From contig PLGF01000141.1 in NCBI GenBank assembly GCA_003138485.1, forward strand, positions 1 to 35,282: a stretch of 35,282 nucleotides of DNA, read 5' to 3'. Each line of letters begins with the position of its first letter. The stretch's first letter is position 1. The notes below the pieces were generated by a model. The model searched no databases, had not been told where the DNA came from, and saw nothing but the letters and a program-made list of their open reading frames with translations. This document shows, piece by piece, positions 1-35,282 of the stretch. Position numbers and translations under genes: made by a program. Source of the stretch: Verrucomicrobiales bacterium (GTDB taxonomy: Bacteria > Verrucomicrobiota > Verrucomicrobiia > Limisphaerales > Palsa-1400).

Positions 1-76
1 TGGTGGAGCCGACAGGAATCGAACCTGCGACCTTCTCATTGCGAACGAGACGCTCTACCAACTGAGCTACGACCCC
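1..76 (-). tRNA. tRNA-Ala (anticodon CGC)
   Basis: Read on the minus strand this is a complete cloverleaf with an encoded CCA end at 1-3. The acceptor stem pairs fully and includes G3:U70, the classic alanine identity element. The anticodon stem (TCTCG/TGAGA) closes a seven-base loop, TTCGCAA, giving anticodon CGC, which reads GCG. The T-arm loop TTCGATT is canonical. The gene touches the window edge at its 3' end, so downstream sequence is not visible. An integrase remnant lies just beyond its 5' end. Confidence 0.96.
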
Positions 77-169
77 ATCCAGTTCAAGACAAGACACTTA
101 CAGAGCATTTGGTGATGCTCGTTTTTTTGCATCCACGCAACGCTTCCACGCGCTTTAATGGAATGCACG

Positions 170-373
170 AATGAAATGCACTCGCACGGCGGTGGATTTG
201 TCCGCGTGTCTGAAAATCCATGCCGGGATTCTTCAGGCGGCATTTACTATGCCCCCTTCCGGGCCAATGGCAAGGAGATTTCCCGCAGTTTGCGGACAAC
301 TGACCGCACGATTGCGAAACGATTTTTCTCACCACGGAACGCGAAGATCACGATGCTCTGGACAAGCTCTTAG
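170..373 (+). pseudogene. decayed tyrosine-recombinase N-terminal fragment
   Basis: About 45 codons resemble the N-terminal arm-binding part of phage-type integrases: a GGIYYAPFRANGKEISRSL core followed by TTDRTIAKR. This fits the usual Y-Y-x-x-F-x-x-x-G-K-x-x-x-R-S-L-x-T-T-D-R pattern. After AKRFF the frame is lost and the continuation appears shifted (T-E-R-E-D-H-D-A-L-D-K-L-L-A-K in another frame), running into the stop of the neighbouring PIG-L gene. There is no core-binding or catalytic domain, so this is a relic. It lies next to a tRNA gene, a common integration site, but on the 5' side of it. The family assignment is from pattern recognition only. Confidence 0.5.
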
Positions 374-1287
374 CCAAAAACGTCCGCCGCGCCGGTCGAT
401 GCGGGGAGAAAGCGTCCGCCGGCGAAGAAATTCTCCGCTTGGCTGCCGTTCCAGCGGCGCAGGCGGAAGAGCTGGGCGAACAGGAACGCCGGCGCCTCCC
501 GGCCCGGGCCGCCGACTAATTCGGCCCCGCGCCGCGAATTGTCCTGCATCCACGCCGGCAGCAGCAGATGATACGGGTTGCGCCGGACTTCGCCCGCGTG
601 GAAAGAAGTCGCCGCGACCAAGTCGGCCACGTGCCGGGGCGTGTATTCGACCAGCAAATTGGGCGAAGTCATCTGGCCCCAGAACTCGGTTTCAACCAGA
701 TAACAAGGTCCGGCCTCCGCCGCCCGCAGGGCATCCATCACCAGCCAATGCACGCCGATGTGCGTGCCGTGCCAATCCAATTCATGCGGGAAAAAAACCG
801 CTTTGGGCCGGTGCTTCTTGAGGAGGGCGGCGGCAACCGCGACCTTTTCCGACCACTCCTGAGGGGCCGTGGAGCGAGTGACTGGGCGCACCGGGTCCAG
901 GCCGCCAGGGGCGGTGAGTTCGAGGCCGAAGCCGAGATAACGGCAGGCGCTCTGCAATTCCCGCCAGCGCGCTTCTTTGCGTTCCGCCAGACTGCCAAGC
1001 GTGACGGCAATGTCGATCACGCGCCATCGGCTCTCTTCCGACAATCGCAGCGCCAGGCCGCCGCCGATGGTTTCGTCGTCCGGGTGCGGCGCGAAGAACA
1101 GGGCCACCGGGGCGTCCGGGGAGGGGAGGGGACGCGGGGCGGGCTGGAATCCACCCAGCGGCAGGGACCTGCCCTCGGTGACGACGCGGGAGAGTTCGGA
1201 GACCAGATTCAAATAAGGGTTCACGGGTGGGCGAACTTCCTGAGTGAAATTGCTTTCAGGTTTCATGGGCCAGATCGACTGTGTCAT
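370..1287 (-). CDS. PIG-L family de-N-acetylase (LmbE-like)
   Basis: Zn-dependent deacetylase of the PIG-L/LmbE superfamily, which removes acetyl groups from GlcNAc-containing conjugates such as bacillithiol or mycothiol precursors, lipids and antibiotics. The two hallmark motifs are present: APHPDDE near residue 75 and a second metal/catalytic motif, HELDWHGTH, about 100 residues later. At about 305 residues it is a little longer than the minimal family, with an N-terminal extension rich in Pro. ATG at 1287 is chosen because AAAGG lies about 8 bases upstream; a TTG at 1314 and an ATG at 1266 are in frame. It is divergent from the SDR gene, with about 75 bases between the two starts. The substrate cannot be inferred, and no thiol or cell-wall glycan genes are nearby. 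Confidence 0.88.
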   Translation of the reverse strand: MTQSIWPMKPESNFTQEVRPPVNPYLNLVSELSRVVTEGRSLPLGGFQPAPRPLPSPDAPVALFFAPHPDDETIGGGLALRLSEESRWRVIDIAVTLGSLAERKEARWRELQSACRYLGFGLELTAPGGLDPVRPVTRSTAPQEWSEKVAVAAALLKKHRPKAVFFPHELDWHGTHIGVHWLVMDALRAAEAGPCYLVETEFWGQMTSPNLLVEYTPRHVADLVAATSFHAGEVRRNPYHLLLPAWMQDNSRRGAELVGGPGREAPAFLFAQLFRLRRWNGSQAENFFAGGRFLPASTGAADVFG

Positions 1288-1361
1288 TGAGCCAGCCTTT
1301 GGGCGCGGGGGCAAGAGCGGTTTTTATTGAACTTTGCGCCGTGAACCTTAGATTGGGAATC

Positions 1362-2165
1362 ATGCTGTTCGATTTGTCAGAAGAAACGGCCGTCGTGATA
1401 GGCGGCACCGGGGTGCTGGGGGGAAAGCTGGCCGAGGGCCTGGCGGAGGCCGGGGCCAGGGTCGCCGTGGTCGGCCGCAACGCCGGACGCGGAGAAGCCT
1501 GCGTCCAGCGCATCGTCAAGGCGGGCGGGCAGGCCCGGTTCTTCCCGGCGGACGCCATATCGCGGCCCAGCCTGCGGCAGGCGGCCGGGCAAATTGAGGC
1601 GGCTTTTGGCGCGGTCACCGTGCTGGTCAACGCCGCGGGCGGAAATGACTCCAAAGTGACGCTGACGGACGGCTTGAAGTTCGAGCAGATCGCGTTGGAG
1701 GATTGGCGGGCGAATTTCGACCTGAACCTCGTGGGGGGCATCCTCCTGCCCTGCCAGGAATTCGGGCCGCCCATGGTGGCGCGCGGCAAAGGCAGCATCA
1801 TCAACATCGCCAGCGTTTCCGCCCACGTTCCTCTCTCCCGCGTGGCGGCCTATTCCGCCGCCAAGGCGGCCCTGCTGAATCTGTCGCAATTCCTGGCCCG
1901 CGAATGGGCACCCCGCAACGTTCGTGTCAACACAATCACCCCCGGCTTCTTCCCCGCCGAGCAAAACCGCCGGCTCCTTTTCCTTGAAGACGGCGCCCCC
2001 GCGCCGCGGGCCAAGAGCATCCTGGCGCATACGCCCATGGGCCGCTTCGGACAGCCGGAGGAATTGGCGGGCGCGGCGGTCTTCCTGGCCAGCGCCAAAG
2101 CCAGCGGCTTCGTCACCGGCGCCGATTTGCGGGTGGACGGCGGCTATCTGGCGCAGACGATTTAG
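1362..2165 (+). CDS. SDR family oxidoreductase, D-mannonate oxidoreductase (UxuB/YjmF)-like
   Basis: Classical short-chain dehydrogenase of 267 residues. The Rossmann nucleotide site reads GGTGVLGG near residue 14, followed by a NAAGG motif, a catalytic Ser in NIASVS and the YSAAK Tyr/Lys pair. The stretch PGFFPAEQNRRLL, the later HTPMGRFGQPEEL and the end VTGADLRVDGGY match the subgroup that reduces fructuronate to mannonate (Bacillus-type UxuB). That would place it in hexuronate use, but no other uxu/kdg gene is in the window, so the substrate is provisional. ATG 1362 aligns with the usual SDR start; the reading frame is open further upstream to 1281. It heads the plus-strand series, with 23 bases to the VOC-PurN gene. 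Confidence 0.85.
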   Translation: MLFDLSEETAVVIGGTGVLGGKLAEGLAEAGARVAVVGRNAGRGEACVQRIVKAGGQARFFPADAISRPSLRQAAGQIEAAFGAVTVLVNAAGGNDSKVTLTDGLKFEQIALEDWRANFDLNLVGGILLPCQEFGPPMVARGKGSIINIASVSAHVPLSRVAAYSAAKAALLNLSQFLAREWAPRNVRVNTITPGFFPAEQNRRLLFLEDGAPAPRAKSILAHTPMGRFGQPEELAGAAVFLASAKASGFVTGADLRVDGGYLAQTI

Positions 2166-2188
2166 CGAGGCGCACGAAGGTTCGTTGA

Positions 2189-3244
2189 ATGCAACTCTCT
2201 GGAATTCATCACGTCGCGATCATTTGCTCCGACTATGCCCGCTCGAAGCGATTCTATACTGAGGTTCTCGGTTTGACTGTGATCGCGGAAGCCTTCCGCG
2301 CGGCCCGCCAATCGCACAAGCTCGACCTGGCGGCGCCGGGTGGAGCGCGGATCGAGCTTTTTTCCTTTCCCGGTTCCCCCAGCCGGCTGTCCTATCCCGA
2401 AGCCCTGGGCCTCAGGCATCTGGCCTTCGCGGTGACCGACCTCGACGCTTGCGTGACCGAGCTTGAGGGCAAAGGCGTGAAAGTGGAGGCTGTGCGCCTG
2501 GACGAAGTAGCCAATAGACGCTTCACTTTCTTCGCTGATCCGGACGATCTGCCAATCGAGCTTTATGAGGCGCAAGGGAACTCATCCATTCATAGAACGG
2601 GGCTCGATCCACAAGCTTGTCGATTGGGAATTCTAGGGTCGGGCAAAGGTTCCAATGCCGCGGCCATCGCCGATGCCTGCGCGGCCGGAACCATTCCAGC
2701 CCGCGTCGCGGTGGTCATCAGCGACGTGGCGGGCGCCGGAATTCTCGAACAGGCGCGCGCGCGGGGGTTGGCGGCGCTGCATGTTGCGCCGGGCAAATTC
2801 CGGACGAGATTTGACGGGGTGGCGGAGGCTGCGTGCCTCAAGGCGTTGCGCGACGCGGAGGTGGACTTGGTGGTTCTGGCGGGATTCATGCGGATACTGA
2901 AAGGGGAGTTCCTGCGCGCCTACGCGGGCAAAGTGGTCAACATTCACCCGGCGCTCCTGCCGGCGTTTCCGGGTCTGGAAGCCTGGAAACAAGCCCTGGA
3001 TTACGGCGTCAAGATGACCGGAGTGACCATCCATTTCGTAGATGAGGGGATCGACACCGGCCCCATTATCGCCCAGGAAACGGCGCCGGTTCTGCCCGGC
3101 GACACCTCGGAAACGCTCCATGCGCGCCTCCAGGAAATCGAGCGCAAGCTCTATCCGGCCGTCATCGGCGCGCTGGCGCGAGGGGAGATTCGGGTGGAAG
3201 GACGCCGCGCGATCTGGCAAAATCACGGCCCTCAGCGCGCATGA
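2189..3244 (+). CDS. purN: VOC-domain / phosphoribosylglycinamide formyltransferase (PurN) fusion
   Basis: A single 351-codon frame encodes two complete domains. Residues 1-130 form a YaeR/GloA2-type vicinal-oxygen-chelate domain: IHHVAI at the start, IELFSFP, LRHLAFAV and PIELYEA supply the H-E-H-E metal set. After a linker of about 15 residues, residues 143-345 form PurN, which transfers formyl from 10-formyl-THF to GAR in purine synthesis. It has the phosphate loop GSGKGSN, the folate/catalytic stretch VNIHPALLPAFPG, the later catalytic His in TIHFVDEG and Asp in GIDTGP. There is no ATG or stop between the domains; one TTG at the junction is the only alternative start. PurN alone is normally about 200 residues. 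The role of the VOC part is unknown. The stop overlaps the start of a small basic ORF. Confidence 0.92.
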   Translation: MQLSGIHHVAIICSDYARSKRFYTEVLGLTVIAEAFRAARQSHKLDLAAPGGARIELFSFPGSPSRLSYPEALGLRHLAFAVTDLDACVTELEGKGVKVEAVRLDEVANRRFTFFADPDDLPIELYEAQGNSSIHRTGLDPQACRLGILGSGKGSNAAAIADACAAGTIPARVAVVISDVAGAGILEQARARGLAALHVAPGKFRTRFDGVAEAACLKALRDAEVDLVVLAGFMRILKGEFLRAYAGKVVNIHPALLPAFPGLEAWKQALDYGVKMTGVTIHFVDEGIDTGPIIAQETAPVLPGDTSETLHARLQEIERKLYPAVIGALARGEIRVEGRRAIWQNHGPQRA

Positions 3245-3375
3245 GGACAAAAAAGAAAAAGTTGGCTTTGCCGCGCCGACAGTGGAAAATCTCCCCGGTC
3301 ACGCGGGTCAAACATTCCGCCAAGACGTATTCGCGTCCGCGGGTCAAACGAGACACAGGACACTATGAGCCATAA
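3241..3375 (+). CDS. small basic protein, 44 aa, unknown
   Basis: Begins with ATG in an ATGA overlap with the purN stop and runs 10 bases into hisG, so it looks translationally coupled to both. The product is very rich in Lys and Arg (it begins [16 protein letters not shown]) with a central W-K-I-S-P-V-T-R-V segment and a K-T-Y-S-R-P-R stretch. That composition suggests RNA or ribosome contact, but no family is assigned. Without this ORF there would be 120 bases of non-coding sequence between purN and hisG. Support is context and composition only. Confidence 0.55.
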
Positions 3376-4246
3376 AGAGATATTAAAACTAGGGCTGCCC
3401 AAGGGCAGTTTGCAGGAAGGCGCCATCGCCAAAATGGCCAAGGCCGGCTATCATATCCAGGTCAGCAGCCGCTCCTACGTGCCGTATGTGGATGACGATC
3501 ATCTCATGATCCGCCTCATCCGCGCCCAGGAAATCAGCCGCTATGTCGAGCACGGTTACCTGGACTGCGGCCTGACGGGCCACGATTGGATTGTGGAGAA
3601 CGGATCGAAGGTTCACGAAGTGGGCGAGTTTATATTCAGCAAGGCGACCAGCCAGCCGGCCCGGTGGGTCCTGGCCGTGCCGGAGAACTCCCCCATCCGT
3701 TCCCCCAAGGACCTCAACGGAAAGCGCATCGCAACCGAAGTGGTCCATATCACCAGGCGCTACCTCCGCCAGCACGGCGTGAAGGCGGAGGTGGAATTTT
3801 CCTGGGGCGCCACGGAGGTCAAGGCCCATGAATTGGTGGATGCCATCGTCGAAATCACCGAGACCGGGTCGTCGCTGCGGGCCAACAACCTGCGAATCGT
3901 CGATACCCTGCTGGTTTCAACGCCGCGGCTGATCGTCAACCACGCCGCGTGGAAGGACGCCTGGAAACGCCAGAAGATCGAAACGCTCGCCATGCTCCTG
4001 CGGGGCGCGCTGGAGGCGGAAAGCAAGGTGGGCCTGAAAATGAACCTCCAACAGAAGGACCTGGCCCGCTTGTTGCAAAGCCTGCCGGCCTTGCGCAACC
4101 CGACGGTGAGCAGTTTGAGCCAGCCCGGCTGGGTGGCGGTGGAGACAATCATTGACGAGAAGGTGGTGCGGGAGTTGATACCGCAACTTAAAGCGGCCGG
4201 GGCCGAAGGAATTATTGAATATCCTTTGAATAAAGTGGTATATTAA
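3365..4246 (+). CDS. hisG: ATP phosphoribosyltransferase, long form (HisG)
   Basis: Catalyses the first step of histidine synthesis, joining ATP and PRPP. The 293-residue length is that of the long, homohexameric form with a C-terminal ACT-like regulatory domain, which does not need HisZ. Visible features are GLPKGSL at the N-terminus, DCGLTGHDW around residue 68, [12 protein letters not shown], and the signature [18 protein letters not shown] with the PRPP-binding loop. The last 85 or so residues (VGLKMNL onward, ending [13 protein letters not shown]) form the ACT-like domain, which normally binds histidine for feedback inhibition. No other his gene is in the window. It follows purN and the small basic ORF closely and precedes the COX24-type gene. 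Confidence 0.96.
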
Positions 4247-4270
4247 CGCCGCGTAATTGAACAAATCATT

Positions 4271-4372
4271 ATGGGATCACTAAAGAAACGTCGCAAAAGC
4301 AAAATTAACAAACATAAACGGCGCAAAAAGCTCCGCGCCAACCGCCACAAGAAACGCACCTGGCAGAAGTAG
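4271..4372 (+). CDS. AURKAIP1/COX24-domain mini-protein (mS38/bS22-like)
   Basis: A 33-residue, extremely basic peptide: M-G-S-L-K-K-R-R-K, then [17 protein letters not shown] and a final R-T-W-Q-K. The K-x-N-K-H-K-R-R-K-x-x-R-x-x-R-H-K-K-R pattern is the COX24/AURKAIP1 C-terminal domain. In mitochondria this is ribosomal protein mS38, and in mycobacteria the related bS22 sits on the small subunit near the decoding region. A ribosome-associated role is therefore likely but inferred. It starts 25 bases after hisG and ends with TAG. A strong GC-rich hairpin lies just downstream. Confidence 0.87.
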
Positions 4373-4380
4373 TCAGCCGG

Positions 4381-4420
4381 GCTTGGGAGGCGCGAGGCGC
4401 TCAGGCGCCCCCTCCCAGGC
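4381..4420. repeat. GC-rich palindrome, possible terminator or REP-like element
   Basis: A ten-pair outer stem (4381-4390 with 4411-4420, one G-T pair) encloses an inner stem GGCGC/GCGCC with loop TCAG. No T-run follows directly; a T6 tract begins only at 4432. It could stabilise the upstream transcript end or be one of this genome's dispersed palindromes. Confidence 0.5.
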
Positions 4421-4452
4421 GGATTCTGGTGTTTTTTGCCGCCGACGCACCC

Positions 4453-6147
4453 ATGAACGCATTTCATTTCATTCTGGCGCTCGGTTTGGGCGGCGTTCTG
4501 CTCTCCGGTTGTTCGACCGCGGCTCCGTCCGCGCCACCGGCGCGCGCCTCGCGGGAGGCTGCCGCCGAGGACGCGGTCCGGCAACGAGCGGATGAAATTG
4601 CCGTGCCGAAGGGCAATCCGGAGGCCTTTGCGCGCTATGCCGCCGGGGTCAGTTACGAGTTGAACGATGAGGAGGCGCAAGCGGTCCAGCAGTTCGACTC
4701 CTCCGCCTTGGCCGATCCGGCCAACGAGGATTTGGTGGAAGACCTGACCCGGCGGTTCCTTCACGACAAACAGACTGACAAGGCGCTGGCGCTGCTCTCC
4801 AAATCCGCCCGCCGGCCCGAAGCCTCGGCGAAAATCGTGAGTTGGCTGGCGCGCGCGCAGTTGCAAGCCGGTCTGACCAATCAGGCGCTGGCCACCGCCA
4901 AGCTCGCCATCCAGCGCCAGGCCAACCTGCTTGACGGCTATGAATGTCAATTCGAAATCCTCTTCCAGGGCCGCCAGCGGGCCGAGGCCCTGAAGACCCT
5001 CCGGCGGGCCGCCGCTGAAATCCGCGCCGAACCCTTCGCATTGGAGGCCCTGGCCCGCCTCCACATCGAGTACCTGAAAGAGCAGCCCAACGACACCCAG
5101 GCCAAGGCCGGGGCGGTCGCCGTCCTGGACCGGGCCGCCCTGATCAAGTTCACCGATGTCCAACTCTGGCAGCGTCTGGCCGATGACTACAACCGCCTTG
5201 ACCAGCCGGGAAAAGCGGTGGGCATCTACGTGCAACTTCTCTCAGAATTCCCGGAAGCCTCGCAATTCCGCGACATCCTCCATGAGAATCTGGCGGCCAT
5301 TTATTACGATGCCGCGGACAGGACCAACGCCATCAAACAACTCCAAGCCCTCGTCCACGACAATCCGACCCGTTATCCGAGGGCCTGGCTGGTGCTGGGG
5401 GAGATGGCTTACCAGGACAACAAGCCGGGCGAAGCCGCCGAAGACTTTGGGAACGCCCTCCACTGGGACCCCTCCATCGAACAGGCCTATTACGACCTGG
5501 CCCTGGCCCAACTGGCCTTGAACAAATCAACCGAAGCGTTTGAAACCCTGCACCTGGCCATGCAGCGGTTTGGCAACGCGTTCTCCTGCGAGTTTTACAC
5601 CGCCGTGGCTTACGTCCGTGTCAAGAACTATGCCGAGGCCATCCGGCACTTCAAGGAAGCCGAAGTCATCGGCCAGCCCGCAAAGCTGGACTACTGGTTT
5701 TATTTCCAATTCGGCGCCGCCTGCGAGCGCGGCCAGCAATTCGCCTCCGCCGAGCAGTACCTGCAAAAGTGCATCGACCTGTCGCCCGGTTTCAGCGAAG
5801 CTCTCAATTATCTGGGCTACATGCTGGCCGATCGCGGCGAGCAATTGCCGCGCGCGCGCGCCTTGATCGAGAAGGCGGTCAAGCTCGATCCCAAGAACGG
5901 CGCTTATTTGGACAGCCTGGGCTGGGTGCTCTTCAAGCTCAACCAGCCGGAGCAGGCCCTGCCCTTGCTCCTCAAGGCCGAGCAATACACCCCGGAAGCC
6001 GACCCCACCATCCTGGACCACCTGGGCGAGGTTTACGCGGCCCTGCACCAGACCGGCAAAGCCGTCGAAGCCTGGAAAAAGTCCCTTTCCATCGAGGCCA
6101 ACGACGATGTCAAGCGCAAGCTGGACCGTTACTCCGGCGGCAGTTGA
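4453..6147 (+). CDS. TPR-repeat lipoprotein
   Basis: The N-terminus is a lipoprotein signal: a hydrophobic stretch ending in LLSGC, with Cys20 as the lipidation site, followed by an Ala/Pro-rich linker. ATG 4453 is preferred over an in-frame GTG at 4429 because it gives a compact signal peptide. The rest (564 residues in all) is built of tetratricopeptide repeats with the usual small/aromatic spacing, clearest in the C-terminal third (A-L-N-Y-L-G-Y-M-L-A, then D-S-L-G-W-V-L-F-K-L, then D-H-L-G-E-V-Y-A-A-L). Such proteins scaffold envelope complexes, but the partner is unknown. Its stop overlaps the likely TTG start of the DUF2203 gene, indicating coupling. Confidence 0.87.
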   Translation: MNAFHFILALGLGGVLLSGCSTAAPSAPPARASREAAAEDAVRQRADEIAVPKGNPEAFARYAAGVSYELNDEEAQAVQQFDSSALADPANEDLVEDLTRRFLHDKQTDKALALLSKSARRPEASAKIVSWLARAQLQAGLTNQALATAKLAIQRQANLLDGYECQFEILFQGRQRAEALKTLRRAAAEIRAEPFALEALARLHIEYLKEQPNDTQAKAGAVAVLDRAALIKFTDVQLWQRLADDYNRLDQPGKAVGIYVQLLSEFPEASQFRDILHENLAAIYYDAADRTNAIKQLQALVHDNPTRYPRAWLVLGEMAYQDNKPGEAAEDFGNALHWDPSIEQAYYDLALAQLALNKSTEAFETLHLAMQRFGNAFSCEFYTAVAYVRVKNYAEAIRHFKEAEVIGQPAKLDYWFYFQFGAACERGQQFASAEQYLQKCIDLSPGFSEALNYLGYMLADRGEQLPRARALIEKAVKLDPKNGAYLDSLGWVLFKLNQPEQALPLLLKAEQYTPEADPTILDHLGEVYAALHQTGKAVEAWKKSLSIEANDDVKRKLDRYSGGS

Positions 6148-6533
6148 AGAAGGCCGTGCGTTTCTCCAAACATTACACCTTGTCCGAAGCGCGCGCCCTG
6201 CTGCCCAGCATCCGCCAATGGCTGGAGCAATTGGCCTCCTGCCAGGCGCGCCTCCGCGCCCTTGACCAGGGCGTCGGTCTGGCCGCCGCCGCTGGCTGCG
6301 ATTCCGGCGGCGCGGCTGTCAATGAATTGGCGCGCGCCATGGGCGAATTCAAGGAACTTCTCCTCCAATTCCATCGCCGCGACATCCAGATCAAGGACGT
6401 GGCCCGCGGGTTGATCGACTTCCCCTCCGTGCGCGAGGGCCGCGAGGTCTTCCTCTGCTGGGAGAAAGACGAGGAGGACATCGAATTCTGGCACGACCTC
6501 GAATCCGGTTACGCTGGCCGCGAACGGCTCTGA
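6144..6533 (+). CDS. DUF2203 family protein
   Basis: A protein of about 129 residues. It shows the family start YTLSEARALLP, a central helical pair, and the C-terminal block IKDVARGLIDFP, then GREVFLCWEKDEEDIEFWHD and GYAGRERL. This GLIDFP...LCW...WH pattern defines DUF2203, whose function is unknown. No ATG is available: TTG 6144, overlapping the TPR gene stop, is chosen. GTG 6156 is the alternative but has an AAGG only 2 bases away, which is too close. It forms a two-gene unit with the TPR lipoprotein. Confidence 0.85.
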   Translation: MKKAVRFSKHYTLSEARALLPSIRQWLEQLASCQARLRALDQGVGLAAAAGCDSGGAAVNELARAMGEFKELLLQFHRRDIQIKDVARGLIDFPSVREGREVFLCWEKDEEDIEFWHDLESGYAGRERL

Positions 6534-6600
6534 GCGGGCCCCGACGGCGATTGACTTTTCCAGGGGACGCTCGCAGTTACACTGCTGAAATTCCAAGTTT

Positions 6601-7005
6601 TTAGAGCGCCTGCCGCGCGGTCAGTATCGGAATGCCATCGAAGGATTCCATCGAGAGCAGATCGTTGTCGCCGGTGACGATTGCATTGGCAAATGCGCCC
6701 GCCGCGCAGGCAAGCACATGAATGTCATCAGGGTCGCGCAATGCGGCGGGCACAGGGATGGCGGGACTCTCCACGATCAGCGCCGCTGCTCGAAAACGTG
6801 CGATGATTTCCCGTGCGCTTTGGCCTCGTGGCTCCAATCGCTTCTGGAATTTCTCTCGTTGGATCACTTCCTCGAATTCCGCCATGACAAGGCCAGAGGT
6901 GCAGAGTGTGGCCGAACCGTCAAACAACGCGTCCACTAATCGCGAAGGGTTTCCCCGCCACAACGAACCCGCCACGAGCACATTTATATCAACGACGAGT
7001 TTCAC
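6601..7005 (-). CDS. PIN-domain toxin (COG1569-type)
   Basis: Predicted Mg-dependent RNase toxin of 134 residues. The PIN acidic residues are visible: Asp in KLVVDINVLV near the start, Glu in MAEFEEVI, Asp in RDPDDIHVLA and Asp in VTGDNDLL. The GTG start at 7005 places the first conserved Asp at residue 6, as usual; the frame is open upstream to 7047 but that would add an atypical tail. It overlaps the end of the antitoxin gene by 17 bases, so the two are translationally coupled. The pair lies downstream of hypF on the same strand. Confidence 0.87.
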   Translation of the reverse strand: MKLVVDINVLVAGSLWRGNPSRLVDALFDGSATLCTSGLVMAEFEEVIQREKFQKRLEPRGQSAREIIARFRAAALIVESPAIPVPAALRDPDDIHVLACAAGAFANAIVTGDNDLLSMESFDGIPILTARQAL

Positions 7006-7240
7006 GCGCGCGCCGCTCTGCCCGAGAAGCCTTAATTTCGGCGCCAATCTCGTCCATGGTTAACGATTCGCCTGGCACGGAACGAATCCCGTCCAGCACC
7101 TTCTTCAATTCCTGCCCGGCAGTCCGGCGGCGCACTTCGTCGGCCAGCCATTCCGCCATCCGACGGTTGTCCAGCAAACCCATTTGGCGCGCTTGCCGGA
7201 TGAGTCCTTCGGGCAAATCCAATTCAACAGTAACGCTCAT
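6989..7240 (-). CDS. antitoxin partner of the PIN toxin
   Basis: An 83-residue protein whose first half, SVTVELDLPEGLIRQARQMG, looks like a short beta strand plus helix of a ribbon-helix-helix type DNA binder. The C-terminal half is charged (ends A-S-R-A-E-R-R-A-R-E-T-R-R) and would wrap the toxin. ATG 7240 starts it. Gene order antitoxin-toxin with overlap is typical for type II modules, in which the antitoxin or the complex represses its own promoter; here that promoter would lie in the roughly 110 bases between it and hypF. Confidence 0.8.
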   Translation of the reverse strand: MSVTVELDLPEGLIRQARQMGLLDNRRMAEWLADEVRRRTAGQELKKVLDGIRSVPGESLTMDEIGAEIKASRAERRARETRR

Positions 7241-7353
7241 AGCGCAGATTTTTCCATCTGGGAACTTACACCAGTCACGGACCTTCGACAAGATTACAAA
7301 ACTCGCGCCCACCACCCCGAACGCCCGCCTGCTGAAAACAGCGAAGAACCAAG

Positions 7354-9678
7354 TCAACTGCACGCGTCGGACTCGGAGGTGGCGCGGCGGGCGGCCAGGA
7401 TTTGTCCCAGGGCGATGCCGCCGTCGTTGGGCGGAACCCGCTGATGCCAATAGGCCCGAAACCCCTCCTCCTCCAGCCGCCGGACCGCGCGCTCGGTCAG
7501 ATAGCGGTTCTGAAAACAGCCGCCCGTCAGCGCCACCCGCGCCTGGCCCACGCGGCGGGCCGTGCCGACTATGGCTTCGACCAGGGCGTTATGAAATTTC
7601 GCGGAGATTTTGCCCGCCCCCACTCCGTGTTTGACATCCGCCAGGACGCCTTCGATCACCGGCTGCCAGTCCAGAATCATCGGACCGTTCTCCGCCGCGC
7701 CCGCCTCCGCGATGTCGAAGCCATACGCTTCGTTGGTCTCGACGCCATCGAGGCAGAACTCCAATTCCATTGCAGCCTGGCCTTCGAGGGATACTTTCTG
7801 CCGCAGCCCGGCCAGCGCGGCCACGCCGTCGAAGAGCCGCCCGGCGCTGGAGGAGAGCGGCGAATTGAGCCGCTCTTGGAGCATGATCTTGAGCACGGCT
7901 AATTCAGCGGCGGAAAACGCCAGTCCCGGCGGCAACGAGCCAAACGCAGCCTCGCCGGAAATCTCCCGCAGCAGGCTCAACGCAATGCGGCGCGGCTCCT
8001 CAATCGCCTTGTCTCCGCCGGGCAGCGGGAAGAGGCGCAAATGGGCGCGGCGCTCAATGGCGCCGGCCGTGACAAGCAAAAACTCCCCGCCCCAAATCGT
8101 CCCATCCAGCCCGTAGCCGGTGCCGTCCCACGCCACGCCGAGCACCGGCGGCTCCAGCTCATTCTCCGCCATGCACGCCAGAACGTGCGCGGCGTGATGC
8201 TGGACGCTCACGCCGCGCAAGGCCGGCTGGCCCTCCAGAAGGCCGTTGGCAAATTGCGTCGATACATAGTCCGGATGCGCGTCCCGCGCGATGATCGCCG
8301 GTTCCGCCTGGAATAGCTTCTGCAAATCGGCCCCAACGCGCAGAAAGGCCTCGTACGACGCCACGTTTCCCAAATCACCAATGTGCTGGCTGATGAATAC
8401 CTGCCGGCCCGCGGCCAGCGCCACGGTGTTCTTGAGATGAGCGCCCACGGCAAAGACCGCCGGCTCTCCGCCGCCGGCCCGCAACGTCACCGGCAGCGGC
8501 GCGTAGCCGCGGGCCCGGCGCAAGACCAATTCCCGCCCCATCATGACGCGCACCACGGAGTCATCGACGGCCCGGACGATCGGACGATTGTGGACCAACA
8601 GCGCGTCCGCGATTGGCCCCAGGCGTTGCAGGGCCTCCTGCTCATCAATGCAGATCGGCTCTTCGGTCAAATTCCCGCTCGTCGCCACAACTGGAAACGC
8701 CAGCTCGGCCAGCAGCAGATGATGCAGCGGCGTATAAGGAAGCATGGCTCCCAAGCACCGGTTTCCCGGCGCCACTTCCGCGGAAAGAGCGCTCCGCCCC
8801 CCGCGGCGCCGCAGCAAAACAATGGGCGCCTCCGGCGAACGCAGCAGCCGTTCCTCCAGCGGCGCGATTTCGCATTCCGTCCCGGCGGCCGCCAGGGACG
8901 GGAACATCAGCGCGAAAGGCTTCTCCTCCCGGCGCTTCAACTCGCGCAAACGGCGCACCGCCGCGTCGTCACTCGCGGCCGTCAACAAATGAAATCCGCC
9001 CAATCCCTTCAACGCCACGATGCGCCCCCGCCGGATCGCCTCCGCCGCGGCCAGCAGCGCATGGTCTCCCTCCCCGATCGTCTCCCCGCGGCGGTTCCAC
9101 AGCTCCAGCCGCGGCCCGCACAAGGGACAGGCGGTGGGCTGGGCGTGAAAGCGGCGGTCAAGAGGATTATCGAATTCCGCCTGGCACTCCGGGCAGAGCG
9201 CGAAGCGCTTCATCGTCGTGTTCCCGCGGTCGTAGGGCAGCGACTCGATCAGGCTGTAACGCGGGCCGCAGTTGGTGCAATTGGCAAAGGGATAGCGGTA
9301 ACGACGGTTGCCGGGATCGAAGATTTCCCGCACACAATCCGGGCACGTCGCTATGTCCGGCGTCACCAGCGCCGTCCGCTCGCCGCCCGGCGCGGAGGGC
9401 CTGATCTCGAAGGTCTTGTAACCGGCGGCGTCCAGCCAGGAGGCTTCGAGACTTTGGATGAAACTGCGCGGCGGCTTTTCCGCATCGAGTCGAAGGAGGA
9501 AGGATTCGAGGCGCTGGCGCGGTCCCTCGACTTCCAGGAAAACTCCCTGGCTGGAATTGTTGACCCAGCCCGTCAAGCCCAGCCCGGTCGCCAGGCGGAA
9601 AACAAAGGGGCGGAAGCCGACACCCTGCACCGCGCCGCGAACGGTCATCTTCAACCGCGCTGTTGGAAGAGCCTGCAT
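7354..9678 (-). CDS. hypF: carbamoyltransferase HypF (hydrogenase maturation)
   Basis: HypF makes a thiocarboxamide on HypE from carbamoyl phosphate, the source of the cyanide ligands of [NiFe]-hydrogenase. All four parts are visible in order: an acylphosphatase domain (RGAVQGVGFRPFVFRLA), two zinc-finger pairs (CPDC/CTNC and CPEC/CPLC, about residues 105-185), a YrdC-like domain (GRIVALKGLGGFHL onward) and a Kae1-like domain with the HHAAH metal motif and WDGTGYG. ATG 9678 has GGGGAA about 7 bases upstream; ATG 9693 and TTG 9723 are in-frame alternatives. The length of about 774 residues is normal. No other hyp or hydrogenase gene is in the window, so the partners must be elsewhere or absent. 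Confidence 0.95.
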   Translation of the reverse strand: MQALPTARLKMTVRGAVQGVGFRPFVFRLATGLGLTGWVNNSSQGVFLEVEGPRQRLESFLLRLDAEKPPRSFIQSLEASWLDAAGYKTFEIRPSAPGGERTALVTPDIATCPDCVREIFDPGNRRYRYPFANCTNCGPRYSLIESLPYDRGNTTMKRFALCPECQAEFDNPLDRRFHAQPTACPLCGPRLELWNRRGETIGEGDHALLAAAEAIRRGRIVALKGLGGFHLLTAASDDAAVRRLRELKRREEKPFALMFPSLAAAGTECEIAPLEERLLRSPEAPIVLLRRRGGRSALSAEVAPGNRCLGAMLPYTPLHHLLLAELAFPVVATSGNLTEEPICIDEQEALQRLGPIADALLVHNRPIVRAVDDSVVRVMMGRELVLRRARGYAPLPVTLRAGGGEPAVFAVGAHLKNTVALAAGRQVFISQHIGDLGNVASYEAFLRVGADLQKLFQAEPAIIARDAHPDYVSTQFANGLLEGQPALRGVSVQHHAAHVLACMAENELEPPVLGVAWDGTGYGLDGTIWGGEFLLVTAGAIERRAHLRLFPLPGGDKAIEEPRRIALSLLREISGEAAFGSLPPGLAFSAAELAVLKIMLQERLNSPLSSSAGRLFDGVAALAGLRQKVSLEGQAAMELEFCLDGVETNEAYGFDIAEAGAAENGPMILDWQPVIEGVLADVKHGVGAGKISAKFHNALVEAIVGTARRVGQARVALTGGCFQNRYLTERAVRRLEEEGFRAYWHQRVPPNDGGIALGQILAARRATSESDACS

Positions 9679-9746
9679 GCGAACGTTCCCCATAGAGTGG
9701 GGGACGATCACCCGCCGCGTCAACTTTCAACCCCGCCCGCGCAATC

Positions 9747-11693
9747 TCAATAATTGACAGTAGCCTGGAACATGGCGGCCAGCAGGATCAGTTCCGGATG
9801 GGCCGAGGACAATTTGGGCAGGACAACCCGGATGCGGGAACGATAGGCCGCGAGCTTCTCGCGCAGCGGCTCCAGGCTTTCCACTTTGTCCCAGTGAATT
9901 TTTTTGAAATCCAGGACCAGTTTGCCCTTGCTCCGCGCCAGCGATTCCCGAAGGCGCTCGCCCAGGCGGGCGGCTTCGGGGGCCGTGAGCACCCCTTCCA
10001 GCCGCATCCACACTTCCTTCTTGGCGTGGCGCAGTTCCACTTGCACGGCATAATTGGCCGAGGCCGCTTTGCGGTATTCCTCCCACATTTCAAACGCGCT
10101 CCAGCGCTTGCTGGGCACACGATAGGTCGTGCGGATCAATTTCGGATGCTGAAAAAGCTCGAACTTCAATGTCACCGCCGTCCACATCGCCGCCGCCACG
10201 CCCAGGACGGACTTGACCCGCTGGAGCAAGGGGGGCGCACCCAGTTCGGCGTGAATCCGCCGCTGCAAATCGCCAATCCAGCGCCGCACCGCCGCGTTGG
10301 GGCCGAAAAGGCGTCCGGCCAGAAACACCGGGTAAGCGTAGCGCAACTCTCCGGCGTAATACTCCGCCTTGGCGCGGAGCAGCGGGTTGGGCGAGTTCTT
10401 CATCTTCTGCAAACCCAGCAGCCGCGCTTCCAGCACCCGGTAAATGCTCGGTCCGAGCCGCTCGAAATCCTCCTTGAAACACCAGTTCTGGATGCCTTCG
10501 ATCTCCTCCGCTGAGAGCGTCGGATGTTTGATCATCGTCCGAAATCCATCCGCCCGCCGGTAGAACAAGTCCTTGTTATCCGTATAAACGTCCTGCAAAA
10601 GGTTGTCCTTGATGATGCGCTCGTAGAAGGGCGTGCCGGGCACCGGGCCGTAAATGAGGAACTGCGACAGCGACGGCTTGAGCTTCATCAGATCATCCAG
10701 TTCCTTGGCCACGACTTCCTGGTTCTGGTAATCAAATCCCACGATCATCGACGTCAGGATCGTGATCCCGTGCTCGCGGAATTCGTTGAAAATGTCCGCG
10801 ACCGGCCGGCCCTGCTGCTTGGCATAGTTGGACCGCGTCCCCTCGTAGCCTATCCAGAAGCCGTCAATCCCCATTTCCAGGATTTCCTCCACCTTGTACT
10901 GGCTGATCGCCTTGATGCTGGAAAAGGCGAATATCGAAAGCTTCCTGCCGCTGGCTATCACGCAGTCGCGGAATTCCATCGCCCGCTTTTTGTTCAGCAG
11001 AAAATCCTCGTCCAGTATCAGAAAGACCAGGCTTGGGTCCACCGCCAGGTAGCGTTCCACCACCGCGTAAATGTCCTTCCCCTCGGGCAGGAGCTTGATG
11101 TGTTTGCGGGAAAAAAAGTGGGACGTGCAGCAGAAATCGCACCCGTTGGCGCAGCCCAGCCCCGCGAAAATCTTGCCCGTTCCCGAGACCTTCCAGCCAA
11201 ACACCTTCAGCCAGCTCACGATCAAAGGATGCTTGTAGGGCATCGGGATCGGGGGCTCCTCCAGCAGACGCCGGAAAAACGCCACCCCTTCCTCCCGGCA
11301 GATGTAATCCCCATACGGTTTGAGCACGTCATCCTTCAAAACCGTGCCGTAACCGCCCAGCACGATCTTGCTCCGCGGCGCGTACTTCCGGATCAAGGCG
11401 ACCGTCTCCTTCATCTTGTGCATCAACGACATGATGAACGACACCCCGATGTAATCGTAGCCCTTCTTCAACTCCTTGATCAGTTCCCGCTTCGACGGGT
11501 ACTGCAGCACCACCGTCGGCGCGTCGAGGTTCTCGGCGATGTATTCGAGGCCGAAGAAGATGTTGACCGTGCGCGGGCTGAAAATGCCCTGGGCGCGCGT
11601 CACCTGGCGGAAAAGCAATTCATAACCGACCGACGCCGCATCCCCGAATTTAGGTCCCATGGGACGGCACACACTGGTGAGAAGAATTTTCAT
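9747..11693 (-). CDS. B12-binding-type radical SAM protein with C-terminal STAS-like domain
   Basis: A protein of 648 residues. The N-terminal 150 or so form a Rossmann-like cobalamin-binding-type domain (starts MKILLTSVCRPMGPKFG; KIVLGGYGTVLKDD later). The radical SAM core follows with the CX3CX2C cluster motif in GLGCANGCDFC near residue 180 and the strand-loop LVFLILDEDFLL. After a helical region, the last 85 or so residues (MRLEGVLTAPEAARLGERL, VLDFKKIHWDKVESLEPL, RIRVVLPKL) look like a STAS fold, which is unusual on a radical SAM enzyme. No H-x-x-G B12 motif is obvious in the N-terminal domain, so cobalamin binding is uncertain. ATG 11693 is chosen over TTG 11726. Substrate unknown. It lies 68 bases upstream of hypF on the same strand. 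Confidence 0.85.
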   Translation of the reverse strand: MKILLTSVCRPMGPKFGDAASVGYELLFRQVTRAQGIFSPRTVNIFFGLEYIAENLDAPTVVLQYPSKRELIKELKKGYDYIGVSFIMSLMHKMKETVALIRKYAPRSKIVLGGYGTVLKDDVLKPYGDYICREEGVAFFRRLLEEPPIPMPYKHPLIVSWLKVFGWKVSGTGKIFAGLGCANGCDFCCTSHFFSRKHIKLLPEGKDIYAVVERYLAVDPSLVFLILDEDFLLNKKRAMEFRDCVIASGRKLSIFAFSSIKAISQYKVEEILEMGIDGFWIGYEGTRSNYAKQQGRPVADIFNEFREHGITILTSMIVGFDYQNQEVVAKELDDLMKLKPSLSQFLIYGPVPGTPFYERIIKDNLLQDVYTDNKDLFYRRADGFRTMIKHPTLSAEEIEGIQNWCFKEDFERLGPSIYRVLEARLLGLQKMKNSPNPLLRAKAEYYAGELRYAYPVFLAGRLFGPNAAVRRWIGDLQRRIHAELGAPPLLQRVKSVLGVAAAMWTAVTLKFELFQHPKLIRTTYRVPSKRWSAFEMWEEYRKAASANYAVQVELRHAKKEVWMRLEGVLTAPEAARLGERLRESLARSKGKLVLDFKKIHWDKVESLEPLREKLAAYRSRIRVVLPKLSSAHPELILLAAMFQATVNY

Positions 11694-11944
11694 CTGAACG
11701 ACACTTTGATATTGGCCATTCTTCAACCTAAGCCCGGACCCTCATCGCGGCGAGAGAATCCGGGGAGAAAAGCTAACCATCCGTTGCCGCCCCAAATGAC
11801 AAAAAATGGCTGGTGGAGCCTCCCTCCGCGCCATTTGCCTCGCGTCGCTCAAAAACTTACATGTTTCCATTTGCATGTCCTTGATTATCAAAGCTTTCAA
11901 GCTCGCCTGGCCCGCTGGAAAACTCCAGACCCGGCCCTTTTTAT

Positions 11945-12000
11945 CATGCACAAGCCTGCATAAGCGCCGGAGTCTCCGTGCCGCAGGGCGCAAAAACGCA
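11945..12000 (+). repeat. dispersed repeat module, copy 1 (second at 35104-35166)
   Basis: Shares with 35104-35166 the ordered blocks ATGCACAA, AGCCTGCATA, a CCGG..TCT segment, GCCGC and GGGCGCAAAAA, with indels between them. The order of the blocks and the repeats that follow is also conserved at the two sites. Confidence 0.6.
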
Positions 12001-12203
12001 GCGCAACTGACCGCAAATCACGGGTTGGCGTCGGGATTGACGGGATCGCCGCCTTTCCATCCCCATCTCGCGGCCCTCCAAAGAACATTCAAGCGGCAAA
12101 CAGGCGCAACCAGCCGGCCCAAACCCCGGATTTGATGATTTGCCAGAGGGTGCCATAGGGCGAACCTCCGAAATACCAGCCCAAGGCGAAACAGCCAGTC
12201 TCG

Positions 12204-12228
12204 CGCAGAGTCGCAGAGAGGCGCAGAG
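12204..12228 (+). repeat. CGCAGAG short tandem repeat
   Basis: Three copies of CGCAGAG at 12204-12210, 12212-12218 and 12222-12228. This motif family (GTCGCAGAGACGCAGAG type) is common as intergenic filler in environmental GC-rich genomes. Confidence 0.75.
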
Positions 12229-12244
12229 GAAGACATTTAACCAC

Positions 12245-12271
12245 GTCCGCCCTCGCCTGGCCATGGCGGAC
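12245..12271. repeat. GTCCGCC/GGCGGAC palindrome, copy 1
   Basis: GTCCGCC at 12245-12251 pairs perfectly with GGCGGAC at 12265-12271 around a 13-base loop (TCGCCTGGCCAT core). The loop sequence is nearly identical in the copy at 12744-12770. A looser relative lies at about 12350-12376. Confidence 0.65.
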
Positions 12272-12313
12272 AAGGATTTCTGGGATGGACACCGATGGGA
12301 ACTCTCTATCCGT

Positions 12314-12349
12314 GTCCACAGCGTCCACCATGTCCACCGTGTCCATCCT
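12314..12349 (+). repeat. 9-base minisatellite GTCCACNNN
   Basis: Four consecutive 9-base units, each starting GTCCA (GTCCACAGC, GTCCACCAT, GTCCACCGT, GTCCATCCT). The same type of array, four units, is at 35192-35227. The period is 3n, but no coding frame is convincing. Confidence 0.8.
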
Positions 12350-12466
12350 TGTCCCGCCGAAGCGGCGCGCAGGCGGACGTGGTAAAAACCCTTTTTGTCC
12401 AGCGCCCCGGCAGGCCGGAAACGGGGCCGGTGGGCATGCCCTGGCTCCGCAAGTCGCAACAAAACT

Positions 12467-12486
12467 ACCGTAATTTACCGTAAATT
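12467..12486 (+). repeat. ACCGTAATTT 10-base tandem
   Basis: Two near-perfect 10-base units, preceded by CGCAACAAAAC. The identical arrangement (CGCAACAAAAC followed by these units) recurs at 35245-35282, where the array runs off the window. Confidence 0.8.
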
Positions 12487-12490
12487 GTTA

Positions 12491-12549
12491 ACCACGGATG
12501 GACACGCATGGGAGGTCTTTATCCGTGTTGATCCGTGCCCACCCGTGGT
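12491..12549. repeat. inverted repeat ACCACGG...CCGTGGT
   Basis: ACCACGG at 12491-12497 pairs with CCGTGGT at 12543-12549. The interior contains direct ATCCGTG words (ATCCGTGTTG, ATCCGTGCCC). It looks like a member of the 'accacggat...' intergenic repeat class. Confidence 0.6.
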
Positions 12550-12743
12550 GAACTCCGATTTTTAAATGGCTTACGGCGCACAGCGGGCGCAACGGTTCAC
12601 GCCGCGCACGCCGCCCGGTGCAGGAACGGGCCGCGCCAACGGCCTTTCAAAGAACAAGCCTGCTTAGTATATGTAACACTGAAGATGCAGATTGCAAGAA
12701 TCTTTTGCCCGGGGAACATCCGCCTTCGCGCTAGGCGCGACAG

Positions 12744-12770
12744 GTCCGCCGTCGCCTGGCTATGGCGGGA
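12744..12770. repeat. GTCCGCC/GGCGG palindrome, copy 2
   Basis: GTCCGCC at 12744-12750 and GGCGGGA at 12764-12770. It matches the copy at 12245 with few changes, mostly in the right arm, so pairing is reduced to five bases. Confidence 0.6.
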
Positions 12771-13026
12771 AAAGCGCGGAATAACGCGGATGAAGAATCT
12801 TTCTCTTCCGTTTCTGCGTCAATTTGCGTGTTCAGCGGGCAATTCATTCAGCTTAAGAAGCTCTGCAAAGGGTTGAAGATCAAATCGTTACGAAGTTGAT
12901 TTAACGGAAATACCCGGCGCGGCAGGGGCAACGAATCTTTTTCTTCGACCTCGCCTCATCGCCGGGTGCGAGCAGGGTTGAAATTTACGCTTTACGTTTA
13001 GCCGTCTAATCGTAAAGTATGGTTGC

Positions 13027-13866
13027 ATGATCGAAAGACCGCTTTGGAGGGAGCGTCTGGCCGCTGCCTGGAAGCAGGCGCCCATTGTCTGGCTGACCGG
13101 CCCCCGCCGGGTCGGCAAGACGGTGCTGGCGAAAAGCATCCCGAACGCGGAGTTTTTCAACTGCGACTTGCCGAGTGTGGCGGAACGCTTGCGTGATCCG
13201 GAAAGCTTCTATCGCTCGGTGCGCAAGCAAGTGGTGATCTTCGACGATGTGCATCAGCTTCCTGATCCAAGCCGGCTGTTAAAGATCGGCGCCGATGCGT
13301 TTCCGAAGTTGAAGATTCTCGCCACGGGTTCATCCACTTTGGCCGCGACACAAAAATTTCGCGACAGCCTTGCGGGACGCAAGCGGGTGGTTGAGCTTGT
13401 GCCGGTGCTGCACGAGGAATTGCCGGCGTTTGGCGTGGCCGACGTCCGGGAACGCCTCTTGCGCGGCGGGCTGCCGCCGGCCCTGCTGGCGGAGGCGCGT
13501 GACAGTGATCTCTATTCCGAATGGCAGGACTCCTATTTCGCGCGAGACGTCCAGGAGCTTTTCCGGTTGGAGAAGCGCGCTGGATTTTTACGCGTGCTCG
13601 AACTACTGCTGCGGCAAAGCGGCGGAATGCTCGATGTGACGAGAATCGCCGCCGAAAGCCAGATCAGCCGCCCCACCGTGATGAACTGGCTGGAGGTTTA
13701 TCAGGTGACGCATGTGGCGCATTTAATCCGTCCGTTCTCCGCGGGCGGTCGGCGCGAGGTTATTGCGCAGCCCAAGGTGTTCGGGTTTGACACGGGCATG
13801 GTGTGCCATGCTCGCGGTTGGGATCATTTGCGTTCGGAAGATTGCGGCGCGCTTTGGGAACACCTT
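13027..13866 (+). pseudogene. truncated DUF4143-type AAA ATPase
   Basis: The first 280 codons are a clear AAA_14/DUF4143 ATPase: Walker A in GPRRVGKTVLAK near residue 25, Walker B in VVIFDDVHQLPD, then the sensor segment ILATGSSTL and a winged-helix region (ISRPTVMNWLEVY). These proteins usually have about 390 residues and continue past the LWEHL motif into a nuclease-like DUF4143 C-terminus. Here the match stops at LWEHL (13866). The open frame continues to 15024 only by reading the back of another broken gene. The gene is therefore 3'-truncated by a rearrangement at about 13866. Confidence 0.8.
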
Positions 13867-14880
13867 GATCCGTTTTCGCACTTCCCCGTCAAAGCGAGCG
13901 TCGCCGGTGGCCGACTTGTAACGCACACAGTAGGCGACCAGCGGGAAGGGCGTGTCAGAGCGCTCCTCGATCTTGCCAAACCACTCCAGCGCGCCGTCGT
14001 AATTGCTGTTGCATTCCAGGAAGACCCCCTTGGCGATCAGCCCACTATAGGAATAAACTTCGCCTGCGAAGTCCGCGATGGCCCGCGCCTTTTCCGTCTG
14101 GCCTTTCCTCAAATAATAGCGCACCCGCCATTCAGCGTGGTTGGCGACGCGGACGGCGGCTGGATCGCTCTCGCACGCCTTATCGATCAGTTGCGCGCCT
14201 TTATCTTCTTGATTGTGGAGCAGGGCCTAGTCGCCGAGATCATAATTATAGGCTGGGTTCAGGACGGCCGCCTGCCGCATGAATTTCTCATACTGATCGG
14301 GCTGGTCATAGACGATGTTGGCCAGCATCTGCAAAGCGCCCGTGGAGTAAGGCAACTCCGGGTTGGCAAAGTCCTTTTCCAGACGGGCGGACAAAACCTG
14401 ATTTTCCAACTCAATGGTCTCGGCTGTACCGTCGAGCAAGCTGGTGACCAGCGACGTGTCAGCCGTTTGGTTCGTTCCGCCTCTGGCGCTCAACCCGACC
14501 GTCTCGGCCAGCGCCGCGGCCAAGTTGCGATAGACACCCGGCGACCAGATCGGGCCATTCACGTTCAATTCCTGCTTCAGGCCGGCGTGTTTCTAGTCCA
14601 GGCTGATCTGCAATTCATACACCGGCGCCTCGGAAGGGGAGCCGGGCTTTTCGTCGGCGGTGACGGAAAATTACTTCTTCTCCGGCAGTTGGCCGTTCCG
14701 CGCGAAATACATCTGCTCCGCCAAGTCAGACACGATGGCCTCGACGATGAATTGGGATTCGGACTGAAATGGAGTGTCAAAGTAGCCGGCCCCTCCGGCG
14801 CGGGAATTGGCCGCGAAGCCGACCGCCAGCGCCAGCGTAACCAGACCGGCCGGCAATCCGTGACAGAGGTTCTTGGCCAT
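13867..14880 (-). pseudogene. secreted repeat protein broken by three in-frame stops
   Basis: A signal peptide (starts MAKNLCHGLPAGLVTLALAVGF) begins at 14880. The frame then continues through three stop codons, at 14671 (TAA), 14593 (TAG) and 14227 (TAG), all in the same phase, to the junction at 13867. There is no frameshift. Between the stops the translation stays protein-like, including ANIVYDQPDQYEKFM, LIDKACESDPAAVRVANHA and a final segment with TPR-like alternation (AIADFAGEVYSYSGLIAKG, DGALEWFGKIEE). This is a gene killed by point mutations and then cut at its 3' end. The family is not recognised. Confidence 0.75.
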
Positions 14881-14902
14881 GGGACACTGTCGGATAACGC
14901 CC

Positions 14903-15268
14903 TTATCCCTGCGCTTTCATTTTGGCGGCGAGCTGGGCGGCGAAGGCGGCGTGCGGCGCCTCTTGCAGACTGCTTCGGAGAATATCAAGCTCTCTGGCCG
15001 AATCGTGCGCGAGCAGCGCATTGACGGCGAGAGCCAACCCCGGAAAGTGCGGGCCGCGAAGCACGCCCCGGTCATCCGGCATGTTGGGGACGTATTCTCT
15101 GCAAACGATTCCTTCGATGAGTTCAGCCTTCTTGATCCGTGGCATTTCTTCGTAGCGGCGCAAGAACTCCGCCGCCCCAAGGCGGTCGCCGCTTTCCAGC
15201 GGCGGCGGCGGGGGCCGCGCTCCCAATCGGGACGCCTGCGGCCGCGTGACTGTGGCTGGTGCGGCCAT
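14903..15268 (-). pseudogene. Uma2 (DUF820) family gene with internal deletion
   Basis: The N-terminal part, [16 protein letters not shown] then [14 protein letters not shown], is the Uma2 start. It jumps directly to the family's C-terminal part, REYVPN....[22 protein letters not shown], then [13 protein letters not shown]. The PD-(D/E)XK-like core between them, roughly 80-100 residues in normal members of about 200-240 residues, is missing, so no catalytic Asp/Glu set remains. The frame is otherwise open, so a short peptide could still be made, but nuclease activity is not expected. Confidence 0.7.
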
Positions 15269-15371
15269 CCCCAGAGATTACCAGCAAAGGCCGATGCGGG
15301 CAACCCCGATCATTGGCGCCCTTCTTCCGAACTCACCAAAATGGTGGAGAGGTCTTGGACGGGGGATTCTG

Positions 15372-15415
15372 TCGGCGGGACGCCGACGGGTGCGACCGAG
15401 ACGGTCGCGCTCCTG
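15372..15415 (+). repeat. REP-like double palindrome, copy A
   Basis: TCGGCGGGACGCCGA (stem TCGGC/GCCGA) is followed by a second stem, GCGACCGAGACGGTCGCG. It shares sequence and architecture with copies B (16513-16557) and C (16616-16660). It lies between the Uma2 pseudogene and purS. Confidence 0.8.
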
Positions 15416-15524
15416 GAAAAGTCGCTAATAATTCGGAGGCAACGCATTTGCGCAAAAAAGACTGGCGCGGGCGGCGGCGCTCTTTAACATCGGGCTGTGG
15501 CGCGCCGCGTCGGCGCGCGCGAAG

Positions 15525-15764
15525 ATGAAAGCGAAAATTATCGTCACTCCAAAGCAGGCCGTCGTCGATCCCCAGGGCAAGTCGGTCCAAAACGCCCTCC
15601 AATACATGGGCTACAAGGATGTCGGCGCGGTGCATGTGGGCAAGTACCTCGAAATCGAACTGCCGGGCGCGGACAAGGAAGCCTGGCGGCGTCAGATCGA
15701 TGACGCCTGCCTGAAAATCCTCAGCAATCCTGTCATCGAAGACTACCGCTTCGAAATCGAGTAA
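15525..15764 (+). CDS. purS: phosphoribosylformylglycinamidine synthase subunit PurS
   Basis: Small bridging subunit of the three-part FGAM synthase (PurS/PurQ/PurL), which converts FGAR, ATP and glutamine to FGAM. The 79-residue length and the pattern AKIIVTPKQAVVDPQGKSVQ, GYKDVGAVHVGKYLEIEL and ILSNPVIEDYRFEIE are diagnostic. It is followed immediately by purQ with no gap, so the two are surely co-translated. Confidence 0.96.
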   Translation: MKAKIIVTPKQAVVDPQGKSVQNALQYMGYKDVGAVHVGKYLEIELPGADKEAWRRQIDDACLKILSNPVIEDYRFEIE

Positions 15765-16475
15765 ATGAACTTTGCCGTCCTCCAGTTCCCGGCTTCCAAT
15801 TGCGACCAGGACGCCCTCCACGCCGTCAAAGGCGTTTTGGGCCAATCCGCCCGGTTCGTCTGGCACAAGGAGAATTCGCTGGCGGGCTTTGACGCCGTCA
15901 TCATCCCCGGCGGGTTCAGCTACGGGGATTATTTGCGGACGGGCGCGATTGCCCGGTACAGTCCGATCATGCAGGCGGTGCGGGATTTTGCCGCGCAGGG
16001 CGGCCCGGTGCTGGGGATTTGCAACGGGTTCCAAATTCTCTGCGAAGCGGGGATGCTGCCCGGCGCCCTGGTGCGGAACCGTTCCCTCCAATTCCGCTGC
16101 GAGCACGTCTTTCTCAAAACGGCCGCGCCGGACACCCCTTTCACCGGGAAAATCGCCGCCGGGAAAATTCTCCGCATTCCCATCGCGCACGGCGAAGGGT
16201 GCTATTTCGCGGATGAAGCGGCGCTGGAAAATCTCCAGAATAACGGCCAGATACTCTGGCAGTATTGCGACGCCCAAGGCGAGCTGACCGAGCGGGCAAA
16301 TCCCAACGGCTCCCTCCGCAACATCGCCGGAGTTTGCAACGCCGCCCGCAACGTGGCGGGCCTCATGCCCCATCCCGAGCGCGCCAGCGAGGCCATTCTA
16401 GGCTCGGCGGACGGGCTTCTCATTTTTCAAAGCTTGCTCGCGTGGTTCGAAAACCGGATGGCCAAAGCCGCGTGA
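15765..16475 (+). CDS. purQ: phosphoribosylformylglycinamidine synthase subunit PurQ
   Basis: Glutamine amidotransferase subunit of FGAM synthase, 236 residues. It is a class I GATase: nucleophilic Cys in VLGICNGFQ near residue 87, and the His/Glu pair in LMPHPERA near the C-terminus. The start [14 protein letters not shown] and [13 protein letters not shown] are typical. Its ATG follows the purS stop codon directly. Purine-pathway regulation is expected, but no operator is visible upstream of purS. Confidence 0.97.
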
Positions 16476-16512
16476 AACCTCAATCCTCAGCCGTAACTAC
16501 GCAGTTGAAAAT

Positions 16513-16557
16513 CGGGAGCGCGAACGTCCCGGTCGCTCCCAGTCGGCGTCCCGCCGA
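16513..16557 (-). repeat. REP-like double palindrome, copy B
   Basis: On the minus strand it reads TCGGCGGGACGCCGA and then GCGACCGGGACGTTCGCGC, matching copies A and C. It is inverted relative to copy C, 58 bases away, so the pair could fold into a long stem-loop between purQ and purL. Confidence 0.82.
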
Positions 16558-16615
16558 CTGTGTCGGACTCAAAAGCAATCACATTCTGGTGAACCATCTC
16601 AGGGATATGATACCT

Positions 16616-16660
16616 TCGGCGGGACGCCGAAGGTTGCGGGCGAGGACGCCCGCGCTCCCA
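16616..16660 (+). repeat. REP-like double palindrome, copy C
   Basis: TCGGCGGGACGCCGA followed by GCGGGCGAGGACGCCCGC and CGCTCCCAAT. The second stem differs from A and B by compensated changes (GGGCG/CGCCC versus GACCG/CGGTC), which indicates that the secondary structure is under selection. Confidence 0.82.
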
Positions 16661-16700
16661 ATCCTACTGAATAGATACGGCGTGAAGAAGCTGAATTTTC

Positions 16701-19022
16701 ATGAGTGATCCACAGATTACGCCCGAATTGGTCGAGAAACACAATCTCACCAAAGATGAATACGCCAAGATACTCTCCATCCTCGGCCGCGAACCCACTT
16801 ACACTGAATTGGGCGTGTTCTCCGTGATGTGGAGCGAGCATTGCTCCTACAAAAACACGCGCCCGCTTCTCAAAACCCTCCCCACCAAATCCCCCCGCAT
16901 CCTCGTCGGAGCGGGCGAGGAAAACGCGGGCATCGTGGATATCGGCGGCGGCCTGGCGATAGCCTTTAAAATCGAATCCCACAACCACCCCAGCGCCGTC
17001 GAACCTTTTCAGGGCGCCGCCACCGGCGTCGGAGGCATCATCCGCGACATTTTCACGATGGGCGCGCGGCCCGTCTGCTCCGTCGATTCCCTGCGCTTCG
17101 GCCCCATCGGCCCGGAGGAAGCCGGCCCCGGCCCGGCCAACAACCGCCGCCTCTTCGCGGGCGTCGTCAGCGGCATCGCCCATTACGGCAACTGCTTCGG
17201 CATCCCCACCATCGCGGGCGAGGTTTATTTTGACAAATCCTACGAAGGCAACCCGCTCGTCAACGCCTTCTGCCTCGGCGTCCTGCGCCACGAACAGATC
17301 GCCCGCGGCGCGGCCAAAGGCGCGGGCAACCCGGTCTTCTACGTCGGCCCGCCCACCGGCCGCGACGGCCTGGCCGGGGCGGCCTTTGCGTCGCGCGACT
17401 TGACGGAGGAATCCTCCGGCCAGCAGCGCGGCGCCGTCCAGGTCGGCGACCCCTTCATGGAAAAGCTGGTCTGCGAAGCCTGCCTCGAACTGCTGGCCAC
17501 CGACGCCGTCGCCGGAATCCAGGACATGGGCGCCGCCGGATTGACGTGCTCGACCTGCGAAACCGCCGCCCGCGCCGGCACCGGCATCGAGATCGAGCTG
17601 GCGCTGGTTCCGCAGCGCGTCCCGGGCATGACCCCCTACGAGATCATGCTCAGCGAATCGCAGGAGCGCATGCTCATCATTGTCCGGGCGGGCCGCGAAG
17701 CCGAAGTCAAACGCATCTTTGACAAATGGGACCTTCCCTCCGCCCGCATCGGGCAGGTCACCGATACCGGCCGCATGATAGTCAAGCACAACGGACGCGT
17801 CGTCGCCGACATCCCGGCCAAAAAACTCGCCGACGAAGCCCCCGTCTATCACCGCGAGGCCCGCGAGCCTTCCTATTTGCAGGCCGTCCGCGCCTTTTCC
17901 GTCCTTCCGCCGGCGGGCGACCCTGTCCAGGAACTCCGGCGGCTCCTGGCCTGGCCCACCATTGCTTCCAAAAACTGGGTTTACCGGCAATATGACCACA
18001 TGGTCCGCGACGGCTCGGCGCTTTGCCCAGGCTCGGACGCCGCCGTCATCCGCATTAAAGCCGATTCCCTTCCCGAAACCGGCGACGCGGCCGTGGGAGA
18101 GAAATACCTCGCCCTGTCCGTTGATTGCAATGGGACCTACGTCTATCTGGACCCCTACGAAGGGGCGAAAATCGCCGTCGCCGAGGCGGCGCGCAACCTG
18201 GCCTGTTCCGGCGCGACGCCCTTGGGCGCGACTGACAACCTCAATTTTGCCAACCCGCACAATCCCGAGCTTTTCTGGCAATTGCAGGAATCCGTCCGCG
18301 GCCTGGCCGACGCCTGCCGCGCATTGGACGCCCCCATTACCGGCGGCAATTGCAGTCTCTACAACCAAAGCCCCAACGGCCCCATCGACCCGACGCCCAC
18401 CGTCGCGCTGGTCGGCCTGATCGAGAAGCCCGAACACATCACCACCCAATGGTTCAAGGACGAGGGCGACGCAATCATCCTTCTGGGCGAACCAATGGAT
18501 TTGGCGGACCCCCTGCGCGGCATGGGCGGTTCGGCATGGCTCCAATGCCTCCACGGCTTGAAAACCGGCACGCCGCCCCGATGCGATTTGGAAGGCGAGC
18601 GCCGCCTGCACACCACCTTGCGCGGCCTCATTTATTGCGGGCTGATCCGCAGCGCCCACGATTGCAGCGAAGGCGGCCTGGCCGTGGCGCTGGCCGAAAG
18701 CTGCATCTCGCGCCAAATCGCCCGCGACACTCCCCGCCTCATCGGCGCCCAAGTCGATTTGACATTCGCCCTCGCCAAAGACACCCGCATCGATGCCTTG
18801 CTCTTTGGCGAAAGCCAGGGGAGGATCGTCATCTCCGTCGCGCCGGCGGACGTTGTCAAAGTGGTGGAGCGGTCGAAAATCATGGGAGTCAGCGCGGTGA
18901 GAATCGGGACCGTGGGCGGCGTCGAGTTGGCCGTCAAACTGGGCGCCGTGGAAGCGAAGTGGCCCGTGTCGGACCTGCACGATTTGTGGTGGAACGCCAT
19001 CGCCCGCGCCATGTCCGCGTAG
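16701..19022 (+). CDS. purL: phosphoribosylformylglycinamidine synthase subunit PurL
   Basis: Catalytic synthetase subunit of FGAM synthase, short bacterial type (773 residues) that works with PurS and PurQ. Motifs: [20 protein letters not shown] near residue 40, [20 protein letters not shown] near 90, [26 protein letters not shown], and in the second half [12 protein letters not shown] and [15 protein letters not shown]. It starts 225 bases after purQ, with two inverted REP-like elements in the gap, so the purSQ-purL operon is interrupted but all genes read in the same direction. An open frame on the opposite strand is only a codon-bias shadow. Confidence 0.97.
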
Positions 19023-19181
19023 GACGCCAAGCCAAGTTGACCACCTGATTTTCCATCGGCGTGCAGCCAATCCCGAGTTATCCCGCGTCCCCGACCCGCA
19101 ATAGGAGGGCTCTCCTTGACCGCTTACCGAAATCTGCTTTCCTTTGGGCTCGTTTTGTCGTTCTTGTTCAGCAGGCAACAT

Positions 19182-19526
19182 GTGAAACTCCCAGACGCCA
19201 ATTCTGCCGTCGTCCCGCGCGGCAAAGTCGAGGATTATTTGCTGAACCTCGAACATCCGATCGGAGGCGGCAAGGCGAAGTTTTTTGCTCGGTTCGGCTT
19301 TTGTCGCGAGCGGTGGGAGGAATTGGCGGGCGCATTGCGTGGGCACGCGCAGGAGAATCCTGTGGCTGCCACTTCGCAAGACGCGGACGGCGTCACCTAT
19401 GTCATCGAGGGCGGGATTAAAACCCCATCAGGACGCCAACCGCGTGTGCGCTCGGTCTGGCTGGTCGAGGCGGAAACCTTGCGCCGCGCTTTATTACAGC
19501 GTATCCTTTGGAAGCATGATTTCTGA
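19182..19526 (+). CDS. DUF6883 family protein, probably frameshifted near its end
   Basis: The family start KLPDANSAVVPRGKVEDYLL, then NLEHPIGGGKAKFF and R-S-V-W-L-V, identifies DUF6883 (about 110 residues, function unknown). The GTG at 19182 puts the start where the family begins; the frame is open to a TTG at 19116 with a good AGGAGG before it, which would add a 22-residue hydrophobic leader. After V-W-L-V-E-A the frame used drifts into unrelated residues, whereas the neighbouring frame reads A-P-R-F-I-T-A-Y-P-L-E-A and stops in an ATGA overlap with the DUF4926 gene. The family normally ends in T-A-Y-P-L, so a one-base frameshift near 19480-19490 is likely. Confidence 0.72.
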   Translation: MKLPDANSAVVPRGKVEDYLLNLEHPIGGGKAKFFARFGFCRERWEELAGALRGHAQENPVAATSQDADGVTYVIEGGIKTPSGRQPRVRSVWLVEAETLRRALLQRILWKHDF

Positions 19527-19752
19527 ACTTGATTGTGTGGCGTTGACCGCGAACCTGCCTGAGCATGGACTCACTGTGGGTGACGTGGGGGCGGTTGTCC
19601 ACGTTTTCAAGGGCGGCAGGAGTTTCACGGTTGAGTTTACCACATTCGACGGTTCGACGGTTGCGGTCGCAAAAGTTTCCGCGGCTCAAATTCGTCCGCT
19701 GTCGCGCCACGAGATTCATCATGCCCGTGCGTTCGAGCCGGTCGTCCATTGA
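19516..19752 (+). CDS. DUF4926 family protein, copy 1
   Basis: A 78-residue protein with the family hallmark ELDCVALTANLPEHGL, then GDVGAVVHVF, T-V-E-F and A-Q-I-R. Function unknown; the fold is probably an SH3-like small barrel. It directly follows the DUF6883 gene, a recurrent pairing. About half of its residues match copy 2 at 20093-20326. Confidence 0.85.
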   Translation: MISELDCVALTANLPEHGLTVGDVGAVVHVFKGGRSFTVEFTTFDGSTVAVAKVSAAQIRPLSRHEIHHARAFEPVVH

Positions 19753-20092
19753 GACTGGAGTGGAGGAACCAGAAGACCCCCGCCCACATGATCCATTTCA
19801 ACGGCGAGCGTTTTCTCGGTCCTTATCCTGACATGTTGCCGAAATGATGTGATCAAACGCCGGGTAACGCTTTTGATCCCTTCCGCCGCGAGACTGATTT
19901 CTTAACTTCGATGCAGCGCCGAAGCATGGGCCAGAAAGGCTGCGGGTCGGTCCTCGGAATCACGTAAAACGCCTGGGCGCGGCGCAGTGGCTGGGCGCGG
20001 TTTTCGCCGCGAAATATCTGAATTGAGGCCCGGAGCGGCGGGAGATTAATGCTTTGGAGCCGTCGTTCACGTCATCGCTGGCGGCAACCGGG
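19753..20092. other. spacer between the two DUF4926 loci
   Basis: 340 bases with no assignable gene. On the minus strand a frame ending at 19853 stays open for about 65 codons (includes FYVIPRTDPQPFWPMLRR) but has no clear start and no recognised family. It may be a relic. Confidence 0.5.
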
Positions 20093-20326
20093 TCACGCGG
20101 CGACAGCCACATGGCGGGCGTGAGCAATTTCGTCCTTGGCTATTTGCCGGATCTGATTCGCCATCAGCGTGACGACGGCGAGCGTTTTGCCGGCGAGGGT
20201 CATGAATTCGACGGTGCAGCCTTTGCCGTTCTCGTGAATGAGCACGACCGTGCCGATGTCATCCTTGCCTAGGCCATGTTCGGGCAGATCGGTAGTCAAA
20301 ACCACGCTGTCGAGTTCTTTGATCAT
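20093..20326 (-). CDS. DUF4926 family protein, copy 2
   Basis: A 77-residue homologue of the protein at 19516-19752: ELDSVVLTTDLPEHGL, DDIGTVVLI, G-C-T-V-E-F and A-N-Q-I-R. It starts at ATG 20326, two bases after the stop of a DUF6883 remnant on the same strand. The partner is broken but this frame is intact. It lies in opposite orientation to copy 1, so the arrangement is not a simple tandem duplication. Confidence 0.83.
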   Translation of the reverse strand: MIKELDSVVLTTDLPEHGLGKDDIGTVVLIHENGKGCTVEFMTLAGKTLAVVTLMANQIRQIAKDEIAHARHVAVAA

Positions 20327-20328
20327 AA

Positions 20329-20425
20329 TCAAATATCCAATGGATACGCTGTGGCTAATGCAGCCATATCCGCGTTTTTGGCAATAAACCAAACCACACT
20401 TAATGAACGTTCCTTGAATCGGGGC
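20329..20425 (-). pseudogene. C-terminal remnant of a second DUF6883 gene
   Basis: Only the last 30 or so codons survive: S-V-V-W-F-I-A-K, then A-L-A-T-A-Y-P-L-D-I and stop. This matches the family end R-S-V-W-L-V...T-A-Y-P-L. Upstream the sequence is replaced by the promoter region of the serine protease gene (start 20461). The remnant confirms what the C-terminus of copy 1 should look like. Confidence 0.65.
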
Positions 20426-20460
20426 GGGTTTTGGGGTATGTTCCTCGGAGTCAGTAAATT

Positions 20461-21561
20461 GTGAAATCGATAAACGCGCGGCAATTCCTTCGGATTAGCC
20501 CGGCGGGGTGGCTGCTCGCCGCGCTGCTGGCCACCCTGGTCTGGCGGGCTTACTCCCAGACTTCGACCCTTGCTGATTCGCGCGGTCTCGCGACGCCCGG
20601 CGCGGTCGTGCTGGCCATGCCGAAGGTCGCGGCGGATCGACGGCAGGACCTGCCGGCCGTCTTTCGCCAACGCGTGCCAACATCCGTGGCGGATCTGCGC
20701 GCGATGCAGCAACTGATTGAGACGCTGACGCCGAAGATTTCTCCGGCGGTCGTGGCTGTGGAAGTGGGCTACAGCAGCGCCAGCGGCGTCGTGATCTCGG
20801 CCGACGGCCTGGTGTTGACGGCGGGGCATGTATGCGAATGGCCGAACCGGGATGTGAAGTTTGAGTTTCCCGACGGCAAGACGGCCCGCGGCAAGACGCT
20901 GGGACTTAATGAGGACGCCGACACCGGGCTGATGAAGATTACTGGCTCCGGTCCCTGGCCACACGTGGCCTTGGGGGACCTGGACCACGCGCACTTGGGG
21001 GATTGGGTGCTGGCCTTGGGCCATCCGGACGGGTTTGACGTGAAGCGTTCGCTGGTGGTGCGCCTGGGCCGCGTGATTCGCGCCGCGCCGGGGGTGTTGC
21101 AAACCGATTGCACGATCAGCCCGGGCGACTCCGGCGGCCCGCTCTTCGACATGCAAGGACACGTTATCGGCATCCATTCGGCCATCAGCAGTTCGGTGGC
21201 TGAGAATTTCCATGTCCCAATCACCGAATTCATCGACACCTGGCACGAATTGGCGGCGGTGCCGCGTCCGGAATTACCCGTCGCGGCGCGTCCGGCGGCA
21301 TACTCCGGGGCAAGCGTCACCTTTGACGCCGCCGGATGCCGTTTGAGCGCGATTGACAAGGACAGCCCGGCGGCGCGCGCGGGATTGAAAACCAACGACG
21401 TGGTTGTGAAGATCGAAGGGCGCAACATCCTCAGCGCTGCGTCGTTTGAGCGGTGGGTGGCGGAGTCCGGCCCCGGTGGAACATTGCGTCTGGAAGTGCT
21501 CCGCGACGGCAAAGTTCTATCTTTGAAAATGAAGCTCCAACCCCAGGCCCGCGGGAACTGA
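20461..21561 (+). CDS. HtrA/DegP-like serine protease with one PDZ domain
   Basis: A 366-residue protein with an N-terminal signal or anchor helix (WLLAALLATLVW, residues 17-28), a trypsin-like domain and a C-terminal PDZ domain (about 285-360). The triad is intact: His123 in LTAGHV, Asp154 in EDADTGLMKI and Ser224 in SPGDSGGPLFD. S1C proteases of this type degrade or refold damaged envelope proteins. The start is GTG, with GGAG about 10 bases upstream. Seven bases separate it from the next HtrA-like gene, suggesting that the two products act together. Confidence 0.9.
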   Translation: MKSINARQFLRISPAGWLLAALLATLVWRAYSQTSTLADSRGLATPGAVVLAMPKVAADRRQDLPAVFRQRVPTSVADLRAMQQLIETLTPKISPAVVAVEVGYSSASGVVISADGLVLTAGHVCEWPNRDVKFEFPDGKTARGKTLGLNEDADTGLMKITGSGPWPHVALGDLDHAHLGDWVLALGHPDGFDVKRSLVVRLGRVIRAAPGVLQTDCTISPGDSGGPLFDMQGHVIGIHSAISSSVAENFHVPITEFIDTWHELAAVPRPELPVAARPAAYSGASVTFDAAGCRLSAIDKDSPAARAGLKTNDVVVKIEGRNILSAASFERWVAESGPGGTLRLEVLRDGKVLSLKMKLQPQARGN

Positions 21562-21568
21562 CCTACTC

Positions 21569-22807
21569 ATGCGCCTCCCTCGTATCCATTGCGCTCCGTG
21601 GCTCCTGGTCCGCTTATTTCATAGCTTGGCGGGGCGAAGCTGCAAACGGAACTGGATAGTCGATGCACAAGTGAACAAATTATTGGGCAGACGCTTGCGC
21701 GCGGGCTTTGCGGGCCGCTTCGCCCAGATATTTGGGCGGCGCGGCAGCGCCGCCCTACCGACAAATTGGAAGCGGCTTTTGCCGCACTATGAAATATGCG
21801 GGCTGGCCGCGGTTCTCTTGTGCGCATTGCCGCCGATCGCTTCGGCGCAGGACCTTTCCAGCTATCCGTCCCTGCCGGCCTACCGATACCGCAACGGCTC
21901 GGAAACCTTGAGCGCCTTCGCCCCCATCTCGGCGGCCACGCGGGAATCGATCGTGGAAGTCAATGTCGATGGCGAAGCGGTGGCGCTGGGAACGGTCGCC
22001 GAGGCCGGAGGGCTGGTCCTGAGCAAGGCAAGCGAGATCAAACCGGGCAAACTGACTTGCTGGCTTGCCTCGGGCAAAGAAGTTCCGGCCGCGGTGCTTG
22101 CGGTTGACCAGGATGAGGACGTGGCGCTGCTGCGCGTGGAGGCCCCGGAATTGAAGCCCATCCGCTGGGCCGCCAGGGAAGTCGTGATCGGGCAATGGGC
22201 GATCACGCCCGCGCTGGCCGAAACTCCCCAGGCCGTCGGCATCATCAGCGCGCTGCCGCGGCGAATCCGGCCTGAGCGGGCGTACATCGGCGTGGTGTTT
22301 GACAAAAAGGGCGACGACGCGACGCCCAGGATTGTTGAGATCGAACCGGGACTGGGCGCGGAGAAGGCGGGCGTCAAGCCGGGGGACGTGATCGTGGCTG
22401 TCAACAATGAACTGGTTTCCACGCAGGACCGCGTGGTGGATATTGTGAGCGATTTGCGCGAGGGCCAGACGGTCAACATGCGCTTTGAACGCGACGGCAA
22501 ACCGTACGAGGCGGTAATCACGCTGATGTCGCCGAAAGAGGGGAATTTTGGCCGGCGGCGCAACAGCCGGCTGGCCGGGGACACCAGCCAGCGCGCCAAA
22601 GGATTCGACGAGGCCATCGAACACGACACCGTCCTGGCGCCGTGGTTGTGCGGCGGTCCGCTTGTGAACCTGGACGGCGAAGCTATCGGCCTGAACATCG
22701 CCCGATCGAGCCGCTTCGCCACCTACGCGCTGCCCGCCGCCCTGGCGCAAAAAATTCTGGGCGCTCTCAAAGCGTCTCCGGCGCCGGCTGGCAGCGGTGG
22801 GAATTGA
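21569..22807 (+). CDS. HtrA-like pseudo-protease with nested PDZ domain
   Basis: Related to S1C proteases but catalytically altered. At the usual L-T-N-H-H-V position the sequence is LVLSKASEI, so the His is replaced (Ser155). Asp184 in EDVALLRV remains. The nucleophile motif reads WLCGGPLVN, giving Cys361 instead of Ser. The PDZ domain (about 239-322, YIGVVFDKK to the R-F-E-R-D-G-K-P-Y strands) lies before the CGGPL motif, that is, inside the protease fold rather than after it. A secretion signal, LAAVLLCALPPIASAQ, occupies 79-94. The first 70 codons contain a palindromic repeat, so the true start may be TTG 21779. Probably a regulator or chaperone partner of the upstream protease. Confidence 0.8.
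   Translation: MRLPRIHCAPWLLVRLFHSLAGRSCKRNWIVDAQVNKLLGRRLRAGFAGRFAQIFGRRGSAALPTNWKRLLPHYEICGLAAVLLCALPPIASAQDLSSYPSLPAYRYRNGSETLSAFAPISAATRESIVEVNVDGEAVALGTVAEAGGLVLSKASEIKPGKLTCWLASGKEVPAAVLAVDQDEDVALLRVEAPELKPIRWAAREVVIGQWAITPALAETPQAVGIISALPRRIRPERAYIGVVFDKKGDDATPRIVEIEPGLGAEKAGVKPGDVIVAVNNELVSTQDRVVDIVSDLREGQTVNMRFERDGKPYEAVITLMSPKEGNFGRRRNSRLAGDTSQRAKGFDEAIEHDTVLAPWLCGGPLVNLDGEAIGLNIARSSRFATYALPAALAQKILGALKASPAPAGSGGN
21734..21755. repeat. perfect 9-bp palindrome GGGCGGCGC/GCGCCGCCC
   Basis: Nine base pairs around the loop GGCA, followed by TACC. It lies within the 5' part of the open frame of the second HtrA-like gene, upstream of the signal peptide. It resembles a dispersed intergenic element, which argues that translation starts after it. 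Confidence 0.7.
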
Positions 22808-22824
22808 TTTCTTGGGGGCGGTTT

Positions 22825-23649
22825 CTACCGCCGCGCATGAGCGTGCAGGACGGCGAAAGTCTTCAAGAACCACGCCATCTCGTTGCGCTTGCTTTCCCCC
22901 GTCGCCACGACGTCCGAATGGGACAACACGCCGGTTTTCTCGTCGCCGCCAGCCTTGTTGGTGATGCAGCAGACGGCGGCGACCGCCAACCCGCATTGGC
23001 GCGCGACAATGGCCTCCGGCACGGTGCTCATGCCCACGGCGTCCGCCCCCAGGCGGCGGAAGGCGCGGATTTCCGCGGGGGTTTCGTAGTTGGGGCCGGA
23101 GACAGCGAGGTAAACGCCCTTGCGCAAGCGGAGGCGGCTGGCCTTGGCCGCCTTCCGGGCCAGATCAATGAGGCGGCGGTCATAGACGCGCGTCAGATCG
23201 ACAAACCGCGGCAGACCGGGATAGGCCGGCCCGCGCAACGGATTGGCGCCCATGAAATTGATGTGGTCCTCCACCGCCATGAAATCCCCCGTCCGGTACG
23301 AGGTGTTGACCGCGCCGGCCGCATTGGTCAACAATATGGTCCGCACTCCCAGCTCCGCCAGGACGCGGACAGGGAAGGTGAGCCGGTCCATCTCGTAGCC
23401 CTCGTAATAATGCACGCGGCCCTTGAGCACGATGACCGGGGCCGAATCGAATGTTCCGACGACCAGCTTGCCGGCGTGGCCGGTGACGCCGACGGTTGGA
23501 AAGCCCGGAATCTGGCTGTAGGTGATCTCCCGCGCGGCGTCCAATTCATCCAGGGCGTTCTGGAAGCCGCTGCCCAGCACCATTCCCAGCGCGGGCCGCA
23601 GCGGCGTCTCCTTCTTGAGCATCGCGGCTATGGCTTTCGGATCCAACAT
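22825..23649 (-). CDS. purine nucleoside phosphorylase, trimeric type (PunA/DeoD2)
   Basis: Phosphorolysis of (deoxy)guanosine and inosine to base and ribose-1-phosphate in purine salvage. The 274-residue length and motifs fit family 2 (trimeric) PNP: VLGSGF, LKGRVHYYEGY, LLTNAAGAVN, SGPNYETPAEIRAF and AVGMSTVPEAIVA, with the Asn in C-I-T-N-K-A-G-G. It is convergent with the HtrA-like gene, with 17 bases between the stops. It is expressed separately from the pur genes but belongs to the same purine theme. Confidence 0.95.
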   Translation of the reverse strand: MLDPKAIAAMLKKETPLRPALGMVLGSGFQNALDELDAAREITYSQIPGFPTVGVTGHAGKLVVGTFDSAPVIVLKGRVHYYEGYEMDRLTFPVRVLAELGVRTILLTNAAGAVNTSYRTGDFMAVEDHINFMGANPLRGPAYPGLPRFVDLTRVYDRRLIDLARKAAKASRLRLRKGVYLAVSGPNYETPAEIRAFRRLGADAVGMSTVPEAIVARQCGLAVAAVCCITNKAGGDEKTGVLSHSDVVATGESKRNEMAWFLKTFAVLHAHARR

Positions 23650-23745
23650 GATTGTTACGACGGGATTATTGTCCGATACCTGAGCGGGAGCGCAATCCTT
23701 TTATACGATGAAAGGCAGTTTGATGGGCGGAGCGGGGGCGATGCC

Positions 23746-25929
23746 TCACTTGGGTGCGTTGGTGGAGCCGCGCGGCGGTTCATTGGTGGAAACCAACGGC
23801 GGCGCAAGCCGCAGGGAAGCCGGGAGCAAGCCGGTGTCGTTCATAAAAGCATAAACCCACCAGAGCAGGAAAATGGCGGCCAGGATTTTGGGCCAGGCGG
23901 CCGTCTTTTCGGCATAGCGATCATGGAGGTCCACCGAGGCGCCCTCCGGCAGTTCGGCAATGTCAGTAAGGCGGGCGCCAAAGGGGACGTTGATCCTGGC
24001 TTTGGTGTTGATGGCCCAACCGTTGGCGTCAAGAATAGGACCGAGGTTTCGCCGCCGCAGCTTGATGTAGGCCAGGACGACCGCCGGGCCGGAGATCAGA
24101 AGCATCAGACCCAGGGCGATGAGAGGCAGCTCCCACAAGGCAAACCCCTTCAGATACCCAAGGAACCCGGCGAAGGCGGCCGTGAGGCTGCCCAAGGCTA
24201 CGCTGACCAAGGCGATCACGCTGGGATCGAGGGTCCGCTTGGCGGGCGGCGGGGCGGCGCCGCCGGCGACCGCGCCCATCTGCGCGTCGGCGTCGGTTTG
24301 GGCCGAGGATGCGCGTTTGGTGACCTGCTCCTCAATCAGGCGGGCCAGCTTGTTGTAGGGGGACCAGAAGGCTTGGCGCAGGCTGACCGGGTTGGCCAGG
24401 ATTTTGACGATAGTGGCGTCGTAATCGCGCCCTTTGCGGTCATAAAAAATCCCGTTCCGGCCCACCATCAAATTCTCGTCGTCGCCCTGGGAAAAAATGG
24501 CGACGATGCTCAATTTTTCACCGCCGCCTTTGCGGGCGCACTCGGCGTAGGCCAGGAAGGCGCCGGCCAAACCGGCCATGTTGGAGTGTTTGGCGGCGTT
24601 ATCCACGGTGAGGCAGAGGCGGCAGGAGCGCTGGTCCAGATAGAGCACGCCGGCCTGGAAAATGGCCGGGGTGTCGCCGGCATAGAGATTCTTGAAGTTG
24701 ACAAAGTTCAGGCAGAGGATGTGCAGGTCGCGGACAAAACGGGTGAGCTTTTCGACGCCGGCAAGGGCGGCGGCCTCGTATTCCAGAGCCTGGTCGCGCG
24801 CGATGAGGGCGTTGATGGCGGGCGCCGCCGGCCCGGCCAGAATCTCGCGGACCCGCGCGCCGCCGAGCGGCTCGACGGCCGCGCCCGCCTTGGCCGCTTT
24901 CCAGGCGGCAAAGGGCGCCAGGCGCGCCTGCAACGCGGCCCAGTCCGCCTCGGTCAATTCGGCCCGATCTCCCAGGAGCGGTTTGAGGGCCTTGTTCCGC
25001 AGCGCCGCAACGGCGTCGGAGCAGGCGGGATTGACCGCGCCCTGGAGGGGCAGCGGCTTGTGGGCGGCAACCTGGGCGAGCGGAAAACCGGCCACTTCGG
25101 CGACGTTGATGCTGAGGTCCTTCGCGACGATGGGCGCGTAATCTTCCTCCTTGCGGTTGACCATCGCGGCCGCGCGCGGGTCAAATGCGGCCAGCCGGCA
25201 GCGGCCGAAGTAGTCATCGACTTTCGCCTTGATCGAATTCACCGCGGCAGCCGCCTCCCCGGTCGCTTCGCCAAGGGGCAGAATCGCCGGGCTTTTCTCC
25301 GCCTCGCGCATCCAGGCGTCGAAGGCGGCGCACTGTGCAAAAAACTCCGCGGCCCTTGCCTGGTCGATGCCGGGCTGACCGGAACGGTCGCTCACAGGCC
25401 CCATGCAGGCGAGGATGTCGCGAAGAACCGATTTTGTGGCCTCGTCACCTGCCGAATCCACTACGATGACGCCGTCGCCGTTGAAGAGGGCGCCGGCGAA
25501 AGTCTTTCCGCCGTCGGTGGCTTCGGCTACGGTGATGGCGGCGGCGTCCTCGCGGCCGAGGGCGGAGAGGATTTGTTTGGCGGCGGCCAGGATTTGTTTG
25601 CCTTCGGGGCTGGTGTCGTTGATGGCGGCCAGCGGGAGAGAGTCGCCGGCGTCGATGAGGTCGTCGGGGTCCTTGAGCGTGAAGCCGGCCCATTGGACGG
25701 CGGCGATCAATTCGGGGGCGCGAATCCGGCCGTCCAGGTCGGTGTCGATCAAGGCGGCGGTCCGGGCGTCGAATTCCAGGCCGGTGAGGGGACAGGCCAA
25801 GGCAACCCAGAGCTTCTGGTCCAGTTGGTCCAGGTGCATCAAGTCCGCGCCGGTTTCCAGCTTGACCTGATCAAAGTCGCCGGCGCGAAAGAAGTGCCAG
25901 CGATGTTTGTGGGGCGCGGAATCGGGCAT
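23746..25929 (-). CDS. large membrane-anchored protein with an EF-hand site, unknown
   Basis: 727 residues; no family assigned. A canonical 12-residue EF-hand loop, DTDLDGRIRAPE, occupies residues 62-73, with the Asp-Asp-Asp-Gly...Glu ligands complete. A long soluble part follows, including LHILCLNFVNFKNLY and V-L-Y-L-D-Q-R-S-C-R-L-C-L-T-V-D. A Pro-rich linker then leads to two hydrophobic helices (about 565-620), a polar domain (DANGWAINTKARINVPFG) and a last helix (WPKILAAIFLLWWVYAFM). The likely topology is a large N-terminal domain with membrane anchoring near the C-terminus. It starts 12 bases after the DUF481 gene, so the two form an operon. Confidence 0.75.
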   Translation of the reverse strand: MPDSAPHKHRWHFFRAGDFDQVKLETGADLMHLDQLDQKLWVALACPLTGLEFDARTAALIDTDLDGRIRAPELIAAVQWAGFTLKDPDDLIDAGDSLPLAAINDTSPEGKQILAAAKQILSALGREDAAAITVAEATDGGKTFAGALFNGDGVIVVDSAGDEATKSVLRDILACMGPVSDRSGQPGIDQARAAEFFAQCAAFDAWMREAEKSPAILPLGEATGEAAAAVNSIKAKVDDYFGRCRLAAFDPRAAAMVNRKEEDYAPIVAKDLSINVAEVAGFPLAQVAAHKPLPLQGAVNPACSDAVAALRNKALKPLLGDRAELTEADWAALQARLAPFAAWKAAKAGAAVEPLGGARVREILAGPAAPAINALIARDQALEYEAAALAGVEKLTRFVRDLHILCLNFVNFKNLYAGDTPAIFQAGVLYLDQRSCRLCLTVDNAAKHSNMAGLAGAFLAYAECARKGGGEKLSIVAIFSQGDDENLMVGRNGIFYDRKGRDYDATIVKILANPVSLRQAFWSPYNKLARLIEEQVTKRASSAQTDADAQMGAVAGGAAPPPAKRTLDPSVIALVSVALGSLTAAFAGFLGYLKGFALWELPLIALGLMLLISGPAVVLAYIKLRRRNLGPILDANGWAINTKARINVPFGARLTDIAELPEGASVDLHDRYAEKTAAWPKILAAIFLLWWVYAFMNDTGLLPASLRLAPPLVSTNEPPRGSTNAPK

Positions 25930-25941
25930 GGGAGTCTCCGG

Positions 25942-26748
25942 CTAAAACTTGTAAGCGACGGAGGCGATGAGCTTGAGATCGTTCTTGAGGCGGCCGGGGG
26001 CGGGGATGCTGTCGTAAGAATCCTGGAGCACCGTGCGCAAGAGGAGCCGTTCGCTCTTGTTCAAGCCGGCTTCGACGCCCAGTTCGGCGTTGGCGATGTA
26101 ATTGTCGAATTTGTCCACCTGGGGCAGAAACTCAAGGGTTTCCCACACGCGGGAACGTGCGCTGAGGGCGTAATGGAATTTTTCCGAGACGCGCAAGGTG
26201 GCAAAGCTCTGGGTGTGGTCGTCGAGTTTTTCGAATATGTAAGCGGGGCCGACTTCCAGGCTCAGGTCGGAGACTTTATTCTTGATGAAGTAATAGCCGG
26301 CGCCGGGCGCGAGTGTGAAACGGTATTCGATGTCGGAGATGCCGTCATGCAAACCATCGACGCGGGCATAGGCGAAAAGGCGGTCGGTGAAATTGATGTT
26401 GTCCTGGATGGCGCCGTGAAGGGACTCGGCGGTCTCGGTGGATTTGGTGTCGCCGGTAAGCTTGGATTCTCCGTACAAGCCTTCCAAGCCGAGGTTGAGA
26501 TCGTCATTGGTCCACTTCCGCTCGGCGTGGGTGCTCAGGGAGAACAGAGTCGTGTCGGTGTTGCCACGCGCCAGCGTCAAACCCAGGGCCGCGCTGCCGT
26601 GCCATGGGTTGATGACGGCGGGGGCGACGTTGGTGGAAGCCGCCGCCGGCGCTTGGGCGCGCGCGGACAACGCGCTGGCCAGGGCAATCAACAAAAAGGC
26701 GGCAACTGATTTTTTCGTGTTGGACAACATAATTCCTGTTTTTTTCAT
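25942..26748 (-). CDS. DUF481 (YdiY-like) outer-membrane beta-barrel protein
   Basis: A protein of about 268 residues with a signal peptide (KKSVAAFLLIALASALSARAQA). The mature protein begins with the DUF481 pattern WHGSAALGLTLARGNTDTT and consists of alternating amphipathic strands, ending in Phe (S-V-A-Y-K-F) as outer-membrane barrels do. Function unknown. ATG 26748 is chosen; ATG 26730 has an AGGA only three bases away, and GTG 26760 is also in frame. First gene of a two-gene unit with the EF-hand membrane protein. Confidence 0.85.
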   Translation of the reverse strand: MKKTGIMLSNTKKSVAAFLLIALASALSARAQAPAAASTNVAPAVINPWHGSAALGLTLARGNTDTTLFSLSTHAERKWTNDDLNLGLEGLYGESKLTGDTKSTETAESLHGAIQDNINFTDRLFAYARVDGLHDGISDIEYRFTLAPGAGYYFIKNKVSDLSLEVGPAYIFEKLDDHTQSFATLRVSEKFHYALSARSRVWETLEFLPQVDKFDNYIANAELGVEAGLNKSERLLLRTVLQDSYDSIPAPGRLKNDLKLIASVAYKF

Positions 26749-26879
26749 TTTTTTTGACACGCATGGACGAAACCCGACCGGCGGAGTCTCATCGAGAGCG
26801 TCTCATTTCGTTCGAAACGGCAGGCACTTTATAGAAGAAAAGAATCCCGTGACAAGGGAAATCTTTCGAACGGCGGGGG

Positions 26880-26906
26880 AAAAAAAGGCGCCCCACCCAG
26901 GGCGCC
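26880..26906 (-). terminator. intrinsic terminator of the pilB operon
   Basis: On the minus strand GGCGCCC, a six-base loop and GGGCGCC form a seven-pair GC stem followed by seven Ts. It lies about 145 bases past the stop of the PilB-type gene and upstream of the DUF481 gene, so it separates the two transcripts. Confidence 0.88.
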
Positions 26907-27049
26907 CCATGAAAACTAACTCTACTGCGCAGGCAGCGTAGAGGTTCTCCGGCGGCGTGTCTGCAAGGCGAAACACGGATTCCTCTGTAATGCCAAACCT
27001 TACACGGGGGCGGCGCACATGGGCGATTGGCTGTAACGTAAACAACGGG

Positions 27050-28789
27050 CTACTCGCCGGAGGTCACCAGAAGGGTCTGCTCGAGGGTGGAATAACCGTC
27101 GCGCACCTTTTCCAGGCTGACGGTCCGCAGAGTCTTCATGCCCTGGGCAATGGCGATTTTGGCAAGGTCCTGGGCGGTGGCCCGCTTGATGATGAGTTTG
27201 CGGATTTCATCTGTCATCGTCATCGCTTCGATGATGGCAAGACGGCCGGAATAGCCCGTGTTCTTGCAGCGCTCGCATCCCCGGCCGCGATTGAGGACGG
27301 CGCCCTCAAAGTAGTTGGGATCAATGCCGAGGTCCTCGAACATTTTCTCCGGGTAATTCACCGGTTCCTTGCAACTGGAGCAAATCCGGCGCATCAGGCG
27401 CTGCGCGCAGGACAAAATCACCGCGGAGGAGATCAAGAATGGGGCGATCTCCATTTCATCGAGCCGGGAGATGGCGCCCGCGGCGTCGTTGCAGTGCATG
27501 GTGCTCAAGACCTGGTGGCCGGTGAGGGCGGACTCGACGGCGATTTCGGCCGTTTCAGTGTCGCGAATTTCGCCGATCATGATGATGTCGGGGTCCTGGC
27601 GGAGAATGGAGCGGAGGGCGTTGGCAAAAGTGAGGCCGATCTCCTTTTTGACAGGGACTTGATTGACGCCCGGAAGCTGGAATTCGACGGGGTCCTCGAC
27701 GGTGACGATGTTGAATTGAGGGCTGTTCAACTCGTTGAGGGCCGAATAGAGGGTGGTGGTCTTGCCCGAGCCGGTGGGACCGGTGACCAGGATCAAGCCG
27801 TGAGGGGCGTCGATGGCGTATTTGAAACGTTTGTAGGTTTCCAGATCGATCCCCAGCTTGTCCATGCTGGCGGAAAGGTTCGATTTGTCCAGGACGCGCA
27901 AGACGCATTTCTCCCCGTGAACCGTGGGGAGGAAGGAGACGCGCAAATCGACGTCGCGGCCGCCGACGCGCACGCGCATGCGGCCGTCTTGGGGCAGGCG
28001 GCGCTCGGCGATGTCCAGGCTGCTCATGACTTTGATGCGGGAGGTCAAGGCGACTTGGAGGTTCTTTGGGGGCGGCGGCATGTCGATGAGGCTGCCGTCA
28101 ATGCGATAGCGCAGGCGGACCATGCCCTCGAAAGGCTCAATGTGAATGTCGCTGGCGCGGTCTTTGATTGCTTGGACCAGAATGAGATTGGCGAGTTTGA
28201 TGACCGGGGCGTCCTCGGTCGAGGCGGTCAACTGAGCCAAGTCGGTTGTTTCGGCTGCCTCGTGCGTCACCTCCAGGTTGTCGGCATCGGCCTCCGCCTC
28301 CGCCTGCTTGGCTGCGTCCTGGATGATCTCCTCCATGCTGGTGGCGCGGTTGCTGTCGAGGTTGGCCAGTTTGTCGAGGATGGCCCTTTCCGATGCGATG
28401 AGCGGAAAGACTTCCAGCTTGGTCATGCGCCTGATGTCGTCCACGGCCAAAACGTTGAGCGGGTCGGCCATGGCCAGGAAAAGGCGGTTGCCCAGCTTGG
28501 AGATGGGGAGGACCTTGTAGTTGGTCGCCATTTCGCGTGGGACCAATTCGGTGACCTCCGGCGACAGACCCAGATGGGTCACATTGACGGGCGGGGTGTT
28601 CAAAACCCGGCCCATCGAAACGACCAGGTCGCTCTCGGTCACGTAGGCTTTTTCGATCACCAGCTTGAGCAGGCGGGTGCCTTCCTTTTTCTGCTTCTCC
28701 ATCAACTCCTCGACTTGCGCGCCCGTCAGCAATCCGTCCTCGACCAGGGCGTCGGCGATGCGTTCACCAAGTGATTTGACGTGAGGCAT
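27050..28789 (-). CDS. type IV pilus / type II secretion assembly ATPase (PilB/GspE)
   Basis: A 579-residue hexameric traffic ATPase that drives pilus or pseudopilus extension. It has an N-terminal MshEN-like region (about 10-150), then the secretion ATPase core with Asp/His boxes (DIHIEPFEGMVRLRYRIDG), Walker A GPTGSGKTTT, Walker B-type segment PDIIMIGEIRDTETA and a His box (LSTMHCNDA). A zinc-binding pair, ICSSCKEP and GCERCKNTGYSGR, follows near the C-terminus. ATG 28789 is used because it begins the conserved region; the frame is open to 28864. PilB and GspE cannot be separated without neighbours. It lies five bases downstream of the TPR-MshEN gene. Confidence 0.93.
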   Translation of the reverse strand: MPHVKSLGERIADALVEDGLLTGAQVEELMEKQKKEGTRLLKLVIEKAYVTESDLVVSMGRVLNTPPVNVTHLGLSPEVTELVPREMATNYKVLPISKLGNRLFLAMADPLNVLAVDDIRRMTKLEVFPLIASERAILDKLANLDSNRATSMEEIIQDAAKQAEAEADADNLEVTHEAAETTDLAQLTASTEDAPVIKLANLILVQAIKDRASDIHIEPFEGMVRLRYRIDGSLIDMPPPPKNLQVALTSRIKVMSSLDIAERRLPQDGRMRVRVGGRDVDLRVSFLPTVHGEKCVLRVLDKSNLSASMDKLGIDLETYKRFKYAIDAPHGLILVTGPTGSGKTTTLYSALNELNSPQFNIVTVEDPVEFQLPGVNQVPVKKEIGLTFANALRSILRQDPDIIMIGEIRDTETAEIAVESALTGHQVLSTMHCNDAAGAISRLDEMEIAPFLISSAVILSCAQRLMRRICSSCKEPVNYPEKMFEDLGIDPNYFEGAVLNRGRGCERCKNTGYSGRLAIIEAMTMTDEIRKLIIKRATAQDLAKIAIAQGMKTLRTVSLEKVRDGYSTLEQTLLVTSGE

Positions 28790-28794
28790 AAGTG

Positions 28795-29640
28795 TCAACG
28801 AAAAGCTTTGCCCAGGACGCGCAGCAGATCGGCCGGCGGGGCGAGGTACCAGAGGAGGCGGCATTTGAGCTTTTCTTCAAGGTCCGCGATGGCTTGTTTG
28901 TTGAAGGGATTGGCGGTGGCGACCATGACGGTTTTGCTCATCCGGTCAAAGGGGGCGATGCACCAGCGCTGGCAAATGTCGCGCGAGGCCGCCCGCAACT
29001 GGTCGATGTCCAACTCGTATCGGTCCAGGGGGAAGTAGGCCAGGCGGGAGCGGTCGGAGAGCACCTTGAGGGATTTTTCAATCGGCAGGAGCTGCCGTTC
29101 GGCAAGGTTGTGAATGAAAGGCTCGATCACTTTGCCCGGCGGCGCGGTGAGGCTTGGGGCCGGCCAGCAAAGTTCAAAATCGGGGGCGGTTATCAATTTG
29201 CCGTCAACAAAGTACTTGAACATGAGCTGGCGGCCGTCATCGACCTCCGGCTGGGCGGCGGCTGTGCCGGCGCCTTTGGCGGCCGGGGCGGCGGAGACGC
29301 CATTGACAGAGGTATCCGACTCCTGGGGCCGGGTGCCCATATTGTTCGCCTTGCTCTCGATTTGGGCCATGGCCGCGACGGCATCCTTGTCTTCGGGGTG
29401 GCGCTGGAGGACGGTCTCGAATTCGAGGATGGCGGAGGAAAGCTGGCCCAACTGAACGTAAGCCTGGGCGATTCGTTTGGAAGTCTCGATGACCTCCTTC
29501 TCCATGCCCAACTTGAGATAGGCTTCCTTGAGGATTTCAAGGGACTGGTAATCCTGCGGCTGCGATTGAGTGATGACCTCGAACATCTCAATCGTTTGCC
29601 GCAGTTGCGCCTCTTCGCCCGGATTCAATGTGCCAAGCAT
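28795..29640 (-). CDS. TPR plus MshEN-like protein upstream of pilB
   Basis: 281 residues. The first 90 or so are TPR-type helices (I-L-K-E-A-Y-L-K-L-G, Y-V-Q-L-G-Q-L-S-S-A-I-L-E-F). An Ala-rich linker follows, and then a C-terminal domain like the N-terminal MshEN/GspE_N module of secretion ATPases (IEPFIHNLAERQLLPIE to VMVATANPFNKQAIADLEEKL). It has no Walker motifs. MshEN modules often bind c-di-GMP; whether this one keeps the binding residues is not clear. Its stop is five bases before pilB, so it is probably a regulatory or assembly partner of that ATPase. Confidence 0.78.
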   Translation of the reverse strand: MLGTLNPGEEAQLRQTIEMFEVITQSQPQDYQSLEILKEAYLKLGMEKEVIETSKRIAQAYVQLGQLSSAILEFETVLQRHPEDKDAVAAMAQIESKANNMGTRPQESDTSVNGVSAAPAAKGAGTAAAQPEVDDGRQLMFKYFVDGKLITAPDFELCWPAPSLTAPPGKVIEPFIHNLAERQLLPIEKSLKVLSDRSRLAYFPLDRYELDIDQLRAASRDICQRWCIAPFDRMSKTVMVATANPFNKQAIADLEEKLKCRLLWYLAPPADLLRVLGKAFR

Positions 29641-29656
29641 GACTGCTGAGGAAAAA

Positions 29657-29741
29657 TGGTGCGCTTAGCAGGACTTGAACCTGCACGGCTTTCGCCACTA
29701 CCACCTCAAAGTAGCGTGTCTGCCAATTCCACCATAAGCGC
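29657..29741 (-). tRNA. tRNA-Leu (anticodon GAG)
   Basis: Minus-strand class II tRNA with a long variable arm (TGGCGAAAGCC), acceptor GCGCTTA/TAAGCGC, discriminator A and encoded CCA. The anticodon stem CTACT/GGTAG closes loop TTGAGGT, giving GAG, which reads CUC and CUU. The D-arm GGTGGAATTGGCAGACAC is typical of bacterial tRNA-Leu. Confidence 0.95.
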
Positions 29742-29795
29742 AACGTCTGTAAGACCCATTCTCGCAGAAACCGGCAAAAGCGCAAGGAAATCCCC

Positions 29796-30773
29796 TCACC
29801 GGGCGAAAATCCGCCGGATGACCTCCTCAATGGGGACTTCCTGGATGTCGATGTCCGTCACGGGCACTTTGTCGAGCAACTCCTTGCAAACGGCGATGAC
29901 CTGGTCGCGTTTGACTTTGAGCTGGATGTGCTGGGCGCTCTGCTCGACAAGCTCGCCGTAGCGGCCGAAATCCACGGCCGGGAAACTGGCGCCCGTCTGC
30001 CAGGTCAGGGTCAGAATCTTGAATCCGGAAAAGCGGTCGATGATTTCGCCCAGGCGGCCGTCGAAGAATATCCTGCCTTTGTCGATTATTATCACCCGCT
30101 TGCACAGCTCCTGGATGTCCGTCATGTAGTGGCTGGTGAGCAGGATCGTGACTTTCTGGCGGCTGTTGTACTGCCGGAGAAACTCCCGCACGGTCTTTTG
30201 CGACACGACGTCCAGCCCGATGGTCGGTTCGTCCAGGAACAGAACTCTGGGGCGGTGCAGGAGGGCGGCGACCAGTTCCATTTTCATCCGCTCGCCCAGG
30301 GAGAGTTCGCGGACCATGACGTCCAGCTTGTCCCGCACGGCCAGGAGTTCGGTCAAATCGGCGACAGTGCGTTCGAATGCGGGGCGCGGGATGCCGTAAA
30401 TTTTGCTGTTCAACTCCAGCGATTCGCGGGCGGGGAGGTCCCACCAGAGCTGGTTCTTTTGACCGAGCAAGAGGGCGAATTGCCGGCGGTAGCCGTCGTG
30501 CCGCTGCCAGGGAACGTAGCCGAGCACGCGGGCCGAGCCGCCGCTGGGAAAAAGCAGGCCGGAGAGAATCTTCAGGGTGGTGGTCTTGCCTGCGCCGTTC
30601 GGGCCGAGAAAGCCAACCAATTCGCCTTCCTCAACGGAAAAGCTGACGTGATCGACGGCAACGGTCTGTTCGTAGCGGCGATGGAAGAGGCCGCGGAGGG
30701 CACCGCCAAAGCCCGGCTCTTTCTTGTACGTGCGGAAGGCCTTGGTCAAACCTTGGACTTCGATGAGGGGCAT
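29796..30773 (-). CDS. ABC-2 type transporter ATP-binding protein
   Basis: 325 residues with all nucleotide-binding motifs: Walker A GPNGAGKTTT, Q-loop in LLLGQKNQLWWDLPA, signature LSLGERMKMEL, Walker B VLFLDEPTIGLD and switch His in TSHYM. The N-terminal insert (KKEPGFGGALRGLFHRRY) and the C-terminal tail of about 90 residues are typical of the exporter subgroup that pairs with DUF990-type ABC-2 permeases. No permease is in the window: tRNA-Leu lies downstream and dnaA upstream (8 bases), so the partner is elsewhere. Substrate unknown. Confidence 0.9.
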   Translation of the reverse strand: MPLIEVQGLTKAFRTYKKEPGFGGALRGLFHRRYEQTVAVDHVSFSVEEGELVGFLGPNGAGKTTTLKILSGLLFPSGGSARVLGYVPWQRHDGYRRQFALLLGQKNQLWWDLPARESLELNSKIYGIPRPAFERTVADLTELLAVRDKLDVMVRELSLGERMKMELVAALLHRPRVLFLDEPTIGLDVVSQKTVREFLRQYNSRQKVTILLTSHYMTDIQELCKRVIIIDKGRIFFDGRLGEIIDRFSGFKILTLTWQTGASFPAVDFGRYGELVEQSAQHIQLKVKRDQVIAVCKELLDKVPVTDIDIQEVPIEEVIRRIFAR

Positions 30774-30781
30774 TCCACCTG

Positions 30782-32152
30782 TCAGCGGAGCAGTTGCTTT
30801 TCCAGGTAGTTGACGACCTGGCGAACGTGGGCATCGACCTCCATGCGGTCCTTTACCAGGCGGCAGGCGTGAAGGACGGTGCCGTGGTCGCGTCCGCCAA
30901 AGGCCTCGCCGATGGTGTTGAGGGAGCTTTCGGTCATCTGGCGGGACAGGAACATGGCGATCTGGCGCGGGAAGGCGATGTTTTCCGGACGCCGCTTGCT
31001 GGTCATGTCGGAGACGCGGAGGTCAAAGTGATCGGCGACTTTTTTTTGGATGATGTCGATGTTGACGGTGTAGCGGCCCTCTTCGTGGAGGACTTCGCGG
31101 AGCAAGCCCTCCACGACCGTCAAGGTGAGCTTCTTTCCGGTGAGGGAGGCGAAGGAGGCGACGCGGATCAAGGCGCCTTCGAGGCGCCGGACGTTTGTGC
31201 GAATGCGGCTGGCCAGGAAATTGATGATGTCCTCGGGCAGTTCGACGCCCATGGCCTTTTCCTTCTTGCGCAAAATGGCCATCCGGGTTTCGACATCCGG
31301 GGGCTGCATCTCGGTGACCAGGCCCCACTCAAACCGCGAGACCAGCCGGTGTTCGAGGTTCTGGATTTCCGCCGCGGGACGGTCGCAGGTCAGGACAATT
31401 TGTTTGCGGCTCTCGTGGAGGGCGTTGAAGGTGTGGAAGAACTCTTCCTGGATGCGTTCCTTGCCGGCCAGAAACTGCACGTCATCGATGAGCAGGACAT
31501 CGGCCTGCCGGTATCTGCGGCGGAAGCGGACCAACTGGTTGTTTTGAATGGCGTCGATGTACTCGTTGGTGAATTTTTCCGAGGAAAGATACGTAATGCG
31601 CGCGATTTTCTTGGAGGTGGCGATGTGCTGGCCGATGGCGTGGAGCAAATGGGTTTTGCCCAAGCCGACGCCGCCGTAAAGGAAGAGGGGGTTGTAGGAT
31701 TTGCCCGGGGACTGGGCGACGGCGAAGGCTGCGGCGTGGGCATGATTGTTGTTTTCGCCAACGACAAAGGACTCGAAGGTGTTTTTTGGATTAAAGACGA
31801 TTTCGCGGGCGGCGGAAGAGACGCGGTCGGGCAAATCGCCGGCCGGCCTGGCCTTGGCCTTGGGTTCGGCGGGCGGCAGGCTGGGAATGGGAGGGGTGGC
31901 GGAGTTGACGAGGAATTTGACTTTGAGGTGCTGGCCGGAGGCTTGGGCCAGGACGTCGTGAATCAGGCCCAAATAGTTGTCTTTGAGCCAGACCTCGCAG
32001 AAATCATTGGCGACTTCCAGCGTGAGGATTTCCTCCTCCAGCCCCGTGGCTTTGACGGGATGAAACCACAGATTGTAAATATCCGTGTTCAACATCGTGC
32101 GCAACTGTTGCTGCGCCGTTTCCCAGATTCTCTCGGCAGAAGCTTGCATCAT
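30782..32152 (-). CDS. dnaA: chromosomal replication initiator DnaA
   Basis: Binds DnaA boxes and melts the origin. Domain I at the N-terminus (W-E-T-A...LWFHPVKA), a short Pro-rich domain II, AAA+ domain III with Walker A GGVGLGKTHLL, Walker B LLIDDVQFLAGKE and sensor LTCDRPAAEI, and domain IV with the helix-turn-helix signature GGRDHGTVLHACRLV. About 456 residues, normal length. ATG 32152 is taken; ATG 32149 and TTG 32164 are close alternatives. dnaN is not next to it, as in many PVC bacteria. An ABC ATPase gene follows 8 bases downstream. DnaA boxes in the upstream region suggest autoregulation. Confidence 0.97.
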   Translation of the reverse strand: MMQASAERIWETAQQQLRTMLNTDIYNLWFHPVKATGLEEEILTLEVANDFCEVWLKDNYLGLIHDVLAQASGQHLKVKFLVNSATPPIPSLPPAEPKAKARPAGDLPDRVSSAAREIVFNPKNTFESFVVGENNNHAHAAAFAVAQSPGKSYNPLFLYGGVGLGKTHLLHAIGQHIATSKKIARITYLSSEKFTNEYIDAIQNNQLVRFRRRYRQADVLLIDDVQFLAGKERIQEEFFHTFNALHESRKQIVLTCDRPAAEIQNLEHRLVSRFEWGLVTEMQPPDVETRMAILRKKEKAMGVELPEDIINFLASRIRTNVRRLEGALIRVASFASLTGKKLTLTVVEGLLREVLHEEGRYTVNIDIIQKKVADHFDLRVSDMTSKRRPENIAFPRQIAMFLSRQMTESSLNTIGEAFGGRDHGTVLHACRLVKDRMEVDAHVRQVVNYLEKQLLR

Positions 32153-32183
32153 GTTTGGTGCCAAATCTCCGAAATCTCAAAAA

Positions 32184-32192
32184 TTATTCACC
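32184..32192 (+). promoter_or_regulatory. DnaA box (TTATTCACC)
   Basis: Eight of nine bases match TTATNCACA. It lies about 30 bases upstream of the dnaA start codon, a position suited to autorepression. Confidence 0.5.
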
Positions 32193-32467
32193 GACGCGGC
32201 TTCCAGGTTCCCGGCAGGCCCGGAGCAAGCGGCTGGAACGCCGTTTGCTGGCTGAATCTTGCGCCGGGAACAACAATCTTGCGCCACCTTGGCCAAACAC
32301 CCCGGCAAACGAGTTGTAAGCGCCTGATAATTAACAATTTGAGACTTGAACGATTGGTCGGTCATTTTCTTATCGCGTGCCACCTCTGAGACTGCTGTTT
32401 CCTTTCGGGCTGGCATGTTTCTTTTAAACAGAGATGGCCGGCCTTGACTAGGACAAAATATTAACTC

Positions 32468-32487
32468 TTATTCACGACTTATTCACA
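32468..32487 (+). promoter_or_regulatory. pair of DnaA boxes
   Basis: TTATTCACG at 32468-32476 and TTATTCACA at 32479-32487, both on the plus strand and 11 bases apart start to start, which is about one helical turn. The second is a perfect TTATNCACA. The flanks are AT-rich (AAAATATTAA on the left). Confidence 0.7.
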
Positions 32488-32558
32488 ATGACGGAAACCC
32501 TTTAAAATCAAGGCTTCCGAGTGGTTTCTCTTCAACAAAATTAAACTGGTTTCAATTG

Positions 32559-32595
32559 AAAAGCAGCCCAAGCCGGGCGAAAATCCCAGCTTGGG
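32559..32595 (-). terminator. probable intrinsic terminator of glnB
   Basis: On the minus strand CCCAAGC and GCTTGGG form a perfect seven-pair stem with a 15-base loop, followed by CTGCTTTT. It lies 6 bases past the glnB stop. The T-run is short. Confidence 0.6.
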
Positions 32596-32601
32596 GATGC
32601 T

Positions 32602-33048
<447 letters not shown>

Positions 33049-33064
33049 TCAATCGTCCATTGAC

Positions 33065-33276
33065 TATACGTTCGAGTTGTGTTTAGTTAGTGGCGGGTTG
33101 GGGAAGAAGATTTGTTGGGGCAAAAATGTTTGAATTGTTCTTTGATTGCCCATTGTGATTTCGGCAGGTGTGTTGTACAGCATCGGCCGGGAAACCCCTA
33201 ATCCTACGTTTGTACTAAATTCGAAAATTCCCCGGGCCTCTTGGTCACCCTCTGATCACTTGGCCCGGTTTTTTTT
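33065..33276 (+). ncRNA. candidate small RNA or attenuated leader
   Basis: No gene precedes the plus-strand terminator at 33232, yet the 200 bases before it can fold: TGGGGCAA pairs with TTGCCCA (about 33115-33150), GTACA with TGTAC (about 33175-33213), and GGG with CCC in CCGGGAAACCCC. A TTGACT occurs at about 33060, 17 bases before a poor TTAGTT. The 5' end is a guess. It is either a free sRNA or the leader of the peptidase gene. Confidence 0.35.
33232..33276 (+). terminator. strong intrinsic terminator
   Basis: CCGGGCC at 33232-33238 pairs with GGCCCGG at 33262-33268. An inner stem, TGGTCA/TGATCA, extends the hairpin. Eight Ts follow directly (33269-33276). It lies about 50 bases before the M3 peptidase start and works only for plus-strand transcription. 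Confidence 0.85.
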
Positions 33277-33330
33277 CCCCGGAACGAATCTCCATCGCCA
33301 TTTCCCGGCTCCGCCGCTATGCTGCCCGCC

Positions 33331-35064
33331 ATGAATTTGCCGCTTTTTGAGAATCTGACCCCCTGCCGGCCCCGGGTCTTTGTGCCGGAAACGATCAACC
33401 TTGGCGATTGGCGACAGATTGCGCCGCTCTTCGACACCCTGGAAACGCGCGCGGCGCAATGCCGCGGCGCCGCCCAGTTGGAACGCTGGCTGCTGGACGG
33501 GGGGGAATTGGCCGCCGCCCTCGATGAAGAGGCCTCCAGACGGTACATCGCCATGACTTGCCACACTGAAAACACGGAAGCGGAGAAGGCCTACCTCGAT
33601 TTCCTGGAACACATCGAGCCGGAGCTAAAGCCGCGCCAGTTCAACCTGGCGCGGATTTTTCTCGGCCACCCAGCCCGCGGGCTTCTGGCGAAGGAGCGGT
33701 ATTTTGTGTTCGACCGAAGCGCGCAGTGCCAGGTCGAATTATTCCGGCCGGAAAACGTGCCGCTGGAAACGGAGGAATCCAAACTGTCGCAGCAGTACCA
33801 GAAATTGACCGGTTCTCTCACCGTGCGCTTCCAGGGCGAGGAACAAACCCTGGCCCGCATGGGCCGTTACCTCGAAGAACCGGACAGGGCGGTGCGCCAG
33901 GAGGCCTGGGAACTGACCGCCAACCGCCGCCTTCAGGAAGCGGAGAACATCGAAACCATCTTCGAGCGCCTCCTGCAACTGCGCGAAAAGATCGCCGCCA
34001 ACGCCGGTTTCCCCAATTATCTCCAATACGCCTTCCGCTCCCGCGGCCGCTTCGATTACACGCCCGAAGACTGCCTGAAATTCCACGACGCCATCGAGGG
34101 CGAAGTGATGCCGGAGTTGCGGCGCCTCCAGTCCGCTCGCCGCGCGCAACTGGGCCTGACGGCGTTGCGCCCCTGGGACCTGGCCGTCGATCCCTTGAAC
34201 AAGCCCGCGCTGCGTCCTTTCGACAACGTCCAGAGCCTCGTTGCCAACACGCAGGAAATCTTCAGCCAGTTGGACGACAAAATGGCGGGCGATTTCCGGC
34301 TCATGCGCCAACAGCGCCTGCTGGATTTGGACAATCGCAAGGGCAAAGCGCCCGGCGGTTACCAATCGACCCTGGCCGAATCCCGCCTGCCCTTCATCTT
34401 CATGAATGCCGTCGGCCTCCAGCGCGATGTCGAAACTCTCTTGCACGAGGCCGGCCACGCCTTCCACGCCCTGGCGGCGCGGGAGGAGGATTTTTACACC
34501 TATCGCACCGCCCCCATCGAGTTCTGCGAGGTGGCCTCGATGAGCATGGAATTGTTGGGCAACCAATTCATCGGGAAGTTTTATGGGTCCGACGACGCCC
34601 GCCGGGCGCGGCGCGACCACCTGGAAGGAATCCTGGAAATCTTCCCGTGGATCGCAACCGTCGATGCCTTTCAGCATTGGATCTATTCCCATCCCGGCCA
34701 CAGCCGCGCCGACCGGCAAAAAGCCTGGCTCGATTTGATGGACCGTTTCGGCGGCGACGTGGACTGGACGGGCCATGAAAACGCGCGGGTGAATTTGTGG
34801 CACCGGCAGCTTCACATATTCCAGTACCCCTTCTACTACGTCGAATACGGCATCGCGCAGCTGGGCGCCCTGCAAGTCTGGGCCAACGCGAAGCGCAACC
34901 AGGCGCAAGCGCTGGAGCACTACCATCGCGCGCTGGCGCTGGGCGGCTCGCGTCCATTGCCCGAACTCTTCCAGGCGGCCGGCTGCCGCTTCGATTTCAC
35001 GCGCCAAACCGTCCAGCCGTTGATCCAACTGGTCCGCGACGAACTGGCCGCGCTGGACGCGTAA
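33331..35064 (+). CDS. M3 family oligoendopeptidase (PepF-like)
   Basis: A zinc metallopeptidase of about 577 residues. The active site HEAGHAFHAL has the two zinc His and the catalytic Glu; a third ligand Glu follows in EFCEVASMSMELLG, as in thimet/PepF enzymes. The region YPFYYVEYGIAQLGALQVW near the C-terminus is the substrate-binding Tyr/His segment of the family. It cleaves short peptides in the cytoplasm. ATG 33331 (MNLPLF) or ATG 33319 could start it. An intrinsic terminator just upstream means it has its own promoter, or is controlled by attenuation. Confidence 0.92.
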   Translation: MNLPLFENLTPCRPRVFVPETINLGDWRQIAPLFDTLETRAAQCRGAAQLERWLLDGGELAAALDEEASRRYIAMTCHTENTEAEKAYLDFLEHIEPELKPRQFNLARIFLGHPARGLLAKERYFVFDRSAQCQVELFRPENVPLETEESKLSQQYQKLTGSLTVRFQGEEQTLARMGRYLEEPDRAVRQEAWELTANRRLQEAENIETIFERLLQLREKIAANAGFPNYLQYAFRSRGRFDYTPEDCLKFHDAIEGEVMPELRRLQSARRAQLGLTALRPWDLAVDPLNKPALRPFDNVQSLVANTQEIFSQLDDKMAGDFRLMRQQRLLDLDNRKGKAPGGYQSTLAESRLPFIFMNAVGLQRDVETLLHEAGHAFHALAAREEDFYTYRTAPIEFCEVASMSMELLGNQFIGKFYGSDDARRARRDHLEGILEIFPWIATVDAFQHWIYSHPGHSRADRQKAWLDLMDRFGGDVDWTGHENARVNLWHRQLHIFQYPFYYVEYGIAQLGALQVWANAKRNQAQALEHYHRALALGGSRPLPELFQAAGCRFDFTRQTVQPLIQLVRDELAALDA

Positions 35065-35103
35065 GCCGTCCGCGGGAGAAGCCCAACCCCCCGCGTTTTC
35101 AAG

Positions 35104-35282
35104 ATGCACAAAGGTGAATAAGCCTGCATATCCTCCGGCATCTGCGCGCCGCGGGGCGCAAAAAACCACAGTCCATTTAAGCCGCTCCGGCGTCCACAAT
35201 GTCCATAACGTCCACAATGTCCACGTCGCAAGCCCGCTTGCGCCGCAACAAAACCACCGTAATTTACCGTAATTTACCGTAA
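35104..35282 (+). repeat. composite repeat block, copy 2 of the 12 kb block
   Basis: Contains in the same order as 11945-12486: the ATGCACAA/AGCCTGCATA/GGGCGCAAAAA module (35104-35166), a four-unit GTCCACNNN minisatellite (35192-35227), CGCAACAAAAC (35245-35255) and ACCGTAATTT tandem units (35256-35282, cut by the window edge). No coding frame is supported. Confidence 0.75.

Follow-up and report, generated by a model that had tools for sequence, protein, structure and literature searches.

Active and inactive protease subunits are mixed in rings of the ClpP/ClpR type. In magnetotactic bacteria, MamO promotes MamE-dependent proteolysis through its TauE-like transporter domain, and the dead MamO domain, marked by a surface di-histidine metal site, binds metal (PMC4794232). 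In Arabidopsis, the PDZ-less and PDZ-bearing HtrA subunits Deg5 and Deg8 have been reported as heterohexamers (PMC3640471, PMC9319218). HtrA proteases share a trimeric core. HtrA proteins are defined by zero to three PDZ domains placed C-terminal to the protease domain (PMC3640471), and signalling from the PDZ to the protease core via loop L3 is a central question for these enzymes. Loop L3 comprises residues 241–251 of Deg5, whose nucleophile is Ser266 (PMC3640471), and residues 298–307 of HtrA1, whose nucleophile is Ser328; in HtrA1 both R302 and loop L3 are important, and L3 couples to loop LD of the next monomer (PMC5666011). In Deg1, a PDZ–L3–LD network forms upon activation (PMC3640471).

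We analyzed a window, that is, the whole stretch of 35,282 nucleotides of contig PLGF01000141.1 from a Verrucomicrobiales bacterium, which encodes an active HtrA-type protease and, directly downstream, a pseudoprotease. Comparison of sequences established a permuted domain order in the pseudoprotease, an ancestral loss of its catalytic His and Ser, a strict pairing of the two genes, their co-duplication, fusions between them, and cases in which the dead partner has the only PDZ. Across Verrucomicrobiota the two genes almost always occur together, which suggests a protease of two parts, not described before, in which the dead half probably senses or delivers substrate.

Domain order and catalytic site of the pseudoprotease

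The features of the locus are listed in Table 1. The coordinates, Ser155, Cys361, and the 7 bases between the end of the upstream ORF and the start of the pseudoprotease ORF were all as given in the original prediction.

Table 1. Coordinates of the features of the gene pair in the window, and of the fused genes at five other loci
Feature	Coordinates	Strand	Remarks
Active HtrA-type (S1C) serine protease, protease–PDZ order	20461..21561	+	366 aa; Pfam Trypsin_2 107–238, PDZ_2 292–359
Pseudoprotease ORF	21569..22807	+	412 aa; start codon doubtful
Repeat of ~200 bp, dispersed in the genome, in place of the native 5′ end	21604..21802	+	Residues ~12–78
Native signal peptide remnant, LAAVLLCALPPIASAQ-type hydrophobic core	21803..21835	+	Aligns with signal peptides of relatives, e.g., L022
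Part 1 of protease fold: N-terminal barrel plus initial strands of C-terminal barrel, to start of L3	21911..22270	+	Profile–profile alignment
Ser155, at catalytic His position, K-x-S-E motif	22031..22033	+	Ser in 37/39 members
Asp184, at catalytic Asp position, kept	22118..22120	+	Asp in 38/39 members
Arg231, at L3 sensor arginine position	22259..22261	+	Arg in 37/39; equivalence hand-counted from GIVS motif
Inserted PDZ domain	22283..22522	+	Pfam PDZ_2 and profile match; in all members
Part 2 of protease fold: final strands of C-terminal barrel, plus C-terminal helix	22571..22771	+	Profile–profile alignment
Cys361, at nucleophile Ser position	22649..22651	+	
Protease–pseudoprotease fusions	L147 1192–3597; L150 1228–3612; L148 3219–5477; L132 1–2469; L133 595–2505		

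Pfam detected Trypsin_2 over residues 142–214, covering only the first part of the domain, and PDZ_2 over residues 239–318 (5e-11). No other Pfam model scored above the cut-off, and there was no C-terminal TauE-like transporter domain. The score against the NCBIfam model TIGR02037 was 81 bits, against a cut-off of 416. A phmmer comparison with the DegQ structure 3pv3 aligned query residues 136–199, 254–323, and 343–383 with DegQ residues 76–141, 285–356, and 187–227, respectively; because these blocks match DegQ out of sequence, the order in the pseudoprotease is permuted. When the family alignment was cut into three pieces and each was compared, profile to profile, with ordinary HtrA proteins, part 1 aligned to HtrA residues 102–203 (E 9e-17), the inserted PDZ to the HtrA C-terminal PDZ, residues 307–381 (E 3e-17), and the C-terminal part 2 to residues 210–276 (E 2e-15). 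As judged from these alignments the permuted order is far above chance, and it was seen in every relative examined. Both parts of the fold match by profile and Trypsin_2 matches as well, which identifies a trypsin-like protease domain homologous to HtrA (S1C). Part 2 contains the motifs SQRAKGF..IEHDTV..CGGPL..GLNIAR..YALP.

Parts 1 and 2 are adjacent in HtrA, so the PDZ splits the loop that joins strand GIVSA to strand xIQTD. By alignment, this insertion site is HtrA loop L3, the activation sensor, within the C-terminal barrel. The original prediction had placed the PDZ between the two halves of the barrel. Its order of protease part, PDZ, and CGGPL part was borne out by phmmer and by the profiles, but the PDZ does not lie between two whole halves, since it splits the C-terminal barrel. 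We infer that an insertion into L3 is sterically plausible, because the ends of a surface hairpin loop sit close together. The HtrA criterion of a PDZ C-terminal to the protease domain is not met in any member of the family, as the PDZ is always between parts 1 and 2, and we found no description of this domain arrangement in the literature, where the search covered open-access papers only. An AlphaFold2 model made with a two-sequence alignment, of the window protein and its nearest named relative (Verrucomicrobia subdivision 3 bacterium UBA693, locus L051, 58% identity), had a pLDDT of 36, with only the PDZ near 70, and was not used.

The catalytic site was compared across 39 members. The residue at the His position was Ser in 37, Ala in one, and Glu in one, and never His. 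At the nucleophile position there were 18 Cys, 10 Met, three Ile, three Ala, two Val, and one each of Gln, Thr, and Ser, and the sole member with Ser is without the His. On these counts the family, which does not meet the intact His-Asp-Ser criterion of HtrA (S1C), is ancestrally dead, and the Cys is not a conserved nucleophile. The suggestion that the partner might be Cys-based, for which conservation of the Cys in homologues was to be the check, fell on both sites: the base His is absent everywhere, and the Cys, kept in only 18 of the 39, is replaced by Met, Ile, Val, Ala, or Gln in many members. A Cys protease of trypsin fold (picornain-like) is unlikely for the same reasons and was rejected.

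Other positions are strongly conserved. Across 17 aligned members, the conserved positions are K-x-S-E around the His site, the Asp of the triad, and, within the PDZ, "GD" and the ligand-loop Gly; part 2 retains S-x-R-x-x-G-F, NIAR-x-x-R, and a single His. In a wider set the ligand-loop Gly was kept in 40/40. By the hand count from the GIVS motif, Arg231 occupies the position of R302 in HtrA1 and of R178 in DegS. A rival explanation is that the scaffold has been put to a new use, such as the binding of metal or of a ligand as in MamO, through K-x-S-E or through His264, Arg291, and Arg294 (numbered on the 324-residue stretch 21833–22804). The His site is fixed as Ser within K-x-S-E without drift, several other residues are nearly invariant, and MamO offers a precedent (PMC4794232). 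However, we recognized no metal-site signature, His264 is Thr or Ser in seven members, and a new activity alone does not account for the obligate active partner. We consider this explanation very improbable.

Distribution of the family and pairing with an active protease

In whole-genome searches, 15 further genomes of the order proved to encode relatives with the same domain arrangement. Homologues of this kind had been proposed as a check on the architecture, and in the class the same order together with a dead triad was found in 114 copies, in 62 of the 335 genomes sampled; a two-PDZ member with two matches was entered once in this count. Same-order relatives also occur in two genomes from outside the class but within the phylum. 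Searches beyond the phylum were insensitive, as the 84,980 genomes were scanned with one query sequence only. A viral scan gave just weak local matches, in part 2, and a plasmid search gave no match. Within the family, codon positions 1, 2, and 3 differ by 0.34, 0.24, and 0.51, a pattern that shows purifying selection on the pseudoprotease.

The active partner has an intact His/Asp/Ser triad (LTAGHV, DADTGL, GDSGGP), and the triad was intact in all 39 active partners examined, including that of the window. The same listing includes one ordinary DegP-like protein of L090, whose triad is likewise intact. Of 97 genomes of the order, 16 had both genes and none had only one. Across the class, the active partner is directly upstream on the same strand for 110 of the 114 pseudoprotease genes. 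Two of the four exceptions are upstream of a protease–pseudoprotease fusion (L148 is the one inspected of these two), one is inside an 816-residue frame that was not inspected, and the partner of the last is on a different contig. A profile of the partner type set its members apart from DegP-like proteins in general (E up to 4.4e-58 versus 2.8e-54 and weaker), and for a single partner-type match, in an uninspected 725-residue frame of G287, no dead partner was detected. Among the relatives inspected, most have the two genes overlapping by 4 bases (ATGA) or separated by 11–33 bases. Paralogous pairs a and b form matching clades in the trees of both proteins; therefore, the pair was duplicated as a unit. 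No conserved neighbourhood was found beyond the gene pair.

Elsewhere in the window, positions 13027–15024 (+) encode a protein of 665 aa in which the Pfam matches AAA_14 and DUF4143 extend no further than roughly residue 280; a shorter relative of it is encoded near the L090 pair. Positions 23746–29961 contain long open frames on both strands, and the four tested (727, 605, 285, and 101 aa) had no Pfam match at E 1e-5.

At five loci, the active and dead parts are encoded in one ORF. The active part comes first in L147, L148, L150, and L132, and the dead part comes first in L133, where the linker is ~14 residues. At L148, a pseudoprotease gene (1669–3339, G319) is directly upstream of the fusion, and the locus has two dead parts and one active part. 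The upstream active protease had been predicted to have a non-proteolytic partner here, and the conserved dead triad, the adjacency in 110 of 114 cases, the co-duplication, the fusions, and the purifying selection support this. What fusion and adjacency prove is that the two are functionally linked; they do not prove that a mixed trimer forms.

The dead protein could still be a separate adaptor or chaperone: it would oligomerize on its own in the envelope, bind substrates through the PDZ and the dead cleft, and pass them to the active protease without a shared trimer. HtrA proteins such as DegP can act as chaperones, and the obligate pairing and the retention of fold and PDZ fit such a role. 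Against it, the fusions tie the folds closely, in one case with the short linker of L133, although a fused adaptor is still possible; we regard this alternative as unlikely. A dedicated inhibitor would instead keep the active subunit locked, to be released by the arrival of a PDZ ligand. The strictly linked co-expression agrees with this, and a mixed trimer that includes a dead paralogue could be less active, but no substrate-mimicking loop is evident and permanent fusions would require a release mechanism, which makes an inhibitor improbable. Sequence cannot decide between the adaptor and inhibitor roles, and none of a free adaptor, an inhibitor, and a new ligand-binding role is excluded.

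In the window itself, the 5′ end of the pseudoprotease gene is occupied by a repeat that recurs at about 19 other places in the same genome (74–95% identity), some of them within open frames, and the ORF stays open through it by chance. The repeat has taken the place of the native start and of the signal-peptide n-region, with the remnant directly after it. The annotated start is an ATG just outside the repeat, and an alternative in-frame TTG is found at 21779. Because of the position of the repeat, the true N-terminus and start are doubtful, and this copy may be poorly expressed; the conclusions on the family are independent of its expression. Such an insertion, like the dead triad, is what a decaying and functionless duplicate of the protease would have, and homologues with a normal triad would have marked this copy as merely decaying. 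We looked for them and found none, the His site being never His in the 39 members. The same architecture and motifs throughout the class, the purifying selection, the co-duplication, and the fusions refute decay for the family, and as an explanation it is scarcely credible.

Proposed role of the inactive partner

Most active partners keep a C-terminal PDZ. Those of L136, L051, L086, and L094 are without one, as are those in other members of the L136 genus, judged by ORF length (249–273 aa), so that in these pairs the dead partner holds the only PDZ. A dead partner of L090 (6721–8205, minus strand, G056) has two tandem PDZs at the L3 insertion point. Because PDZ-less active partners exist and the dead ones always have a PDZ, the PDZ of the dead partner is the constant element of the pair; it is not a simple replacement, since most active partners retain their own.

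A PDZ built into L3, next to a retained arginine in a chain that does not cleave, looks like a sensory subunit. The reading that we favour, and hold to be somewhat probable, is a two-subunit HtrA in which the dead, exported paralogue with its PDZ in L3 is the obligate sensory partner of the upstream catalytic protease. The active and dead subunits would assemble as a mixed HtrA oligomer in the periplasm, where the inserted PDZ may bind exposed peptide ends of substrates or stress signals. With the PDZ built into L3, binding could be relayed straight to LD, the activation loop of the adjacent active subunit, and this relay would switch that subunit on or deliver substrate to it. The mixed oligomer and its mechanism (allosteric relay) are inferred, with no experiment and no modelled complex. 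The wider proposal, which we hold no more firmly than we doubt it, is that in many Verrucomicrobiota HtrA catalysis and sensing are split between paralogues and the L3-wired PDZ of the dead subunit allosterically fires its active neighbour in a mixed oligomer.

The pair is a natural separation of sensing from cleavage, with the PDZ built into L3 and catalysis removed from that chain. It adds a widespread example of a pseudoprotease retained as a dedicated partner, and for many such genes the annotation is probably that of an ordinary protein, "PDZ domain-containing" or "trypsin-like".

Comparison with known systems

The rings of ClpP/ClpR resemble the pair in that a dead paralogue belongs to the regular subunits of the protease complex, but their fold is unrelated and their dead subunit is without a grafted sensor domain. 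The nearest published analogue in the open-access literature is MamE/MamO, and Deg5/Deg8 is also among the closest. MamE and MamO likewise combine an active HtrA protease with a dead trypsin-like paralogue (PMC4794232), whereas MamO has a TauE-like domain and a PDZ inside the protease fold has not been reported for it. For our family, the dead trypsin-like domain and the genetic pairing with an active HtrA are shown, whereas functional dependence has no experimental data. Deg5/Deg8 resembles the pairs in which a PDZ-less subunit is joined by a PDZ-bearing HtrA subunit; in contrast, both Arabidopsis proteins keep the catalytic triad residues and the PDZ of Deg8 is C-terminal. With HtrA, DegP, DegQ, and DegS (MEROPS S1C; TIGR02037), the pseudoprotease shares a homologous trypsin-like fold with a PDZ, the Asp, the L3 arginine, the GGPL.NL.G..IG strand, and, in its relatives, signal peptides. 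It differs from all of them in having its PDZ inside L3, no C-terminal PDZ, and neither the catalytic His nor the Ser.
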